A stretch of DNA of 64,000 bases from Shinella kummerowiae (GTDB taxonomy: Bacteria > Pseudomonadota > Alphaproteobacteria > Rhizobiales > Rhizobiaceae), in assembly GCF_009827055.1 (NCBI RefSeq), contig NZ_WUMK01000003.1:310001-374000 (forward strand), in the 5' to 3' direction. Shown piece after piece: positions 1 to 64,000 of this stretch (the first letter of the stretch is position 1; the number at the start of each line of letters is the position of its first letter). Under the pieces are notes generated by a model. It was not told the origin of the DNA and searched no databases. It worked only from the letters and a program-made list of their open reading frames with translations. The position numbers and the translations under genes were made by a program.

Positions 1-140
1 CTCTCGAAATCCTGAAGGGAGCGCTTGTCCCACTCGACGGCGATCCCCGTCTTGCGCAACCAATCCTCCGAGCACACCACCATCGGGTCATAACCACGCG
101 GATGGCTCCAGGTCATGCCCTTGAGGGTGATCGTGCTCAT
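1..140 (-). CDS. ABC transporter solute-binding protein, N-terminal 46 codons only
   Basis: Partial gene running off the left edge; only the N-terminus is visible. It opens with MSTITLKGMTWSHPRGYDPM and continues to a WDKRSLQDFE stretch, which I recognise from extracellular solute-binding proteins that sit beside CoA transferases in rhizobia. The substrate is unknown. No signal peptide is visible: the protein starts directly in the mature-like sequence. Its ATG overlaps the TGA of the CoA-transferase gene (ATGA), so the two are translationally coupled. The rest of the operon lies outside the window. The family call rests on a short stretch, so confidence is moderate. Confidence 0.6.
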   Translation of the reverse strand, partial: MSTITLKGMTWSHPRGYDPMVVCSEDWLRKTGIAVEWDKRSLQDFE

Positions 141-1294
141 CGGGTGAATTCCGCGCGTATGCGATCGCTGTGCTCGCCGACCCGTGGCGCGGCACGGCCA
201 CCGGAGGGACGACGGCCATCGACGCGGACCGGGCAGCGGGTCGTGCCGATCGAAACGTCGTCCTCGCGCGTCACCGTCTGCAACATGTCGAGGACGCGGA
301 ACCCGTCGCTCGAAAGAAGTTCCGGCCATTCCAGCACCTTGGAGCACCAGATATCGGCGGGCTCGAGGATGGCAAGCCAATGCTCGACCGTCTGCGTCGC
401 GATACGTTCGGCGATGATCTGCTTGATGGCATCGCGCGCCGTGAACCACGCCTTGCTGTCATCGCGGAAGGGCGCAAGCACTTCGATCTGCAACAGATCC
501 TGCAAGCGGCCGATCGGCGTCATGGCGATCGCCAGATAGCCATCCTTGGCCGGATAGACGCCATAGGGCGCGGAGAGGTAGGCATGCGCGCTGCGGAAAC
601 CGGAACGTTTCGGCCGGCGACCACCATCGTTCAGATGGGTGGTCAACACCTCGAACTGGAAATCGACCAGGCTTTCGAGCAGGCTTGTCTGGATAAAAGC
701 GCCCTTGCCGGAAATACCGCGGCGCACGAGTGCCGCGAGAATGCCCTGACAGGCATTGGCGCCGGCGAGCATGTCGGCAACCGCCAGACCGAAGGGTACC
801 GGCCCCTGCTCTTCGTCGCCGTTCAGCCACATCAGGCCGGAGCGCGCCTGCGCCAGCAGGTCCTGCCCCGGTCGCATCACCCAGGGACCATCTTCGCCAT
901 AACCGCTGATCGAGGCATAGACGATGGACGGGTTGATCGCCTTCACCGCCGCGTAGTCGAGGCCAAGCCGCTCGATGACCCCCGGCCGAAAGTTCTGGAT
1001 CAGCACATCGGCCTTCGCAATGAGCGTGCGCAGAAAGGCGAGATCGTCGGGGTTCTTGAGATCGACGCCGAGGCTTTCCTTGCCGCGGTTGATGGCGTGG
1101 AACAGCGTCGAATCACCGCCCACCTCCGTGTCGCTGAGATAGAGCCGGCGCGAGAGATCGCCACCATCCGGCCGCTCGATCTTGATGACCCGGGCGCCGA
1201 GATCAAGCAGCCGCAACGAACAATAGGGGCCAGAGAGAAACTGACTCATATCGAGCACGGTCAGGCCGGCCAGGAGCGGCGTATCATCCTGCAT
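137..1294 (-). CDS. CaiB/BaiF family CoA transferase
   Basis: A 385-residue class III CoA transferase that moves CoA between carboxylic acids in the cytoplasm. The N-terminal block has the family pattern: LAGLTVLDMSQFLSGPYCS, then DLGARVIKIERPDGGD, then LFHAINRGKESLGVDLKNP. NFRPGVIERLGLDY and a YASISGYGEDGPW segment follow, and the GxGxxG-type turn and the Asp-containing core are kept. The length is typical (380-410 residues). It is the first visible gene of a minus-strand operon and overlaps the downstream solute-binding protein by ATGA. The coupling suggests that the imported substrate is a carboxylate activated by CoA transfer (inference). The acyl substrate cannot be told from sequence. 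Confidence 0.9.
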   Translation of the reverse strand: MQDDTPLLAGLTVLDMSQFLSGPYCSLRLLDLGARVIKIERPDGGDLSRRLYLSDTEVGGDSTLFHAINRGKESLGVDLKNPDDLAFLRTLIAKADVLIQNFRPGVIERLGLDYAAVKAINPSIVYASISGYGEDGPWVMRPGQDLLAQARSGLMWLNGDEEQGPVPFGLAVADMLAGANACQGILAALVRRGISGKGAFIQTSLLESLVDFQFEVLTTHLNDGGRRPKRSGFRSAHAYLSAPYGVYPAKDGYLAIAMTPIGRLQDLLQIEVLAPFRDDSKAWFTARDAIKQIIAERIATQTVEHWLAILEPADIWCSKVLEWPELLSSDGFRVLDMLQTVTREDDVSIGTTRCPVRVDGRRPSGGRAAPRVGEHSDRIRAEFTR

Positions 1295-1405
1295 TCACAT
1301 ATCCTCCAGCCGCGACAATGGTCGACCGCGCTTTCATTCTTATTTGAATTATCATTTCATATGTGAGTTTTCGTTTCAAGCCCACAGCGGTATCATCACT
1401 TGACC

Positions 1406-1441
1406 CGTTCAAGCGCACCCGGCGCCGAATGCGCTTGAACG
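1406..1441. promoter_or_regulatory. 12-bp perfect inverted repeat, operator or hairpin
   Basis: CGTTCAAGCGCA at 1406-1417 is repeated in inverse at 1430-1441 (TGCGCTTGAACG), around a 12-base spacer. It sits mid-way between two divergent promoters with no T-run after either arm. A regulator operator is therefore more likely than a terminator (inference). Confidence 0.5.
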
Positions 1442-1497
1442 CGTCATCGAAATATTCGACGGGAAAGCCGAATTATGATTTCGCTCTATGCCGGATT

Positions 1498-1521
1498 ATA
1501 CGCTCGATACGCAGAGTGTAT
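1498..1521. promoter_or_regulatory. Imperfect inverted repeat upstream of MDR gene
   Basis: ATACGCTC (1498-1505) and GAGTGTAT (1514-1521) match as inverse arms at 7 of 8 positions around an 8-base spacer. The position upstream of the 1609 start fits an operator, possibly for the nearby LysR protein. This is weak evidence on its own. Confidence 0.3.
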
Positions 1522-1608
1522 TTAGGAAGGGAACGGCACCATCCATCGACAGGGATGCCATCCGCGTCATGCGACCCATTTTTTGAACGTCAAATCAGGA
1601 GCTTCACC

Positions 1609-2622
1609 ATGCGAGCCATCGGCTATCAGACCCCGCAACCCATCGATGCCGCCACGGCCCTCGTCGATTTCGACCTGCCGAGGCCCAAGCCGACCGGACG
1701 TGATATCCTCGTCGCCGTGCAGGCCATTTCGGTCAACCCGGTCGATACCAAGATCCGCGCCTCGGCCAAGCCTGCGGACGGGGACTGGAAGGTTCTCGGC
1801 TGGGACGCCGCCGGCACCGTCACGGCTGTGGGACCGGATGCGACTTTGTTCAAGCCGGGCGACGCGGTCTTCTATGCCGGCGCCATCAACCGGTCCGGCA
1901 CCAACGCCGAATTCCATCTGGTCGATGAACGCATCGTCGGCAAAAAGCCGGAAAGCCTCGATTTCCCGGCCGCCGCCGCCTTGCCGCTGACCTCGATCAC
2001 CGCGTGGGAAATGCTGTTCGACCGGCTGGACGTCACCCGGCCCGTGCCCGGCGCGGCAAACGCGATCGTCATCATTGGCGGTGCCGGCGGTGTCGGCTCG
2101 ATCGCGATCCAGATCGCTCGGGCGTTGACGAACCTGACGGTCATCGCCACGGCTTCCCGGCCGGAAACGCAGGATTGGGTAAAGGCGCTCGGCGCGCACC
2201 ATGTGATCGATCACCGCAAGCCGCTGGCCGCGCAGGTCGAGGCGCTCGGTATCGGCCAGCCCGCCTTCGTCTTCTCCACCACCAATACCGATGATCATCT
2301 GGGTGAGATCGTCGAATTGATCGCACCGCAAGGTCGATTCGGTCTGATCGACGACCCGAAGAAACTGAGCGCCCTGCCGTTGAAGCGTAAATCGATCTCG
2401 CTGCATTGGGAACTGATGTTCACCCGCTCGCTCTTTGCCACCGCCGATATCGAAAAGCAGCACGACCTGCTGAACCGCATCAGCGACCTGGTCGATGCCG
2501 GCAAGATCAAGTCGACGCTCAACGAAAATTTCGGCGCCATCAATGCGGCAAACCTCAAGCGCGCTCACGCCCTCATCGAGTCCGGCAGGGCCAAGGGCAA
2601 GATCGTGCTCGCCGGCTTCTGA
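1609..2622 (+). CDS. Zinc-independent MDR family alcohol dehydrogenase / quinone oxidoreductase
   Basis: A 337-residue medium-chain dehydrogenase/reductase that should reduce or oxidise a carbonyl or quinone with NAD(P)H. The N-terminal GroES-like part carries SVNPVDTKIRA and GWDAAGTVTAVG. The Rossmann fold holds IIGGAGGVGSIAIQIAR. I see no cysteine in the protein, so neither the catalytic nor the structural zinc site can form; despite the usual family name it should act as a zinc-free quinone-oxidoreductase-like enzyme. Start choice: ATG at 1609 follows AGGAG at 1597-1601 with good spacing, whereas the longer reading frame upstream has no homology. It is followed at 19 bases by the ABM monooxygenase, probably co-transcribed. 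Confidence 0.85.
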   Translation: MRAIGYQTPQPIDAATALVDFDLPRPKPTGRDILVAVQAISVNPVDTKIRASAKPADGDWKVLGWDAAGTVTAVGPDATLFKPGDAVFYAGAINRSGTNAEFHLVDERIVGKKPESLDFPAAAALPLTSITAWEMLFDRLDVTRPVPGAANAIVIIGGAGGVGSIAIQIARALTNLTVIATASRPETQDWVKALGAHHVIDHRKPLAAQVEALGIGQPAFVFSTTNTDDHLGEIVELIAPQGRFGLIDDPKKLSALPLKRKSISLHWELMFTRSLFATADIEKQHDLLNRISDLVDAGKIKSTLNENFGAINAANLKRAHALIESGRAKGKIVLAGF

Positions 2623-2641
2623 CCGCACGAGAGGAGATACC

Positions 2642-2950
2642 ATGACGATATCGACTGAAAAGCTCGTCGCCCTTGCGGTTTTGAAGGCGAGGCCCGGCAA
2701 ACGGGAGGCGTTGCAACAAGGCCTGCTCGCCCTCATCGAGCCGACGCGAGCGGAGCCCGGTAATCTCGACTATGTGTTGTTCGAGCTCCGCGACGAACCC
2801 GGCACTTTCTATATGCGCGAGGCCTTTACCAACCAGGCCGCGTTCGACGCGCATGTTGCCGCGTCGTATTTCCAGGCGTTCGCCGCGACGATCGACGATC
2901 TTCTCGAGGAACCGCTGCGCCTGATCCTCCTCGATCAGGTGTCCTCCTGA
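2642..2950 (+). CDS. Antibiotic biosynthesis monooxygenase (ABM) domain protein, putative quinol monooxygenase
   Basis: A 102-residue single-domain protein of the ABM/YgiN type: VLKARPGKREALQQGL, then EPGNLDYVLFELRDEPGTFYM, then a REAFTNQAAFDAHVAASYF segment. These small cytoplasmic dimers oxidise or cleave quinols and related compounds without a cofactor, or scavenge reactive species. GAGGAG just upstream supports the ATG at 2642. It lies directly behind the MDR oxidoreductase, and the pair resembles quinone-handling gene sets (inference). Its last 16 bases overlap the end of the convergent LysR gene. Confidence 0.8.
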   Translation: MTISTEKLVALAVLKARPGKREALQQGLLALIEPTRAEPGNLDYVLFELRDEPGTFYMREAFTNQAAFDAHVAASYFQAFAATIDDLLEEPLRLILLDQVSS

Positions 2951-3852
2951 CGGAGCAATCCGCCGCGGCCGGGAGACAGGGCCGCGGCGATACGATCGAT
3001 CAACAGCCGCACACGCCGCGGCTGCACCACGCTCGGCGGATAGACGATCTGCAGCGCCGTGCTGCCGGCCGAAAAATCCCTGAGCAGTTCGACCAGTACG
3101 CCGGAGGCCAGGTCCGCATCGACGTCGCGGATCGATTTGAGCGCGATGCCGCGGCCTTCGCGACACCAGTGCCGCACCAGCCCCCCATCGTTTGCCACGC
3201 GGCTGCCGCGTACGGTGATCTTGCGTACCGCACCATCGATGACGAAGGGCCATTCACGATCGATGTTCTGCCCAAAGCGCATGACGATGCAATCATGCCG
3301 GGCCAACTCGTCCGGATGCTGCGGCATGCCCTTGGCGTCGAGATAGGCAGGTGACGCGCAGACGACACGGCGGTTCTCCCCCAGCGCTTTTGCCCGCAGG
3401 CTGCTATCCGCGAGCACACCGTGCCGGATCGCGAAATCCATGCCCTGCCCGACGAGGTCGACATTGCCATCCGTGAGGTTGATATCGACGGTGACGGCAG
3501 GGTGCTCTTCCAGGAACGCATCGATCACCGGAACGAGCAGGCGGCGGCCAAGGTCTTCCGGCGCGCTCAACCGGATCGGCCCGGAGATGACATTCGCCCC
3601 GTGCCGCACGCGGCTTTCCATCTCCTCCGCTTCCGCCAGCAGGCGCCGCGCGCCTTCGACGAGTGCACGCCCCTCATCGGTCAGACTGATGGCGCGTGTG
3701 GTGCGGGTCAGCAGCGTCGCGCCGTAATAGGCCTCCAGCGCGGCCAGCCGTTCGGAGACGGTGGCGGGCGAAAGCCCGATCTCACGGCCCGCCACGGCAA
3801 GCCCTCCCTTTTCCACGATGCGCAGGAAGAGCGAGAGATTTTCAAGCAGCAT
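2935..3852 (-). CDS. LysR family transcriptional regulator
   Basis: A 305-residue LysR-type regulator. Residues 1-60 form the winged helix-turn-helix (LSLFLRIVEKGGLAVAGREI, then LSPATVSERLAALE and LLTRTTRAISLTDEG). The rest is the periplasmic-binding-like effector domain (SGPIRLSAPEDLGRRLLVP, then DFAIRHG and VCASPAYL). It is most like the subgroup that regulates neighbouring reductase and quinone genes. It converges on the MDR-ABM pair with a 16-base overlap of the 3' ends. Whether it controls that pair is inferred from adjacency; the effector is unknown. Confidence 0.9.
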   Translation of the reverse strand: MLLENLSLFLRIVEKGGLAVAGREIGLSPATVSERLAALEAYYGATLLTRTTRAISLTDEGRALVEGARRLLAEAEEMESRVRHGANVISGPIRLSAPEDLGRRLLVPVIDAFLEEHPAVTVDINLTDGNVDLVGQGMDFAIRHGVLADSSLRAKALGENRRVVCASPAYLDAKGMPQHPDELARHDCIVMRFGQNIDREWPFVIDGAVRKITVRGSRVANDGGLVRHWCREGRGIALKSIRDVDADLASGVLVELLRDFSAGSTALQIVYPPSVVQPRRVRLLIDRIAAALSPGRGGLLRQEDT

Positions 3853-4029
3853 TGATCGCCTATCCCGAATGATGACCTTCGGACCAAAGCAATTATCGGG
3901 TGTTTCCGCAAGTCATGGCAACGTTGCCAACTCGCTTCTCAGCTTCGGTGACCGGGAATGGCGGCAGCCGAATACCGATTGCAGCATGAAACGATGCCAC
4001 GCTTGGACTCTGTAATTTGGGGAAAAGGA

Positions 4030-4191
4030 TCAGCCGACGAGGCCGAAAACCACTGCGCTGACGAAGAGGAAAGCACCGGCGACGACGATGTTGTTGACGA
4101 GGACCTGCCGCTCTGCGCGGCGAGCGCGGCGATCGCTAACCGCGCCGAAGGAACCAAACGTAGAACGGCCGCCGAGTTTCGTACTGCTCAT
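4030..4191 (-). CDS. Small predicted membrane protein, 53 residues
   Basis: A short gene encoding MSSTKLGGRSTFGSFGAVSD, then a basic stretch (RRARRAERQ) and one C-terminal hydrophobic segment (VLVNNIVVAGAFLFVSAVVF) ending in GLVG. That topology suggests a single-pass inner-membrane protein with a positively charged cytoplasmic N-terminus. The ATG at 4191 follows an AAGGGA ribosome site; an in-frame upstream start at 4248 would add a low-complexity leader and is less likely. I recall similar short hypothetical proteins in rhizobia but no function. It stands alone between the LysR gene and the saccharopine-dehydrogenase-like gene. Confidence 0.55.
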   Translation of the reverse strand: MSSTKLGGRSTFGSFGAVSDRRARRAERQVLVNNIVVAGAFLFVSAVVFGLVG

Positions 4192-4351
4192 GCCATCATC
4201 CCTTGCTGCGGAGGCCGCGTTCCCGGTCTCTCCTGAGCGGACATTCATGCCCGCCCGTTCTCTGGGATCATTTATATATTATCCCTATAAGATTGGTAGG
4301 GTATTTTTTCTCAATTTCGCCACACTCGTAAACTGCCGTTTCACACTCCTG

Positions 4352-5539
4352 TCATGTGACGGTCCTGGAGATACGGAATTTCCGCTTTTCCAGTTCGGGG
4401 AAGTAGCTCGCAATGTCGAAGTAGCTCTCCGGTGCATGGACACCCGGCTTTCTCGGCATCGCCAGAATGAGCTGGGCGGCGATGGAGGCATTCATCGAGG
4501 TACAGGCATCGACATAGGGTGCATATATCGGATCCGGCGATACCGTGACCTCGACACGCACGGTGCGCTCCACCCCGTCCTTCCGGCCGCGGCCGATCGC
4601 GAAATGGATCTCATGGCTGTCCTGCGCCGGGATCTTGTCCGCATTTTTGCGGATATTGCGCTCGATCACCTTGTTCAGCACGTCGAGCGGCTTGACCTTG
4701 ATGCCGCCGATCTCGACCGGCTCGTCGAAATCGCCGAAGCCCGCCTTGACTAGGCCGACCCAGGCCTCATGTTCGCGATGCGGCAAATGCAGCTTCCAGG
4801 AAAATTCCTGAATGCCCTTCTCACGGATGCCATCGGCAAGCGGCACGGTCAGCTGCTCGGAATGCGGGGAATGCATGAATTCGCAGCGCCCCCACGGCTC
4901 CGGCAAGTTGAGGAACTCGCTGCCGCTCATCGGCGCGCATTCCACATGTTTACCGCCGTAAAACTGCGTGCTCGCATGCGCATATTCGGCAAGCACGGTC
5001 GAGACACTGTAGGGCGGCACGAGCACCGGATTTTCGTCGCCGACCAATTCGGCGGCCCAGTAGAGGTTGATCTTGTCGATCTCGTCCAGTTCATCGGCCA
5101 CCGCCCGGCAGATGACGTTCGACATGCCGGGATCCGCGCCGCAGCCGATGACCGCCGGCACGCCGGCCGCCTTGAAGCGCTCGTGCTCGGCAAGCTGTTT
5201 GACAGTGTAGGTGCCGAGGCCGCCGAGATCCATGTAGGGCACCTTGAGCGCAAGGGCGGCCTCGAAGATCGTCATCTGGAAGCCGAGCAATGTCGGCACG
5301 CAGTTGATGCAGATATCGGCGCCGGCAATTGCGGCGTTCAATGCTGCGGAATTTGTCACGTCGAGGTCGACGAGCGTGATGCGCGCATCACCGAGTTCGT
5401 TTGCCAGCGCCTCCATCTTCTCCCGCGCGGCATCGCAGAGGCGGATGGTCGTGATGTCGATGATGGCGCGGTCGGAAAGAAGGTCGCGCACGATACCGGC
5501 GCCCATGAAGCCCGCGCCGCCGAGGAGGGTGATGATCAT
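4352..5539 (-). CDS. Saccharopine dehydrogenase family NAD(P)-binding protein
   Basis: A 395-residue protein with an N-terminal Rossmann fold (MIITLLGGAGFMGAGIVRDL) and the saccharopine-dehydrogenase-family pattern ADICINCVPTLLGFQMTIFE, then YMDLGGLGTYT and VIGCGADPGMSN. Relatives reduce or oxidise C-N linked amino acid conjugates (saccharopine, carboxynorspermidine) or act on related imines. The C-terminal half is the family's substrate domain. It is the last gene of a minus-strand run behind an aldehyde dehydrogenase (24-base gap), with AAGGAC before the ATG. Pairing with the dehydrogenase and a PotABCD-type importer suggests catabolism of an amine or amino acid conjugate (inference). The actual substrate is unknown. 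Confidence 0.8.
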   Translation of the reverse strand: MIITLLGGAGFMGAGIVRDLLSDRAIIDITTIRLCDAAREKMEALANELGDARITLVDLDVTNSAALNAAIAGADICINCVPTLLGFQMTIFEAALALKVPYMDLGGLGTYTVKQLAEHERFKAAGVPAVIGCGADPGMSNVICRAVADELDEIDKINLYWAAELVGDENPVLVPPYSVSTVLAEYAHASTQFYGGKHVECAPMSGSEFLNLPEPWGRCEFMHSPHSEQLTVPLADGIREKGIQEFSWKLHLPHREHEAWVGLVKAGFGDFDEPVEIGGIKVKPLDVLNKVIERNIRKNADKIPAQDSHEIHFAIGRGRKDGVERTVRVEVTVSPDPIYAPYVDACTSMNASIAAQLILAMPRKPGVHAPESYFDIASYFPELEKRKFRISRTVT

Positions 5540-5563
5540 TGCTCTGTCCTTGATCTTAATGCG

Positions 5564-7069
5564 TCAAACGTGTTTTCGCCCGCCGTCTTCGTAGAACCAG
5601 TCGTCCGGATACGGATACCACCAGCTCTGCACCACCGGCTTGTGGTCGATGATGACCATCTTGGAACGGCGGAAGGCATCGAGGCCGAGCTTCGACAATT
5701 CGCGGCCGAGGCCGGATTTCTTCCAGCCGCCGAAGGGCAGCGCGTCGTTGTCGATCAGCGGGTTGTTGACCCAGACCATGCCGGCCTCCAGCCGGTCCGC
5801 CGCCTCCATCGCCTCCTCCAGCGAGGTGGTGAAGACGGAGGCGCCGAGGCCGAACTCGCTGTCGTTGGCCCGCTCGATCGCCTCGTCGAAATCCTTGACC
5901 CGCATGACGGCTGCCACAGGACCGAAACATTCCTCGCGCAGGATCGCCATGTCCGGAGTGCAATTTGTCAGGATTGTCGGCTCGTAGAACCAGCCGACCG
6001 GCTCGCTCTCCGGCACCTTGCCGCCGATCGCGACGGTCGCGCCTTTCGCCTTTGCATCCTCGACCAGCCGGATGACCTTCGCTCGTGCCGCCTCGCTAAC
6101 GAGCGGCCCGATCTCGGCGCGGGTGAGCCCGTTGCCGACACGCAGCCGCTTCGTCTCGGCAACGAACTTCTCGATGAAGGCGTCATGCACTGCGTCGACC
6201 ACGAAGAAACGTTCCGCCGAGGTGCAGACCTGGCCGGACATGTGGAAGGCCGCGGTGACGGTGCCGGCAGCGGCCACCTCGAGTGGCGCATGTGCGGTGA
6301 TGATCATCGGATCGGATCCGCCGGCCTCGATGACAGCGGGCTTCATCTGCGCCGCGGCGGCTATGGCCACCGCCTTGCCGGCGGCAACCGAACCGGTGAA
6401 GGCCACGGCATGGGTCTTCGGCGAGGCAATCAGCGCGCTGCCGAGCTCGACCCCGCCTGGCAGGCAGGCGATCAGGCCCTCCGGCAACGCCTCGAACACC
6501 TGCATGAACTCCAGCGTGGACAGCGTCGTCGCCGGTGCGGGCTTGATGATGCAGGCATTGCCGGACGCCAACGACGCCGCGACGGTCCAGCACATCAGCA
6601 GGATCGGAAAGTTGAACGGCATGATGTGCACGCTGGTACCAAGCGCTTCGTAGCGCGCATGCTGGAAGGAACCGGCCTGCGTGGTGCCCGCCACCTTGCC
6701 TGCCTCGTCGCGGGCCATTTCCGCGAAATAGCGGAAGGCGCCGGCGCAATTCGCCACCTCGCCGATCGCCTCCGGATAGGGTTTGCCCATCTCGCGCGAC
6801 ATCAGCTCCGCACAGTGCCGCATGTCCGTCGCCTCGATACGGTTGGCGATGCGGTGGAGGACGGTCGCACGTGTCTTGGCGTCGAGCCGCTTCCAGTCGC
6901 GCTGCGCCTTCGCGGCCGCATCGAGCACCGTTTCCAACTCCGTCAGCGTCGTATCGGCGATGATGCCAACCGTCGCGAGCGTTGCCGGGTCGATCACCGT
7001 ATGCCGGGTGCCATCGCTCGGGAGATAGGCTGGATGCCTGTAGAAGACGGGTTCGGAGGGGTTGAACAT
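5564..7069 (-). CDS. NAD(P)-dependent aldehyde dehydrogenase
   Basis: A 501-residue aldehyde dehydrogenase that oxidises an aldehyde to the acid in the cytoplasm. It shows the cofactor region (SVHIMPFNFPILLMCW), the general-base Glu (VIEAGGSDP) and the catalytic Cys near residue 282 (SGQVCTSAERF), and ends with the NNPLIDNDALPFGGWKKSG motif. The start is ATG 7069, preceded by AAGGAA. A frame open further upstream only reads through the RIME repeat and encodes no family sequence. It lies 24 bases ahead of the saccharopine-dehydrogenase-like gene and probably shares its message. The succinate-semialdehyde/aminoaldehyde type seems likely; the substrate is not resolved. Confidence 0.9.
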   Translation of the reverse strand: MFNPSEPVFYRHPAYLPSDGTRHTVIDPATLATVGIIADTTLTELETVLDAAAKAQRDWKRLDAKTRATVLHRIANRIEATDMRHCAELMSREMGKPYPEAIGEVANCAGAFRYFAEMARDEAGKVAGTTQAGSFQHARYEALGTSVHIMPFNFPILLMCWTVAASLASGNACIIKPAPATTLSTLEFMQVFEALPEGLIACLPGGVELGSALIASPKTHAVAFTGSVAAGKAVAIAAAAQMKPAVIEAGGSDPMIITAHAPLEVAAAGTVTAAFHMSGQVCTSAERFFVVDAVHDAFIEKFVAETKRLRVGNGLTRAEIGPLVSEAARAKVIRLVEDAKAKGATVAIGGKVPESEPVGWFYEPTILTNCTPDMAILREECFGPVAAVMRVKDFDEAIERANDSEFGLGASVFTTSLEEAMEAADRLEAGMVWVNNPLIDNDALPFGGWKKSGLGRELSKLGLDAFRRSKMVIIDHKPVVQSWWYPYPDDWFYEDGGRKHV

Positions 7070-7105
7070 GGCATTTTCCTTGACGTTCTGGAGGGCGGCG
7101 CGACT

Positions 7106-7214
7106 GGCCCTCATCCGCCTGCCGGCATCTTCTCCCCGCAAGCGGGGAGAAAGGACCAGCCGCAGCCTTTCGTCTCCCTCTGCCCGCTTGCGGGGAGAGG
7201 GCGGGGTGAGGGGC
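7106..7214. repeat. RIME-type rhizobial intergenic mosaic element
   Basis: About 109 bases with two nested palindromes: TCTCCCCGCAAGCGGGGAGA (7130-7149) and a second arm pair CCCGCTTGCGGGGAGAGGG near 7183-7201. The outer ends CCCTCATCCGCC and GGGGTGAGGGG also pair. This matches the Rhizobium-specific intergenic mosaic element as I know it. It separates the ALDH gene from the cupin gene and could form a strong RNA hairpin inside the operon transcript. Confidence 0.8.
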
Positions 7215-7224
7215 AAATACGCCC

Positions 7225-7572
7225 TCAGCGGATCATGTAGACCTTCTTCACCGTCTCATGGACGGTGCATTCACCCTTCCAGTCCTTGGGGAAGAAGGCG
7301 GCGGTATCCGGCGTGATCTCGATCACCTCGCCGCTTTCGTGCACATAGGTGCAGCGGCCTTCCAGGAAGTGGCAGAACTCGTCGCTGGTGACATGGCAGA
7401 ACCATTTTCCCGGCGTGCAGATCCACAGGCCGCTTTCGGACTCGCCGTTCGGGCCCTTGTAGATGACCTTGCCGGACGTGCGGCTTTCGCCCTCGATCAT
7501 GGTGGGGATCACGCCCCAATCCTTGAGGTCCGTCTCTTCCAGCGGCTTGCGCATCAGGGGGGTCGCGGTCAT
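7225..7572 (-). CDS. Cupin domain protein (DUF861/ureidoglycine-aminohydrolase-like), copy 1
   Basis: A 115-residue single cupin. The barrel is recognisable from SGLWICTPGKWFCHVTSDEF, CHFLEGRCTYVHESGEVIEI and FFPKDWKGECTVHETVKKVY, typical of the small Cupin_3/DUF861 group. The ATG at 7572 has AAGGAA upstream. It is clearly paralogous to the next gene (same length, same WxCTPG, DEFCHF, GECTV and ET blocks), so a tandem duplication is likely. It lies between the RIME element and its paralogue in the minus-strand cluster. Such cupins may be enzymes (isomerases, aminohydrolases) or ligand-binding proteins; I cannot choose. Confidence 0.8.
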   Translation of the reverse strand: MTATPLMRKPLEETDLKDWGVIPTMIEGESRTSGKVIYKGPNGESESGLWICTPGKWFCHVTSDEFCHFLEGRCTYVHESGEVIEITPDTAAFFPKDWKGECTVHETVKKVYMIR

Positions 7573-7601
7573 TGGAAATTTCCTTTCAGCTTTTGTTGGC
7601 G

Positions 7602-7964
7602 TCAGGCCAGCATGTAGATGTTGCGCATGGTCTCGATGACGGTGCATTCGCCGGTCCAGCCGCCGCGGAACAACACGACGGTGCCGGCCTCGACCTCGAT
7701 CACCTCGCCGTCGTCCGAGCGATAGACCGCCCGTCCCGCCACGAAATGGCAGAATTCGTCGCGCGGGATCGCCAGCCGCCAGCGGCCGGGCGTGCAGACC
7801 CAGATGCCGGATTCCGGCTGGTTGTTCGGCCCCTTGAAGACAAGTCGGCCGGAAGAATGAGACTGGCCCTCCAGACTGTCCGGCTGGCTACCCCAGTCGA
7901 CGAGGTCGGACAAGGTCGTGGCCTTGTAGATATGCGGCGCCGAGGATTTTGTCGTCTCAACCAT
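7602..7964 (-). CDS. Cupin domain protein (DUF861-like), copy 2
   Basis: A 120-residue paralogue of the preceding cupin, with corresponding blocks SGIWVCTPGRWRLAIPRDEF, CHFVAGRAVYRSDDGEVIEV and GGWTGECTVIETMRNIYML. The His/Glu-rich strands that could hold a metal differ between the copies (HVTSDEF in one, AIPRDEF in the other), which suggests divergence of function or partner rather than simple dosage. Its start overlaps the stop of the glycosyltransferase gene by 8 bases, so the glycosyltransferase, this cupin and copy 1 form one tightly coupled unit. Confidence 0.8.
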   Translation of the reverse strand: MVETTKSSAPHIYKATTLSDLVDWGSQPDSLEGQSHSSGRLVFKGPNNQPESGIWVCTPGRWRLAIPRDEFCHFVAGRAVYRSDDGEVIEVEAGTVVLFRGGWTGECTVIETMRNIYMLA

Positions 7965-9249
7965 TGTAGGCGCCCGTCTTCACGAGTTCGTCGAGAATGC
8001 CGGCGGCCTTCTTCGGGCCGTTGCGAGCCTGCATATGCGCGCTGGTGGCAGCGAGGCGCGTCTTCATGGTCGGATTGTTGACGCAGGCATCGAGTTTTGC
8101 CGCGAGGTCCGCATCCGTCCAGTCGTAGCGCGGCATCTTGAAGCCGTGGCCGGTCTCGTCGACGCGCGTCGCATTGTCATGACCATCCCAGACATAGGGC
8201 ATGATGATCGCCGGCTTGCCGAAATAGAGGCACTCCGTGAACGAGTTGTTGCCGCCGTGGTGAATGATGGCATCGACCTGTGGAATGACGGACGGCTGCG
8301 GAAACCAGCTATCGACGATGATGTTGCCGGGCAGGTTCTCATACTGATCCTTGTAGTCGCCGACATTGACGAGCGCGCGATAGGGCAACTTGCCGATCGT
8401 CGTAATCAGGCGCTGCAGGAGATCGGTGTCGCCTGCGCCCAGCGAGCCGAAGGAAATATAGAGCAACGGCTTGTCGTTGTTTTCCTTGAAAGCCGGCACC
8501 TCGTAGGGCATTTCCTTGCGCACGCAGCCTTCGAGATACTGAAACTGTTTCGGATCGAGCGGATGTTCGCGATCGAATTTCACCGCCTCCGGATAGAGCA
8601 GCAGATTCATGAAGGGAGAGGCTTCGAAGAACTGGCCGATGGGATAGGCGGCCTCGCCATTCTCGCTCAGGAAGCCGTTGAAATCATCATGGATCGGCTT
8701 GATGACTTCGTTGAAGTGATCGCGGTAAGCCGCATGGCCGGCGAAGTCCTTTTCCTCGCAGCCGGAAAGATGCGGCGGGATTTTCGGATCCTCGATCTCG
8801 TTTTCCGAGCAGGAAATGATGCGCACCCAGGGCTTGCCGAACTGCTTGATCGCCGGGAAGAGAATGACGTTGTCGACGCAGATGAGGTCCGGCTTGATCC
8901 TGGCCAGCACACCCGGCAGGTCCTTTTGCGCCCATTTGGCGCTATCGACGATCGCCGTCCAGCAATCCTTCACGTAGTTGTCGACCTGATCGTAGGGGGA
9001 TTTGCGGAAATTCGGGATGTGGCCGTTGATGAAATCCTCCCAGAATTTCGCCATCTGCTCTGCCGGCATCGGCTCGGAGAGGTTCACGGCATGCGCCTCG
9101 AAGCCGTAGCCTTCGTAGACCGAAACAAAGCCAGGATCGGAGAGGAAGACGGCCTTGTGGCCGAGCGCCTCCACGGCCTGGGCGATGCCGACCGAGTTCA
9201 GCGCCGGGCCGAAGGCCGCCTCCGGGAAGAATGCTATCGTCTTGGACAT
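7957..9249 (-). CDS. GT1/MGT-type UDP-glycosyltransferase-like protein, copy A
   Basis: A 430-residue GT-B fold protein of the macrolide/UDP-glucuronosyltransferase type. The N-terminal acceptor domain opens TIAFFPEAAFGPALNSVGIA. The C-terminal donor domain has YISFGSLGAGD, then VDSWFPQPSVIPQVDAIIHH, GGNNSFTECLYFGKPAIIMP and DGHDNATRV, a recognisable nucleotide-sugar site in which the usual DQ becomes DGH. It should transfer a sugar to a small molecule (family knowledge). The start at ATG 9249 has AGGGGAA. It is a clear paralogue of the plus-strand protein at 14281. It lies between the PotA-like ATPase gene and the cupins, an unusual setting for a glycosyltransferase. Confidence 0.8.
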   Translation of the reverse strand: MSKTIAFFPEAAFGPALNSVGIAQAVEALGHKAVFLSDPGFVSVYEGYGFEAHAVNLSEPMPAEQMAKFWEDFINGHIPNFRKSPYDQVDNYVKDCWTAIVDSAKWAQKDLPGVLARIKPDLICVDNVILFPAIKQFGKPWVRIISCSENEIEDPKIPPHLSGCEEKDFAGHAAYRDHFNEVIKPIHDDFNGFLSENGEAAYPIGQFFEASPFMNLLLYPEAVKFDREHPLDPKQFQYLEGCVRKEMPYEVPAFKENNDKPLLYISFGSLGAGDTDLLQRLITTIGKLPYRALVNVGDYKDQYENLPGNIIVDSWFPQPSVIPQVDAIIHHGGNNSFTECLYFGKPAIIMPYVWDGHDNATRVDETGHGFKMPRYDWTDADLAAKLDACVNNPTMKTRLAATSAHMQARNGPKKAAGILDELVKTGAYNG

Positions 9250-9269
9250 GATGTTCCCCTGTTCTTCAT

Positions 9270-10319
9270 TCATTGGAAGAGCCGGCATTTTGCCGGGTCG
9301 AGCCTGAGGCTTATGGGATCGCCGGTCTTCCAGTTGCTCGCACCGCTCGCCGGGATGCGGACCTGGAGCGGCGTTTCGGCAGCGGCGGTTCTGACATGCA
9401 GCACCCGGTCGAGGCCGTGATAGGCGATGTCGACGATGATACCGGAAACAGGCAGATCCCCGGGCGGGCCGATGGCGATGTTTTCCGGGCGGATGGCGAG
9501 GGTCGCCGTTCCGGGCTTGCCGCCTTGCGCCTTCACTTGCAGGCCTTCCGCCGCAAAGACCCCGTCCGCGCCCGTCTTGCCGTCGATGAAATTCATCACG
9601 CCGATGAAGTTCGCGACGAAGCGCTCGGCCGGGTGCTCATAGACCTCTTCCGGTGCGCCGACCTGCAACAGGCGCCCGTCCTTCAGGATCGCCATTCGGT
9701 CGGCCATGACCAGGGCTTCTTCCTGGTCGTGGGTGACGATGACGAAGGTGATGCCGGCCTCGTTCTGCATGCGCTTCAGCTCAAGCTGCATCCTCTCACG
9801 CAGCTTCTTGTCGAGCGCGCCGAGCGGTTCATCGAGCAGCAGCACTTTCGGCCGCTTCACCAGCGCGCGGGCGAGCGCCACACGCTGCTTCTGGCCGCCG
9901 GACAGTTGCTCCGGCTTGCGCTCGGCGAAAGGCGTCAGGTCCGTCATGCCCATGGTATCGTCCACTCGGCGGCGGATATCGGCTTTGGGGAGGCGCTCCA
10001 TTTCGAGGCCGTAGGAGAGGTTCTGCCGCACCGTCATATGCGGAAACAGCGCGTAGGACTGGAACATCAGGTTGAGCGGCCGCTTTTCCGGCGGCAGCGG
10101 CGAGATGTCCTTGCCGTCGAGCAGGATGCGGCCGGTGCCGGGCGCCTCGAAGCCGGCCAGCATACGCAGCAGCGTGGTCTTGCCGCAGCCGGACGGGCCG
10201 AGCAGCGCAAAAAACTCGTTCTCGCGAATATCCAGCGATACATTGTCAACCGCTGTGACCGGCCCAAAACGCTTGCCGACGCCCTCGATGCGCAAAATTG
10301 GAGTGTTCGATCGCGTCAT
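9270..10319 (-). CDS. PotA-type ABC transporter ATP-binding protein
   Basis: A 349-residue importer ATPase. It has Walker A (GPSGCGKTT), the Q-loop (MFQSYALFPHMTV), the signature LSGGQKQRVALARAL, Walker B (LLLDEPLGALD) and the H-loop (VTHDQEEAL), followed by a C-terminal TOBE domain (ATLAIRPENIAIG). It energises uptake through the two permeases encoded upstream. The ATG overlaps the TGA of the permease gene (ATGA). The spermidine/putrescine-type architecture fits an amine or similar cation as substrate, but this subfamily also imports other organics. Confidence 0.93.
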   Translation of the reverse strand: MTRSNTPILRIEGVGKRFGPVTAVDNVSLDIRENEFFALLGPSGCGKTTLLRMLAGFEAPGTGRILLDGKDISPLPPEKRPLNLMFQSYALFPHMTVRQNLSYGLEMERLPKADIRRRVDDTMGMTDLTPFAERKPEQLSGGQKQRVALARALVKRPKVLLLDEPLGALDKKLRERMQLELKRMQNEAGITFVIVTHDQEEALVMADRMAILKDGRLLQVGAPEEVYEHPAERFVANFIGVMNFIDGKTGADGVFAAEGLQVKAQGGKPGTATLAIRPENIAIGPPGDLPVSGIIVDIAYHGLDRVLHVRTAAAETPLQVRIPASGASNWKTGDPISLRLDPAKCRLFQ

Positions 10320-11107
10320 GGGACCTGCCGTTCTCTGTTGAGCCATTGCGAGATCAGCAATGCCGTCGCGCTGACGCCCATGACGATGGTGGCGAGCGCG
10401 TTGACCTCCGGCGTGATGCCGAAGCGGATCATCGAATAGATCTGCATGGGAAGGGTGATCGACGAGCGCCCGGCGCCCGCCGTGAAGAAGGCGATGATGA
10501 ACTCGTCGACCGAAAGCGTGAAGGCGAGCAGTGCACCCGCGACGATCGACGGCAGCAGCACCGGGAAGGTGACGCGCCAGAAGGTCGTCCAGCCGGAAGC
10601 GCCGAGATCGCGCGAGGCCTCGACGATGGAGAAGTCGAAATGTTTGAGCCGCGCCCGCACGACCGAGCAGACGAAGGCAAGGTCGAAGATGACGTGGCTG
10701 ATGATGATCGTGTGCAGGCCCATCGTCAGGCCAAGGCGCGAGAAGAAGGTCAGCAGTGCGACGGCCAGCACGATGTCGGGAATGACCATTGGCGCGAAGG
10801 CGAGCGCTTCCAGCCCGTTGCTCTTCCTCCGCCGCGTCTCCATGCCGAGCGCCAGCAGGGTGCCGAGTACGGTGGAAATGACGGTGGCAAAGACCGCGAC
10901 GATCAGCGTGTTCCACGCGGCGCGCAGGATATAGGTATTGGCCAGCAGCGCACCGTACCAGCGCGTGGAAAACCCGGACCAGGAGGTCGGCAGGCCGCTG
11001 TCGTTGAAGGAAAGCAGGACCAGAACGGCGATGGGCAGGTAAAGGAAGCCGAAGACCAGCACGAGCACGATGCGGCCGGGCAGCTTGCTGGAAAGGGCAG
11101 CACTCAT
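10316..11107 (-). CDS. PotC-type ABC transporter permease
   Basis: A 263-residue inner-membrane permease with about six hydrophobic segments, starting with IVLVLVFGFLYLPIAVLVLL. The coupling (EAA) loop reads EASRDLGASGWTTFWRVTFP. The FNDSG segment and C-terminal end are typical of PotC. Both ends overlap neighbours by ATGA, so translation of the two permeases and the ATPase is coupled. Confidence 0.92.
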   Translation of the reverse strand: MSAALSSKLPGRIVLVLVFGFLYLPIAVLVLLSFNDSGLPTSWSGFSTRWYGALLANTYILRAAWNTLIVAVFATVISTVLGTLLALGMETRRRKSNGLEALAFAPMVIPDIVLAVALLTFFSRLGLTMGLHTIIISHVIFDLAFVCSVVRARLKHFDFSIVEASRDLGASGWTTFWRVTFPVLLPSIVAGALLAFTLSVDEFIIAFFTAGAGRSSITLPMQIYSMIRFGITPEVNALATIVMGVSATALLISQWLNRERQVP

Positions 11108-12009
11108 CGCTCGACCTCCCCTTTTCGCTCACCGGAAGCATGGGCTGTTGCGCGGGCCTGCAAGAGCAGCAGCACGATCATGGTCACGATCAGCGCGGCG
11201 CCGAGTGCGGCACCGAAGGGCCAGTCGTTGGCTGTCAGAAACTGGTCGTAGACAAGATTACCGACCATCTGGAATCGCCCGCCGCCGAGCAGCGCCGGCG
11301 TCACGAAATTGCCGATGGACAGCACAAAGACGAAGACGCCACCGGCGGCGACACCCGGCAAGGTGAGCGGTAGCGTGACACGCAGGAAGGTGCGGACGGG
11401 GCCGGCGCCGAGATCGCGCGAGGCCTCCATCAGCTCCGGATTCAGCCGCGACAGCGTGGAATAGATCGCAAGGATGACGAAGGGCAGGTAGTTGTAGACA
11501 AGGCCGGTGATGACGGCGCTTTCGGTATAGAGCATCGACAGCGGTTCGCCCGTATAACCCAGCGTGCGCAGAAGATTGTTGATCAGGCCTTCGCGGTTGA
11601 GCAGCACGATCCAGGCATAGGTGCGGATGAGATAGTTGCTCCAGAAGGGCAACACGGCAAAGAACAGCAGGATCGGCTGCGACATTCGCGGGGCACGGCT
11701 GATCGCGTAGGCGGCGGGATAAGCGATGAGGATCGCGACCACCGTAGCCGTCAACGCGATGCGCGCGGAGTTGAGGAAAATCTTCGCATAGAGCGGATCG
11801 GCGACGCGGGCGAAGTTTTCCAGCGTGAATGTGTATTCCACCCCGCCCCAGACGCCCCGCTGGAAGAAGGCATAGCTCAGCACCAGCAGGCACGGCACCA
11901 CCATGAAGGCGACGAGCCAGGCGACGCCGGGCGCGGCGAGCAGGGTCGGTCTGGTGGCGTTGAAGGACAATAGTCTGCTCCCACGGGGCCGCAACCGGCG
12001 CCCGCGCAT
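11104..12009 (-). CDS. PotB-type ABC transporter permease
   Basis: A permease of up to 301 residues with six predicted membrane spans and the EAA loop EASRDLGAGPVRTFLRVTLP. The first span is around LLAAPGVAWLVAFMVVPCLL, followed by YAFFQRGVWGG. The start is uncertain: ATG at 12009 has little ribosome site, whereas TTG at 11970 follows GGGAG at ideal spacing and would remove an arginine-rich leader to give 288 residues. It pairs with the PotC-type protein. It lies 61 bases after the binding-protein gene in the same direction. Confidence 0.9.
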   Translation of the reverse strand: MRGRRLRPRGSRLLSFNATRPTLLAAPGVAWLVAFMVVPCLLVLSYAFFQRGVWGGVEYTFTLENFARVADPLYAKIFLNSARIALTATVVAILIAYPAAYAISRAPRMSQPILLFFAVLPFWSNYLIRTYAWIVLLNREGLINNLLRTLGYTGEPLSMLYTESAVITGLVYNYLPFVILAIYSTLSRLNPELMEASRDLGAGPVRTFLRVTLPLTLPGVAAGGVFVFVLSIGNFVTPALLGGGRFQMVGNLVYDQFLTANDWPFGAALGAALIVTMIVLLLLQARATAHASGERKGEVER

Positions 12010-12070
12010 CGATGATTTCAGGATTGCAATGATCCGAGGCGGCGCGAACCGCCACGGCAGACGCGGGCCG

Positions 12071-13129
12071 TCAGTTCGCGGCTTTGATCTCGCTCACGAT
12101 GCGCGAATAGTCTTTTTGCGCGGTGCCGAGATCACGCAACAGCTCGTATTTGACGAGGTCCGCCGGCGCCATGGCCATGTTCGGATATTGCTCGGCCAAA
12201 GCCTTGTCGAGGCTTTCCATCGCCGCCTTGTTCGGCACCTTGTAGAGGATGTTCTGCGCCGCCCAGGCATGGTTCTTGGCGTCGAGGATGAAGTTGATGA
12301 ACTTCATCGCCGCGTCCTTGTTTTCCGAGCTCTTCATCACGACGATCGTGTCGATCCAGAGGTCGGAGCCCTCCTTCGGCACGACGAACTTGATGTCCTT
12401 GTTTTCGGTAATGCCGTAGTTGCACCATCCGTCCCAGGCCTGCACCAATGAGGCTTCCGCCGAAACGAGCTTGGAATAGAAGGTGGTATCGTCATAGGCG
12501 AGCAGGGTTTTCTTCGCCTCGATCAGCAGGTTCTTCACCTCGTCCAGCTTCGCCGGATCCTTCTCGTTGACCGAAAAGCCCTTGGCCAGTTCACCCGCCG
12601 CCATCAGCCAGCGGTCGGTGGCGAGCATGGTGGTCTTGCCCTTCAGCTTGTCTGGCGGCTGCAACAGGGTCATCCAGCTGTCGGGCGTGGCTTCCACGAG
12701 GTCGGCGCGGTAACAAAGGCCCGTCGTGCCCCAGGTATAGGGAACGGAGAAGGCGTTGCCCGGATCGTAGGCGAGCGTCGTCGCTTCCGGGTAGAGATTG
12801 GCGAGGTTCGGCACGGCGGCCTTGTCGATCGGCTCGGCAAGCCCCTGCCCGTTCAGAATCTCAGCAAAGGGCGAGGAGACGAAAACGACGTCGTAGCCCT
12901 TGCCGCCGCTCGCCATCAGCTTGCCCATCACCTCTTCGTTGGTGGCGTGGTTGACCACCTCGATCTCCAGCCCCGTCGCTGCCTTGAATTGCTCCGCGAT
13001 ATCAGGGGCCATGTAGCCATCCCAGTTCGAGATGACGAGATCGGCGGCGGAGGCCGCGCCCGATGCAAGGCATGCAGCAACAAGTGCCGCGCCCGCACAG
13101 GTCGCAGTCAGTCGGTTCTTCGCGTTCAC
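12071..13129 (-). CDS. PotD-type ABC transporter substrate-binding protein
   Basis: A 352-residue periplasmic binding protein. A signal peptide (hydrophobic core AGAALVAACLASGAASA) ends near residue 28. The mature part starts DLVISNWDGYMAPDIAEQF, the PotD pattern, and has VPYTWGTTGLCYR and WDGWCNYG. The start is GTG at 13129 with AAGGGAG upstream. It is the first gene of the minus-strand importer operon and divergent from the GntR gene. The ligand-binding acidic residues of PotD are not clearly conserved by eye, so spermidine is not assured. Confidence 0.9.
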   Translation of the reverse strand: MNAKNRLTATCAGAALVAACLASGAASAADLVISNWDGYMAPDIAEQFKAATGLEIEVVNHATNEEVMGKLMASGGKGYDVVFVSSPFAEILNGQGLAEPIDKAAVPNLANLYPEATTLAYDPGNAFSVPYTWGTTGLCYRADLVEATPDSWMTLLQPPDKLKGKTTMLATDRWLMAAGELAKGFSVNEKDPAKLDEVKNLLIEAKKTLLAYDDTTFYSKLVSAEASLVQAWDGWCNYGITENKDIKFVVPKEGSDLWIDTIVVMKSSENKDAAMKFINFILDAKNHAWAAQNILYKVPNKAAMESLDKALAEQYPNMAMAPADLVKYELLRDLGTAQKDYSRIVSEIKAAN

Positions 13130-13209
13130 GGAAGACTCCCTTGTTTCGATTGTTCCAACCTCTTTGAAGGGCGCGCCGGTTCTCCGGTCTCATTCCCTGT
13201 CGCATGGCA

Positions 13210-13231
13210 GTATTATTTAGAAAAAAAATAC
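13210..13231. promoter_or_regulatory. AT-rich near-perfect inverted repeat between divergent promoters
   Basis: GTATTATTT (13210-13218) and AAAAAATAC (13223-13231) pair as inverse arms at 8 of 9 positions around 4 bases. This is an AT island in GC-rich DNA, between the importer operon and the GntR gene. Both promoters could be under GntR control through it (inference). Confidence 0.4.
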
Positions 13232-13342
13232 GTCAATAGGCTTTCGCCATTTTTGTGCACCAAGCGCAAAACCGCTTTTCCGGACTTGCGAAACGATGGC
13301 TCAAAGGGCAGCATATACGGCGATGGAGGGCAAAAGCAGCAG

Positions 13343-14275
13343 ATGACCCCGGAGCCGAAACGCACCCACTTTCGCCATGTTGAACTGGCGCAAAAAATAC
13401 TCGACGCCGCCGGCGAGCGCGGCATGGCGCCGGGCGAACGGCTGGCCGAACAGGCCCTCGCCTCGCTCTGCAATGTCTCCAGAACGCCGATCCGCAAGGC
13501 TTTGCAGATACTTGCAGAACGGGGCTTAGTGACCGCCGATGCCGAGGGCGGCTATCTTCTCGCGGTCGATCCGGTCGCCACGGCACGACTCGAGGACACG
13601 GCGGATGGAGACGGTGAGAACGAAATCTATGCAGCGATCTTGCGCGACCTATCCGCCGGGCGCATCGCCGAGAGCCAGACCATTGCCGCGCTTCAGCGCC
13701 GCTACGACGTCTCCCGCCAGGCGGTACAAAATGCTCTGATGAAACTGGCGGAGGAGAATCTTGCCGAGCGCGGCGCCGGCCAGCAATGGCTGCTGAAACA
13801 CTTTGCAATCAGCGGCGACGCCGCGGCGAAGAGCTACGAATTCCGTCTTGCCACAGAGCCGCTCGCGCTGACCCTGCCCGACTTCAAGCGCGACGTTCCA
13901 GCCATGACGGCGCTGCGCCAATCCATGCTGATCCTGCGCGGCATGAGCGAGGCGACGTTCGACCGCAAACTCTTCGACCGTACGGACTTCGATTTCCACC
14001 TCCTGATCGCGCGCTCCTGCGGCAATCCGTTCATGGCCGAAGCGCTGACCAACCACCACCGCCGCCGCCGCGCAAGCCCGCCGGCCGGCCATGTCAACGC
14101 CTTCCGGTTGATGCAGTCGAACCTCGAACATATCCAGATCCTCGAGCAGATCGAGCGCGGCCAGATGGAGCTTGCCGCCGATCTGATGCGTGTGCATATA
14201 CAGCTCTCCCAATCGCAGCGCCCCCGGCTCGCCGGCCGCGGCGTTCCTCCCACCTTCAAGCTTGTCGTGCGTTAA
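13343..14275 (+). CDS. GntR/FCD family regulator with two winged-helix domains
   Basis: A 310-residue regulator. Residues 10-75 form a GntR wHTH (LAEQALASLCNVSRTPIRKA, then LQILAERGLV). Residues 93-150 form a second one (QTIAALQRRYDVSRQAVQNA, then LMKLAEENL). The C-terminal domain is FCD-like and retains DFDFHLLIARSCGNPFM plus later His residues (EHIQIL, MRVHIQL) that bind metal or ligand in this family. Ordinary FCD regulators have one wHTH and about 230-250 residues, so the duplicated DNA-binding region is unusual. The start is ATG 13343 (GAGGG upstream). It probably controls both the divergent importer operon and the glycosyltransferase that follows 5 bases later. Confidence 0.8.
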   Translation: MTPEPKRTHFRHVELAQKILDAAGERGMAPGERLAEQALASLCNVSRTPIRKALQILAERGLVTADAEGGYLLAVDPVATARLEDTADGDGENEIYAAILRDLSAGRIAESQTIAALQRRYDVSRQAVQNALMKLAEENLAERGAGQQWLLKHFAISGDAAAKSYEFRLATEPLALTLPDFKRDVPAMTALRQSMLILRGMSEATFDRKLFDRTDFDFHLLIARSCGNPFMAEALTNHHRRRRASPPAGHVNAFRLMQSNLEHIQILEQIERGQMELAADLMRVHIQLSQSQRPRLAGRGVPPTFKLVVR

Positions 14276-14280
14276 CCCCC

Positions 14281-15576
14281 ATGGCGCCTGCAAAGACCAT
14301 CGCCCTGTTTCCGGAAGCCAGCTACGGCGCGGCGCTGAACTGCGTCGGCATCGCCCAGGAATTGCGCGGCCTTGGTCACCGCCCGGTCTTCATCTGCCAT
14401 CCGGGCTTCAGCGGCGTCTTTGCCGAATACGGTTTTGCCGAATATCAGCTAACCGACACCGATGCCGCGCCGACAGACTGGAACGACTTCATCGAACGCC
14501 ATCAGGATGCCTTTCGTCAGGCACCACTCGCCCAGCTCGACAGCTACGTCGGCCCGACCTGGGAGGCGATCGTCGACACAGCGATGCGCGTGGAAGAGCC
14601 GCTGCGCCAGCTTCTCGGCCGGCTGAAGCCGGACGCCATCGTGCTCGACAACGTCGTGATGTTCCCGGCCATCGCCAATGCCGGCGTGCCGTGGATCCGC
14701 GTCGTTTCCTGCGCCGAGACGGAAATCCCGGACGAAAACGTCCCGCCCTATCTCTCAGGCTGTGGTGTTGACGCGCGCGCGGCATGGTCGAACTTCGCGG
14801 TACGCTATGAAAAGACGGTGGCGCCGGCGCACAAGCGTTTCACGGGCTTCCTCGCCGAATGCGGCCTCAAGGCGCCAGCGTCTCCGAATTTCCTCGATCC
14901 ATCGCCCTGGCTGAACCTTCTGCTTGCACCGGCCATCATTCGGCACGAGCGCCGCCAGAAACTCGATCCAGCGACGTTCGTCTTCCTCGATGGCTGCGTG
15001 CGCCATGAAGCGCCCTATACGCCGCCGCGTTTTGCCAGTCACAATGAGGCACCGCTGGTGCTGACCAGTTTCGGCTCGCTCGGCGCGATGGACGTCACCA
15101 TGATGAAGCGCATGATTGGGGTCTTCGCGACGCTTCCCTACCGCTTCCTCGTCAATGCCGGCCACTGGCGCGAGGAGTACCGCGAGGTCCCGGACAATGT
15201 CTTCATCGACAGCTGGTTCCCGCAGCCCTCGGTGGTCGAACAGGCGAGCCTCTTCATCCACCATGGCGGCAACAACTCCTTCTGCGAAGCGCTCTACTAC
15301 GGCGTTCCTTCGCTCATCATGCCCTATTGCTGGGACGGCCACGACAACGCCGCCCGCGCCGCCGAGACCGCCGTCGGACAACGGCTTGGCCGCTACGACT
15401 GGAGCGACGCCGACCTTGCCGCAGCGATAGAGGGCCTGCTCGGCGACGAGGCGATGCATGTGCGGCTGAAGTCCAATGCGGCGACGATGCACAAAGCGGC
15501 CGGCGCAACGCAGGCGGCGGAGGAAATCGCGCGGGTTGCCAGCGATGCCGTCGCGGCAGCACGGGCCTCTGTCTGA
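14281..15576 (+). CDS. GT1/MGT-type UDP-glycosyltransferase-like protein, copy B
   Basis: A 431-residue paralogue of the protein at 7957-9249. It opens TIALFPEASYGAALNCVGIA and carries the donor-site blocks IDSWFPQPSVVEQASLFIHH, GGNNSFCEALYYGVPSLIMP and DGHDNAARA. Both copies replace the usual DQ with DGHDNA, which marks a common subfamily. The ATG lies 5 bases after the GntR stop with no clear ribosome site, so it is probably translated by coupling. The N-terminal acceptor halves of copies A and B differ more than the C-terminal donor halves, which suggests different acceptors or a heteromeric enzyme (inference). Confidence 0.8.
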   Translation: MAPAKTIALFPEASYGAALNCVGIAQELRGLGHRPVFICHPGFSGVFAEYGFAEYQLTDTDAAPTDWNDFIERHQDAFRQAPLAQLDSYVGPTWEAIVDTAMRVEEPLRQLLGRLKPDAIVLDNVVMFPAIANAGVPWIRVVSCAETEIPDENVPPYLSGCGVDARAAWSNFAVRYEKTVAPAHKRFTGFLAECGLKAPASPNFLDPSPWLNLLLAPAIIRHERRQKLDPATFVFLDGCVRHEAPYTPPRFASHNEAPLVLTSFGSLGAMDVTMMKRMIGVFATLPYRFLVNAGHWREEYREVPDNVFIDSWFPQPSVVEQASLFIHHGGNNSFCEALYYGVPSLIMPYCWDGHDNAARAAETAVGQRLGRYDWSDADLAAAIEGLLGDEAMHVRLKSNAATMHKAAGATQAAEEIARVASDAVAAARASV

Positions 15577-15836
15577 CGATCCCGACGAGAAGCAGATCAT
15601 ACCCTTCGGTAGCGAACCTCCGGGCCAACCGATCAAGTCGGCCCGCGACATCCCGCGCCGGGTTGCGGCCCTTCTCGTTCTGGGCCATAACTCCCTCCCC
15701 ACCTGTCGAGGCCAGCCGTCATTGCGAGCGTTGCGGGCCGTGCGTGATCCCCACGCCACGGCAAATCCCCCCGCGCTCCGGCAAGGCTCCGGCATCGGGC
15801 ACAACAATGCGGACCGATCAAAAAGGAGAACGCATC

Positions 15837-17078
15837 ATGGGCGCAACGGGACATCTCGGTACGGCGTGGCGCAAGCGCGACTATCACCGTCAATGGCTCT
15901 GGCGGGAAGCAAACCGCCTTTTCGATTTCTTCCAGAACCGGGCTTTCAATCCGCTCGGCGGCTTCCATGAACTGGACGCAGAGGGACGTCCCCTCAACCC
16001 CGGCAATCCGGTGCGCGGCATCCACTCCACGGCCCGCATGGTGCATTGCTTTTCCATCGGCAGCCTGCTCGGCCGCCCCGGCTCGGACGACATCGTCGAC
16101 CACGGCATGAAATATCTCTGGGAAAAGCATCGTGACCAGGAGCGCGGCGGCTACCATTGGTCGCTCGACAATTCCGGCCTTCTCGATTCCAGCAAACAGG
16201 GCTATGGCCACGCCTTCGTGTTGCTCGCTGCGTCGAGCGCCAAGCTTGCCGGCCACCCCGATGCCGATCGCATGATCGCCGATGTCGCCGACGTGCTGAA
16301 AAAGCGCTTCTGGGAGGACAAACACGGCGCGATTGCGGAAGAATTCGAAGCGGATTGGACGCCGGTTGCCGGCTACCGCGGGCAAAATTCCAACATGCAT
16401 CTGACGGAAGCGCTGATGGCGGCTTTCGAAGCGACCGGCGAAAAGACCTATCTCGACAAGGCGACAAGCGTTGCCGAACTCGTCATCCGCCGCCACGCGG
16501 GCGAAAACGGCTTTCGCGTGCCCGAGCATTTCGACGAGAACTGGGTTCTCGACAAGGAATATCGCGGCAACGAGATGTTCCGCCCCTCCGGCACCACACC
16601 CGGCCATTGGCTGGAATGGGCGCGCCTCATCCTTCAGCTCTATGCCCTCGGCGGCAAGAAACACGCCTGGATGCCGGAAGCGGCCAAGGCACTCTTCGCG
16701 CAGTCCATCGCGCTCGGCTGGGACAAGGAAAAGGGCGGGTTCTTCTATACGCTCGATTGGGACGACGCACCGGCAAAGCGCAACAAGCTGTGGTGGCCGA
16801 TGGCCGAGGGCGTCGGCGCGGCGGCTTTCCTTGCCGAACATCTGCCGAGCGATTTCCACGAGATCTGGTATCGCAAGATCTGGGATTCCATCGCCCGCCA
16901 TTTCCTGGATCAGGAGCGTGGCGGCTGGCATGAGGAACTCACAGAGGATCTCGTGCCGAGTTACACCCTTTTCGCCGGCAAGGGCGACATCTATCATGCG
17001 CTCCAGGCCTGCCTGATCCCGCTCTATCCGGCGACGGGCAGTCTGACCAAGGGCATCATCGAGGCAGGTGGCCACTAG
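15837..17078 (+). CDS. AGE family (N-acylglucosamine 2-epimerase-like) sugar epimerase/isomerase
   Basis: A 413-residue alpha/alpha-barrel protein of the N-acylglucosamine 2-epimerase / aldose-ketose isomerase family. It shows NPVRGIHSTARMVHCFSIGS, ERGGYHWSLDNSG, GYGHAFVLLAASSAK, GQNSNMHLTEALMAAFEATG and PGHWLEWARL with family-type catalytic His residues, and the late EERGGWHEEL-like block (QERGGWHEELTEDL). It interconverts aldoses and ketoses or epimerises C2 of a free sugar (YihS/mannose isomerase type is possible). The start is ATG 15837 after AAAAGGAGAA. It lies 260 bases behind the glycosyltransferase, so it may have its own promoter. Confidence 0.88.
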   Translation: MGATGHLGTAWRKRDYHRQWLWREANRLFDFFQNRAFNPLGGFHELDAEGRPLNPGNPVRGIHSTARMVHCFSIGSLLGRPGSDDIVDHGMKYLWEKHRDQERGGYHWSLDNSGLLDSSKQGYGHAFVLLAASSAKLAGHPDADRMIADVADVLKKRFWEDKHGAIAEEFEADWTPVAGYRGQNSNMHLTEALMAAFEATGEKTYLDKATSVAELVIRRHAGENGFRVPEHFDENWVLDKEYRGNEMFRPSGTTPGHWLEWARLILQLYALGGKKHAWMPEAAKALFAQSIALGWDKEKGGFFYTLDWDDAPAKRNKLWWPMAEGVGAAAFLAEHLPSDFHEIWYRKIWDSIARHFLDQERGGWHEELTEDLVPSYTLFAGKGDIYHALQACLIPLYPATGSLTKGIIEAGGH

Positions 17079-17113
17079 GCCGCCTGCCCTGCCGCCAGGC
17101 AGACGGGAGTGGA

Positions 17114-17521
17114 ATGATCGACATACCGGACCAGATCTCGACCGCGTGGATCGCCGCCGCCCTGGTGGCGTTCCTCGCCAAACACTTCCTGGCGGATTTT
17201 CTGCTCCAGACGGACTGGATGGTGGTGGGCAAGGAACAGCCGGACGGCTGGTTCCTGCCGCTTGCAGCCCATGCGGGCCTGCATGGGGCACTGACCGCCG
17301 CCCTCTTCCTCATCGTGTCGCCATCGCTGGTCTGGCTCGGCCTTGTCGACGCTCTGGTGCATGGCACAATCGACCGCTTGAAGAGCCTTGCCACGCGGCG
17401 CCAGAAACTCACGCCCCGGCAATCGGCCTTCTGGTGGCTCCTCGGCGTGGACCAGACGCTGCATCACCTGACGCATGTCGGTCTTTCGATCCTTCTCGCC
17501 GCGGCAGGCTCTGCGTCTTGA
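17114..17521 (+). CDS. DUF3307 family membrane protein
   Basis: A 135-residue protein with about three to four hydrophobic segments. It has the DUF3307 signature KHFLADFLLQTDWMVVGK, conserved His residues (AAHAGLHGALT, DALVHGTID) and LLGVDQTLHHLTHVG near the end. The His/Asp pattern inside the membrane hints at metal binding, but the function is unknown. GGGAG precedes the ATG. It follows the epimerase gene by 35 bases, and its stop lies only 3 bases from the stop of the convergent regulator gene. Confidence 0.75.
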   Translation: MIDIPDQISTAWIAAALVAFLAKHFLADFLLQTDWMVVGKEQPDGWFLPLAAHAGLHGALTAALFLIVSPSLVWLGLVDALVHGTIDRLKSLATRRQKLTPRQSAFWWLLGVDQTLHHLTHVGLSILLAAAGSAS

Positions 17522-17524
17522 CGG

Positions 17525-18418
17525 TCAGTCGGCCGCGCCCGCAGGGCGGGTCGTCGCCTCGTGCAGCAACAGGTCCGTCAGGGCCATATTGTCTGCAAAC
17601 CAGCGGTCGGCGGCATGCCACATCGATGACGTCAGGCATATATCATGACCGCCGCGCGTCGCCGTGGTCAGCAGACCGGCGTCGCGCGCGGCCTCGATGA
17701 TTCGGCGGATATGGGTGCGTGAAACGCCGGTTTGCGTGGCAAGCCGCTGATATCCGGTGGGAAACATGCTGTCGCCGCTTTCCCGCGCATCGCGCAACAG
17801 AAGCAGCAGGATCATGTAGCCGCAGTCGTGCGCGAAGAACGGGGCAAGCAGCAAATGCCGGCGGATAAGCCGGCTCAGTCCCGGGAGGTGCGCCAACGTC
17901 GCGCGCCGCATGGCACGATGCAGGTCAGCCGGAAGCGGGCCGTTATGTTTCCCGATAGGGGACCGACCAAAATCCGATACCGCCGTCACGAGGAGTCCGA
18001 GGATGCCGGCATCGCGAGCCAGAAGGGTAGCGCTCGGCACCAGCAGCCGCACACGCCGGTCCGAGGCATGGGGTTGCTGTGTCAGAAACCCGTATTTGCG
18101 TAGGCAAGAAACCTGCGCCTCGACACGGTTGCGGCTCGCGACACCCAGCTCGGTCACTTCGCGCTGCAGGCGCCCGAGTGTCAGCCATGTGGATGGCTGC
18201 GCCATGTCCTGCCCGGCATGAAGCGACAAGGCGGCGAGGTAACAGAGAAAGCGCCCCTCCTCCAGGATCAGCCGGTTGAACAGATGATTGCCTTCATAGA
18301 GGGCGAGCTTGCCGGCAATCAGCCGATCCCGGGTCTGCGCAAATCCGGGCGCGCCAAGAAATTCGAACGGCGGCACGCGAAACGCCACCGAGCTGTCTTC
18401 AAACGTATGCTGGTCCAT
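17525..18418 (-). CDS. Putative DNA-binding protein with two winged-helix segments
   Basis: A 297-residue protein that I do not assign to a named family. Residues about 78-130 look MarR-like (LGRLQREVTELGVASRNRVE, then LRKYGFL and a wing SDRRVRLLVPS). Residues about 230-270 form a second HTH (YQRLATQTGVSRTHIRRIIE, then ARDAGLLTTATRGG). Between them is a hydrophobic helical part (YMILLLLLRDA). The start is ATG 18418 with GGGGAAG. It is divergent from the AraC gene and convergent with the DUF3307 gene. It is probably a transcription factor, perhaps of the neighbouring polyamine-type operon (inference). Confidence 0.55.
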   Translation of the reverse strand: MDQHTFEDSSVAFRVPPFEFLGAPGFAQTRDRLIAGKLALYEGNHLFNRLILEEGRFLCYLAALSLHAGQDMAQPSTWLTLGRLQREVTELGVASRNRVEAQVSCLRKYGFLTQQPHASDRRVRLLVPSATLLARDAGILGLLVTAVSDFGRSPIGKHNGPLPADLHRAMRRATLAHLPGLSRLIRRHLLLAPFFAHDCGYMILLLLLRDARESGDSMFPTGYQRLATQTGVSRTHIRRIIEAARDAGLLTTATRGGHDICLTSSMWHAADRWFADNMALTDLLLHEATTRPAGAAD

Positions 18419-18488
18419 GTCTGCACTTCCCCAATCCGGAGCGGCGCGCTTTGTTTTGTTCTTATCTCGGCACCGCGGGTCCAAATGG

Positions 18489-18507
18489 CCCCATTTTTTC
18501 CATGGGG
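18489..18507. promoter_or_regulatory. Short inverted repeat in front of the two-wHTH gene
   Basis: CCCCAT (18489-18494) and ATGGGG (18502-18507) are exact inverse arms around 7 bases in the divergent space between the two regulator genes. It is a possible operator, but the arms are short. Confidence 0.25.
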
Positions 18508-18692
18508 TTGCAGCCTGCCGAAACTGTCAATTGTAATACTAACCCGAATGCGCAATATGAGACGGTAAGCCAAAAGAATGAGACACCGTGCCAAACGGCA
18601 AACCCGAGACCGCGACGAATTTTCAGGAACCTTCGCCCGTACCTATTCCTTGATAGGTCATGTCGCCTGTTGTTCGCCGGTCGTGAGATGCA

Positions 18693-19742
18693 ATGAGCCC
18701 TGCCGCCAAATTGCCGACCAACTCGATATCCGCCGCACCGGGCGCGGATTGCCGTCGGGCGAGCCAACTCTTTGCCGAGACGCTTGATCCGGTCTTCCGT
18801 ACGACCATCGCTACACCGGAACGCATTGACGATTTTCGCGCCGCCCTTTCCACCTATTTCATGGGGCCGGCCCTGTTTTTCGTCGCCGACATGCTGGGCA
18901 CCACCTATACGTTTTCCCGCGACTCCGCCCGCATCGCCCGAAGCGGACTGGACCTCATCCTCGTGCAGCGGACCCTTGACGGCAGCGATCTGCGGACCGT
19001 CAACGGGGTGACGATGCAAGTTGAAGCGGGCGATGTTTCCATCTTCGACCTGACACGCCCCCTGCATACCGAGACGCAACATTGCCGCAACCTCACGCTG
19101 GTGTTGCCGCGCCACCTGCTGTTCGGCACGGATGTGCAGAACGATGCCCTGCATGGCCTGCTCTTCAAGCGATCGACCAGCACCGCCCGGCTGATCGGCA
19201 GCCATCTGTGCGCGCTTTTCGAGGACCTGCCCGATATCACGCAGGCCGAGGCGCCGACGATCGTCACCGCCACCGCGAATCTCGTCACGAACCTCGTCGC
19301 GCCGGCGATCGCCGAGCGCCAGCAGCCGAGTCCCGCGGTGCGTGGCGCCGTCATCATGGAAATCCGCCGCTACATCGAGCAGCATATTGCCACGACGGAC
19401 CTTGGCCCGGACCATCTCTGCAAGATGTTCGGCTTGTCGCGCGCCTCACTGTACCGCCTGTTCGAACCGATTGGCGGCGTGACGGACTATATCCGCACCC
19501 GCCGGCTTCGCGCCGCCTTCGACATGCTGGCCAACGACCGAAAGCGCGGCGTCGGAGAGGTCGCCTATGCCTGCGGCTTCGCCGATATTTCCGCCTTCTC
19601 CCGCGCATTCCGCCACCAGTTCGGCATGAGCCCGAGCGAGGTACGCGACATGGGCGATCGCGGCCCTCTCTCCCTTGGCCCTGCCGAAAAACAATCGGCC
19701 ACCTCCGTGCACGATTGGTTGCGCTTCGTCGGCTCGCTGTAA
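18693..19742 (+). CDS. AraC family transcriptional regulator
   Basis: A 349-residue regulator with an AraC_binding_2-type N-terminal sensor domain and two C-terminal HTH motifs (LCKMFGLSRASLYRLFEPIG and VAYACGFADISAFSRAFRHQ, then FGMSPSEVR). The ATG at 18693 lacks a strong ribosome site. It sits 78 bases before, and in the same direction as, the aminotransferase-led operon, which it may activate. The ligand is unknown. Confidence 0.9.
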   Translation: MSPAAKLPTNSISAAPGADCRRASQLFAETLDPVFRTTIATPERIDDFRAALSTYFMGPALFFVADMLGTTYTFSRDSARIARSGLDLILVQRTLDGSDLRTVNGVTMQVEAGDVSIFDLTRPLHTETQHCRNLTLVLPRHLLFGTDVQNDALHGLLFKRSTSTARLIGSHLCALFEDLPDITQAEAPTIVTATANLVTNLVAPAIAERQQPSPAVRGAVIMEIRRYIEQHIATTDLGPDHLCKMFGLSRASLYRLFEPIGGVTDYIRTRRLRAAFDMLANDRKRGVGEVAYACGFADISAFSRAFRHQFGMSPSEVRDMGDRGPLSLGPAEKQSATSVHDWLRFVGSL

Positions 19743-19755
19743 CCATCTTGTCGTT

Positions 19756-19794
19756 TGACACTTGAAATCACATCAACCAATATGTGATCACATT
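19756..19794 (+). promoter_or_regulatory. Predicted sigma70 promoter with 12-bp palindromic operator
   Basis: TTGACA (19756-19761) and CAATAT (19779-19784) are separated by 17 bases, an excellent housekeeping promoter 27 bases before the aminotransferase ribosome site region. A perfect palindrome ATGTGATCACAT (19783-19794) overlaps the -10 end and start site, a repressor-type position. A half site ATCACAT lies just upstream (19768-19774). Confidence 0.6.
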
Positions 19795-19820
19795 TACTGA
19801 ATGGCCTGCTGGAGAACGGG

Positions 19821-21194
19821 ATGAAGAGGGCGGAACTGGAGGCGCGTGCCCACGCGCTTATCGACGCGGAAGCGGAGATTTTTCGTGCAAAACGGCCGCG
19901 TTGCGCGGCAGCGCATGACGAGGCCGCATCAGGTTTCTTCGACGGCGTGCCGCAACATTGGATGCTCGACTGGCCGACCCCCTTTCCCGTCGTGATCGAC
20001 CAGGCGAGCGGTGTCGAACTCGTCGATATCGACGGCAACCGCATCGTCGATGTCTGCCTCGGGGATACCGGCGCGATGTTCGGCCATGGCCCGGCCCCCG
20101 TTCTCGAAGCCCTCAAGAATGCAGGAACACGCGGCCTCACCACCATGCTGCCCTCCTCCGACGCGCAGATCGTCGGCCGCCTTCTCGTCGAACGCTTCGG
20201 CCTGCCGCGATGGCAGCTTGGCGCGACCGCCAGCGACGCAAACCGCTTCGCCATTCGCGTGGCGCGCGCCGTCACGGGACGGGCAAAGCTGCTTGTCTTT
20301 GATGGCTGCTATCATGGCGCCGTGGATGACACGCTCGTCGACCTCGTCGATGGCAAGACGATTTCGCGTCGCAACCTGCTTGGCCAGGTGCGCGATCTCG
20401 GCGAACTGACTGTTTCCATTCCCTTCAATGATGAAGCCGCGTTGGAAAACGCGCTTGCCGCGCACGACATTGCCTGCGTTCTCGCCGAGCCCGTCATGAC
20501 GAATTGCGGCATGATCCCACCCGAGCCGGGCTTCCACGATGCGCTGCGCCGCCTGACGCGCCGGGCCGGCACGCTGCTACTCATCGACGAGACGCACACC
20601 ATCTCGACCGGTCTTGGAGGCTACAGCAGGGTGCACGCCCTGGAACCGGACCTGATCGTCATGGGCAAGCCGATCGGCGGTGGCGTTCCGGTCAGTGTCT
20701 GGGGCATGACGCAGGCGATTTCGGACAAGCTGCATGTCATCCGCCGCGAGCAGAGCGGCCATGGCCATTCGGGCATCGGCACGACGCTTTCGGGCAGCGC
20801 GCTGCAACTCGCCTGCCTGCGTGCGTGCCTGGAACACGTCATGACCGAGGACGCCTACCGCAAGATGCAGGCCAATGCCGACCGGATCGAAGCCGGTTTC
20901 AAGGCCGCGATCGCCGCCGCCGGCCTCGACTGGACGGTCTCGCGCGTCGGCGCCCGGCTGGAAGTCGTCTTCTCGCCGGTGCCGGTGCGCAACGCGGCGG
21001 AAGCCCGCGCTGCCGCCTCCGACACGATCGAGGCCGCGCTGCATCTTTCCATGCTGAATCTCGGCTACCTGCTGACGCCGTTCCACAACATGGTCCTCGT
21101 CAGCCCAGCGCTTTCGGAAAAGCAGGCGGATGGTCTTGTCGATGCCTTTGCGGCCGTGCTTGGTCGCCTTGTGGAACGGAGGGCCGCCGCGTGA
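19821..21194 (+). CDS. Class III PLP-dependent aminotransferase (GSA-AT/aspartate aminotransferase family)
   Basis: A 457-residue fold-type I PLP enzyme. It shows VDICGN-like entry (DIDGNRIVDVCLGDTGAMFG), the cofactor region FDGCYHGAVDDT, LLLIDETHTISTG with the PLP-pyridine Asp, and the Schiff-base lysine at about K283 in DLIVMGKPIGGGVP. The ribosome site GGAG supports ATG 19821. The GSA-aminotransferase-like type often acts on amino groups of diamines or omega-amino acids. Its stop overlaps the GTG start of the glutamine-synthetase homologue. The context with a PuuA-like ligase and a polyamine deacetylase supports polyamine catabolism (inference). Confidence 0.88.
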   Translation: MKRAELEARAHALIDAEAEIFRAKRPRCAAAHDEAASGFFDGVPQHWMLDWPTPFPVVIDQASGVELVDIDGNRIVDVCLGDTGAMFGHGPAPVLEALKNAGTRGLTTMLPSSDAQIVGRLLVERFGLPRWQLGATASDANRFAIRVARAVTGRAKLLVFDGCYHGAVDDTLVDLVDGKTISRRNLLGQVRDLGELTVSIPFNDEAALENALAAHDIACVLAEPVMTNCGMIPPEPGFHDALRRLTRRAGTLLLIDETHTISTGLGGYSRVHALEPDLIVMGKPIGGGVPVSVWGMTQAISDKLHVIRREQSGHGHSGIGTTLSGSALQLACLRACLEHVMTEDAYRKMQANADRIEAGFKAAIAAAGLDWTVSRVGARLEVVFSPVPVRNAAEARAAASDTIEAALHLSMLNLGYLLTPFHNMVLVSPALSEKQADGLVDAFAAVLGRLVERRAAA

Positions 21195-22579
21195 GCCGAG
21201 ACCTCGCCGCCCGCCCGCCGGAGGCCGCCGATCCGTCCGAGGCGGACGCCTTTCTTGCCGCCCATCCGGAGATCACGGCCTTCGATCTCGTGCTGATCGA
21301 TCTCAACGGCATCACGCGCGGAAAGATCATCCGGCGGCATGAACTGCTGCCGATCTTCCGCTCCGGCCGCCACCTGCCCGGCTCGATCCTCGGCCTCGAC
21401 GTTACCGGCGAGGATGTCGAGGAAACCGGTCTCGTCTGGTCGGACGGCGATGCCGACCGACGCGCCTGGCCAATTGCTGGCTCGCTGGTGCCCCTGCCCT
21501 GGACCTCGCCGCCACGCGGCGAACTGCGCCTCGCCCTCTTCGAACTGGACGGCACGCCCATGGCTGCCGACCCCCGTCACGCGCTTGCCCGCCAGGTCCA
21601 GCTGCTCGAAGCCGATGGCCACCATCCGGTGCTCGCCTATGAGCTGGAATTCTACCTGCTCGACCGCGAGCGCACCGCGGACGGCAATTTCCAGCCGCTG
21701 CGCCTGCCACTGTCCGGCGAACGGCCGGATGGCATTCAGGTCTATGGCGTGACCGAACTCGACCGGTTGGAGCCCTTCATCGATGCCGTCTATCGCGGCG
21801 CGGAAGCGCAGGGCCTTCCCGTCGAAACCATGATCTCGGAATATGCCCAGGGCCAGTTCGAGCTCACATTGCGCCATGGCAGTGCGTTGCGAGCCGCCGA
21901 CGATATCACCATGCTGAAGCGCCTCATCCGCAGCCTTGCCGTGCGTCACGGCATGATGGCCTGTTTCATGGCCAAGCCGTTTGCCGGCCGCGCCGGATCC
22001 GGCATGCATGTGCATGCCAGCCTCGCCGATGCGGCGGGCAACAACCTCTTCGCCGATCGCGACGAGACGCTGTCGCCCCTCTTGAAACAGGCTGTTGCCG
22101 GGCTGCTGGAGACGATGCAAGAATCCATGCTCGTCTTCGCCCCGCACTTCAATTCCTGGCGCCGCTTTTCGGCCCAAAGCTATGCCCCGACCACGCCGAC
22201 CTGGGGCACCAACAATCGCAGCGTCGCCGTGCGTATTCCCGCCGGCGCCCCGGCTGGCCGCCATCTCGAACAGCGCGCGGCCGGCATCGATTCCAACCCC
22301 TATCTCGTCGGCGCGACAGTGCTTGCCGGCATGCGCAAGGGCATTCAGGAGAAAGCCGATCCCGGCCCGGAAACCACGACCTATGCCGAGAATGCGGGCG
22401 ACGAGCTGCCGCCGGACTGGCGCAGCGCCATCGAAACGGCAACCCGCTCCGCCTTCCTCAAGGAGGCACTCGGCGAGCGGCTGCACCACGTCTTCCTCGC
22501 GCTCAAGCGCGCCGAATACCGGCGGTTTGCCAACGAAGTGACGGCACTCGAACGCACGCTTTACGGCGAAGTCGTCTGA
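21191..22579 (+). CDS. Glutamine synthetase family protein, PuuA-like gamma-glutamylamine ligase
   Basis: A 462-residue GS-fold ligase. It has DLVLIDLNGITRGKIIRR at the N-terminal beta-grasp, catalytic-domain blocks YELEFYLLD, ISEYAQGQFELTL, GSGMHVHASL and NNRSVAVRIP, with the metal Glu/His and phosphate-binding Arg in place. Paralogues of this length next to aminotransferases and deacetylases are usually gamma-glutamylpolyamine synthetases rather than ammonia-assimilating GS, and the Tyr adenylylation loop of GlnA is not evident. The start is GTG 21191 in a GTGA overlap with the upstream stop. Confidence 0.87.
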   Translation: MSRDLAARPPEAADPSEADAFLAAHPEITAFDLVLIDLNGITRGKIIRRHELLPIFRSGRHLPGSILGLDVTGEDVEETGLVWSDGDADRRAWPIAGSLVPLPWTSPPRGELRLALFELDGTPMAADPRHALARQVQLLEADGHHPVLAYELEFYLLDRERTADGNFQPLRLPLSGERPDGIQVYGVTELDRLEPFIDAVYRGAEAQGLPVETMISEYAQGQFELTLRHGSALRAADDITMLKRLIRSLAVRHGMMACFMAKPFAGRAGSGMHVHASLADAAGNNLFADRDETLSPLLKQAVAGLLETMQESMLVFAPHFNSWRRFSAQSYAPTTPTWGTNNRSVAVRIPAGAPAGRHLEQRAAGIDSNPYLVGATVLAGMRKGIQEKADPGPETTTYAENAGDELPPDWRSAIETATRSAFLKEALGERLHHVFLALKRAEYRRFANEVTALERTLYGEVV

Positions 22580-22592
22580 CCGGGCGGATACA

Positions 22593-23627
22593 ATGAAGAC
22601 CTTCTACACCGCCGATCATCACCTGCATCACAGCGGCATGGAGCTTTCCTTCGGCCGTATTGTCGAAACCTTCGAGAAGCCGGAGCGCGCCGAAATCGTG
22701 CTTGCGCGGGTCAACCAGGCCGGGCTCGGCCCGGTGGTCGAACCGCCGTCCTACCCGCGCGCTGCGATCGAACGCATCCACACGCCGGATTATCTGGACT
22801 TTCTGGAAACGGTCTTTGCCGAATGGCGCGCCGCCGGCCGCGATGGCGAGGTCTGGCCCTATAGCTGGCGGCATCGCTCGATGCCGATGATCGATGCCCC
22901 GCCGTCCGGGCTGGACGCGCGCCTCTCCTACTATTCCTTCGACATGGCCGGCTCGATCACCGAGACGACATGGCAGGCTGCCAAACGCGCCGCCGATACG
23001 GCGCTTGCCGGCGCCGACGCGGTGCTGGCGGGTGAAAAGGCTGCCTTCTCGCTCTGCCGTCCGCCCGGCCACCATGCCGGCCGCGACTTCTTCGGCGGCT
23101 ATTGCTACCTCAACAACGCGGCTATCGCCGCCCAGCGCTTCCTGGACAATGGGCACGACCGTGTCGCGATTTTCGACGTGGACTATCACCACGGCAATGG
23201 CACGCAGGAAATCTTCTACGATCGCGACGACGTTCTGCTTGCCAGCCTGCACGGCGATCCGGATTTCGAATTCCCCTTCCACCTCGGCTATGCCCGCGAA
23301 CGCGGCGCCGGCGAGGGCGAAGGCTACAATCTCAACTATCCGCTGCCTGCCGGCACCGCCTGGCCGGAATGGCTGGCGGCCTTCGAAGATGCACATGCAC
23401 AGATCGGCGCTTATGCTCCCAGCGCCCTCGTCGTCTCGCTCGGTGTCGATACCTTCAAGGACGACCCGATCTCCCAGTTCAAACTGGAGAGCGAGCATTT
23501 CCTGACGATCGGCCGCCGCATCGCTGATTTCGGCCTGCCGACGCTGTTCGTCATGGAGGGCGGCTACGCGGTAGACGCGCTCGGCGTCAACGCGGTGAAT
23601 GTCCTGCAGGGTTTTGAAGGCGCCTGA
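22593..23627 (+). CDS. Histone-deacetylase-family acetylpolyamine amidohydrolase
   Basis: A 344-residue arginase/deacetylase-fold enzyme. The zinc and catalytic motifs are intact: PPGHHAGRDFFGGYCYLNNA (paired His near residue 160), FDVDYHHGNGTQEIFY (Asp and His zinc ligands), GVDTFKDDP (third Asp) and the transition-state Tyr in MEGGYAVD. Family members of this length cleave acetyl groups from acetylputrescine, acetylspermidine and related amines. It lies 13 bases after the PuuA-like gene and closes the operon. Its stop is 7 bases from the end of the convergent lldD gene. Confidence 0.88.
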   Translation: MKTFYTADHHLHHSGMELSFGRIVETFEKPERAEIVLARVNQAGLGPVVEPPSYPRAAIERIHTPDYLDFLETVFAEWRAAGRDGEVWPYSWRHRSMPMIDAPPSGLDARLSYYSFDMAGSITETTWQAAKRAADTALAGADAVLAGEKAAFSLCRPPGHHAGRDFFGGYCYLNNAAIAAQRFLDNGHDRVAIFDVDYHHGNGTQEIFYDRDDVLLASLHGDPDFEFPFHLGYARERGAGEGEGYNLNYPLPAGTAWPEWLAAFEDAHAQIGAYAPSALVVSLGVDTFKDDPISQFKLESEHFLTIGRRIADFGLPTLFVMEGGYAVDALGVNAVNVLQGFEGA

Positions 23628-23637
23628 AGCGCCTTCA
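23615..23637. terminator. Compact hairpin shared by two convergent gene ends
   Basis: TGAAGGCGC (23615-23623) and GCGCCTTCA (23629-23637) form a perfect 9-bp stem with a 5-base loop that contains the stop of the deacetylase gene and touches the stop of lldD. No long T-run follows on either strand, so termination may be weak or assisted. Confidence 0.45.
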
Positions 23638-24783
23638 GATATCCTTGTGGAGATTGTTACGCGACAGGTTCTTCACGTCGCGCTCGCCGCAGAGCGCCAT
23701 GGTGACATCGAGCTCCTTGCGGATGATCTCCAGCGTCCGGCGCACACCAGCCTTGCCGCCGGCGCCGAGGCCGTACAGGAAGGGGCGGCCAATATAGGTG
23801 CCCTTCGCGCCATAGCAGAGCGCCTTCAGCACATCCTGGCCGGAGCGAATGCCGCCATCGAGGTGGACCTCCATCCTGTCACCGACGGCATCGACGATGC
23901 GCGGCAGCATACTGATCGAGGAAGCCGCGCCATCGAGCTGGCGGCCGCCATGATTGGAGACAATGATCGCATCTGCGCCGCTGTCGAGCGACATGCGCGC
24001 ATCTTCCTCGTCGAGAATGCCCTTGAGGATCAGCTTGCCGCCCCAGCGGTCACGGATCCACTCGATATCTTTCCAGGAAAGCTGCGGATCGAATTGTTCC
24101 GAGGTCCAGGAGGAGAGCGAGGACAGATCCCCGACACCCTTGGCGTGGCCGACGATATTGCCGAAGGTGCGGCGTTTGGTGCCGAGCATGTCGAGGCACC
24201 AGAAGGGCCGCGTCGCCATCTGCCAGAGATGTTTCGGCGTGAAGCGCGGCGGAGCGGACAGGCCGTTGCGCAGGTCCTTGTGACGCTGGCCGAGAATCTG
24301 CAGGTCGAGCGTCAGCACCAGCGCCGAGCAGCCCGCCGCCTTGGCGCGGTCGATGAGATTGAGGACAAAATCCCTGTCCTGCATCACGTAGAGCTGGAAC
24401 CAGAAGGGTTTTGAGGTGACCGAACGCACATCCTCGATCGAGCAGATGCTCATCGTCGAGAGCGTGAAGGGCACGCCGAATTCTTCGGCCGCCTGGGCGG
24501 CCAGCATTTCGCCATCGGCATGCTGCATGCCGGTGAAGCCGGTCGGCGCGATGGCGACCGGCATCGACACCTTCTCGCCGATCATCTCGCTTTCCAGCGA
24601 GCGGTTGGTCATGTCGACGAGCACGCGCTGGCGCAGCTTGATCTTGTGGAAGTCCTCTTCGTTGGCCCGATAGGTACCCTCGGTCCAGGCGCCCGAATCC
24701 GCATATTCGAAGAACATTTTCGGCACGCGGCGGCGCGCCCGTTCCTTGAGGTCGGCGATCGTCAGGTCCTGGTTCACACTCAT
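23635..24783 (-). CDS. lldD: FMN-dependent alpha-hydroxy-acid dehydrogenase (L-lactate dehydrogenase type)
   Basis: A 382-residue TIM-barrel flavoenzyme. It has the N-terminal LTIADLKERARRRVPKMFFE followed by YADSGAW, FMN/substrate blocks IAPTGFTGMQHADGEMLAAQ and FTLSTMSICSIEDV, the active-site His in SNHGGRQLDGA, and a phosphate loop DGGIRSGQDVLKALCYGAKG. It oxidises L-lactate or another 2-hydroxy acid and passes electrons to the respiratory chain or oxygen. The start is ATG 24783 with AGAGGACA. It is monocistronic and convergent with the polyamine operon. Close relatives include mandelate and glycolate oxidases, so the substrate is probable, not certain. Confidence 0.85.
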   Translation of the reverse strand: MSVNQDLTIADLKERARRRVPKMFFEYADSGAWTEGTYRANEEDFHKIKLRQRVLVDMTNRSLESEMIGEKVSMPVAIAPTGFTGMQHADGEMLAAQAAEEFGVPFTLSTMSICSIEDVRSVTSKPFWFQLYVMQDRDFVLNLIDRAKAAGCSALVLTLDLQILGQRHKDLRNGLSAPPRFTPKHLWQMATRPFWCLDMLGTKRRTFGNIVGHAKGVGDLSSLSSWTSEQFDPQLSWKDIEWIRDRWGGKLILKGILDEEDARMSLDSGADAIIVSNHGGRQLDGAASSISMLPRIVDAVGDRMEVHLDGGIRSGQDVLKALCYGAKGTYIGRPFLYGLGAGGKAGVRRTLEIIRKELDVTMALCGERDVKNLSRNNLHKDI

Positions 24784-25127
24784 GCTGTCTGTCCTCTTCA
24801 CTCATTCCGGGCAGCAATCTTTTACGAGGCGCTTTCGTCGCTCGCAACGGATTCCTCGGTGCAGCACTCGGAAATTCGGCTGCACTCCAGGCGCCTTCCC
24901 TGCCGATGAATTCCTGTCTTCGCCCTTGAAAAAACACTCGACTTCGTCGCGGTGACGGTCGGTTTCACGTTAATTTTTGTCTGGACAGACCACTCTCATT
25001 GACCGAGAGCGCAGAGCATCCCTTTTGATTAAATCAAATTGATTGACTACGCTCAGCCGGCCGATGTCCAACAGGTCACCGCACCACGCTATCCGTGCGA
25101 TCGACGCACAAACCAGGGAATTTCAGT
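24784..25127. promoter_or_regulatory. Divergent intergenic region between lldD and GNAT/GH20 genes
   Basis: These 344 bases contain no gene that I can support. The right half is AT-rich (24960-25045) and likely holds both promoters. The clear element is a 15-base palindrome TTTGATTAAATCAAA at 25024-25038, about 90 bases before the GNAT start, followed by TTGATTGACT. Confidence 0.5.
25024..25038. promoter_or_regulatory. 15-bp palindrome, probable operator
   Basis: TTTGATT-A-AATCAAA is exact on both arms around a single central base, upstream of the GNAT-hexosaminidase pair and downstream of the lldD promoter side. A dimeric repressor site is the likeliest reading; which protein binds is unknown. 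Confidence 0.45.
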
Positions 25128-25601
25128 TTGGACTATCTCGTCAACCTTTCGCTCCTTGCCCCGAACACGGAGATCGACGCCAGAATGGCCAAGGCTGGCG
25201 TGACGATCCGTCGGCCGCTGGCACCGGAAGCGCAGTTGGTCACGGAATGGGTCTCGGAACGGTTCGGCAAAGGCTGGGCGAGCGAGACAGCCGTTGCGCT
25301 GACGCGCCAGCCGCCCACCTGCTTCATCGCAACCCGTGCGAAACGGCTCGTCGGATTTGCCTGTCATGAATCGATTGCCCGTGGTTTCTTCGGCCCGACG
25401 GGCGTCGACGAAGAGGCGCGCGGTCTCGGCATCGGCCATGCACTGCTGCTTGCTTCGCTCCTGGATCTCAGGACCATGGGCTACGGCTATGCCATCGTCG
25501 GCGATGTCGGCCCCTCGGCCTTCTATGAAAAGACGGTCGGCGCCATGCCGATCCCCAATTCCGCGCCCGGCGTCTATGCCGGGATGCTCGACGTTCAGTG
25601 A
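25128..25601 (+). CDS. GNAT family N-acetyltransferase
   Basis: A 157-residue acetyltransferase. The acetyl-CoA loop is seen in GPTGVDEEARGLGIGHALLL (R-x-x-G-x-G type), preceded by the strand LVGFACHESIARGFFG and followed by GDVGPSAFYEKTVGAM. The likely start is TTG at 25128 with AGGGAA eight bases upstream; a GTG at 25095 would add 11 residues without a ribosome site. It lies 18 bases before the GH20 gene. It could acetylate an amino sugar or a hexosaminidase product, but the substrate is unknown. Confidence 0.75.
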   Translation: MDYLVNLSLLAPNTEIDARMAKAGVTIRRPLAPEAQLVTEWVSERFGKGWASETAVALTRQPPTCFIATRAKRLVGFACHESIARGFFGPTGVDEEARGLGIGHALLLASLLDLRTMGYGYAIVGDVGPSAFYEKTVGAMPIPNSAPGVYAGMLDVQ

Positions 25602-25619
25602 ACCAAGCAAGAGATTCCC

Positions 25620-27641
25620 ATGTCGATACAGAACCGCTCCGCCCTTGAGCTCGAGACATCGTGGACGCCGGCCACAGAAGGCCGGGCAATGGCCTATGCG
25701 CTGCGCCTGAAGAACAATTCAGGAGAGACGCTGCGCGAATTCCGCCTGTGTGTCAGCGGTCCCGGTCGGGTCGACCCCACAACGGCGGTCGAGGGGGGAG
25801 AGGTCGGCGCCCGGCTTTCCAACTTCACGGAATTGCTGCCGCCCGATGGTTTCGCGCTGGAACCGGGCGAGAGCTGGACCATTACCGTGCATGGGCTGAG
25901 CTGGTCGTTCAAACACTGGACCGACGGTGCACGAAGCGCCTACCTTGCCTTCCCGGACGGCCGCACGCTCGCCGTCTCGGCCGCCCCCACCAAGCTCACA
26001 GGCGGCAATGCGCCGCTCAAACGGGGCGTGGAGGCCTATCCGGTCCCAGCCGCCGCCCCCGCGCCGATGTCCATCATCCCGTGGCCGAACGACGTTTCGG
26101 TCTCCGGTCGCCGCCCGGTTCCAGCGGGTTTTGCGCTCGTGGCAGAGGGCGCGGAGCCGGAGCAAGCGGCACGGGCCTTCACCGCGTTGACCGAGGCCCT
26201 CTTTGCCGTCGAAGGCATCATTCGGCCCGTTTCGGAAGGCGGCGTTCCGGTTCAACTGCTGCTGAAGGACGTCCTCGGGCCGGAAGCCTACGAGATCGCC
26301 TTTTCTACGGCCTCGGTGTCTATCTCCGCCGCCACGCGAACAGGCCTGCTCTATGGTCTCGTCACGTTAGGGCAGATCTGGCGCGGCGCGCGACATTTCC
26401 CTGATACCTATAGTTTTCCGAGCGATGGGCACATCTTCGACGCGCCATCCATGGGCTGGCGCGGCCTCCATCTCGACGTTGCGCGCCAGTTCTACGGCGA
26501 GGCGGAGATCCGCAAGCTGCTCGCCATTCTTGCCTGGAACAAACTCAACCGTTTCCACTGGCACCTCTCTGACGACGAGGCCTGGCGGGTGGAGATCGAC
26601 GCCTATCCCGCCCTCACCGAAATCGGCGCCTGGCGCGGCGAGGGCCTGGCGATCCCGCCTCTTCTCGGCACGGGGCCGGAGAAAAGCGGCGGCTACTACA
26701 CCAAGGCCGCCATTCGCGGAATTGTCGCCGATGCCAGAACCTTCGGTATCGAGATCGTGCCGGAGATCGACGTGCCTGGCCATTGTTTCGCCATGCAGCA
26801 GGCCATTCCCAGCCTGCGCGACCCGCAGGAGAAGGGCAGCTATTATTCCGTCCAGGGATTCCCGGACAATTGCATCAACCCCGCCCGCGAAGAGACCTAT
26901 GCCGTGCTCGAGGCGATTTTTGCGGAGCTGATCGACCTCTTTCCGTTCAAGACGATCCATGTCGGTGCCGACGAGGTGCCGATCGGCGCCTGGTCCGGCT
27001 CACCCGAGGCGCTTGCGAAACTGCGGGACATGAACGGCGATGCCATGTCTGAGGCCCATGCCCGCCGGCTGAACGTGATCACCAATACGCACGGCGCCGA
27101 TGCCATCGATGGCTCCGGTGCCGCCGTGCTGCAGGCGATCTTTCTTGCCCGCGTGCAAAATTTCCTGGCGACGCAGGGCTGCGTGACAGGCGGCTGGGAG
27201 GAGGCAGCACACGGCAATGTCATCGACAAGGAAAAAGTCTATCTGTGCGGCTGGCGCGATGTGCAGGTTTCCGCAGCCCTCGCCGGCGAGGGGTATTCCA
27301 TGGTCGTCTGCCCCGGCCAGGCCTACTATCTCGACATGGCCAATAGCCCCGATTGGGACGAGCCGGGCGCAAGCTGGGCAGGCTGGTCTGCGCCCGAAAT
27401 GACCTATGCCTTCGATCCGGTCGCGGGATGGAGCGACGCACAGAAGATGAATCTCCGGGGCGTCCAGGCCTGCATCTGGTCGGAAGCGATGACCGACCGC
27501 GCCGTGTTCGACCGCCTCGTCTTCCCGCGGCTTTCGGCGATCGCCGAGACGGGCTGGACGAAGAAGGAGCGGAAATCCTGGGACCGCTTCAAGGCATCGG
27601 CCGGGCTCATGCCCGTGCTCTATGGCTACCCTTTAAGCTGA
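25620..27641 (+). CDS. Family 20 beta-N-acetylhexosaminidase
   Basis: A 673-residue glycoside hydrolase without a signal peptide, so probably cytoplasmic. Residues 1-130 form a beta-rich N-terminal domain, then a GH20b-like domain, then the TIM barrel from about residue 275 (MGWRGLHLDVARQFYG). LNRFHWHLSDDEAWRVEID and EIVPEIDVPGHCFAM are typical, and the catalytic Asp-Glu pair lies at about D451-E452 (HVGADEVP). It removes terminal GlcNAc/GalNAc from chitooligosaccharides or glycoconjugates. It is co-transcribed with the GNAT upstream. The last barrel part GVQACIWSEAMTDRAVFDRL is complete. Confidence 0.9.
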   Translation: MSIQNRSALELETSWTPATEGRAMAYALRLKNNSGETLREFRLCVSGPGRVDPTTAVEGGEVGARLSNFTELLPPDGFALEPGESWTITVHGLSWSFKHWTDGARSAYLAFPDGRTLAVSAAPTKLTGGNAPLKRGVEAYPVPAAAPAPMSIIPWPNDVSVSGRRPVPAGFALVAEGAEPEQAARAFTALTEALFAVEGIIRPVSEGGVPVQLLLKDVLGPEAYEIAFSTASVSISAATRTGLLYGLVTLGQIWRGARHFPDTYSFPSDGHIFDAPSMGWRGLHLDVARQFYGEAEIRKLLAILAWNKLNRFHWHLSDDEAWRVEIDAYPALTEIGAWRGEGLAIPPLLGTGPEKSGGYYTKAAIRGIVADARTFGIEIVPEIDVPGHCFAMQQAIPSLRDPQEKGSYYSVQGFPDNCINPAREETYAVLEAIFAELIDLFPFKTIHVGADEVPIGAWSGSPEALAKLRDMNGDAMSEAHARRLNVITNTHGADAIDGSGAAVLQAIFLARVQNFLATQGCVTGGWEEAAHGNVIDKEKVYLCGWRDVQVSAALAGEGYSMVVCPGQAYYLDMANSPDWDEPGASWAGWSAPEMTYAFDPVAGWSDAQKMNLRGVQACIWSEAMTDRAVFDRLVFPRLSAIAETGWTKKERKSWDRFKASAGLMPVLYGYPLS

Positions 27642-27744
27642 AGCACGGATCGCGTGCCCCGAACTGGCCCGGTGGTCGCTGCGCCGATCATCGGCGCAAC
27701 GGCTTGGAGCCGACGCCGGGCAAGCCGGCATCGGCCGGAGGCCA

Positions 27745-28368
27745 TTAAGACGCGGCTGCCCCGTTCGCGAGATAGGGCATGACTTCGAGCGTCCCGCGAT
27801 AGATCATGTCGAGCGAGACGTAGAGAATGATCGCGAGGCCTACATAGGCGATCCAGCGGTGCCGCGTGAGCAGGCGCGCGATGAGGTTTGCGGCGATCCC
27901 CATCAAGGCGATCGACAATCCAAGACCGACAACAAGCACGCTCGGATGTTCGCGCGCTGCACCGGCTACCGCGAGAACGTTGTCGAGCGACATGGAAACG
28001 TCCGCAACGACGATCTGCGTCGCCGCCTGGAAGAACGTCTTGCGGGAGGCGCCTTCGGCAAGAGCGGCGTCTTCGTCACCATGGCCGGCACGCAGTTCGC
28101 GCCACATCTTCCAGCACACCCAGAGCAGCAGCAGGCCGCCCGCCAGCAAAAGACCGATGATCGCCAGCAGGTGAACCGCAACCGTCGCAAAGGCTATGCG
28201 AAGGACGGTCGCCGCCAGAATGCCGACCAGGATGGCCTTCTTGCGCTGCTCAGGCGGAAGGCCTGCGGCTGCTAGGCCAATGACCACGGCATTGTCGCCG
28301 GCAAGAACGAGGTCGATAGCGATGACCTGCAGAAGCGCCGTCAAACCGGCCGCCGTTAGAATGTCCAT
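27745..28368 (-). CDS. TerC family integral membrane protein
   Basis: A 207-residue inner-membrane protein with about six to seven hydrophobic segments. It has the family motifs AIDLVLAGDNAVVIGLAAAG and VVADVSMSLDNVLAVAGAA, whose paired Asp-Asn residues lie in the membrane and are thought to handle metal cations (Mn export in relatives). The start is ATG 28368 after GGGGAG; the ATG at 28380 overlaps that ribosome site. I looked for a yybP-ykoY-type manganese riboswitch upstream and did not recognise one. Confidence 0.85.
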   Translation of the reverse strand: MDILTAAGLTALLQVIAIDLVLAGDNAVVIGLAAAGLPPEQRKKAILVGILAATVLRIAFATVAVHLLAIIGLLLAGGLLLLWVCWKMWRELRAGHGDEDAALAEGASRKTFFQAATQIVVADVSMSLDNVLAVAGAAREHPSVLVVGLGLSIALMGIAANLIARLLTRHRWIAYVGLAIILYVSLDMIYRGTLEVMPYLANGAAAS

Positions 28369-28742
28369 TTGTCTCCCCATCTGGTCTTAGCAAGCCGCCC
28401 GATCGGAGCACCGCGGGCGGCCAACAGGCACGATTGTCTCGGATGGAACTCGCGCATCGACCGGGCCGGCAACGCGAGACTGCAGATCTCGGCGATAGCC
28501 GCCGTCAATAGCGATCCAGCCACCGGGAAGCCTTCACGGATTCACACGCGCTTTTCAACAAAATTTGACCAGACGTGACCGTTTATGCAGTGCTCTCTGC
28601 CATCGCCGGGTTCAACGCTTCAATCTGGATCCTCTCGGAGCGGGACGTTCGGCCGCCACCGCCAGGCATGAAGGCACCCCGTCGGGACAGGCGACTATTC
28701 GGCGATCAATCCGCCGCAAGACGGTTGACGCTGCCTCGCCTC
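28369..28742. other. Intergenic stretch upstream of TerC gene, no gene recognised
   Basis: These 374 bases lie between the start of the TerC gene and the end of hutC. They must hold the TerC promoter. A short open frame on the plus strand from about 28574 has no recognisable family and no ribosome site, and I do not call it. No strong hairpin or repeat was seen. Confidence 0.4.
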
Positions 28743-29489
28743 TCAAAAATTGCTCTGAAGCCGATAGCGCGAGCCCGGGTAAAGCAGACGCACCGCCGTC
28801 ACCACGCGATCTTGCGACCACGTTCGGCGGCGAATGAGGATGCAGGGTTCCGACCGGGCGATCGCCAGTAGTTTACACTCCCACGGCTGCGGCAGCACCG
28901 CTTCGATGAACTGTTCCGTCTTGGCGATGGGCGCGATGCTGGTCAGGAACGCGTTTGGCGTCGTGCGGGAAAAATCCTGTTTCAGATAATCCGGCGCGAC
29001 GGCGGGGTTGACGAAGCGATCCTCCAGCTGGATCGGCACATCGTCCTCATTGTGCACGATGACGGAGTGAAAGGATTGCGCGCCGATATCGAGCTCCAGC
29101 GCGGCGGCAAGCTCATGTCCGCAGGTCTCAGCCTGGGCAAGGATGAGGTCCATCCGGTGGACCGCGCCACGCTCCAGAATCTCGTCGGCGATGTTCCGTA
29201 CGCCGAGCGCCAGCGCGCTGCGTTTTTTCGGCGCGACAAAGGAACCCTTGCCCTGCACGCGAGTGATCACACCCTCGTTTGCAAGCTCGCGGAGCGCCCG
29301 GTTCGCCGTCATGCGGCTGACGCCGAGCGTGTCCACCAGTTCATTTTCGGATGGGATGCGATGGTTGACCGGCCATTCGCCGGTTTCGATGCGCGCCCGG
29401 ATTTCCGTTTTCATGCGCTCGTAGATCGGCGCCGCGCGGTCCTTCGCGTCCCTTGCCAAAAGGCCGGTTTCTTCGTTCAGTATCGCCAC
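28743..29489 (-). CDS. hutC: GntR/UTRA family histidine utilisation repressor
   Basis: A 248-residue HutC-type repressor. The GntR wHTH is PIYERMKTEIRARIETGEWP then IPSENELVDTLGVSRMTANR and ALRELANEGVITRVQGKGSF. The UTRA effector domain follows (VHNEDDVPIQLEDRFVNP, then FLTSIAPIAKTEQFIEAVLP). Family members respond to urocanate and repress hut genes. The start is GTG 29489 with GGGGAGAG. It is divergent from hutXWV, the standard arrangement, and likely controls both sides through the sites in the 473-base gap. Confidence 0.9.
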   Translation of the reverse strand: MAILNEETGLLARDAKDRAAPIYERMKTEIRARIETGEWPVNHRIPSENELVDTLGVSRMTANRALRELANEGVITRVQGKGSFVAPKKRSALALGVRNIADEILERGAVHRMDLILAQAETCGHELAAALELDIGAQSFHSVIVHNEDDVPIQLEDRFVNPAVAPDYLKQDFSRTTPNAFLTSIAPIAKTEQFIEAVLPQPWECKLLAIARSEPCILIRRRTWSQDRVVTAVRLLYPGSRYRLQSNF

Positions 29490-29962
29490 GGCTCTCCCCG
29501 CATTCCAATCAGCATCCGCCTACAGGTTCTATACGACCCAGGTAAGCATGCTTTTTGATTCACGTCACTTTCTTGTCTAGCAGAAGTTGACATGTCCCAT
29601 ATACAACTCACACACATTCCACCGGCTTTCCTATACAGCTTCCGACAAATAATCGACTTGCGCAAGCATGGCGTAAAGATCGGTCAAATTGCGGGCACAG
29701 ACAACCTACCGAGACAAGCTACGCCAGAAAATTACCCATAACTCTCGAATCTCGCAACATCAGGCATCTCCAGCGCCACCAGACGCAACAACGCTATCGA
29801 CACCCCGGAAAATCACACGAAAAGCGACATTAAATGTCGCTCAAAGACACGCACCATCGTCAACGGAACAGGATAGTTGTCTACCAAGTTGTATAGTGAA
29901 CTTCACGAAAGGCAAAAATCGCTGGTTTTCAACGTTACCATCATCAAAAAAGGGGAACTGAC
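29490..29962. promoter_or_regulatory. hutC-hutX divergent control region with putative HutC sites
   Basis: These 473 bases are distinctly AT-richer than the surroundings and hold no gene. Related motifs occur at both ends: TTGTCTAGCA near 29573 and TTGTCTACCA near 29877; ATATACAAC (29599-29607) and its near inverse GTTGTATAG (29888-29896). These resemble the TTGTATATACAA-like sites of GntR/HutC proteins. A 19-base palindrome at 29823-29841 is listed separately. Confidence 0.55.
29823..29841. promoter_or_regulatory. 19-bp perfect palindrome upstream of hutX
   Basis: AGCGACATTAAATGTCGCT has exact 9-base arms around one central base, 122 bases before the hutX start codon. It differs from the HutC-like motifs nearby, so a second regulator may act here (inference). 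Confidence 0.5.
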
Positions 29963-30985
29963 ATGCTGAATTCCAACCTGAAATACGCGCTTCTCGCCGC
30001 CGCCGCCGCCTTCATCGGCGTCTCCACCGGCACGGCGCAGGCCTCCTATTGCGGCGACGGCAAGACCGTCACCTTTGCCGGCATCGACTGGGAAAGCGGC
30101 GCCTTCATCACCGAAGTCATGAAGGAAATCCTCTCCAAGGGTTACGACTGCAAGGTCGATTCCATCCCCGGCAACTCGGTAACGCTGGAACAGGCGACCG
30201 CCAACAACGACGTGCAGATCTTCGCGGAAGAATGGATCGGCCGCTCCGACGTCTGGAACAAGGCAGCAGAAGCCGGCCAGGTGAAATCGGTCGGCAAGAC
30301 CTTCGTCGGCGCTGCGGAAGGCTGGTTCGTGCCGGAATATCTCGTCAAGGGCGACGGCGCGAAGGCACCGGACCTCAAGAGCGTCGAGCAGCTTTCCGAT
30401 CCGAAGTTCGTCGAACTCTTCACGGATCCGGAGGAGCCGACCAAGGGCCGCTTCCTGAACTGCCCGTCGGGCTGGACCTGCGAGGGCGTCAACACGGCCA
30501 AGCTTGAAGCCTACAAGCTCGGCGAGACATATGTGAACTTCCGTCCCGGCACCGGCACGGCGCTCGATGCGGCCATTGCCGCCGCCTACCTCCAGCAGGA
30601 GCCGATGCTCTTCTACTACTGGAGCCCGACGGCGATCATGGGCAAGTACAAGCTCGTCCAGCTCGAGGAGCCGGCCTATAGCGAAGCCTGCTGGAAGGAA
30701 CTGACCAGCGCCGACGGCAAGCGTGATGCCGGTTGCGCCTTCCCCTCCGTCGAAGTGGCGTACGGCGTCAACAGCACCTTTGCCGGCGAGGCCCCGGAAA
30801 TCATGGAAATCCTGGAAAAGGCGACCTTCCCGCTGGAAGAGGTCAATGCCAGCCTCGCCTACATGACCGACCAGAAGGTCGACGCGACCGCGGCTGCCAA
30901 GAACTTCCTGCAGACCAAGGCTGACGTCTGGGGCGGTTGGGTCTCGGCGGATGCCAAGGCGCGCATCGAAGCGGCCGTCAAGTAA
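29963..30985 (+). CDS. hutX: Histidine/betaine-type (QAT family) ABC substrate-binding protein HutX
   Basis: A 340-residue periplasmic binding protein of the ProX/OpuAC type. A signal peptide with core LLAAAAAFIGVSTGTAQA ends near residue 27. The mature part has TVTFAGIDWESGAFITEVMK, EEWIGRSDVW, and FRPGTGTALDAAIAAAYLQQ, with aromatic residues of the ligand box (YYWSPTAIMG). In rhizobia the HutXWV transporter takes up histidine as well as proline or betaines. The AGGGGAAC before the ATG is a good ribosome site. It is followed by a hairpin and then the permease gene. Confidence 0.87.
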   Translation: MLNSNLKYALLAAAAAFIGVSTGTAQASYCGDGKTVTFAGIDWESGAFITEVMKEILSKGYDCKVDSIPGNSVTLEQATANNDVQIFAEEWIGRSDVWNKAAEAGQVKSVGKTFVGAAEGWFVPEYLVKGDGAKAPDLKSVEQLSDPKFVELFTDPEEPTKGRFLNCPSGWTCEGVNTAKLEAYKLGETYVNFRPGTGTALDAAIAAAYLQQEPMLFYYWSPTAIMGKYKLVQLEEPAYSEACWKELTSADGKRDAGCAFPSVEVAYGVNSTFAGEAPEIMEILEKATFPLEEVNASLAYMTDQKVDATAAAKNFLQTKADVWGGWVSADAKARIEAAVK

Positions 30986-30991
30986 TCGCAG

Positions 30992-31025
30992 GGCTGTGCG
31001 CCGGGCTTCCGGCGCACAGCCTTTT
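30992..31025 (+). terminator. Strong hairpin with T-run between hutX and hutW
   Basis: GGCTGTGCGCCGG (30992-31004) pairs perfectly with CCGGCGCACAGCC (31009-31021) around GCTT, followed by TTTT. It lies directly after the binding-protein gene and before the permease. It probably ends part of the transcripts and stabilises the hutX message, giving an excess of binding protein. Confidence 0.8.
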
Positions 31026-31084
31026 CCCGTCAGGACAGGGGCCGGTCGCCGGATGGCGGGCTGGCGCGCGCGAGGATCCCACCG

Positions 31085-31942
31085 ATGTTTCCTGAAGCTT
31101 TTCACATTTCCATTCGAGGCCCCATCAACGACTTTGTGCAGTCGCTGGTGGTGAACTACGGTTTCGTCTTCAAGGCGATCTCGCAAACCCTCCTTCAGGC
31201 GATCCTCTTCGTCGAATGGATCTTGCGCGGACTGCCCTGGTGGGCGGTCTTCATCATCTTCCTGGCGCTCGCCTGGTTCGCCTCGAAGAAGATCGCACTG
31301 GTCGTCACGGTCGCCGTCATGCTGTTTGCCGTCGGCGCGCTCGGGCTCTGGGACCTGACGATGCAGACGCTGGCGCTGATGCTGATCGCCAGCCTCATCT
31401 CCGTCGCCATCGGCGTGCCGATGGGCATCTGGCTTGCGAAAAGCGAGCTGATGCGGCGCATCACGCTGCCCGTGCTCGACGTCATGCAGACCATGCCGAG
31501 CTTCGTCTACCTCATTCCGGCGATCATGCTCTTCGGCCTCGGCAAGGTTCCCGCCGTGCTCGCCACGATCATCTATGCCGTACCACCGCTCATCCGCCTC
31601 ACCGATCTCGGCATCCGCCAGGTGGACAGCGAAGTCGTCGAAGCCGCGACGGCCTTCGGCGGCAGCCCGCCGCAGATTCTCTTCGGTGTCGAACTGCCAC
31701 TCGCCACCCCCACCATCATGGCCGGCCTCAACCAGACGATCATGATGGCGCTCTCCATGGTCGTCGTCGCCTCGATGATCGGCGCGCGCGGCCTCGGCGA
31801 GCAGGTGCTGAACGGCATCCAGACGCTCGACGTCGGCAAGGGGCTGGAAGCCGGCCTCGGCATCGTCATCCTTGCGATCGTGCTCGATCGCATCACGCAG
31901 GGTTTTGGCCAGATGAGCCGGAAGGAGCGCGGCAATGACTGA
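31085..31942 (+). CDS. hutW: ProW-type ABC permease HutW
   Basis: A 285-residue inner-membrane permease of the glycine betaine/histidine (QAT) family. Hydrophobic spans include WWAVFIIFLALAWFASKKIA and VVTVAVMLFAVGALGLW. Family motifs are TMPSFVYLIPAIMLFGLGKV, the EAA loop VEAATAFGGSPPQILFGVEL and LPLATPTIMAGLNQTIMMAL. The start is ATG 31085 in the CCACCGATG context. Its stop overlaps the hutV start by 8 bases. Confidence 0.88.
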   Translation: MFPEAFHISIRGPINDFVQSLVVNYGFVFKAISQTLLQAILFVEWILRGLPWWAVFIIFLALAWFASKKIALVVTVAVMLFAVGALGLWDLTMQTLALMLIASLISVAIGVPMGIWLAKSELMRRITLPVLDVMQTMPSFVYLIPAIMLFGLGKVPAVLATIIYAVPPLIRLTDLGIRQVDSEVVEAATAFGGSPPQILFGVELPLATPTIMAGLNQTIMMALSMVVVASMIGARGLGEQVLNGIQTLDVGKGLEAGLGIVILAIVLDRITQGFGQMSRKERGND

Positions 31943-32765
31943 GATCAAGATCCGCAACGTATCCAAGATCTTCGGCGGCAACTGGAAGTCGGCGCTCGCC
32001 ATGACCCAGCAGGGCGCCGACAAGGGCGAGATCCTCGCCAAGACCGGCTGCAGCGTCGGCCTCGACAATGTCAGCCTCGATATCGCCGGCGGCCGCATCT
32101 TCGTCATCATGGGCCTGTCCGGCTCGGGGAAATCGACGCTGGTGCGCCATATCAACCGCCTGATCGAGCCGACGAGCGGGGAAATCCTGGTCGACGGCAG
32201 CAATGTGCTCGACCTGAAACCGAAGGACCTGCGTGACTTCCGCAACCGCCGGGTCAGCATGGTGTTCCAGAATTTCGGGCTGATGCCGCACCGTACCGTG
32301 TTGCAGAATGTCGTCTACGGCCAGCGCGTGCGCGGGCTTACGAAGGACGACGCCAAGCCGATCGGCATGAAGTGGATCGAGACGGTTGGCCTTGCGGGCT
32401 ACGAGAACAAGCTTCCGCACCAGCTTTCCGGCGGCATGAAGCAGCGCGTCGGCCTCGCGCGGGCGCTGGCGGCGGATACCGACGTCATCCTGATGGACGA
32501 GGCCTTTTCCGCGCTCGATCCGCTGATCCGCGCCGACATGCAGGACCAGCTTCTCCAGCTCGAGAAGAATCTGCACAAGACCATCGTCTTCATCACGCAC
32601 GATCTCGACGAGGCCTTGCGCATCGGCGCGCAGATCGCGATCCTGAAGGACGGCAAGCTGGTGCAGGTCGGAACCCCGAGCGAAATCCTCAACAGCCCCG
32701 CCAACGACTATGTCGCCCGCTTCGTGCAGCGCCGCGCCGGCGCAGGAGAAAGCCAGCATGCCTGA
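31935..32765 (+). CDS. hutV: ProV-type ABC ATP-binding protein HutV
   Basis: A 276-residue ATPase. It has the N-terminal ProV-like extension (KIFGGNWKSALAMTQQGADK), Walker A (GLSGSGKSTLVRH), Q-loop (VFQNFGLMPHRTV), signature LSGGMKQRVGLARALA, Walker B (VILMDEAFSALDP) and H-loop (ITHDLDEAL). It has no CBS domains, being shorter than enterobacterial ProV (about 400 residues). It overlaps hutW and the ammonia-lyase homologue by 8 bases on either side, so expression is coupled. Confidence 0.9.
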   Translation: MTEIKIRNVSKIFGGNWKSALAMTQQGADKGEILAKTGCSVGLDNVSLDIAGGRIFVIMGLSGSGKSTLVRHINRLIEPTSGEILVDGSNVLDLKPKDLRDFRNRRVSMVFQNFGLMPHRTVLQNVVYGQRVRGLTKDDAKPIGMKWIETVGLAGYENKLPHQLSGGMKQRVGLARALAADTDVILMDEAFSALDPLIRADMQDQLLQLEKNLHKTIVFITHDLDEALRIGAQIAILKDGKLVQVGTPSEILNSPANDYVARFVQRRAGAGESQHA

Positions 32766-34248
32766 GACGATCGTTCTCGATCGCCCCCTCACCTGGCAGG
32801 AGATCGCCGCCATTGCCAAAGGCGCGGCGCTCTCCCTGTCGGACAAGACATGGCAGCGCATCGCCGATGCGCGCGCCATCGTCGATGCGCTCGTGGCAAA
32901 ACGCGTGCGCGGCTACGGCATCAACACGGGCGTCGGCGCACTCTGCGATGTGATCGTCGACATTCCGCAGCAGCAGGCGCTGTCGCGCAACATCCTGCTC
33001 AGCCATGCCTGCGGTGTCGGCGAGCCGCTCGGCCGGGAAGAGACCCGCGCGGTGATGGCCGCCCAGATTGCCAATTTTTCCCATGGCTATTCCGGCGTGC
33101 GTGTGGAGACGGTCGAAACGCTGCTGGCGTTGCTCAACGCCGATATCCCGCCCATCATTCCGTCCAAGGGATCGGTCGGTTACCTGACGCACGCCGCCGC
33201 CATCGGCCTCGTGCTGATCGGCGAAGGCGAGGCGCGCCACAAGGGTGAGACGATCTCCGGCAAGCAGGCCATGGAGATGCTCGGTCGCGCGCCGCTCGTG
33301 CTTGGGGCCAAGGAAGGCCTCAGCCTCGTCAACGGCACGCCCTGCGCCACCGGCCTTGCGAGCCTAGCTATTGCCCGCACGACGCATCTGCTCGATTGGG
33401 CCGACGCGGCCGCCGCGATGAGCTACGAAAATCTCGGCGCGCAGGCCGACCCGTTTGCCGCCGCGCCGCTGGCGCTGCGCACTTCGCCCGGCCTCCAGAC
33501 GGTTGGCGGCAACCTCCGCCGCCTGCTCGACGGCAGCCCGTTGCTGGCGCAGTCTGCAGGCTCACGCACGCAGGATCCGCTCAGCCTGCGCGGTGTGCCG
33601 CAAGTGCATGGCGCGGTGCGCGACAGCGTCGCGCAGGTTGCCGAGGTCGTGAACCGGGAACTTGCGAGCGTCACGGACAATCCGGTCGTGGCGGGAACAC
33701 CGGAAGCGCCCGAAGTGCATTCACAGGCGCATGCCATCGGCGCCGCGCTCGGGCTTGCCATGGACGCGCTTGGCACCGCCGCCGCGGAGCTGGCCGCCAT
33801 TTGCGAGCGCCGCATCGACCGGCTCGTCAATCCACTCGTCAGCAACCTGCCTGCCTTTCTGGCGGAAGGCAGCGGCGTGGCCTCGGGGTTCATGATCATC
33901 CAGTACACGGCCGCAGGCCTTGTTGCCGAGAACCGCCGCCTCGCGGCACCCGCCAGCCTCGACGGCGGCATCACCTCGGCGCTTCAGGAAGACATTCTCA
34001 CCCACGCGACACCCGCCGCCGACAAGGCGCTGGCCATCATCGCCAATCTTGAAACCGTTCTGGCCATCGAGGTGATGAGCGCCGCCCAGGCCTATGACAT
34101 GCAGCCGGGACAAAATGGCAACGCGGCCGGCACCGGCGCCCTTTACGAGCGTGTCCGTGCGATCGTTCCGGTCTATCGTGACGACCGGCCGCTCAATGGT
34201 CTGCTCGCAAAAGTTCGTGACCTGCTGAGCAAGATGGCAGCTTTCTAA
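32758..34248 (+). CDS. hutH: HutH (histidine ammonia-lyase) homologue lacking the MIO Ala-Ser-Gly
   Basis: A 496-residue member of the HAL/PAL aromatic amino acid lyase superfamily, coupled to hutV by an 8-base overlap. The conserved Tyr53 (GYGINTGVG) and His83 (LSHACGVGEP) stand at the same positions as in the Pseudomonas putida enzyme. The cofactor segment does not: canonical proteins read GSVG then ASGDLAPL, whereas here GSVG (138-141) is followed directly by YLTHAAAIG. The later conserved Asn is then shifted to N192 (canonical 195), so exactly three residues are missing where Ala142-Ser143-Gly144 cyclise into MIO. The Tyr280 equivalent is Leu (QDPLSLR, Arg kept), while QED (E411) is kept. 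The reading frame is intact throughout. Canonical MIO lyase chemistry should not be possible; a different reaction or a binding/regulatory role is likely. Confidence 0.85.
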   Translation: MPETIVLDRPLTWQEIAAIAKGAALSLSDKTWQRIADARAIVDALVAKRVRGYGINTGVGALCDVIVDIPQQQALSRNILLSHACGVGEPLGREETRAVMAAQIANFSHGYSGVRVETVETLLALLNADIPPIIPSKGSVGYLTHAAAIGLVLIGEGEARHKGETISGKQAMEMLGRAPLVLGAKEGLSLVNGTPCATGLASLAIARTTHLLDWADAAAAMSYENLGAQADPFAAAPLALRTSPGLQTVGGNLRRLLDGSPLLAQSAGSRTQDPLSLRGVPQVHGAVRDSVAQVAEVVNRELASVTDNPVVAGTPEAPEVHSQAHAIGAALGLAMDALGTAAAELAAICERRIDRLVNPLVSNLPAFLAEGSGVASGFMIIQYTAAGLVAENRRLAAPASLDGGITSALQEDILTHATPAADKALAIIANLETVLAIEVMSAAQAYDMQPGQNGNAAGTGALYERVRAIVPVYRDDRPLNGLLAKVRDLLSKMAAF

Positions 34249-34259
34249 AAACAAAATGT

Positions 34260-34285
34260 GGCGGGGTTTGTCTGCAAACCCCGCC
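34260..34285. terminator. Hairpin terminator after the HutH homologue, possibly bidirectional
   Basis: GGCGGGGTTTG (34260-34270) and CAAACCCCGCC (34275-34285) form a perfect 11-bp stem with a TCTG loop. It lies 12 bases after the plus-strand stop. The A-rich stretch before it (34247-34256) would be a U-run for transcription coming from fba on the minus strand, so it may serve both directions. Confidence 0.65.
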
Positions 34286-34296
34286 CCATATTCTGC

Positions 34297-34373
34297 CGTC
34301 ATCCTCGGCCTTGAGCCGAGGATCCATATCCCAACCGCCGCGATGGATGCTCGGGTCAGGCCCGAGCATGACG
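34297..34373. repeat. Rhizobial REP-like palindromic repeat
   Basis: About 77 bases: CGTCATCCTCGG, CCTTG, CCGAGGATCCAT on the left and ATGGATGCTCGG, GTCAGG, CCCGAGCATGACG on the right. Each half is itself a hairpin and the two ends pair with each other. I know this CGTCATCCTCGG/CCGAGGATGACG type as a widespread intergenic repeat in rhizobia and relatives. It sits between convergent gene ends. Confidence 0.75.
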
Positions 34374-34433
34374 GAGGCGAGGTTTTCGAGCTATGGGCAA
34401 GCTTGCCCTTCCTCTTACGGAAGGGCGATTGGC

Positions 34434-35477
34434 TTACTTCGTTGCGTAGAACTTCGCCATGTCGGGCAGACGCTTAACGCGAATGCTGGAGGCCTTGCCG
34501 GCGGTGCGGAAGGCTTCGAAGCGCTCCTTGCAGACTTCCGTCATCAGAGCGGTCGCCGGCTTCAGGTAGGTGCGCGGGTCGAAATTGTCCGGCTTTTCCT
34601 TGAAATTCTTGCGGATCGTGCCCGTCATGGCAAGGCGCAGGTCCGTGTCGATATTGACCTTGCGCACGCCGAGCGGGATCGCCTTCTGGATTTCCGCGAC
34701 CGGAACGCCCCAGGTCTGCTTCATCTCCCCGCCATAGGTGGTGAAGAGATCCTGCAATTCCTGCGGAACCGACGACGAGCCGTGCATGACGAGATGCGTG
34801 TTCGGCAGTTTCTTGTTGATCTTCGCAATCGTCTCGATCGACAGGATGTCACCATCCGGCGCGCGGGTGAATTTGTAGGCGCCGTGGCTGGTGCCGATAG
34901 CGACGGCGAGTGCATCGACGCCGGTCTTCGAGACGAAGTCGAGGGCCTGGTCCGGGTCGGTCAGCAGCTCTTCGCGGGTCAGCTTGCCCTCGAAGCCGTG
35001 GCCGTCTTCCTTTTCGCCGGCACCCGTTTCCAGGTTGCCGAGACAGCCAAGTTCACCTTCGACTGAAACGCCGGCCGCATGCGCGATCTTCACGACTTCC
35101 GCCGTGACGTCGACATTGTATTCGTAGCTGGCGATCGACTTGCCGTCGGCGAGCAAGGAACCGTCCATCATGACCGACGTGAAGCCGTTGGTGATCGCCG
35201 AAATACAGGTGGACGGCTGGTCGCCGTGGTCGAGATGCAGGCAGACGGGGATATGCGGATATTCTTCCGCCGCACCGAGAATGAGGTGGCGCAGGAAGGC
35301 GTCGCCGGCATAGGCACGCGCACCGCGGCTTGCCTGCAGGATCACCGGAGAATCCGTCGCATCCGCCGCGCGCATGACCGCCTGGATATATTCCAGGTTG
35401 TTAACGTTGAATGCCGGCAGTGCGTAGTCGTTTTCCGCTGCGTGATCGAGCAATTGCCGCATGGTGATCAATGCCAT
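34434..35477 (-). CDS. fba: Class II fructose-bisphosphate aldolase
   Basis: A 347-residue zinc-dependent aldolase of glycolysis, gluconeogenesis and the Calvin cycle (CbbA type). Zinc and substrate residues are intact: [14 protein letters not shown] (Asp and His), VEGELGCLG (Glu), [11 protein letters not shown] (His), [12 protein letters not shown] (His) and [11 protein letters not shown] (phosphate site). The ATG at 35477 has a perfect AAGGAGGA. It is a monocistronic housekeeping-like gene between hut genes and ftsK, with no Calvin-cycle genes nearby in the window. Confidence 0.93.
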
Positions 35478-35720
35478 TCCTGTCCTCCTTGGACGCAGTT
35501 TCACGGGTCGGCGGCACTATTCACAGATCGTCCGCCATATGCAACAGGCCTCAAAGACCGCGATACAAGCCAAATCGATTAAATGCAGGGCTTGGAATAA
35601 ATTTCTCGTGGACATCGCAAAAATCCGGCCCGCAAGCGCGAGCCGGATCCGGAAAATCCATCCAATTCAAATAAGTAGGACAAATGCCCGGCGGCAGGGC
35701 AATCGCCGCCGTAGCAAATC

Positions 35721-38399
35721 TTAGTCGTCGTCGCTCGGTTCCGGCGCCTGGAAGCTGTTGCGTTCGCCGCTGATGATCTCCCGCTTTCCGACATGGTTGG
35801 CAGGACCAACGAGGCCCTCCTTCTCCATGCGCTCGACGAGGGAGGCGGCGCGGTTGTAGCCGACCGCGAGGCGCCGCTGGATATAGGAGGTCGAGCACTT
35901 GCGATCGCGCATGACCACCTTGACGGCCTTCTCGTAGAGGTCGTCGCCGTCTTCGGCGGCGATGTCGCCCTTGTCGAACACCGCACCGCCGCTCGCCGGC
36001 TTCTCGTCCTCTTCTTCCTCTTCTTCGGCCGTGACCGTTTCGAGATATTCGGGACGCCCCTGCGCCTTCAGGTGCAGCACGACCTTTTCGACTTCCTCGT
36101 CGGACACGAACGGACCATGCACGCGGGAAATACGCCCGCCGCCGGCCATGTGCAGCATGTCACCCTGGCCGAGGAGCTGTTCGGCACCCTGCTCGCCAAG
36201 GATGGTGCGGCTGTCGATCTTCGACGTCACCTGGAAGGAGATGCGGGTCGGGAAGTTTGCCTTGATCGTGCCGGTGATGACGTCGACCGAGGGGCGCTGC
36301 GTCGCCATGATGAGGTGGATGCCGGCAGCACGCGCCATCTGGGCAAGCCGCTGGATCGCGCCCTCGATCTCCTTGCCGGCGACCATCATCAGGTCAGCCA
36401 TCTCGTCGACGATGACGACGATATAGGGCATCGGCTCGAGGGAGAGTTCCTGCTCCTCGTTGATCGCCTCTCCGGTTCCCTTGTCGAAGCCGGTCTGGAC
36501 GCTGATGGTGATCGTCTCGCCCTTGTTGCGCGCTGTGGCCACACGGTTGTTGTAGCCGTCGATATTGCGCACGCCGAGGCGCGACATCTTGCGGTAACGG
36601 TCCTCCATCTCGCGCACCGCCCATTTCAGCGCCATGACGGCCTTCTTGGGATCGGTGACGACAGGGGTCAAGAGGTGCGGGATGCCGTCGTAGATCGACA
36701 GTTCCAGCATCTTCGGATCGACCATGATCAGGCGGCACTCTTCCGGGCGGAACCGGTAGAGCAGCGACAGGATCATCGTGTTGATGGCGACGGACTTGCC
36801 CGAACCGGTGGTGCCGGCGACGAGCAGGTGCGGCATCTTGGCAAGCTCAGCAATGACGGGCTCGCCACCGATGGTCTTGCCGAGGCAGATCGGCAGCTTG
36901 TAGCCGCTCTTGGCAAAATCCGCCGAGTCGATCATTTCGCGGAAATAGACGGTTTCGCGCGTCACGTTCGGCAGTTCGATGCCGATGACGTTGCGGCCGG
37001 GCACCACGGCAACGCGGGCCGACAGCGCCGACATGGAGCGGGCGATATCGTCGGCGAGGCCGATGACACGCGAGGATTTGACGCCCGGCGCCGGCTCGAA
37101 TTCGTAGAGCGTGACGACCGGACCCGGGCGGACATGGATGATCTCGCCGCGCACGCCAAAGTCTTCCAGCACGCTTTCGAGAAGGCCGGCATTCTGTTCC
37201 AGCTGTTCCTGCGTGAGCACGAAGCCGACGGTGCGGGGCGGCTCCTGCAGCAATTCGCGCGGCGGGTATTCGTAGGTGTCGCCGGCGGAAGTTGCCAGGG
37301 TGACCTGGAACGGCTTGGCACGGGACAGCACCGACGACGGCACTTCACGCAGGGGCTCGATGACGGCCGCCGGGGTGATGGTTACCGGCGCGGGCTTGGT
37401 CTCGACCGTGGTCGGCACGACGACAGGCAACGCTTCGATGACTGGCGTTGCGACGACGACGACCGGCTCGGCCTTTACCTCTGGAATGGTAGCAACAATT
37501 TCAGCAACCGCCGGACGCGCGACAGCCGGGCGGCACTCGACCACGCGGAACAGCGAAGCGATGGTCTCAGGCTCTTCTCGCTTTTTCTCGATCGGTGCCG
37601 GCATCGTGGCGGCAACGGGCGCCGGTGCAGGCGCCGGCATGCGCACGACAGTGGCGACTTTCCTCACAGGCTGCTCGGACGGCTCTTCGTCCGGAACGAA
37701 CGTCTCCCAGAAAGCATGGTCTGAGAGATGCGCGAAACGGCTGATCGCGGCGCGCACATCCGGCTTGGCGACGGGCTTGGCGATCGGGGCAGCTTGCACG
37801 GTAGGCGTGGGCGCCGGTAGTGGGGTCGATGGCTTGAACACGACGGCAGCATCGGCGGGCGTACCCGTCATGCCGGCGGCGACAACGGCCTGGACCAGCG
37901 GCGGCGTGGGTTCGGCCGGAACGGCTGCGGCCGCAGCCTGCTGTTCCTCGGAACGGCGGCGGCGGTCTTCCAGCGCCTCGCGCAGTCGCTGCAGCAACTC
38001 CGATTGCGAGAGCTGGGCGGCCTCAGAAAGCTTTGCCGTCGGAACGGCCTGCTCCACGATGGTCTCTGCCTGCAGCGCCTCTTCGGCAGCCGCTTCCTCT
38101 ATCTTCGCCGCCACCTTGTCGGGCGTGCGCGTGAAGCGGACGTTCGGGGCCATGTAGAAATGGCTCTCCCAGCTTCCGTCGGTATATTGGCCGGGGTCAT
38201 AGCCCCTCAGCGCGGGCGAGCGGAACCGTGGACGGTAGTCCTCGTCATTGGCAATCGGCTCGCCGGCCGCATGCCAATCCTCGACCTGCGGAACCTCTTC
38301 CGGCAAGACATTGTTTTCGTGAGAATAATGTGCCGCTTGCGCGTCACTTTCCACGTCGGCTTCAAGGATGGGATAGAAGTTTGTTCTGGAAATACGCAT
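35721..38399 (-). CDS. ftsK: FtsK/SpoIIIE-type DNA translocase without membrane domain
   Basis: An 892-residue DNA motor. Residues 1 to about 380 are acidic, then Ala/Pro/Val-rich and probably disordered; I see no transmembrane helices, unlike typical FtsK with four. The alpha domain follows ([20 protein letters not shown]), then the RecA-like beta domain with Walker A near residue 530 ([16 protein letters not shown]) and Walker B near 665 ([11 protein letters not shown]). The C-terminal gamma wHTH that reads KOPS-like sequences is present ([20 protein letters not shown], then MEKEGLVG). It probably acts in terminus segregation; rhizobia can carry a second, membrane-anchored FtsK. Confidence 0.92.
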
Positions 38400-38506
38400 G
38401 AACCTGCAAACTCGACGATCATTGCCGATAGGGATGCGTAGATGGTTAGGAAATGAAGGTTAACAATGTCTTTGGATGACAGCGAATTCCTCTCCCTAAT
38501 CCTGTT

Positions 38507-39574
38507 TCAGTCCACCCTGTTTCCATCCGATCCGAACAGGTGAAGCCGCTCCAGCGGCAGGTCGACGCGGACTTTGGGGCCGGGATTGAGCATACTGCGA
38601 TCGAGTGTAAAAATTTTCAGTGGACCGTCGTGAAGCGTGACATGCATGATGATTCCGAAACCGGTCGGCTCGATGAGATCGACGTCCGCCTCCAGCGCCC
38701 CCTGATCGTTCAGCGTGACATGCTCCGGACGAATGCCGAGTGTTGCCACCGAGCCTGATTCGATGCCAGCCCGTTTGCCGACGGGCAGTACCGTGCCGTT
38801 CGCGAGGCGCAGTTCGGCCTTCTCGCCCGAGACGACGTAAAGCCCCTCGAAAAAATTCATGCCCGGCGAGCCGATGAAACCGGCGACGAACAGGTTTGCC
38901 GGCCGATCGTAGAGATCGAGCGGGGTTCCGACCTGCTGGACGACGCCGGCATGCATGGCGACGATCCGGTCGGCCAGCGTCATCGCCTCGATCTGGTCGT
39001 GCGTGACGTAGATGGAGGTCGCGCGAAGATCGGCGTGCAGCTTCTTGATCTCGGCGCGCATCTGTTCACGCAAGCGGGCATCGAGGTTGGACAGCGGCTC
39101 GTCGAACAGAAAAGCCTTCGGCTGTCGCACGATGGCGCGACCCATGGCGACGCGCTGGCGCTGGCCACCGGAAAGCGCGCGTGGGCGACGCTCCAGCAGG
39201 GGATCAAGGCCGAGTTTCGACGCGGCATTGCCGACGGCGCTCGCGATCTTCTCCTTGGCGGTGCGGCGCAGCCGCAGGCTGTAGCTCATGTTGTCGGCGA
39301 CGCTCATATGCGGATAGAGCGCGTAGGACTGGAACACCATGGCGATGTCGCGGTCCTTCGGCGCGAGGTCGTTGACCCGCTTGCCATCGATGCGGATGTC
39401 GCCCGATGTCACGCCCTCGAGGCCGGCGATCATGCGCAGCAGCGTCGATTTCCCGCAACCGGAGGGGCCGACCAGCACGATGAATTCACCGTCGCGAATG
39501 GTGAGATCGACGCCGTGCAGGACGGGAAAGGTGCCAAAACTCTTGCGGATGCTCTGAATATCGATGGAAGCCAT
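38507..39574 (-). CDS. UgpC/MalK-type carbohydrate ABC ATP-binding protein
   Basis: A 355-residue ATPase. It has Walker A (GPSGCGKSTLLRM), Q-loop (VFQSYALYPHMSV), signature LSGGQRQRVAMGRAIV, Walker B (FLFDEPLSNLDARLR), H-loop (YVTHDQIEAMTLADR) and a C-terminal MalK/UgpC regulatory (TOBE) domain with TLGIRPEHVTL. It closes a carbohydrate-type importer operon, 11 bases after the second permease gene. Confidence 0.93.
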   Translation of the reverse strand: MASIDIQSIRKSFGTFPVLHGVDLTIRDGEFIVLVGPSGCGKSTLLRMIAGLEGVTSGDIRIDGKRVNDLAPKDRDIAMVFQSYALYPHMSVADNMSYSLRLRRTAKEKIASAVGNAASKLGLDPLLERRPRALSGGQRQRVAMGRAIVRQPKAFLFDEPLSNLDARLREQMRAEIKKLHADLRATSIYVTHDQIEAMTLADRIVAMHAGVVQQVGTPLDLYDRPANLFVAGFIGSPGMNFFEGLYVVSGEKAELRLANGTVLPVGKRAGIESGSVATLGIRPEHVTLNDQGALEADVDLIEPTGFGIIMHVTLHDGPLKIFTLDRSMLNPGPKVRVDLPLERLHLFGSDGNRVD

Positions 39575-39585
39575 GAGAGACCCTT

Positions 39586-40419
39586 TCAGCCTTTGACCGC
39601 GCCGGCCGTCAGGCCCTGCACGAGGTAGCGCTGGATGAGGAGGAAGAAGAGGCAGGCCGGGATGAGTGCGAGGATACCCGCCGCCATCATCTGCCCGAAA
39701 TCGACCGAGAATTTCGAGACGAAGGTGAGCAGACCCACCGGGAAGGTCGCCGCGTCGTTGCCCGAGATCAGCATGAGGGCAAAGAGCAGTTCGCTCCAGG
39801 CCGCGGTGAAGACGAAGCCCAGCGTCGCGGCAATGCCGGGCAGAGTCAGCGGCAGGATGATCTGGCGGAAGGCGATGAACTGCGTCGCTCCGTCGATCAT
39901 CGCCGCCTCCTCGAGATCCTTCGGTATGCCGTCGAAGAAGGACTGCATGAGAAAGGTCGCGAAGGGCACGTTGAAGGCGGTGTAGACAATGACGAGGCCG
40001 GTGAGGCTGTTGGTCAACCCGAGCGGCGAGAGCATCTTGAAGATCGGCGCGACCAGCATGACCAGCGGGAACATCTGCGTGATCAGCATCAGCGCGACGA
40101 TCCAGTATTTCGCCCGGAAATTGAAGCGCGAGAGCGCGTAGCCGGCGAGCGAGGCGAGGATGGTCACGGCAATCGCCGTCGACCCTGCCACGATCAGGCT
40201 GTTCTTGAAGAAGGTCGGGAAGGCGCTGTGGGCGATGACGAAGGTGTAATGCTCGAAGGTCGCGCGCGACGGCCACATGCGCACGCCCTCGCTATAGAGC
40301 AGGTCGTTCGGCGTCACGGAGACCTTCAAGAGCCAGAACAGCGGGAAGAGCGCCACGACGATATAGGCGAGGATGGCGAGGCGGTGTGCGACGGTGAGGA
40401 GGAGCTTGCTGGTGCGCAT
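39586..40419 (-). CDS. MalG-type carbohydrate ABC permease
   Basis: A 277-residue permease with six spans (the first is LAILAYIVVALFPLFWLLKV). The EAA loop reads LEEAAMIDGATQFIAFRQII then LPLTLPGIAATLGF. The C-terminus is LVQGLTAGAVKG, which is typical of MalG/UgpE relatives. It lies 4 bases after the first permease gene and is translationally linked to it. Confidence 0.92.
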   Translation of the reverse strand: MRTSKLLLTVAHRLAILAYIVVALFPLFWLLKVSVTPNDLLYSEGVRMWPSRATFEHYTFVIAHSAFPTFFKNSLIVAGSTAIAVTILASLAGYALSRFNFRAKYWIVALMLITQMFPLVMLVAPIFKMLSPLGLTNSLTGLVIVYTAFNVPFATFLMQSFFDGIPKDLEEAAMIDGATQFIAFRQIILPLTLPGIAATLGFVFTAAWSELLFALMLISGNDAATFPVGLLTFVSKFSVDFGQMMAAGILALIPACLFFLLIQRYLVQGLTAGAVKG

Positions 40420-40423
40420 GGTT

Positions 40424-41347
40424 TCAACCCTTGTTCAGCAGCGTTTGGCGCAGCACTACGATCAGCATCGAATAGGCGAGCAGCAACACCAGCAGGACCA
40501 GGGCGATCGCCGAGGCGTAGCCGAAATCGAGCCGCTTGAAGGCCTGGGTGAAGATGTAGCTCGCGACGATCTGCGTGCGGTCCGCCGGCCCGCCATTGGT
40601 CATGACGACGATGAGGTCGGCAAAGTTGGAGATCCAGACCGTGCGCAAGAGGATGGTGATGGCGATGGTCGGCGCAAGGAACGGCAGCGTGATCGACAGG
40701 AAGCGCTGGACCGGCCCTGCCCCATCGATGCTGGCCGCCTCATAGAGATCGCGCGGGATCGCCTGAAGTGCGGCGAGTAGCGTGATCGCGAAGAACGGAA
40801 TGCCCCACCAGACATTGGCAACGATCGGCCCCCACATGGCGAGATGCGGATCGGAGAGGATGTTGTTCGGCGCATCCATGATGCCCAGCGCATACATCCA
40901 GTGCGGCAGGGGGCCGATGACCGGATTGAACAGCCAGGCCCAATTCAGGCCGGCGAGAAAACTCGGCACCGCCCAGGGCAAAAAGACCAGCGCCTGCGCG
41001 AGGCCTCGGCCGGCAAAGGGTTTGTCCAACAGCAGCGCAAGGATGAGACCGAAGAAGAATTGCAGGAAGACCGAAGCACCCGTCCACCACAGCGTGTTGC
41101 GCAACGCCCGAAAGAAGGCCTGATCCTCGGAGAGCGTCCGGAAATGATCGAGCCCGATGAAGCCGCCGGAAAACGGGTTCAGCAACTGGATATCTCGGAA
41201 GGCATAGGAAATGCCGAGCACCAGCGGCACCAGCATCACGGTGATGATGAGGATCAGCGCGGGCGCACTGTAGAGATAGGGCTCCGACGCGTCGGCGATC
41301 CGCTTCCTGAGCGGTTTGGCGGCATGCGGATGGGCGGCAATGGTCAT
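40424..41347 (-). CDS. MalF-type carbohydrate ABC permease
   Basis: A 307-residue permease. Its first span is LYSAPALILIITVMLVPLVL, then GISYAFRDIQLLNPFSGGFI. The EAA loop is YEAASIDGAGPVQRFLSITL, followed by VMTNGGPADRTQIVASYIF, a standard UgpA/MalF feature. The start is ATG 41347; the frame open upstream of it adds no family sequence. It probably works with the MalG-type partner and the binding protein at 41434. Confidence 0.9.
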   Translation of the reverse strand: MTIAAHPHAAKPLRKRIADASEPYLYSAPALILIITVMLVPLVLGISYAFRDIQLLNPFSGGFIGLDHFRTLSEDQAFFRALRNTLWWTGASVFLQFFFGLILALLLDKPFAGRGLAQALVFLPWAVPSFLAGLNWAWLFNPVIGPLPHWMYALGIMDAPNNILSDPHLAMWGPIVANVWWGIPFFAITLLAALQAIPRDLYEAASIDGAGPVQRFLSITLPFLAPTIAITILLRTVWISNFADLIVVMTNGGPADRTQIVASYIFTQAFKRLDFGYASAIALVLLVLLLAYSMLIVVLRQTLLNKG

Positions 41348-41433
41348 CGTCTCGCTTCCGTTCCCGGGTTGCGCGGCGTTTCGAAAGATGGTTCCGGGCG
41401 GAGCCTCGTGTTCTCCGCCCGGAGGTTCCCGGC

Positions 41434-42693
41434 CTACTTCTTGGCGAGGAACTTTTGCTGTGCCTTGGTGAGATAATCGGCCCACTGGTTGGCGAGATCT
41501 TGCGGCGTGATGTCGCCGAGAAGCGCTTCCTGCGAGGTCTTGATGACCAGCGAATCCTTGAAGAAGGCGAACTCTTCGAGATGCGTCGGCATCACGGTCG
41601 GCACGGCGTCCTTGTCCTCAAGCTCGGCGAACCAGCCCTTGAACTGTTCGCTGGCATAGAAGGGGTCCTTTTCCGCCGAGGTGTGGACCGGTAGCGCGCC
41701 CGTGCGCTTATTCCACTCGATATTGCCTTCCGGCCCTTCGAGCGTCTCGATCAACTTCCAGGACAGATCCTTGTTGGCGCTGGAGGAGAACATCGACCAG
41801 CCCGCGAAACCGATCGTCGGGAAGGTCTTGCCGTCCGGGCCCTTCGGCATGGTCATGATGCCGTAGTCTTCCGCCTTCATGCGCTCGGCAATGGCGATGA
41901 GCGCGTCCGGGTCCTGGTCGAGGAAGGCGCAGGTGCCGGAATAGAAGCCGGCGACGATCTCGTTAAAGCCCCAGTTGACGCTGTCCTTCGGCGCATAGCC
42001 GTTCTTGTAGAGATCGATGACCCAAGTGAGACCCTTGACCCAGCCTTCGCTGTTGAAGGTGGAGGTGCCGTCCTCGTTGAAGAACTTGTTGTCGCCGGCC
42101 ATGGACGCGCCGAACATCACCCAGCCATTGAGGCCGCCCGGGCCACCGCGCAAGCAGTAGCCGTATTTGCCGGGCAGCGCCGAAACCTTCTTCGAGGCTT
42201 CCGCAAACTCGTCCATGGTCTTCGGCGGCTCGGAAACGCCGGCTTCGGCAAGCAGCTTCTTGTTGTAGAACATGGCGCGCAGATAGAAGCCGTAGGGCAG
42301 CATATAGGCCGTGTCCTTGATGTCGCGACCGAGTTCCAGCGCGCGCGGCGTCAGGCCGGCGGTGTACTCCCACTTGGCAAGATACGGCTCCAGGCTTTCG
42401 AGCATGCCGTTGTTGGCGTAGAGCGACAACCAGGTATCGGGCATCTCCATGACATCAGGCACTTCGCCGGCGGAGACCATGGTCGCGAATTTCTGGAAAG
42501 CCTCACCCCAGGGCAGCGAGATGATCTCGACCTTCGTGCCGGGGTTCGCCGCCTCGAATTTTCCGACGATGGATTTCAGCGTCTCCGTGCGCTCGGGGCT
42601 GGTGATCACCTCGACCAGCTTCAGCGTTGTATCGGCCAGCGCGCTGGTCGCCATCAGCGTGGTGAGCAGGGCTGCGGTCAAAAGTCTCTTCAT
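41434..42693 (-). CDS. Carbohydrate-type ABC substrate-binding protein
   Basis: A 419-residue family 1 extracellular binding protein. The signal peptide MKRLLTAALLTTLMATSALA is cut near residue 20. The mature part shows VGKFEAANPGTKVEIISLPW, PDVMEMPDTWLSLYANNGML and NKKLLAEAGVSEPPKTMDEF. It binds a sugar or sugar-like compound in the periplasm. Its gene follows the PLP-enzyme gene by 39 bases, so the importer and the enzyme are likely one transcript. Confidence 0.9.
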   Translation of the reverse strand: MKRLLTAALLTTLMATSALADTTLKLVEVITSPERTETLKSIVGKFEAANPGTKVEIISLPWGEAFQKFATMVSAGEVPDVMEMPDTWLSLYANNGMLESLEPYLAKWEYTAGLTPRALELGRDIKDTAYMLPYGFYLRAMFYNKKLLAEAGVSEPPKTMDEFAEASKKVSALPGKYGYCLRGGPGGLNGWVMFGASMAGDNKFFNEDGTSTFNSEGWVKGLTWVIDLYKNGYAPKDSVNWGFNEIVAGFYSGTCAFLDQDPDALIAIAERMKAEDYGIMTMPKGPDGKTFPTIGFAGWSMFSSSANKDLSWKLIETLEGPEGNIEWNKRTGALPVHTSAEKDPFYASEQFKGWFAELEDKDAVPTVMPTHLEEFAFFKDSLVIKTSQEALLGDITPQDLANQWADYLTKAQQKFLAKK

Positions 42694-42732
42694 GGTCGTT
42701 CCCTCTTTTCTGGTTGAATCTGATTTCTGACG

Positions 42733-43905
42733 TCAGGCTTCGGATGCGGCTGTTATCGCCGCTTCCAGATCACTCCACAGGACCTCGGTTCCCTCCAGGC
42801 CCACATGAAGACGCACGGACCGCGCATCGATCCCGAAGGAATGCGCGGAATTCGGTTGGGCCTTCTGCTGCAACACCACCTCGCCCGGCACGATCAGGCT
42901 CTCATGGCCGCCCCAGGAGACGCCGAGCTTGAAGAGCTTGAGGTGATCGGCGAAGGCGCGGATGTCGATGCCTTCGCGGAAGGTGAAGGAGAACAGGCCG
43001 GATGTGCCGGTCAGCCCCGGCGGCAGGCGATTGGCGAGCGCCGGGTGGAACACCGTGTCGACGATCTCCAGTGCCTGAAGTCGCTTGGCGATCTCAAGCG
43101 CGGACGCCTCATGCGCCTTCATGCGGATCGGCAGGGTGCGCAGCCCCCGCACCAGAAGCCAGGCATCGAAGGGCGAAAGCTTGCCGCCGAGATAGGGATA
43201 GGCCTCCGAGCGAATGCGGCCGATCAGCTCTTTCGAGCCAGCGACCACACCGGCGACGACATCGCTGTGACCACCGAGATATTTCGACGCCGAATGCAGC
43301 ACGAGATCGACACCCAGCGTCAGCGGCCGCTGGAAGATCGGGCTTGCCCAGCTGTTATCGATGACGCTGACGACGCCGTGCTTTTTGGCAAGGGCGGCGA
43401 GCGCGCCGACGTCGTGCGCTTCCATGACCCAGCTTGTCGGGCTTTCGAGATAGAGCAGCTTGGCGCCCGGCAGCGCTTTGGCAACCGCCTCCTCATCGCG
43501 CCCGTCGACATAGGTGACCTCAACCTTCATGCGCTTCAGATGCGTGCCGAACAGGCGGAAGGCGTCCGGGTAGCAATGGCGCACCGCGACAATGCGGTCG
43601 CCCGGCTCGACGAAGGAGAGCACAGTCGAGGAAATCGCGGCCATGCCGCTGGCAAAACCAAGCGCATCCTCGCCGCCTTCGAGCTTCGCCAGCATCTCCT
43701 CGAAAGCACGCACCGTCGGGTTGAGGCCGCGCGTATAGATCGGCCGCACGATCTCGCCGCGATAGGCGGCCACCATCTCGTCGTAGCTGCCGAAGGTGAA
43801 GAGCGAGGTTTGCACGATCGGCGGAACCACGGCCTCGAAGGCATTCGCCTCGTCATGGGCGACGATGAGAGAGGCAAAATCGACCGGATCGGCTCCGTTG
43901 ATCAT
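42733..43905 (-). CDS. Trans-sulfuration family PLP enzyme (cystathionine gamma-synthase/beta-lyase type)
   Basis: A 390-residue fold-type I PLP enzyme. It has YTRGLNPTVRAFEEMLAKLE, GEDALGFASGMAAISSTVLS, VIDNSWASPIFQRPLTLGVD with the PLP Asp, and the Schiff-base lysine at about K208 (HSASKYLGGHSDVVAG). The C-terminal block LHVGLEGTEVLWSDLEAAI is complete. It should eliminate or replace groups at the beta or gamma carbon of an amino acid. Its ATG overlaps the stop of the FadR-type regulator gene (ATGA). The link with a sugar-type importer suggests that the imported compound is, or carries, a sulfur or amino acid moiety (inference). Confidence 0.88.
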   Translation of the reverse strand: MINGADPVDFASLIVAHDEANAFEAVVPPIVQTSLFTFGSYDEMVAAYRGEIVRPIYTRGLNPTVRAFEEMLAKLEGGEDALGFASGMAAISSTVLSFVEPGDRIVAVRHCYPDAFRLFGTHLKRMKVEVTYVDGRDEEAVAKALPGAKLLYLESPTSWVMEAHDVGALAALAKKHGVVSVIDNSWASPIFQRPLTLGVDLVLHSASKYLGGHSDVVAGVVAGSKELIGRIRSEAYPYLGGKLSPFDAWLLVRGLRTLPIRMKAHEASALEIAKRLQALEIVDTVFHPALANRLPPGLTGTSGLFSFTFREGIDIRAFADHLKLFKLGVSWGGHESLIVPGEVVLQQKAQPNSAHSFGIDARSVRLHVGLEGTEVLWSDLEAAITAASEA

Positions 43906-44624
43906 TGGGACATGTCCTTGATGTCTTCCTCGACAACAGCGAGGATTTTTAGGGTTTCGGCACGGGCGGATTCAGGGTCCTGCGCGGCGATCGCGTTGAA
44001 GAGCGTGCGGTGAAACGGGAAGGAACGGCGGGCGAAATCGGGGCGGTTGAACGGCTTTTCCCAGAAGCGCTCGAAGGCGCCACGCATCTGCTCGAGAAGC
44101 TGCTTGAACAGCGGATTGTGCGTGGCGTCGTAGATCGCGAGATGGAAGGCCAGATCTTCCGGACCGGAGGTGCCCTTGGCGAGATGCACCCGCTCCATCT
44201 CGTTGAGCTTTTCCTCGATGGTGGCGACATCCTCCTGCGTGCGCCGCTTCGCGGCGACCATGCCGGCCTCGCATTCGATGCCGCGGCGAACCTCCAGCGT
44301 CTGGAGCAGCACGTCGCGCAAGTGGATCGCGTCGAAGGAGAGCGGCATGTGCACGGTGGCGCTCGTCACCGGCTTCAGGAGATAGGTGCCGCTGCCCTTA
44401 CGGCTTTCCATGACGCCGAGCGCCTGGAAATGGCGGATCGCCTCGCGGATCGTCGACCGACCGACCGCAAGTGCTGCCATCAGCTCGCGCTCGGCCGGCA
44501 GCCGGTCGCCGGCCTGCAAATTGGCACGGTCGATATAGGAGGCCACAGCCTCCGTTACCTGTCGCGCCCTGTCGATGGGCGGCAACGGCTCGATTCGCGG
44601 CCTGTCACTCGGATCAGCTGGCAT
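43902..44624 (-). CDS. FadR subfamily GntR transcriptional regulator
   Basis: A 240-residue GntR/FCD regulator. The wHTH is VTEAVASYIDRANLQAGDRL then PAERELMAALAVGRSTIREA and IRHFQALGVMESRKGSGTYL. The FCD domain has VRRGIECEAGMVAAKR, EDLAFHLAIYDATHNPLFKQ and SFPFHRTLFNAIAAQD with metal-type His residues. The start is taken at ATG 44624 (AGGGAA about ten bases upstream), because the next ATG at 44672 lies inside the inverted repeat that looks like its own operator. It heads the operon with the PLP enzyme and importer. Confidence 0.85.
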   Translation of the reverse strand: MPADPSDRPRIEPLPPIDRARQVTEAVASYIDRANLQAGDRLPAERELMAALAVGRSTIREAIRHFQALGVMESRKGSGTYLLKPVTSATVHMPLSFDAIHLRDVLLQTLEVRRGIECEAGMVAAKRRTQEDVATIEEKLNEMERVHLAKGTSGPEDLAFHLAIYDATHNPLFKQLLEQMRGAFERFWEKPFNRPDFARRSFPFHRTLFNAIAAQDPESARAETLKILAVVEEDIKDMSQ

Positions 44625-44643
44625 GACGCCAAGTTCCCTGTTT

Positions 44644-44673
44644 GATGTCAGCTTCTCAAATTGGTCTGACATC
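44644..44673. promoter_or_regulatory. Inverted repeat and GntR-like site ahead of FadR-type gene
   Basis: GATGTCAG (44644-44651) and CTGACATC (44666-44673) are exact inverse arms around 14 bases. The right arm is embedded in AATTGGTCTGACATC, which resembles FadR-subfamily operators (TTGGTnnnAC core). Autoregulation of the operon is the natural reading. Confidence 0.5.
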
Positions 44674-44741
44674 TTAGCATTATGCGGCGAAGCCTGCCTG
44701 TCAAGCAGCAATCATTGGCGAGCAGATCGATCACAAATAAA

Positions 44742-44769
44742 AACAGGCCGATCCAAGGATCGGCCTGTT
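44742..44769 (-). terminator. Intrinsic terminator after the amidase gene
   Basis: AACAGGCCGATCC (44742-44754) and GGATCGGCCTGTT (44757-44769) form a perfect 13-bp stem around AA. On the minus strand it is followed by TTTTATTTG. It lies about 70 bases past the amidase stop and separates that operon from the FadR-headed operon. Confidence 0.85.
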
Positions 44770-44839
44770 ACCGGGAGAAAGTCGCGCGGGTTAGCGGCGT
44801 GGGGCGCAGAAGGTCGATCCGGCCACCTATTTCACGCGT

Positions 44840-46267
44840 CTAGAGGCGCGGGCGAGACGCCGCGTCGCCATACCAGCCGCCAACCGCCTCCTCGAAGGCC
44901 AGGCCGGCGCGGAAGACATCCGCGTCGCGATAGGTGCGACCGACGATCTGGAGGCCGGTCGGCACACCATTGCCGGCGTGGCCGGTCGGCACCGACAGCA
45001 CGGGGCAACGGCTCATCATGTTGAACGGCGTCGTCATGACCCAACCGAGCGAGGGGTTGACCACCTTGCCGTTGATCTCGACTGTGCCCGTCGTCTGATC
45101 GAAATCGGCCGGCACGGCGGGCAGTGCATTGGTCGGGCAGACAAGCACGTCGTAACGGTCGAGGATCGGCCCGAGCGTCTTGTACATCTCGCCGACCACC
45201 TCCAGGCTCGCGACGAAATCCGTGGATTTCGAGCCGCGGCCATGTTCGGCGAACTCACGGGCATAGGTGGTCATCTTGTCGCCGTGCGTGTCAAGAAGGG
45301 TCGAGAGATAGCCGCCGAAGAGATGTTCGAGATAGCCCATGCCGGCAGCGAGCACGTTTGACGGCCAGCCGAGATCGACGGCCTCCACCGTCGCACCCAG
45401 CGAGCGGAAGACATCGAGCGCCGCGAGCGTGTTCTTCTGCACGTCCGGATCGACTTCGAAAAGGCCGAGGTCCATCGAGAAGGCGATCTTCCACCCTTTG
45501 ATCGGCTTGTATTCCAGCGGCAGGCGCAGCTTTGGGCGAAGCGAGACGATGTCGTCCGGGCTCGGGCCGCACATGATGTTCTGCAGCAGGATCGCATCCC
45601 TCACTGTCCGGGCCATCGGGCCGGTGTGGCAGAAGAAATCGAGGTTGAACGGAGTGTCGTCCGGATTGCGGCCATAGGGCGGCTTGTAACCGACGACCCC
45701 GCAGGCGGAGGCGGGAATGCGGATCGAACCGCCGATATCCGAGCCCGTCGCCAGCGATGAGGTGCCCGAAGCAAGCGAGGCACCGGCGCCGCCAGACGAC
45801 CCGCCGCAGGTGAAATCCGGGTTCCACGGATTGCGGGTGACGCCCCACAGGCGCGACCAGGTGGTGCCGGCGCAGCAGAATTCCGGCGTCGCGGTGCGGG
45901 CATGCACGATGCCGCCCGCCGCCATGACGCGGGCATTCATCGTCGAGGTCCGATCCGCGATATGATCTTTGTGGATCAGCGAGCCGATCGACGTCGGCTT
46001 GCCCTTGATCTCGCTTTCGTCCTTGATGCCGACCGGCAGGCCCTCAAGCGCGCCGGTGCGTGCGCCCCTGGCGTATTTGGCTTCGGCCTTGCGGGCGAGG
46101 TCCATCGCCTCGTCGAAATGCGTATAGGTCAGTGCATTGACCGAGGCCTTCAGCGTCTCGGCCCGTCGGATCGTCGCCTCCATCAGTTCCACGGGCGAGA
46201 GTTCCCGGCTCTTGAAGCGGCGAAGCGCTTCGTGGGCGGGCAGGTAACACAGGTCGAGATCGCTCAT
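44840..46267 (-). CDS. Amidase signature family hydrolase
   Basis: A 475-residue amidase. It has the Lys of the Ser-cisSer-Lys triad in LEGLPVGIKDESEIKG and the signature TCGGSSGGAGASLASGTSSL near residue 155 with the cis-Ser, then the nucleophile Ser in GSDIGGSIRIPASACGVVGY. The end is PTGLQIVGRTYRDADVF. It hydrolyses an amide or ester in the cytoplasm. The start is ATG 46267 after GGAG; ATG 46306 would overlap the previous stop as ATGA and is an alternative. It is co-transcribed with an orphan PotD-like binding protein, so its substrate is probably imported. Confidence 0.87.
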   Translation of the reverse strand: MSDLDLCYLPAHEALRRFKSRELSPVELMEATIRRAETLKASVNALTYTHFDEAMDLARKAEAKYARGARTGALEGLPVGIKDESEIKGKPTSIGSLIHKDHIADRTSTMNARVMAAGGIVHARTATPEFCCAGTTWSRLWGVTRNPWNPDFTCGGSSGGAGASLASGTSSLATGSDIGGSIRIPASACGVVGYKPPYGRNPDDTPFNLDFFCHTGPMARTVRDAILLQNIMCGPSPDDIVSLRPKLRLPLEYKPIKGWKIAFSMDLGLFEVDPDVQKNTLAALDVFRSLGATVEAVDLGWPSNVLAAGMGYLEHLFGGYLSTLLDTHGDKMTTYAREFAEHGRGSKSTDFVASLEVVGEMYKTLGPILDRYDVLVCPTNALPAVPADFDQTTGTVEINGKVVNPSLGWVMTTPFNMMSRCPVLSVPTGHAGNGVPTGLQIVGRTYRDADVFRAGLAFEEAVGGWYGDAASRPRL

Positions 46268-46305
46268 GTTTGGCTCCGGTAGGATTGTCTTGTCGGCTGG
46301 GCGCA

Positions 46306-47337
46306 TCATTTCAGCACCTCTGTCCAGATTTTCGTATAGAGGTCGGTGACCGACTGAGGACAAGCGGGCGAGAAATGGCCCTTGTCGATGAATTCGGCCG
46401 GAACGACGATTTCCGGCGCGTTGCGCATCTCTTCCGGCATGTATTGTTCCGAACCGACGATGCCGTTGGCGTAACGGGCATAGGCGGAGATCAGCGCGGC
46501 GTTTTCCGGGTCCATGACGAAATTCTGGAAGCGTTTTGCGTTCCCGACATTCGGCGCCGTCTTCAAAACCGCGACATTGTCCATCCAGATCGGATACCCT
46601 TCCTTCGGATAGCCATAGACATAGCGGGAACTGGCCAGACGCACCCGCATCGCGGCACCGCCCCAGTTGACACCGGCCGCATAGTCACCGTCGACGAATT
46701 TTTCGGTGCTCGGATAGTCGAGCGCCACCCATTTGTCGCGCGCGGCCGCGAGCCGGTCGCGAACCTTGCGCAGGATGGCAAGGTCATCGGTGCAGGCCGC
46801 ACCGCCTTCGTAATAGATGGCAAGCGCCATCACGTCGCCCATTTCCGGCAGCACGTTGATCTTGCCGACGAGTTCCGGCGGTGGATCGAGGAAGATCGCC
46901 GAGGTGTTCGGGTCGCCCGCATAGACGGCTTTATCGACCAGCACGCCGGTCGTTCCCCATTGCCAGGGCACGGTATAGTGGCGGCCGGGGTCGAACGCGA
47001 CGTCCACCCAGCGCGGGTCCATGTTCCTGAAATTCTCCATTTGGTCGGGACGGGATTCGAGCAGCAGTCCTTCATCGATCCAGATCTTCACGAAAGTCGA
47101 GGACGGCACGACGATGTCGAACTGGTTACCGCCCTGCCGGGTCTTCGCAAGGGCCGTGTCGTTGGAATCGAAGTCGGTGATCGTCACCTTGATGTCATAG
47201 GTCTCCTCGAACTTCTGGATCAGCTTCGGATTGGTATATTCGCCCCAATTGTAGATGTTCAGCACCCCCTCCGCATGGGCCTGCCCGCAGGCGAGAAACG
47301 CGGCGATCGATGTGGCGGCAGTCACAGGCATGCGCAT
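46306..47337 (-). CDS. PotD-like ABC substrate-binding protein, no transporter genes adjacent
   Basis: A 343-residue periplasmic binding protein. The signal peptide (MPVTAATSIAAFLACGQAHA) is cut near residue 22. The mature part starts GVLNIYNWGEYTNPKLIQKF, the classical PotD/PotF opening, with VVPSSTFVKIWIDEGLLLE and VPWQWGTTGVLVDK. It should bind a polyamine or related compound. The start is ATG 47337 with GAGGGGG; the longer open frame has no signal sequence. No permease or ATPase gene lies next to it, so it must use a transporter encoded elsewhere or outside the window. Confidence 0.88.
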   Translation of the reverse strand: MRMPVTAATSIAAFLACGQAHAEGVLNIYNWGEYTNPKLIQKFEETYDIKVTITDFDSNDTALAKTRQGGNQFDIVVPSSTFVKIWIDEGLLLESRPDQMENFRNMDPRWVDVAFDPGRHYTVPWQWGTTGVLVDKAVYAGDPNTSAIFLDPPPELVGKINVLPEMGDVMALAIYYEGGAACTDDLAILRKVRDRLAAARDKWVALDYPSTEKFVDGDYAAGVNWGGAAMRVRLASSRYVYGYPKEGYPIWMDNVAVLKTAPNVGNAKRFQNFVMDPENAALISAYARYANGIVGSEQYMPEEMRNAPEIVVPAEFIDKGHFSPACPQSVTDLYTKIWTEVLK

Positions 47338-47567
47338 GAAAACCCCCTCGGCTTGAACGGAACGAAGCACGCGCCAACAAACGGACGCCGGGTTGCGCTG
47401 CCCGGGATGTTCAAGGATGACGGATCCTCCGTTGCCATCCCCCTCCAGGGCAAACCTTCCGCGCCCGCCCTCCCGCGGTTGCTTCATTGCGCAGTAAGAA
47501 ACAAACTGAATAGTTAGTCAAATAGTTTTATGATGCGCTGCGCCGCGGCGCGTTCAGGCTCAAACGA

Positions 47568-47885
47568 TCAGAACGCCTCACCCGGCGGAAGCAGCGTGAG
47601 AAGACGCCCGGCGTCTGGGCCCGGCGCGAAGGCGGTGCGCATCGTCCGCGCGTCACGCTGCTCGATGCGGAGCAGACCGCCGGGCTCGGCAACGGCATTC
47701 AACTCTCGCAGCACGAGAGCATGGGCGAGGCCAAGCTTGCGGGCAAAGGTACGGCTGTCGCGCGCAATGCCGAGATGGAAAGCCGCGAGAAGACCGGCTT
47801 GTATGGCTGTCAGGTGCGGGACCTCCGCTTGCAGGCGGGCGACGCAGGCCAGGAAATGGTCGATATCCGGCGCGCTGACGCTCAC
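47568..47885 (-). CDS. Small winged-helix-like protein coupled to molybdoenzyme gene
   Basis: A 105-residue protein that I do not assign to a named family. The part TAIQAGLLAAFHLGIARDSR, TFARKLGLAHALVLRELNAV and then a basic wing (LRIEQRDARTMRTAF) looks like a minimal wHTH domain, MarR-like. The start is GTG 47885, whose GTGA overlaps the stop of the upstream molybdoenzyme gene, so the two are co-translated. It may be a regulator or an accessory binding partner of the oxidoreductase; neither is proven. Confidence 0.6.
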   Translation of the reverse strand: MSVSAPDIDHFLACVARLQAEVPHLTAIQAGLLAAFHLGIARDSRTFARKLGLAHALVLRELNAVAEPGGLLRIEQRDARTMRTAFAPGPDAGRLLTLLPPGEAF

Positions 47886-50176
47886 GCCGCCTCGCGTTTG
47901 CGGAAGGTCACCATGATGGACTTCGAGGTCGGCGTGTCGCTTTCCTCCCCGGCGCTGCCGAGCGGCACCAGGACGTTCAGTTCCGGATAATAGCCGGCAA
48001 TACTGCCGCGCGGGATATCATAGGGCACGAAGCGGAAATCCGCGGCGAGCCGCTCGATACCGTCGTCATGATCTCCGACCACATCCACACGCTCTCCCGC
48101 TTTCGCCCCCATGGCTTTCAGGTCTTCCGGATGAATGAAGATGACCTGCCGCTCGCCGTAGACGCCGCGATAGCGGTCGTCGAGGCCGTAGACGGTCGTG
48201 TTGTACTGGTCGTGCGAGCGGAACGTCTGCAGGGCGAAACGTCCACCGCCACGCTTTGCCCGCTGATGCACGGTCTCCTTCGGCAGCGTCCCGGAGAAGA
48301 ACGTTGCCTTGCCGGCCGGCGTGTCCCATTCCCGATGCGCCGCCGTGTTGCGCAAATGAAAGCCGCGCGGCTTGCGCAGACGCTTGTTGAACGCCTCGAA
48401 GCCCGGAATGGTCGCCTCGATATGGTCGCGGATGTGGTCATAGTCGTTTGCAAGCGCCGGCCAGTCGACGATGTCGGTGCCGACTGTCACCCTGGCGATA
48501 CCGGCAATGATCGCGACTTCCGAGAGGAGATGCGGCGAGGCCGGACGGTTGATGCCGGCAGAACCGTGCACCATGCTCATCGAATCCTCGACGCTGATGA
48601 GCTGCGACTGGCCCGCCGGATTGAGATCCATCTCCGTCCGGCCCAGGCACGGCAGGATGTAGGAAACCTCGCCCGGCATCAGATGCGAGTGGTTAGGCTT
48701 GGTGGCGATGTTCACCGTGAGTTTGAGGTTGCGAAGCGCCTTTTCGACCAGCGCGCTATCGGGCGTGGCGCGGGCAAAATTGCCACCGAGGCCGATGAAG
48801 GCCTGTGCGGAGCCATCCAGCATGGCGCCGATCGCCGACAACACATTGTGTCCGTGTTTGCGGGGCACGGCAAAGCCGAAATGCTGCTCCAGCGCATCGA
48901 GAAACGCCTCCGGCGGCTTCTCGTTGATACCGACGGTGCGGTCGCCCTGCACGTTGGAATGGCCGCGCACCGGGCAAAGGCCGGCGCCCGGCCTGCCGAT
49001 ATTGCCGCGCAGCAGCATGAAATTGGTAATCTCGCGGATCGTCGCGACCGAGTGTAGGTGCTGCGTGACACCCATCGCCCAGGTGCAGATGACGCGCTCG
49101 GCATTGATGTAGACATCCGCCGCCCGTTCGATTTCGTCGCGGGTCAGGCCGGACTGGTCCTCAATCTCGGCCCAGCCCGTCGCCGCGACGGCGGCACGAT
49201 AGTCGTCAAAGCCAGCGCAATGCTCGGCAAGGAAGGCATGATCGAGGACCGGGGGAAGGCCGGCGGCGGCCGCCGCATCCTCGGCGGCGAACACGGCCTT
49301 CGCCATGCCGCGCACGGCGGCCATGTCGCCGCCAAGCTGCGGCTGGAAATAATGGCTGGCAATGTCGGTCGAACCGCCGCGCAGCATCTCGATCTTGTCC
49401 TGCGGATCGGAGAAGCGCTCAAGGCCGCGTTCCCGGATGGGATTGAAGACGACGATGCGGGCGCCGCGCATGGCCGCCCGGCGCAGATCCCCCAGCATGC
49501 GGGGATGGTTCGTGCCGGGGTTCTGGCCGATCACGAAGACCGCATCGGCCTTCTCGAAATCCTCCAGAAGCACGGTGCCCTTGCCGACGCCGATCGCCTG
49601 GCGCAGGCCCACGCCGCTCGCCTCATGGCACATGTTCGAGCAGTCGGGAAAATTGTTCGTGCCATAGACACGCACGAAGAGCTGGTAGAGATAGGCTGCC
49701 TCGTTGCTGGCGCGGCCGGAGGTGTAGAACTCCGCACGGTCCGGATTTTCCAGGCCCTTGAGGATGGCGCCGATCTCGGCAAAGGCCTCGTCCCACGCCA
49801 CCGGCAGATAGGTGTCGCTTGCCGCGTCATAGCGCATCGGATGCGTCAGCCGGCCGTGAAGCTCCAGTTCGTAGTCCGTCAAGTTGCGGAGTTCCGAAAC
49901 GGTGTGTGCCGCGAAAAAGGCCGGCGTCGCCCGCTTTTCCGTCGCCTCCCACGCCACGGCCTTCACGCCGTTCTCGCAGAATTCGAAGGAGGAGCCGTGC
50001 TCCGGGTCGCCCCAGGCGCAGCCGGGGCAATCGAAGCCGTCCGGCTGGTTGGCCTTCAAGAGGGTGCGGGCGCCGGAGATCGGCATGCCGCTCTCCAGCA
50101 GGCGCTTGCCACAGCTCTTCAACGCTCCCCAGCCGCCGGCTGCGGAGGATTTCTTACCGATAAAAGGAGTATCCAT
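47882..50176 (-). CDS. FdhF/YdeP family molybdopterin oxidoreductase
   Basis: A 764-residue molybdopterin enzyme of the YdeP type. The N-terminus carries QPDGFDCPGCAWGDPEHG with Cys50, Cys53 and a further Cys67 (SSFEFCENG) as iron-sulfur ligands. The likely molybdenum ligand is Cys183 (NMCHEASGVGLRQAIG), standing where formate dehydrogenase H has selenocysteine. Typical cofactor-binding segments follow (FVIGQNPGTNHPRML, GLGGNFARATPDS, FRSHDQYNTTVYGLDDRYRG). Such proteins are annotated as formate dehydrogenases, but the YdeP group has uncertain substrates. ATG 50176 lacks a clear ribosome site. It is co-translated with the small wHTH protein. Confidence 0.87.
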   Translation of the reverse strand: MDTPFIGKKSSAAGGWGALKSCGKRLLESGMPISGARTLLKANQPDGFDCPGCAWGDPEHGSSFEFCENGVKAVAWEATEKRATPAFFAAHTVSELRNLTDYELELHGRLTHPMRYDAASDTYLPVAWDEAFAEIGAILKGLENPDRAEFYTSGRASNEAAYLYQLFVRVYGTNNFPDCSNMCHEASGVGLRQAIGVGKGTVLLEDFEKADAVFVIGQNPGTNHPRMLGDLRRAAMRGARIVVFNPIRERGLERFSDPQDKIEMLRGGSTDIASHYFQPQLGGDMAAVRGMAKAVFAAEDAAAAAGLPPVLDHAFLAEHCAGFDDYRAAVAATGWAEIEDQSGLTRDEIERAADVYINAERVICTWAMGVTQHLHSVATIREITNFMLLRGNIGRPGAGLCPVRGHSNVQGDRTVGINEKPPEAFLDALEQHFGFAVPRKHGHNVLSAIGAMLDGSAQAFIGLGGNFARATPDSALVEKALRNLKLTVNIATKPNHSHLMPGEVSYILPCLGRTEMDLNPAGQSQLISVEDSMSMVHGSAGINRPASPHLLSEVAIIAGIARVTVGTDIVDWPALANDYDHIRDHIEATIPGFEAFNKRLRKPRGFHLRNTAAHREWDTPAGKATFFSGTLPKETVHQRAKRGGGRFALQTFRSHDQYNTTVYGLDDRYRGVYGERQVIFIHPEDLKAMGAKAGERVDVVGDHDDGIERLAADFRFVPYDIPRGSIAGYYPELNVLVPLGSAGEESDTPTSKSIMVTFRKREAA

Positions 50177-50380
50177 AAATCACGTATTTGCCATTCGTCA
50201 GGAATGATCAAGGGGACGGTTTGAATGGCTTGATAGGGAATTCCTATCGCCCTCTCCCGAGCAACGTCGCGCATCAGGCGGACACGAGAAGAGGGACGGC
50301 CGGGAGCCGCCCCTCTCCTTTCAACCGCGACAGAGGAGATGTGTCGCGGGTTCGGACGCCGACGGGTCGGCCGTTGACCG

Positions 50381-51226
50381 TCAGGTCGAAGTCGCTTGTC
50401 CCGTCACATCCCACAGATCGCGCACCATCTGCCGCAGCAGGAGCGCCTCGGCCCAGCGGTCCGTCGTGTCGTTTCCGTCCCTGCCGGTAATCGCATAGGG
50501 CTTGGGGCCGAGTTCACAGGTGAAGACGAGTTCCGCATTATCCGCTGAGCGAGATCGCCAATGGCGGAAACCGTAGTCCCACCATTCAAGGAAGAGGTCC
50601 ACCCACGGGCGGTGGTGCGGAAAGGAGATTTCGATCTGCACCTGCTCGCGCGAGGCGACGCGGCCGTGGAAAGCCCGCGAATTGCGAAGGATGCGCTGGA
50701 TCAACGCATGGTTTTCCGCCTCGACCGGAAAAGCGAACTCCCGGCCGACGAGGAAATGCGACAGGTCGGCAAGGAGCGGCAGATCGGGCCGCTGATCCAG
50801 CAGGTCCAAGGTGAAGAACAGGTCCGTGGTCATCCGATCGCGGTGTGTCTCGATGAACACGGGAATGCCCGCATCGTCCGCAAGCCGCATCCAGCCGTCG
50901 AGCAGCGGCAGGCAATCGTCGATCCGGCGCAGCCGGATATCGGGCTGCAGATTGATGTGTTTGACAGGGTATTCGGCCGCGAGCTCCAGTGGAAGGCGCA
51001 GATCATCCACGGTGCGCGGGAAGCAGACACCCTCGACCTTAAGCCCTGTGCCGCGCATGGTTTCGTTGAGGCGAACGACGTCCGCACGGTTGGTATAGTG
51101 CGCACTGACACCGTCGAAATCCGCGTCCGCAATCATCGCGATGTTTTCCGCGAGACTGCGTTCGTATCCATCCGTGTGTCGACGCTCCATGGCCCACAGC
51201 GACTGGAAGAAAAGCAAGGTCTGCAT
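50381..51226 (-). CDS. Xylose-isomerase-like TIM barrel sugar isomerase/epimerase
   Basis: A 281-residue protein of the IolE/MocC type superfamily (AP endonuclease family 2 fold). Visible pieces are NIAMIADADFDGVSAHYTNR, VKHINLQPDIRLRRIDDCLP, IPVFIETHRDRMTTDL (metal Glu/His) and LLADLSHFLVGREF. The protein starts at ATG 51226, whose ATGA overlaps the stop of the ferredoxin-reductase-like gene. The cluster suggests a role after import and oxidative opening of an inositol-type compound, as MocC is proposed to have (inference). Confidence 0.8.
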   Translation of the reverse strand: MQTLLFFQSLWAMERRHTDGYERSLAENIAMIADADFDGVSAHYTNRADVVRLNETMRGTGLKVEGVCFPRTVDDLRLPLELAAEYPVKHINLQPDIRLRRIDDCLPLLDGWMRLADDAGIPVFIETHRDRMTTDLFFTLDLLDQRPDLPLLADLSHFLVGREFAFPVEAENHALIQRILRNSRAFHGRVASREQVQIEISFPHHRPWVDLFLEWWDYGFRHWRSRSADNAELVFTCELGPKPYAITGRDGNDTTDRWAEALLLRQMVRDLWDVTGQATST

Positions 51227-52431
51227 CAAGCCGCCCGCGCTGTCTTGAGGAGCGCCTTGAGATTGACACCGGGATCCGCAAGGGCTGCGGGATCGGGGCT
51301 GATGCCAGCAGCGATCAACATTTCGGCAAGCTTGATATCCTTGGCAAGGCTGTTTCCCGGGCCAAGGCCGGCGGCGGCCACGAGGCGTCCTTCGTCGAGA
51401 AAGAATTCCAGCTCTCCCCCGCCGGACGGTCGCACGACACTGCGATGGTCAGGCAGCGGCACGCCGGCGACCTGGAGACCGAGATCATACTGGTCGGACC
51501 AGAACCAGGGGGTGGCGACAAAGGCCTCGTCCGCTCCGGCCATGTTGCGGGCGGCAGTCTCGGCCTGGCTGCGGGCATTGCGCCAGCTCTCGAACCGGAC
51601 ATGCCCACCGCCCGGTTGCGAGACAGCAGCACAATCGCCCGCGGCAAAGATATGCGGATCGCTCGTGCGAAGAAACGCGTCGGTCAGGACACCGTTGCCG
51701 ATGGCAAGCCCGGCCGCTTGGGCGAGATGCGTATCCGGCAGGACGCCGATGGCGGCCACGACGATATCTGCAGGCACCTGGCTGCCATCGGCGAGAACGA
51801 TGGCATCGGGCGTGATCTCTGCAATGCCCTGCCCCAAATGAAACCTGACACCCTCGTCCATATGCCGGTCGTGAAGCTTGGCGGCAAGACGTGCAGGAAC
51901 GGCCCGACCGAGCGTCTTCTGGGCCGCCTCAATGACGCTGACGGCGAGCCCCTTGCCGCGCAGAACCGCCGCAAGCTCCATGCCGATCAGTCCGCCGCCG
52001 ATGATGACAAAATGCCTGCCGGCTTCGGCGCGCGAGAAGATCGCCGCCGCCTCGGCATAGGTGCGGAAATCCAACGCGTGCTGCGCCCCGGGGCAGGTCA
52101 GCCGCCTGGGCTGCGCACCCGTCGCGAGAAGCAGCTTTTCGTAGCGCAGGGTGGAACCGTCGCTCAGGCTCACGGAGCGGCGGGCGGCATCGAGGCCGGA
52201 CGCCGATACCCCTTGGCGATAGTCGATACCGGCGGCGGCCAAAGTCTCGGCGGCGCAGATCGCTTTCATCTGGACCGCGCCGTCCACGGGTTTTGACAGT
52301 GGCGGGCGTTCGTAGGGCAGGTGCGGTTCCGAGCCGACCAGCGTGACGGTGCCGGCAAACCCCGCTTCGCGTGCTGCAAAGGCCGCCCTTGTGCCGGCTT
52401 CGCCCGCACCGATGATGACGATACCGTCCAT
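51226..52431 (-). CDS. Ferredoxin/rubredoxin reductase-type FAD oxidoreductase
   Basis: A 401-residue flavoprotein. FAD site IVIIGAGEAGTRAAFAARE, NAD(P)H site VIIGGGLIGMELAAVLRGKG and the second FAD motif TSDPHIFAAGDCAAVSQP are in place, with the C-terminal reductase domain (WFWSDQYDLGLQVAG). It is of the BphA4/CamA kind that feeds electrons to small ferredoxins, here probably the Rieske ferredoxin at 53508. That is the job of MocF in the rhizopine pathway. ATG 52431 has CGGAGAC upstream. Confidence 0.88.
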   Translation of the reverse strand: MDGIVIIGAGEAGTRAAFAAREAGFAGTVTLVGSEPHLPYERPPLSKPVDGAVQMKAICAAETLAAAGIDYRQGVSASGLDAARRSVSLSDGSTLRYEKLLLATGAQPRRLTCPGAQHALDFRTYAEAAAIFSRAEAGRHFVIIGGGLIGMELAAVLRGKGLAVSVIEAAQKTLGRAVPARLAAKLHDRHMDEGVRFHLGQGIAEITPDAIVLADGSQVPADIVVAAIGVLPDTHLAQAAGLAIGNGVLTDAFLRTSDPHIFAAGDCAAVSQPGGGHVRFESWRNARSQAETAARNMAGADEAFVATPWFWSDQYDLGLQVAGVPLPDHRSVVRPSGGGELEFFLDEGRLVAAAGLGPGNSLAKDIKLAEMLIAAGISPDPAALADPGVNLKALLKTARAA

Positions 52432-52486
52432 GTTGTCTCCGTGGCGAAAAGCGACCGGCGCATCCACGTGCGCCGGCCGGGGAGGA

Positions 52487-53431
52487 TCAGTTCTTGCTGG
52501 CGTAGTCGGCCATGTTCTTCGGTGTCACGAGTTCGAACGGCACCCAGACCTGCTTTTCGACCGGCTCGCCACGCACCAGCGCGACCGCGGCATTCACCGC
52601 ACTGGCCGACTGGCCCTTGGCGTTCTGGAAGACCGTTGCGTCGAGATCGCCGGCCGCCATCGCGGCAAGACCGTCCTGCGTGGCGTCGATGCCGATGACG
52701 ATGACGTCCTCCATCGAGACGCCGGCTGCCTTGAGTGCCTGGATGGCACCGATCGCCATTTCGTCATTGTTGGCGAAAACTACGTCGATCGGCTGGCCGG
52801 CGGTGATCCAGTTGGTCGTCAGGTCCATCGCGTTGGTCCGTGTCCAGGCGCCAGATTGTTCGTCGGCGATCGTCACACTCTTGCACTCGCTGGAGCCAAG
52901 CGTTTCCTTGAACGAGTTGGTGCGATCGCGAGAGGCCTGGTGGGCAAGATCACCCATCAAGATATAGACCTGCGCGTCGCTCGCCTTGCCCTTTTCCTTC
53001 AAGAGCGAACAGGCCGCTTCCGCACCCAGCTTGCCGGAGTCCGTTTCCCTGGAACCGACATAGGCCTGCTTGTCCGGCAGCTTTCCGGAATTGTCCGGCT
53101 CAAGATTGAGGTAGACCAGCGGTATGCCGGCTTTTTCGGCCGCTTCACTGATGCCGGGCGCAGCAGACGTATCCGTCAGCGTCATGACGATCGCGTCCAC
53201 ACCGGCCGCGATGAAATTGTTCACCTGGTTGAGCTGCTTGGAAATATCGGTCTGTGCGTCCTCGATCTGCACGTCCACGCCATTCACTTCCGAAGCCCGC
53301 GTGCTGATACCTTCACGCAGAAGGGTCTGGAAGTTGTTGTCGAAACTCTGCATGGAGACGCCGATCGTCTCCGCCGAGGCAGCACTTCCCATCATGGCGG
53401 CCAGGGCGGCCGCCAGGTACATGGATTTCAT
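52487..53431 (-). CDS. RbsB-type periplasmic sugar-binding protein
   Basis: A 314-residue periplasmic-binding-protein type 1 sugar binder. The signal peptide MKSMYLAAALAAMMGSAASA is cut near residue 20. The mature part has TIGVSMQSFDNNFQTLLREG, NNFIAAGVDAIVMTLTDTSA and VVFANNDEMAIGAIQALKAA, the usual ligand pocket positions. MocB, the rhizopine-binding protein, is of this class. No permease or ATPase gene adjoins it, so it may work with a remote RbsAC-type transporter. GAGGATGAG precedes the ATG. Confidence 0.87.
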   Translation of the reverse strand: MKSMYLAAALAAMMGSAASAETIGVSMQSFDNNFQTLLREGISTRASEVNGVDVQIEDAQTDISKQLNQVNNFIAAGVDAIVMTLTDTSAAPGISEAAEKAGIPLVYLNLEPDNSGKLPDKQAYVGSRETDSGKLGAEAACSLLKEKGKASDAQVYILMGDLAHQASRDRTNSFKETLGSSECKSVTIADEQSGAWTRTNAMDLTTNWITAGQPIDVVFANNDEMAIGAIQALKAAGVSMEDVIVIGIDATQDGLAAMAAGDLDATVFQNAKGQSASAVNAAVALVRGEPVEKQVWVPFELVTPKNMADYASKN

Positions 53432-53507
53432 CTCATCCTCCCAATGGGTGCCGGCTCACCCGATCGCACACCGGAGGCCCGACGGGCCCGGTCTTTGCTA
53501 CGTGGCC

Positions 53508-53819
53508 CTAGGACAGGGCCACGCGAACCTCTCCGTCGATCACCTCGGCCGGATAGGTTTTCAGGTTCTCGCAGGCGGGAAGCCGCAGGGCTTCGCCGGT
53601 GCGATAGTCGAACACGCCGGAATGCTTGGGACATTCCACCTCGAAGTCCATGACCAGCCCATCGGCGAGATGAATCGCCTCATGGGTGCACAGACCGGCC
53701 GTGCAGTAGACCTGATCGTCGGGCGCGCGGTAGATCGCGTAGGTGCGGCCCCCGTGATCGAAGCGGATGGCGCCTTCCTGTTCGATGTCATCGAGTTTGC
53801 AGGCGGGAACCCAGGTCAT
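53508..53819 (-). CDS. mocE: MocE family Rieske 2Fe-2S ferredoxin
   Basis: A 103-residue Rieske ferredoxin with the iron-sulfur ligands CTH (Cys44, His46) and CPKH (Cys63, His66), spaced as in oxygenase ferredoxins: AGLCTHEAIHLADG and EVECPKHSGVFDYRTGEALR. MocE was described in rhizopine catabolism, where it supplies electrons to the MocD oxygenase. Its ATG overlaps the stop of the membrane hydroxylase gene (ATGA), which supports a shared electron-transfer complex. Confidence 0.87.
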   Translation of the reverse strand: MTWVPACKLDDIEQEGAIRFDHGGRTYAIYRAPDDQVYCTAGLCTHEAIHLADGLVMDFEVECPKHSGVFDYRTGEALRLPACENLKTYPAEVIDGEVRVALS

Positions 53820-54850
53820 TCGGCTGCTCCTTGAACTTCAGTGCGTGCCTTGCGGGCAGCGAGTTTTTCCTTGCGGCGGCGGTACCGCTCCTGCATCTGC
53901 GCTTCACCTTCCGGCGAGCCGTCGTGCCAAGTGCCGAACCACTTATCGAGCGGGATCAGCGCGTCGCCGTAGTTCACCTCGAAATATTTGTGGTGCAGGT
54001 AGTGCGCATAGGCGTGGCTATCGACCAGCTTGTCCTCGCCGACCTCGACCTTGTCGAAGCCGACATGGCCGGGGATGGCGCCGAAACCCGCATAGTGCAG
54101 CTGGTAAAGCATGAGGATCGGGTTGGACGGCAGGATCAGGTGATAGAAGGCGGTGCCAAGATAGAGCAGGTGCTCGACCGGATGCATCGACAGCGATGAC
54201 CACGGCGACGGGTTCACGGAATTATGGTGGACCGAATGCACCCACTTGTAGAGAAGCGGCGTGTGAATGAGCCGGTGGATGCAAAAGAAGTGGAATTCGT
54301 GAATGATCGGCACCACGAGGGCCACGAGCGCCAGTGTCCACGGGTTCTCCGAAAAGCTCAGCCAGGGTGCATAGCCATTGGCATAGGCCCAGAGCATGGC
54401 CACTTCGATCGCCGTCCAGATGGTGACGCCCGAAAGGAACGTGCGCAGGATGTTGTCGAGGTTCTGGCTTTCAAACCAGAAGGCCTTGTTCTTCTGGTCT
54501 GAGGGGAATTTTCCATTGTACTTGAAGCGGTTTTCCTGCCGCTTCAGCACATAGAGGTGGACCTCGAAGGCGCCGTAGAAGAGGAGAACGCAGACCGCAT
54601 TCACGATGTAAAGCCAGGCGGCCCAACCGATGCTCAATGTCTGCATGGTTTCGACGGACGGAATGACCCAGGCCCAATAGGCGACCGCCGACAGGGCAAA
54701 GATCGCATTCCACGGGAAGAAGTAATGCGGCAGCCATTTCAGGACCGCCATCAGTTTCGGCGGAAAGACGAAGAGCGGCGCGGTTTCAACCGGCTCGTTC
54801 GGCGCCCAGTCGCCGCGCTTGTTGCGCTTGCCATATTTCAGATCGTCCAT
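53816..54850 (-). CDS. Sterol desaturase/fatty acid hydroxylase superfamily membrane oxygenase (MocD-like)
   Basis: A 344-residue membrane di-iron oxygenase. At least four hydrophobic segments are visible, the first near NAIFALSAVAYWAWVIPSVE. His-box motifs are present: HEFHFFCIHRLIHTPLLYKW, VHSVHHNSVNPSPW, SLSMHPVEHLLY and later HAYAHYLHHKYFEVNYG, all eight expected His residues. It uses electrons from the Rieske ferredoxin that is co-translated with it. In Rhizobium rhizopine catabolism MocDEF is thought to demethylate 3-O-methyl-scyllo-inosamine. The start ATG 54850 has GAAGGAGAG. Confidence 0.85.
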   Translation of the reverse strand: MDDLKYGKRNKRGDWAPNEPVETAPLFVFPPKLMAVLKWLPHYFFPWNAIFALSAVAYWAWVIPSVETMQTLSIGWAAWLYIVNAVCVLLFYGAFEVHLYVLKRQENRFKYNGKFPSDQKNKAFWFESQNLDNILRTFLSGVTIWTAIEVAMLWAYANGYAPWLSFSENPWTLALVALVVPIIHEFHFFCIHRLIHTPLLYKWVHSVHHNSVNPSPWSSLSMHPVEHLLYLGTAFYHLILPSNPILMLYQLHYAGFGAIPGHVGFDKVEVGEDKLVDSHAYAHYLHHKYFEVNYGDALIPLDKWFGTWHDGSPEGEAQMQERYRRRKEKLAARKARTEVQGAAE

Positions 54851-54943
54851 TGCGCTCTCCTTCGGGTTTTGGCCCGCACAATTCGTGAAAGGAGAGCGCG
54901 TGATGCGCCTTACCCGTACGTTCTGGTTGGAACGCCGGCTCTC

Positions 54944-55010
54944 CTCCTGACTTGAAAATTATCAGGAGTGCTGTGAAACGGCGAAGGCTTCCTTGATCAA
55001 ATCAGATCAA
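54944..55010. promoter_or_regulatory. Two inverted repeats upstream of MocD-like gene
   Basis: CTCCTGA (54944-54950) and TCAGGAG (54962-54968) form an exact inverted repeat around 11 bases. A second element TTGATCAAATCAGATCAA (54993-55010) has exact 6-base arms and touches the stop codon of the LacI gene. Both lie between the LacI gene and the oxygenase operon, so they may be LacI-family operators controlling that operon, or the first may end the LacI transcript. Confidence 0.4.
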
Positions 55011-56008
55011 AGCCCTTCGGCGGTTATGGTGATGAAACGAATGGGATTCCGGTCCGGTTCGATCTCGGTCAGGCCGATGCGGCGCAGGACGAGATCAAGC
55101 GCGCGCTGCGCCTGCGCCTCGGGTGCCTGGTCGAGCACGACATCCATGATGCCCTCGCCCAGCGCTGTGCGTGTATAGTCAGTCAGTTCGTGCCCGACGA
55201 ACAGGATATCGCGGCCGCGGGGATGGCGCCGCAGCACGCTGATGAGCGCGGAATTCGCTCCGCCCGCGTTATAGAGGCCGACGAGGTTTGGGTATTTTTC
55301 AAGCGCAATGGAGAGTGTTTCCGCGCTGAAACTCTCCTCATCCCGGCTGTAACCAAGCCATTCGAAGGCGATCGGCCCTGGATGATCCAGAAAATAGTCG
55401 GAGAAGCCCCGAATACGGTCGCGGTGCACCTGGTAGATCGGGTGGCAGAGCGCCACGACTGGCCCCTCCACCTTGGCCATTCGCGCGATGAAATAGGCCG
55501 CCGTACGGCCGGCGGCATAATTATCGATGCCGACGAATTCCGCGCTGTTGCCGGACGCGCGAGTCACCACATGAACGACGGGCACGCCGCGGACGATGAC
55601 TGCCTCCACGGCAGCGCTGATCAGCGGACTGTTGGGAACGGCGAGGATCAGGCCGGCCCTCGGCGTCTCGGTGGAAAGAATGCGTTTAGCGATCTCCTCC
55701 GGCTTCATCTCCTCCGTGAAGCTGCGGTGGACGACGGCGAGCGGATCGAGCGTCGCGGCAATGCGTTCAAACGCCTTGGAAAGCCGCCGATAAAAGGTGG
55801 TTTCCGGGCGCACCATCAGCACCTCGATGCGCAGCAAGCCGCGATGGGTATCGGGCAGCGTGCGCGGGTATTTCAGGCTACGCGCCGCAATGACCACCTT
55901 CGCGACCAGATCGGGCCGCACCCCGCCGCGGCCGTTCAGCACGCGCTCGACCGTGGCGGTCCCGACACCGGCATGCCGGGCGATGTCCCCGTAGTTCGGC
56001 TTGCTCAC
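55007..56008 (-). CDS. LacI family transcriptional regulator
   Basis: A 333-residue regulator. The N-terminal HTH is YGDIARHAGVGTATVERVLN then GRGGVRPDLVAKV. The C-terminal sugar-sensor domain has AGLILAVPNSPLISAAVEAV, EFVGIDNYAAGRTAAYFIAR, GLYNAGGANSALISVL and FVGHELTDYTRTALGEG. The start is GTG 56008. It lies directly upstream of the oxygenase-Rieske-binding protein operon in the same direction and probably controls it in response to an inositol-like sugar (inference). The classical moc regulator MocR is of a different family. Confidence 0.88.
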   Translation of the reverse strand: MSKPNYGDIARHAGVGTATVERVLNGRGGVRPDLVAKVVIAARSLKYPRTLPDTHRGLLRIEVLMVRPETTFYRRLSKAFERIAATLDPLAVVHRSFTEEMKPEEIAKRILSTETPRAGLILAVPNSPLISAAVEAVIVRGVPVVHVVTRASGNSAEFVGIDNYAAGRTAAYFIARMAKVEGPVVALCHPIYQVHRDRIRGFSDYFLDHPGPIAFEWLGYSRDEESFSAETLSIALEKYPNLVGLYNAGGANSALISVLRRHPRGRDILFVGHELTDYTRTALGEGIMDVVLDQAPEAQAQRALDLVLRRIGLTEIEPDRNPIRFITITAEGL

Positions 56009-56071
56009 GTCGCGAAGGCCTTGGATTGAGTAACGCTGCGATGAGGTGCCAAACTAGCGCAAGACGTTTGC

Positions 56072-57697
56072 CTATGCGCGCGCCAAAATGGCCTCCGCCG
56101 CCTTTTCCGCAATCATGATGACCGGCGAATTCGTGTTGCCCGAGACGATCGTCGGCATGATCGAGGCATCGACGACGCGCAGATTGCCGACCCCGTGCAC
56201 ACGGAGCTTCGAATCCACCACCGCCATCGGGTCGTCGCCCATCTTGCAGGTGCCGACAGGGTGGAAGATCGTGGTGGCGATGTCGCCCGCGCGCTGGATC
56301 AACTCCTCATCGCTCTGGTACTCCTGCCCCGGCAGCATCTCTTGCGGCCGGAAGCGATTTATCGCCTTCGTCTGCATGAGGCTGCGGGCGTGCCGGATGG
56401 ACTTGGCCGCAAGCAGCCGGTCCCCGACGGTCGAAAGATAATTCGGGCGGATTTCCGGTGGCAAAGCCGCATCGCGCGTCGTGACATGCACGGTGCCACG
56501 GCTTTCCGGTCGCAGATTGCAGACGGAAACGGTCACCGCTGGATAGCGGTGCAGCGGCTCGCCGAGCCGGTCGGTGCTGAGCGGCTGGACATGATATTCG
56601 AGATCGGCCGTGGCGACGGCCGGATCGCTCTTCGCAAAAATGCCGAGCTGGCTCGGGGCCATGGAAAGCGGGCCGGAGCGGTTGATGGCATATTGCAGGC
56701 CCATGCCTGCGCGGCTGAACAGGTTGTGATAGAGCTGGTTCAGCGTGCGCGCACCTTCGATCTTGAAGACCGTGCGGATCTGCAGGTGATCCTGAAGATT
56801 TTCGCCGACGCCCTCAAGCGCATGGTGTATCGGCAGATCAAGGGCAGAAAGAACATCCGGCCGCCCGATGCCCGACAGCTCCAAAATCTTCGGCGAGTTG
56901 ATGGCACCGGCCGACAGCACGACCTCGCGGGAAGCCCGCGCGATGCACAGCCGCCCGGCAAGGCGGAAGCGGACGCCGGAGATCGCCTTGCCATCGAATT
57001 CCAGCCGCTCGGTCTCGGCACCTGTGAGGACGCGCAGGTTGCTGCGCTTCATCGCGGGCCGCAGGAAGGCCTTCGTCGTGTTCCAGCGCAGGCCGCCGCG
57101 CTGGTTGACCTCGAAATAACCGGAGCCTTCGTTGTCGCCGTCGTTGAAATCGTCGGTCTTCGGAATACCGAGTTCCTCCGCCGCATCGCGGAAGGCATCG
57201 AGGATCGGCCAGGAGAGGCGTTGGCGCTCGACGCGCCATTCGCCGCCAGCACCGTGCATGGCGGATTTACCGCGATAATTGTCTTCCGACTTCAGGAAGT
57301 AGGGCAGCACCTCGTCCCAGCTCCAGCCGGCATTGCCCGCCTGTCGCCAGCCGTCATAGTCGGCCGCCTGCCCGCGCATATAGATCATGCCGTTGATCGA
57401 CGAGCAGCCGCCGAGCACTTTTCCGCGCGGGTAGTTCAAGGCGCGGCCATTAAGCCCGGCTTCCGCCGCCGTCTTCATCATCCAATCGGTGCGCGGGTTG
57501 CCCATGCAGAACAGATAGCCGATCGGCACATGCACCCAGTGATAGCGGTCCGTGCCGCCGGCCTCGAGCAGCAGCACCCGGTTCTTCGGGTCGGCCGACA
57601 GCCGGTTTGCCAGGACACAGCCAGCCGAGCCGGCGCCGACGATAATGAAATCGTAGGTGCCCTTGTCGACCGGCGTTTCATTCACATGCTGGTTCAC
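56072..57697 (-). CDS. GMC family FAD-dependent oxidoreductase (choline/alcohol dehydrogenase type)
   Basis: A 541-residue flavoenzyme. It has the FAD motif DFIIVGAGSAGCVLANRLS, the second GMC signature near GAINSPKILELSGIG, and C-terminal catalytic His/Asn positions (IFHPVGTCKMG and NTNSPVIMIAEKA). It oxidises an alcohol group in choline, an aldose or a polyol. The start is GTG 57697, whose GTGA overlaps the kinase stop and which has CGGGAG upstream. It is the last gene of the SorC-headed operon. Choline dehydrogenase is one possible annotation, but the betaine context is absent. Confidence 0.88.
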   Translation of the reverse strand: MNQHVNETPVDKGTYDFIIVGAGSAGCVLANRLSADPKNRVLLLEAGGTDRYHWVHVPIGYLFCMGNPRTDWMMKTAAEAGLNGRALNYPRGKVLGGCSSINGMIYMRGQAADYDGWRQAGNAGWSWDEVLPYFLKSEDNYRGKSAMHGAGGEWRVERQRLSWPILDAFRDAAEELGIPKTDDFNDGDNEGSGYFEVNQRGGLRWNTTKAFLRPAMKRSNLRVLTGAETERLEFDGKAISGVRFRLAGRLCIARASREVVLSAGAINSPKILELSGIGRPDVLSALDLPIHHALEGVGENLQDHLQIRTVFKIEGARTLNQLYHNLFSRAGMGLQYAINRSGPLSMAPSQLGIFAKSDPAVATADLEYHVQPLSTDRLGEPLHRYPAVTVSVCNLRPESRGTVHVTTRDAALPPEIRPNYLSTVGDRLLAAKSIRHARSLMQTKAINRFRPQEMLPGQEYQSDEELIQRAGDIATTIFHPVGTCKMGDDPMAVVDSKLRVHGVGNLRVVDASIMPTIVSGNTNSPVIMIAEKAAEAILARA

Positions 57698-59223
57698 GCC
57701 GCAACTCCCGTTGCCATGGGTTCGCTTGCCGAAAGCCGCCGCCAAAGCGGCGTCATGGCGTCCGTCATGTCCTTGTAGAGCGCGTAGCGCCGGCCGTAAT
57801 GCGCGGCAAGGGCGCTGTTGGGTTTATATTGCCGGTCGGTCCGCACCATGGCATTGGCGCCTTCCGTGAAATCCTGAAAGAGGCCGACGCCGGTGCCCGC
57901 CGCGATTGCCGCGCCGAGCGCGCCCGTCTCCCGCGAGACCGCGACGGTCACCGGCACGCCGAGCACGTCGGCAAAAATCTGCGGCCAGAGAAGGCTGCGC
58001 GAGCCCCCGCCGGACAGCACCGCCTCTTCGAAGGTCGCCCCGGCCTTGCGGATCGTTTCGACATGATGGCGATGGCCGAAGGCGACACCCTCCAGAAGGG
58101 CGCGGATCAGGTGCCCCTTCGTGTGCCAGCCGGCGATGCCGTAGAATCCGGCCCGTGCATGGCCATCCTGTTGCGCGCCGTAGAGGAAGGGGTGATAAAG
58201 CGGATCGTCGGCCGCCGGCGCAATCTCTACCGCCAGTGCGCAGGCGGCGTCAAAGGGCGAAACGCCTTCCGCATGCTCACCCTCGAAAAATTCCCGCACC
58301 AGCCATTCGAGATTTGCCGCCGATGTGGCGCTGTTTTCCATCGCCATGTAGCGCGTGCGGTCGAAGGTCGAGGACATGAAGACCGGGCCATCGAGGTCAG
58401 GACCGTCGATGACGACCTGGTTGATACTCCACGTCCCGGCGATGATCGAGGCACTGCCGGTGCGCGAGACGCCCGAGCCGAGCGCGGAGGCCACGACGTC
58501 GAATAGCCCGCCAATGACCGGCGTGCCTGCCGCAAGGCCGGTTTCCGCGGCCACGGCATCCGTCACCCGCCCGGCAATGTCGGCGCTTTCGATCAGTCGC
58601 GGCAGCAGGTCCATGCAGTCGGCAAGGCCATAGGCTTCCATCAGCGCCTTATCGTAGCGACGGGCAGCGAGATCGAGCAGCCCGGCGCCGGACATGTCCG
58701 ACATCTCGCTGACGCGCTCGCCGGTCAAGCGATTGACGACGAAATCCTTGGAGTAGAACACCGTGCCGATGCGCTTGAAGACGTCCGGCCGATAGCGCTT
58801 CAGCCAGGCAAGCAGCGTCGGTGTCTGGGACGGCCAGGGGCGCTGGCGGGCGATCGGATAGGTGCGATCGCCGACACCTTCCGCCAGCCATTCCTCGACG
58901 AGGCCGGTGGCGCGCGTGTCGATCGACTGGATGCCGATGAGCGGTTCACCGTCCCGATCGAGCGCATAAAGCCCGTTGCCGTGACCGGCGCAGCCGATGG
59001 CGGCAATATCGTTCGCCGCGATACCCGCCTTGTCGAGGCAGGTGCGGATGACGCGTTTCGCATTGGCCCACAACTCGCCGAGGTCGCGCTCGACATGGCC
59101 GGGGCATGGCATGCGGCTATGCCCCTCCTCGCCCGCATGCGCCAATTCCCGGCCCGCGAGGTCGAAGATCACCGCCTTGATGACGGTGTTGCCCGCGTCG
59201 AGCCCCAACAGATATTTCTGCAT
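57694..59223 (-). CDS. FGGY family carbohydrate kinase
   Basis: A 509-residue sugar/polyol kinase. It has the N-terminal phosphate loop LLGLDAGNTVIKAVIFDLAG, CAGHGNGLYALDRDGEPLIG, the SKDFVVNRLTGE segment, GLFDVVASALGSGVS and the C-terminal LSGGGSRSLLWPQIFADVLG (the FGGY signature type). It phosphorylates an imported sugar, polyol or related compound with ATP. ATG 59223 has GGGAGGGG. Relatives include erythritol kinase EryA, xylulokinases and LsrK; I cannot pick one. Its gene lies behind an intercistronic hairpin and before the GMC gene. Confidence 0.88.
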   Translation of the reverse strand: MQKYLLGLDAGNTVIKAVIFDLAGRELAHAGEEGHSRMPCPGHVERDLGELWANAKRVIRTCLDKAGIAANDIAAIGCAGHGNGLYALDRDGEPLIGIQSIDTRATGLVEEWLAEGVGDRTYPIARQRPWPSQTPTLLAWLKRYRPDVFKRIGTVFYSKDFVVNRLTGERVSEMSDMSGAGLLDLAARRYDKALMEAYGLADCMDLLPRLIESADIAGRVTDAVAAETGLAAGTPVIGGLFDVVASALGSGVSRTGSASIIAGTWSINQVVIDGPDLDGPVFMSSTFDRTRYMAMENSATSAANLEWLVREFFEGEHAEGVSPFDAACALAVEIAPAADDPLYHPFLYGAQQDGHARAGFYGIAGWHTKGHLIRALLEGVAFGHRHHVETIRKAGATFEEAVLSGGGSRSLLWPQIFADVLGVPVTVAVSRETGALGAAIAAGTGVGLFQDFTEGANAMVRTDRQYKPNSALAAHYGRRYALYKDMTDAMTPLWRRLSASEPMATGVAA

Positions 59224-59252
59224 TCCGAACCCCTCCCAAGGCTCCAGTTTTC

Positions 59253-59292
59253 GCAATTCCAGAAAGACCGCCTATGGTTTTCCTGGAATTGC
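59253..59292. promoter_or_regulatory. Intercistronic hairpin between aldolase and kinase genes
   Basis: GCAATTCCAG (59253-59262) and CTGGAATTGC (59283-59292) pair exactly around 20 bases, with more A/T-rich pairing possible inside. No T-run follows on the minus strand, so an mRNA processing or stability element, or an internal operator, is more likely than a terminator. It occupies the only sizeable gap (78 bases) in the SorC operon. Confidence 0.45.
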
Positions 59293-59301
59293 TTCAGCGC
59301 C

Positions 59302-60144
59302 TCAACCCTGCTGATACAGCGCGAAGGCTTCCTCGCCGCCCGCATCGTCGTGAATGATCGCCATCAGTCCGCGCACCACGGCGTTCGGATTGGCGTGCTG
59401 GTAGATGTTGCGCCCATAGACCATGCCCATTGCGCCCTGCCGCATCAAGGCGGCAGATTTGGCAAACACGGCACCAAGATCCTCCTTGCCGCCGCCACGC
59501 ACAAGAACCGGGCAACGCGCCGCCTCGACCACCCGGTGAAAATCCTCCGCATTGGTCGTCGGATCCGCCTTGACGATATCGGCGCCCATCTCGCGCGCAA
59601 GACGCGTCAGCGTGACGATCTTTTCCGCATCGCCGTCGACCATGTAGCCGCCACGCTCGGTGACGGGCTGCATGACGAGCGGCTCGATCATCAGCGGCAT
59701 GCCGTACTTCTCGCAGTCGGCGCGCACGCGGGAAATGTTCTGCACGCATTGGCGGAACAGGTCGGGCTCGTCCGGCAGCATGAAAAGGTTGACCACCACG
59801 CAGGCCGCATCCATCTGCAATGCACCAATCAGCGGCTCGGCCTCGTTCTGCAGCACGGCCCACATATCGCGATGGCGGATGCGGTTATAGGGGTTGCCCA
59901 TGTCGATACGCATGACCAGCGCCGGTTTGTCCTTGCCGGGGATATCCTGCAACAGGTCGGCCTGGCCGTAGTTCATCTGGATCGCATCGGGCTTGGCATC
60001 GACCAGTGCCTTCACGACGGCCGGCACGTTTTCCAATCCGTCGAGAAAGGATGGCTCGTTGCAAACGCCGTGATCGATCGCCACATCCAGGCAACGGCCG
60101 TTGCCGAACAGCCGGTTCATCCGGACCTTGCGGTAGTCTCGCAT
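59302..60144 (-). CDS. DhnA-type class I aldolase / LsrF-like protein
   Basis: A 280-residue TIM barrel of the DeoC/DhnA family. It has CLDVAIDHGVCNEPSF, DAIQMNYGQADLLQD, then the Schiff-base lysine in MGADIVKADPTTNAEDFHRV and the phosphate motif CPVLVRGGGKEDLG, followed by GAMGMVYGRNIYQH. It probably cleaves or rearranges a phosphorylated sugar made by the FGGY kinase, as LsrF does with phospho-AI-2 products (family knowledge; substrate inferred). ATG 60144 has AAAGGAGTG and overlaps the end of the GlpD-like gene by 28 bases. Confidence 0.87.
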   Translation of the reverse strand: MRDYRKVRMNRLFGNGRCLDVAIDHGVCNEPSFLDGLENVPAVVKALVDAKPDAIQMNYGQADLLQDIPGKDKPALVMRIDMGNPYNRIRHRDMWAVLQNEAEPLIGALQMDAACVVVNLFMLPDEPDLFRQCVQNISRVRADCEKYGMPLMIEPLVMQPVTERGGYMVDGDAEKIVTLTRLAREMGADIVKADPTTNAEDFHRVVEAARCPVLVRGGGKEDLGAVFAKSAALMRQGAMGMVYGRNIYQHANPNAVVRGLMAIIHDDAGGEEAFALYQQG

Positions 60145-61847
60145 AATTCACTCCTTTGTTCATTCCTTGCGGAAAGGCTTTGTTCGGTGACGCCGTGGCG
60201 CTCACCCATGAGGGTTAGAAAACGGCCGCGCTCTTCGGGGACGCGCTGGGCAGGCCAGCCCTTTTCAGCGGCGAGCACGTCGAGGACGGCCTCGGCCATG
60301 GCCAGCGAAAGCTCGCCGGTGATGGCAAGCGTGGTGCGGCGCGTCAGCAGGTCGTCCAGATGTTCGACCGCTTCGGAGCGGATGAGATGGATGAGCTCGC
60401 GCACGCTGTAGCCGGCATGCGGCAGCGGGTGATCCGGGGCGGCCGCGATGAAGCGGGCGACATCCTCGGCATCCGTGCCGTAACGCGCGAACAGTAAGGC
60501 GGTGCGATCCGCCGAAATGCCGGTCGACGCCGCGAGCGCGCGGACCCAGCCCTTGCCATCCTTCGGAAACACCCGGCCACCGCCAATGGCGCGCTCCGCC
60601 GTATCGACGCGACGCGTTACGCCGAGCCGTTCGAGCGCCATGTCGGCCGCCATTTCGCCGAAGGAGCGGAACGTCGTCCACTTGCCGCCGATCATGCACA
60701 GCACCGGCGGCGCACCATTCGAGCCTTCGAGCACGGTGCAGAAATGGTCGCGCGGGATGCGCCCGGTGAAACTGTCCTTGCTAGCCGGCAAGGGCCGCAC
60801 GCCGGCGAACTGGAAGACGATTTCCTCCGGCCGGATTTTTATGCCCGGCAGTACGAAGGCGAGCGATTGCAGGATGTAGTCCCGTTCGTCCGCCTCGCAG
60901 CGCACCGTGCCGGGATCGTCAACGCGGATATCCGTCGAGCCGACTAGCACCTTGCCGAGATAGGGAAACAGGATACAGATGCGCCCGTCCTCGTTCTCGT
61001 AATAGATCATGTGCCCGTCGAGCATATCGCGCAGGCCGGCACTGTCGATGATCAGGTGCGAGCCCTTGGTGCCCCCCATCAGGGGCGCGGGGCGCGCTTC
61101 CTGCGGAAACAGGGCGCCATTGGCGATGTCGATCCAGCCGCCCGTCGCGTTGATGACCAGCCTTGGCTGGATGGCAAGCGTCTCGCCGGACACACGATCG
61201 CGCAGCAAGAACTCCCCTGCCCCCATCTGCTCGACCGTCGCATAGTTCAAGGCCTTGGCATTCGCCCCCGCGGAAAGACCATCACCCAACAACTCGATGC
61301 CGATGCGCTCCGGGTGGCTGACCCAGGCATCGTAATAGGTGGCGGAATTGCGGATCGCCGGATTGAGCGCCGGCCACTTATCCAGCGTCGCCTTGCGGCC
61401 GCGGAACTGGTGTTTTGGCATCAGCGCGCGTTTGCGCGTCAGGAAATCATAGATGCCGAGGCCCGTCTTGATGGCGATGGCGCCCCGGCGGCTGGGGCGG
61501 CGGGTGAGGCCAAGGAAACGCACGATGCCGTTGGCAAGCCCGGAAAAGACGTCGAAGATCGGAACGGTCGTCGGCAGCGGCGCGACATAATGGGGGGCGT
61601 TGCGCAGCAGTCGGTCGCGCTCGACGAGCGATTCCTGCACCAGGCTGAACTCGCCGTTTTCCAGATACCGCAGACCACCGTGAACCATGCGCGAGAGGGC
61701 AGCACTGGCGCCGGAGCAATAGTCGTCCTTCTCGACGAGGAGTACGTTGACGCCCTGCAACGCCAGCTCGCGAAAGACGCTGAGCCCGTTGATGCCGCCG
61801 CCGAGGACGCACACGTCCACCTTCGGGCTTCGGCGAAGCCCGTCCAT
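60117..61847 (-). CDS. GlpD/EryB-like FAD-dependent glycerol-3-phosphate-type dehydrogenase
   Basis: A 576-residue flavoprotein. FAD site VDVCVLGGGINGLSVFRELA, then DDYCSGASAALSRMVHGGLR with YLENGEFSLV, then NATGGWIDIANG and GGKWTTFRSFGEMAADMALE. A C-terminal DAO_C domain is present. It oxidises a polyol phosphate and passes electrons to quinone at the membrane. It could be glycerol-3-phosphate dehydrogenase or an erythritol-phosphate dehydrogenase (EryB type). The start ATG 61847 has CCGGAGAG, while ATG 61865 lacks a ribosome site. It overlaps the aldolase gene by 28 bases, indicating strong coupling. Confidence 0.85.
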   Translation of the reverse strand: MDGLRRSPKVDVCVLGGGINGLSVFRELALQGVNVLLVEKDDYCSGASAALSRMVHGGLRYLENGEFSLVQESLVERDRLLRNAPHYVAPLPTTVPIFDVFSGLANGIVRFLGLTRRPSRRGAIAIKTGLGIYDFLTRKRALMPKHQFRGRKATLDKWPALNPAIRNSATYYDAWVSHPERIGIELLGDGLSAGANAKALNYATVEQMGAGEFLLRDRVSGETLAIQPRLVINATGGWIDIANGALFPQEARPAPLMGGTKGSHLIIDSAGLRDMLDGHMIYYENEDGRICILFPYLGKVLVGSTDIRVDDPGTVRCEADERDYILQSLAFVLPGIKIRPEEIVFQFAGVRPLPASKDSFTGRIPRDHFCTVLEGSNGAPPVLCMIGGKWTTFRSFGEMAADMALERLGVTRRVDTAERAIGGGRVFPKDGKGWVRALAASTGISADRTALLFARYGTDAEDVARFIAAAPDHPLPHAGYSVRELIHLIRSEAVEHLDDLLTRRTTLAITGELSLAMAEAVLDVLAAEKGWPAQRVPEERGRFLTLMGERHGVTEQSLSARNEQRSELCETTARSG

Positions 61848-61877
61848 TGTCTCTCTCCGGTTCATGATGGCAGCCTG

Positions 61878-62873
61878 TTATCCGTCCATGGTGACAAGTT
61901 GCGCCGATATGGCAGCATTGATCGCCGCAAGATCGTCTGTCGAAAGCCTGAGCGTGCCCGCCCGCGCATTGTCGAGCGCCTGCGCCGGGTTGCGCGCGCC
62001 GCAGAGCGCGAAGGTCACGCCCTCCTGCGCTAGCGTCCAGGCGATCACCACCTGCGCGATGCTGGCGCCGTAGCGCTCCGCGACCGGCCGGATCGCCTCG
62101 GAGAAATCCTTGGCCTTCTGCCGGTTGGCGACCGAGAAGCGCGGGTTGCCCTTGCGCTGGTCGTCGCCGGAAAACACACGGTCCGGGCCGATCGTGCCTG
62201 ACAGCAGGCCGAGTGCCAGCGAGGAATAGCTGAGCGTCGACACACCGTTCTTGATAGTAAGCGGCAGCAGGTCCGCCTCGATCTCACGATCGATCATGCT
62301 GAACCGCTCCTGGATCGCATCGAGCGACCCGGTGGCAATATACTGTTCGAGTTCCGACCGGTTGACATTGCTTGCGCCGATCGCGCGGATCTTGCCGGCC
62401 TGCTTCAGCTCCTCCAGCGCTGCGACGGTCTCCTCGATCGGCGTCGTCGGGTCCTGCCAGTGGGTGATGTAGAGATCGATATAATCCGTGCCGAGCCGGC
62501 GAAGGCTTTCCTCCACCTCGTGGATGATCGAGTCCCGCCCGAGATAGCGATGCACCGGCTTGCCATCCTGGTCGAAGAAATGCTTGCCTTTCTCAGTGTG
62601 CCAGACGAGACCGCATTTCGTGGCGATCACCGCCTTATCACGTCGGCCGGCCAGCGCCTTGCCGACGATTTCTTCCGACCTGCCGAGGCCATAGGCCGGC
62701 GCCGTATCGATCAGCGTCACGCCGGCATCGAGAGAGGCCTGGATGGCGGCAATCGATTCCGCCTCGTCCGTACCGCCCCACATCCAGCCACCAATCGCCC
62801 AGGTGCCGAGGCCGACGGCAGAGGCCTTGACGCCGGAGCGCCCGATGTCACGGGTCAATTGTTCGCCGCTCAT
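61878..62873 (-). CDS. Aldo/keto reductase
   Basis: A 331-residue NADP(H)-dependent aldo/keto reductase. The catalytic tetrad is seen as Asp and Tyr (LIDTAPAYGLGRSEEIVG), Lys (VIATKCGLVW) and His (LYITHWQDPTTPIEET). The family end LCGARNPAQALDNARAGTL is present. It interconverts a sugar aldehyde or ketone and the alcohol. Its ATG overlaps the SorC stop (ATGA). It is the second of a tightly packed minus-strand operon and probably prepares or salvages the operon's sugar. Confidence 0.9.
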   Translation of the reverse strand: MSGEQLTRDIGRSGVKASAVGLGTWAIGGWMWGGTDEAESIAAIQASLDAGVTLIDTAPAYGLGRSEEIVGKALAGRRDKAVIATKCGLVWHTEKGKHFFDQDGKPVHRYLGRDSIIHEVEESLRRLGTDYIDLYITHWQDPTTPIEETVAALEELKQAGKIRAIGASNVNRSELEQYIATGSLDAIQERFSMIDREIEADLLPLTIKNGVSTLSYSSLALGLLSGTIGPDRVFSGDDQRKGNPRFSVANRQKAKDFSEAIRPVAERYGASIAQVVIAWTLAQEGVTFALCGARNPAQALDNARAGTLRLSTDDLAAINAAISAQLVTMDG

Positions 62874-63877
62874 GCGGAAAATCCTTCCTGGGATGCAATG
62901 TCGAGAATGCGCGCGCCGGTCGCCTCATCGGTGACAAGCGTGTCGAGGTGGTTGCCACGCAGCACGCTGAGAATGGAGCCGGCCTTGTTAAGGCCGCTCG
63001 CGACGCCAATCTTCGTCGGGATCGAGGCGAATTCCTCGAGTGTCAGCGAGACCAGCGAGCGATTGAGGCTGTAGTCGCAAACCCGGCCCTCACCATCGAG
63101 CAGATGGGCGAGCAGTTCGGCGCTCGCGCCGGAATGCTCGATCGCGTTGCGGTCCTCGCTGGAGGAGGGGTGCAGGTCGTAATAGGTCGAGTCCGTGCTC
63201 AGGATCGAGCCGATGCCGACCACCGCCACCTTCGCCTCGCGGCCGCGCTGAAACACATCGGCGACGGACCGCATGTTCATCAGCATCGCGCGCTGCGCGG
63301 CATCGTCGGCGAAAAGCGGTGCGTGGATCTGGTAGGAGCGCCCGCCAAGCCGGTCGGCCATCAGCGTCGAGACGTGGTTGACGTCGGTATAGTGTTTGCC
63401 CTGCACGCAGCCCGTTGCCGGTATAACCTCGACATCGAAGCGGCGTGCTGCCTGCAGACCGGCCACGACGGCGCTGACGCCCTTGCCGCCGGTGATGCAG
63501 ATCGTGTCGCCATCGGCGATTTCTTCGAGCAGCAGCCGGGCTGCCGCTTCACCGACCGCTTGCAACGCGGTCTGCGGATTGTCGGAGACCGTCGGCACCA
63601 CGACGGCGCGGCTGATGCCGCCGAGCGCCAGAAGCCGCTCTTCCATGTCGACCAGCGGCTCCACCGGCGACTTGATCTTGATCTCGACGAGGCCGAGCTG
63701 GCGGCCGCGCTTGATGAGGCGGTTGACGGTGGCATGCGAGAGGCCGAGCTGGTCGGCGATCTGCGCCTGCGTCAGGCCTTCCAGGAAGTGCAGCACGAGC
63801 GCCTGGTGCATCTGGCGGGCGATCACGATCTCTTCGCGCGGCGCGGTCGTCTTGGGTTTCAGCTTGGCGATCGGCAT
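62870..63877 (-). CDS. SorC/DeoR family sugar-binding transcriptional regulator
   Basis: A 335-residue regulator. The N-terminal HTH is LTQAQIADQLGLSHATVNRL then IKRGRQLGLVEI. The C-terminal sugar-phosphate-binding domain has VVPTVSDNPQTALQAVGEAA, DTICITGGKGVSAVVAGLQA and VAVVGIGSILSTDSTYYDLH. EryD, LsrR and DeoR-type proteins of rhizobia share this build. It is translated two bases after the permease stop (TGACATG), so the regulator is encoded inside the operon it presumably controls. The effector is probably a phosphorylated intermediate. Confidence 0.9.
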   Translation of the reverse strand: MPIAKLKPKTTAPREEIVIARQMHQALVLHFLEGLTQAQIADQLGLSHATVNRLIKRGRQLGLVEIKIKSPVEPLVDMEERLLALGGISRAVVVPTVSDNPQTALQAVGEAAARLLLEEIADGDTICITGGKGVSAVVAGLQAARRFDVEVIPATGCVQGKHYTDVNHVSTLMADRLGGRSYQIHAPLFADDAAQRAMLMNMRSVADVFQRGREAKVAVVGIGSILSTDSTYYDLHPSSSEDRNAIEHSGASAELLAHLLDGEGRVCDYSLNRSLVSLTLEEFASIPTKIGVASGLNKAGSILSVLRGNHLDTLVTDEATGARILDIASQEGFSA

Positions 63878-63878
63878 G

Positions 63879-64000
63879 TCAGGCAGCCTTCCGCTTGTGC
63901 ATGAAGTGATCGATGGAGACGGCGGCGAGCAGGATGCAGCCCTTGATCATGTCCTGCCAGTAGACGGAGACATTGAGCAGGATCAGCGAGGATGTGACGA
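63879..64000 (-). CDS. C-terminus of RbsC-type ABC permease
   Basis: Only the last 40 codons are in the window; the gene runs off the right edge. The visible part reads LILLNVSVYWQDMIKGCILL, AAVSIDHFMHKRKAA, which is the usual end of ribose/monosaccharide-type permeases (WQxxxKGxILLxAVxxD). It implies a sugar importer in front of the SorC gene and in the same operon. Confidence 0.75.
   Translation of the reverse strand, partial: VTSSLILLNVSVYWQDMIKGCILLAAVSIDHFMHKRKAA

Follow-up and report, generated by a model that had tools for sequence, protein, structure and literature searches.

Introduction

In histidine ammonia-lyase (HAL, the HutH protein; EC 4.3.1.3) the amine of the substrate becomes a leaving group by adding to the MIO cofactor, while the equivalents of His83 and Glu411 hold the imidazole and that of Arg278 holds the carboxylate, the combination of Ser82-His83 and Glu being typical of histidine-type specificity. 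The sole characterized MIO-free relative that we found is ergothionase, the ergothioneine trimethylamine-lyase of Treponema denticola (6s7j, 6s7q), a solved enzyme that eliminates trimethylamine on the HAL fold without MIO, according to the available portion of the source (PMC13405746). HutH1 of Pseudomonas fluorescens SBW25 is described as a histidase, and MIO loss is not mentioned in the available portion of that paper (PMC8871633). The literature that was covered, which lay mostly outside subscription journals, contained no report of a hercynine lyase or of MIO loss in HutH1/HutH2. The Seebeck group reportedly works on ergothioneine catabolism. Herein we describe HutH relatives without MIO that form a conserved class, are annotated as histidine ammonia-lyase, and, judging from sequence comparisons, are most likely hercynine trimethylamine-lyases.

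A HutH Homolog That Lacks the MIO Triad

The gene of interest, termed H2 here together with its orthologs, is located in the window (the whole 64-kb stretch of DNA that was analyzed), in which a divergent HutC gene is followed by HutX, HutW, HutV, and H2. The transporter genes were taken from the list of open reading frames and not from the simple gene caller. The features are as follows.

28743 to 29489, minus strand: HutC-type GntR repressor, divergent (TIGR02018, 293.3 bits, cut-off 220)
29963 to 30985, plus strand: HutX, OpuAC-type substrate-binding protein (OpuAC, 206.1 bits)
31085 to 31942, plus strand: HutW, ABC permease (best NCBIfam model choline ABC permease, 293.7 bits, below the cut-off of 363)
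31935 to 32765, plus strand: HutV, ABC ATPase of the betaine/proline/choline type (TIGR01186, 348.7 bits, cut-off 326.6)
32758 to 34248, plus strand: H2, MIO-free HutH homolog of 496 aa, proposed hercynine trimethylamine-lyase (PF00221, 501.8 bits; 112 orthologs with the same loop)
33169 to 33192, plus strand: codons of GSVGYLTH, residues 138-145 (GSVGASGDLAP in HutH), from sequence and alignment
33181 to 33183, plus strand: Tyr142 codon of H2, within the GSVGYLTH codons
33580 to 33582, plus strand: Leu275 codon of H2, equivalent of HAL Tyr280, from alignment with HAL

The first-pass annotation had described H2 as an intact gene that overlaps hutV by 8 bases and lies behind hutC. The reading frames agree with the first two statements, and hutC is indeed upstream but is transcribed divergently rather than in the same direction. 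The PF00221 match is full-length (residues 11-467; profile search), and translation and alignment both place Tyr53 and His83 at the canonical numbers, GSVG at 138-141 followed by YLTHAAAIG, and the next conserved Asn at 192, as had been noticed. Where HutH reads GSVG-ASGD-LAPLAHM, H2 reads GSVG-Y-LTHAAAIG, so that a lone Tyr occupies the place of ASGD, the stretch with the MIO triad, and the MIO serine is missing. The earlier view that the tripeptide had been cleanly deleted therefore holds for the net loss of three residues but not for its manner, as a single Tyr142 stands for four residues; deletion of A-S-G and deletion of S-G-D with A changed to Tyr are indistinguishable, and Ser143 is missing in both cases. 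The HutH-defining Ala-Ser-Gly triad does not occur elsewhere in the active site in HMMER alignments with the HALs of P. putida, Thermoplasma, and Trypanosoma.

The remainder of the site is largely that of HAL. Residues Tyr53, His83, Asn192, Arg278, and Glu411 of H2 align with HAL Tyr53, His83, Asn195, Arg283, and Glu414, and the Ser82-His83 pair and the Gln are likewise kept. The equivalent of the active-site Tyr280 is Leu275, as proposed previously (Leu in 112/112 orthologs), and HAL Phe329 is lost as well, being Ala326. The best sequence matches of H2 are to the HALs 7tqr (269.6 bits) and 1b8f (253.9 bits), with Z scores of 46.2 and 44.2, and H2 shares the operon family of HutH; it differs in having no MIO triad, Leu for Tyr280, and Ala or Pro for Phe329, and in co-occurring with a canonical hutH. 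Ergothionase is more distant in sequence (27% identity, 167.0 bits) and is like H2 in having no MIO, in having Leu for Tyr280 (6s7j reads QDPLSFR and has no ASG triad), and in keeping the active-site Tyr, His, Arg, and Glu. Its loop, however, is one residue short rather than three, it retains Phe at 329, it lacks the Asn at 195, and its relatives are located with Ert genes whereas H2 is located with hut genes.

An AlphaFold2 model of H2 (built from 31 sequences) has a pLDDT of 87.3, with poor definition of the segments that include Tyr53 (53-63) and Glu411 (406-413). A fold search with this model returned HALs (Z 43.4-46.2), tyrosine aminomutase (45), and ergothionase (42.8), the best PDB matches all being of the aromatic amino acid lyase family. 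Such a search gives the fold, not the function, and HAL and ergothionase are not separated by the modeled structure.

Conservation and Distribution

Among distinct sequences of at least 440 aa, shorter ones being left out, Tyr142 and the short loop are found in 112/112 H2 proteins and ASGD in 69/69 HutH proteins, although the two groups were sorted by the loop itself and the independent information lies in their being single clades in both trees and in the other residues that differ. Thirteen positions hold one residue in at least 95% of the 112 H2 proteins and another in at least 95% of the 69 HutH proteins. Invariant in all 112 are Y53, S82, H83, Y142, N192, Q272, L275, R278, E411, and D412, while H145 is kept in 111, and position 326, the equivalent of HAL Phe329, is Ala or Pro in the H2 clade. 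Five H2 pairs gave dN/dS values of 0.10-0.17. As the loop is shared by 112/112 proteins that keep the active-site residues, form a single clade, and are under such constraint, the change is neither decay nor chance; sequencing error, too, is ruled out by fixation of the loop in all of the orthologs.

Among 121 genomes of the family, 102 contain some match and 19, including that of the window, contain an H2-type match of at least 439 bits; one of these copies (G050) lies in two separate pieces and may be broken. All 19 also have a second match at the HutH level (224-255 bits). In a sample of 398 genomes of the phylum, 23 (again including that of the window) matched at E 1e-90 or better with the loop in each best match, and the loop is also present in all of the best 80 loci of a scan of named genomes, in one of which (L114) Asp replaces the following His. 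The hosts of these 80 loci are Rhizobiaceae, Thalassospira, Tistrella, Labrys, Kaistia, Acidisoma, Aureimonas, Pseudogemmobacter, a Novosphingobium bin, and Paraburkholderia/Burkholderia, and members of the H2 clade occur in alphaproteobacteria, the Rhizobiaceae among them, as well as in beta- and gammaproteobacteria. Many of the bacteria that share this conserved active site are soil dwellers. Open-frame searches recovered H2 in all 80 of the best named, 18/18 phylum, and 18/18 family loci, while the simple gene caller missed it in 4 of 99 regions (L039, L041, L090, L124).

Gene Neighborhood

The neighborhood counts given below cover roughly 10 kb, or a shorter span where a contig ends, and the named, phylum, and family sets of loci overlap. 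Within the best 80 named loci, HutC was found in 71, HutX in 48, and an ATPase just upstream of H2 in 58, and hut enzymes of some kind in 51 (HutF in 49, HutU in 30, HutI in 27, HutG in 25, and canonical hutH in 23). The corresponding numbers for the 18 phylum loci are 13 with HutC, 15 with any hut enzyme, and 10 with hutH, and for the 18 family loci 17, 8, and 5. Several loci have the order HutF-H2-HutI-hutH-HutG-HutU-HutD-HutC and no adjacent transporter. The suggestion that proteins with the GSVGYLTH motif might form a clade linked to hutXWV is thus upheld for the clade, and for an ABC transporter of the hutXWV or amino-acid type in many but not all loci. The HutU next to H2 in locus L115 is an ordinary urocanase (958.1 bits, cut-off 375; the thiourocanate hydratase model gives 677.1, cut-off 930). 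Residues Trp91, Trp171, and Trp220 of the HutX of the window align with Trp65, Trp140, and Trp188 of ProX (1r9l), which form the substrate cage of that protein.

A canonical hutH elsewhere in the genome, for which the first-pass annotation had recommended a check, is present on contig C38, together with hutF, hutI, hutG, and hutU. On contig C1 of the same genome there is a further PF00221 protein (L003) with the loop GSMG-CA-D, whose best PDB match is ergothionase 6s7j (183.3 bits). It is accompanied by a thiourocanate hydratase (1048.9, cut-off 930), a thiohydantoin desulfurase (601.8, cut-off 440), ErtD (801.9, cut-off 600), and ErtE (593.2, cut-off 520, although a general Zn-hydrolase model scores higher at 666.7), so that an ergothioneine utilization (Ert) cluster extends around it (L181:8436-15854). 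With separate lyases for ergothioneine and for histidine, the H2 of the window is the third PF00221 gene of this organism. We considered H2 as its ergothionase and ruled this out, since the ergothionase-like gene is in the Ert cluster; hence H2 is probably not for ergothioneine. The hydratase and desulfurase are located on C1 with L003 and not on the contig of the window, where the neighbors of H2 are hut genes.

Phylogeny of the MIO-Free Homologs

In the distinct PF00221 sequences that were compared, Tyr occupies position 280 in 73/73 with ASG and Leu occupies it in 130/131 without ASG. Those with Leu are 112 sequences that have lost three residues and 18 that have lost one, and the lone exception is L152. 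The group with the one-residue loss includes 6s7j, L003, and L216; the latter two adjoin genes for thiourocanate hydratase and thiohydantoin desulfurase, and ErtD is encoded near L217.

H2 is a single clade in both of the trees that were built, with support of 100/99 in the rooted one, in which 6s7j and the Ert-linked L003 and L216 fall in another group. That second tree was built from 39 of the 80 rows available and was rooted with L218, a protein that bears ASG and that we take to be PAL-like by its motifs. H2 joins the ergothionase group in it at 80/91, and AU tests rejected neither H2 with HutH (p-AU 0.11) nor HutH with the ergothionase group (0.34). Independent losses of MIO in H2 and ergothionase, which the first tree (no outgroup; H2 with HutH and L152) had suggested, were not upheld by the L218-rooted tree. 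Searches for other outgroups gave 0/299 genomes at E 1e-112 with an aminomutase model and 0/60 above the cut-off with the FlxA model.

Proposed Function of H2

The first-pass annotation had offered a pseudo-enzyme, a regulator or sensing partner of the transporter, or an MIO-free reaction. We favor the last of these, because the residues on the imidazole and carboxylate sides are present in 112/112 proteins, new residues are fixed, dN/dS is 0.10-0.17, and ergothionase works without MIO. Specifically, we propose that H2 is an MIO-independent lyase that converts hercynine (N-alpha-trimethyl-L-histidine, or histidine betaine) to trimethylamine and urocanate, an assignment that we regard as reasonably probable. 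As H2 keeps Ser82-His83 and Glu411, a histidine-derived betaine would be the simplest substrate, while the hut neighborhood and the ordinary urocanase by H2 in L115 point to urocanate rather than thiourocanate as the product. Hercynine is thus suggested by the imidazole-side residues and the hut neighborhood in combination with the three HutX Trp residues that align with the ProX cage and the precedent of ergothionase.

The loss of MIO, the conservation, the single clade, and the gene neighborhood are direct observations, and from them we infer the substrate, the chemistry, the role of each residue, and the induction of H2. Hercynine would be imported by the co-encoded transporter (HutXWV) and bound with its imidazole held by His83 and Glu411 and its carboxylate by Arg278, with Tyr53 as the likely base. 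Trimethylamine would leave as a quaternary ammonium group, for which the electrophilic MIO would be unnecessary, and the replacement of MIO, Tyr280, and Phe329 by Tyr142, Leu275, and Ala/Pro326 may provide room for N(CH3)3. The urocanate would then proceed via HutU, HutI, HutF, and HutG, and it may also relieve repression by HutC.

Several observations count against hercynine. In one subgroup the binding protein near H2 is of the amino-acid type (10 of the best 80 named loci, and 6 and 10 of the 18 loci in each of the two other sets), and 8 of 116 loci have none of the hut or transport genes that were sought within reach (L066, L069, L071, L090, L119, L123, L127, L170). A gene for a methylated-amino-acid oxidase follows H2 in L040, L045, L046, and L051 (N-methyl-L-tryptophan oxidase model 424.3, cut-off 257), which is a point in favor of hercynine, but it is present in 4/18 family, 1/18 phylum, and 0/80 best named loci. 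In addition, HutXWV is reported to participate in histidine uptake (PMC8871633), the fold search does not tell HAL from ergothionase, and a clade of H2 with HutH was not rejected.

Some of these features would fit an MIO-free lyase that performs the same elimination on another modified histidine, such as N-alpha-mono- or dimethylhistidine, a ring-methylhistidine, or oxidized or S-methylated ergothioneine. The conserved imidazole-side residues of H2 are as expected for such substrates, in a subgroup H2 has a gene for the N-methyl amino acid oxidase as its neighbor, along with a binding protein of the amino-acid type, and the separate NCBIfam models for S-methyl thiourocanate processing indicate that such compounds occur in bacteria. 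Secondary and primary amines are, however, poorer leaving groups without MIO, and the neighbors of H2 are ordinary hut enzymes rather than those of thiourocanate, which is why we consider these substrates unlikely. An imidazole-free betaine (hypaphorine or some other aromatic betaine, for instance) would be in keeping with the betaine-type transporter, with the eight H2 loci outside hut clusters, and with the varied neighbors of the one-residue-loss relatives (nine such loci, L181 and L225-L232, were inspected, selected genes being scanned). This is quite improbable given that Ser82-His83 and Glu411, the signature of histidine-type specificity, are kept in 112/112 and that the usual neighbors are HutC and hut enzymes.

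A catalytically dead HutH-like protein that serves as a regulator, sensor, or transporter partner could explain why the cofactor is lost in a protein co-encoded with a transporter and a repressor, but the invariance of the catalytic-site residues and the fixation of new ones (112/112), the strong purifying selection, and the demonstration by ergothionase that the HAL fold is functional without MIO all make this a poor prospect, and our analysis yielded nothing in favor of a regulatory or sensing role. An ordinary histidine ammonia-lyase that dispenses with MIO or makes its cofactor from other residues is very improbable, even though one Pseudomonas H2 exceeds the NCBIfam hutH cut-off (L158, 544.9 versus 539.15) and plasmid records call H2 hutH or histidine ammonia-lyase, as the MIO serine and its neighbors are missing in 112/112, the H2 of the window is below the same cut-off (454.7), and 19/19 H2-bearing family genomes have the second, HutH-level match.

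More broadly, PF00221 may contain a wide MIO-free branch, made up of H2 and several one-residue-loss groups, including ergothionase, whose members would be betaine lyases with a trimethylammonium leaving group in place of the electrophilic cofactor, marked by the loss of MIO and Leu280. In this branch H2 would act on hercynine and so give histidine betaine access to the classical hut pathway. We consider the chances of this wider generalization to be even.

Annotation and Wider Implications

In a Pseudomonas-like genome the order of genes is hutD-hutU-permease-hutXWV-H2-hutH-permease-hutI-hutG (L158; labels by position and similarity). Its H2 (L158:9653-11158) is the one that passes the hutH equivalog cut-off and would be annotated histidine ammonia-lyase. 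The order hutU-hutTu-hutXWV-H2-hutH matches that described for SBW25 in the available portion of PMC8871633, and HutH1 of that strain is probably an H2 ortholog by gene order. The hutH paralog behind hutXWV in Sinorhizobium (S. meliloti 4H41, L110) probably belongs to the same orthologous group.

PA5093 is, we presume, a gene of the H2 type. It is given as hutG in the available portion of PMC12772324, where its mutant grows poorly on histidine and on urocanate, and we suspect a slip in the tag, since losing a urocanate-making lyase should not impair growth on urocanate.

Homology-based annotation gives the name histidine ammonia-lyase to cofactor-free proteins, in one case above a curated cut-off. 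If our proposal is correct, some of the apparently redundant hutH copies of Pseudomonas and rhizobia would be explained, one class of them acquiring a specific and testable role, there would be a bacterial route for histidine betaine into the hut pathway, and elimination with MIO could be compared with elimination without it in natural proteins of a single fold.

Candidate Operators

Three candidate operator half-sites that match TTGT[AC]TA[GT] were found in the 64-kb window, all of them between hutC and hutX.

29573 to 29580, plus strand: candidate operator half-site TTGTCTAG
29599 to 29606, minus strand: candidate operator half-site TTGTATAT
29889 to 29896, plus strand: candidate operator half-site TTGTATAG

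The motif was picked after the window had been viewed, and it is present in 30 of 37 hutC-side divergent intergenic regions (35 sites versus a mean of 0.9 in shuffled sequences, where the shuffles preserve base composition only and some loci represent the same genome twice, as with L034 and L077). It is absent from the 20-kb stretches L181 and L182. The sequence TGTAnnTACA was sought upstream of HutC in 19 loci, in 18 of which HutC was called, and was found in none. The canonical hut operon of the genome has ATGTATATACAT between hutF and hutI, which was spotted by eye. The GntR protein by that operon on C38 and the HutC of the window are 33% identical over 219 aa, and the candidate operators of the two regions differ.

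Additional Observations

The protein L152 (L171:9457-11022, minus strand), from a Pseudomonas-like genome (G180), has a three-residue-short loop, GSVGYLGPEGHL, and retains both Tyr280 and Phe329. Its score exceeds the PRK09367 cut-off (538.1 versus 524). The genes nearby encode S-(hydroxymethyl)glutathione dehydrogenase and a Rieske oxygenase with a VanA_C domain and its reductase, a setting that suggests N- or O-demethylation.

The Rhizobiaceae also contain many diverse PF00221 proteins in which the loop is one residue short (GSIGA-GDL, GSIGA-ADL, GSLGT-GDL, and others) and position 280 is Leu (L210-L217, L219, L221). One of these, L211, comes after an ABC transporter of the OpuAC/ProV (betaine) type, and an ornithine cyclodeaminase-like gene precedes L211, L213, and L214.

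In L066, L069, and L071 (about 8-16 kb) H2 has a different setting, being preceded by a phosphonate-type binding protein and a fatty-acid-desaturase-like protein, and in L066 and L069 it is followed by cytochrome c, 2Fe-2S, and molybdopterin-binding proteins (families scanned in L066). Loci L119 and L117, from Rhizobium setariae and Pseudogemmobacter, both have a protein of the Pfam HalD family (L119:8792-9580) and a LysR regulator in the vicinity of H2 (scanned in L119). In some Sinorhizobium/Ensifer loci the gene between H2 and hutD encodes a membrane protein of 441 aa that has a Gate domain (L110:11532-12854).
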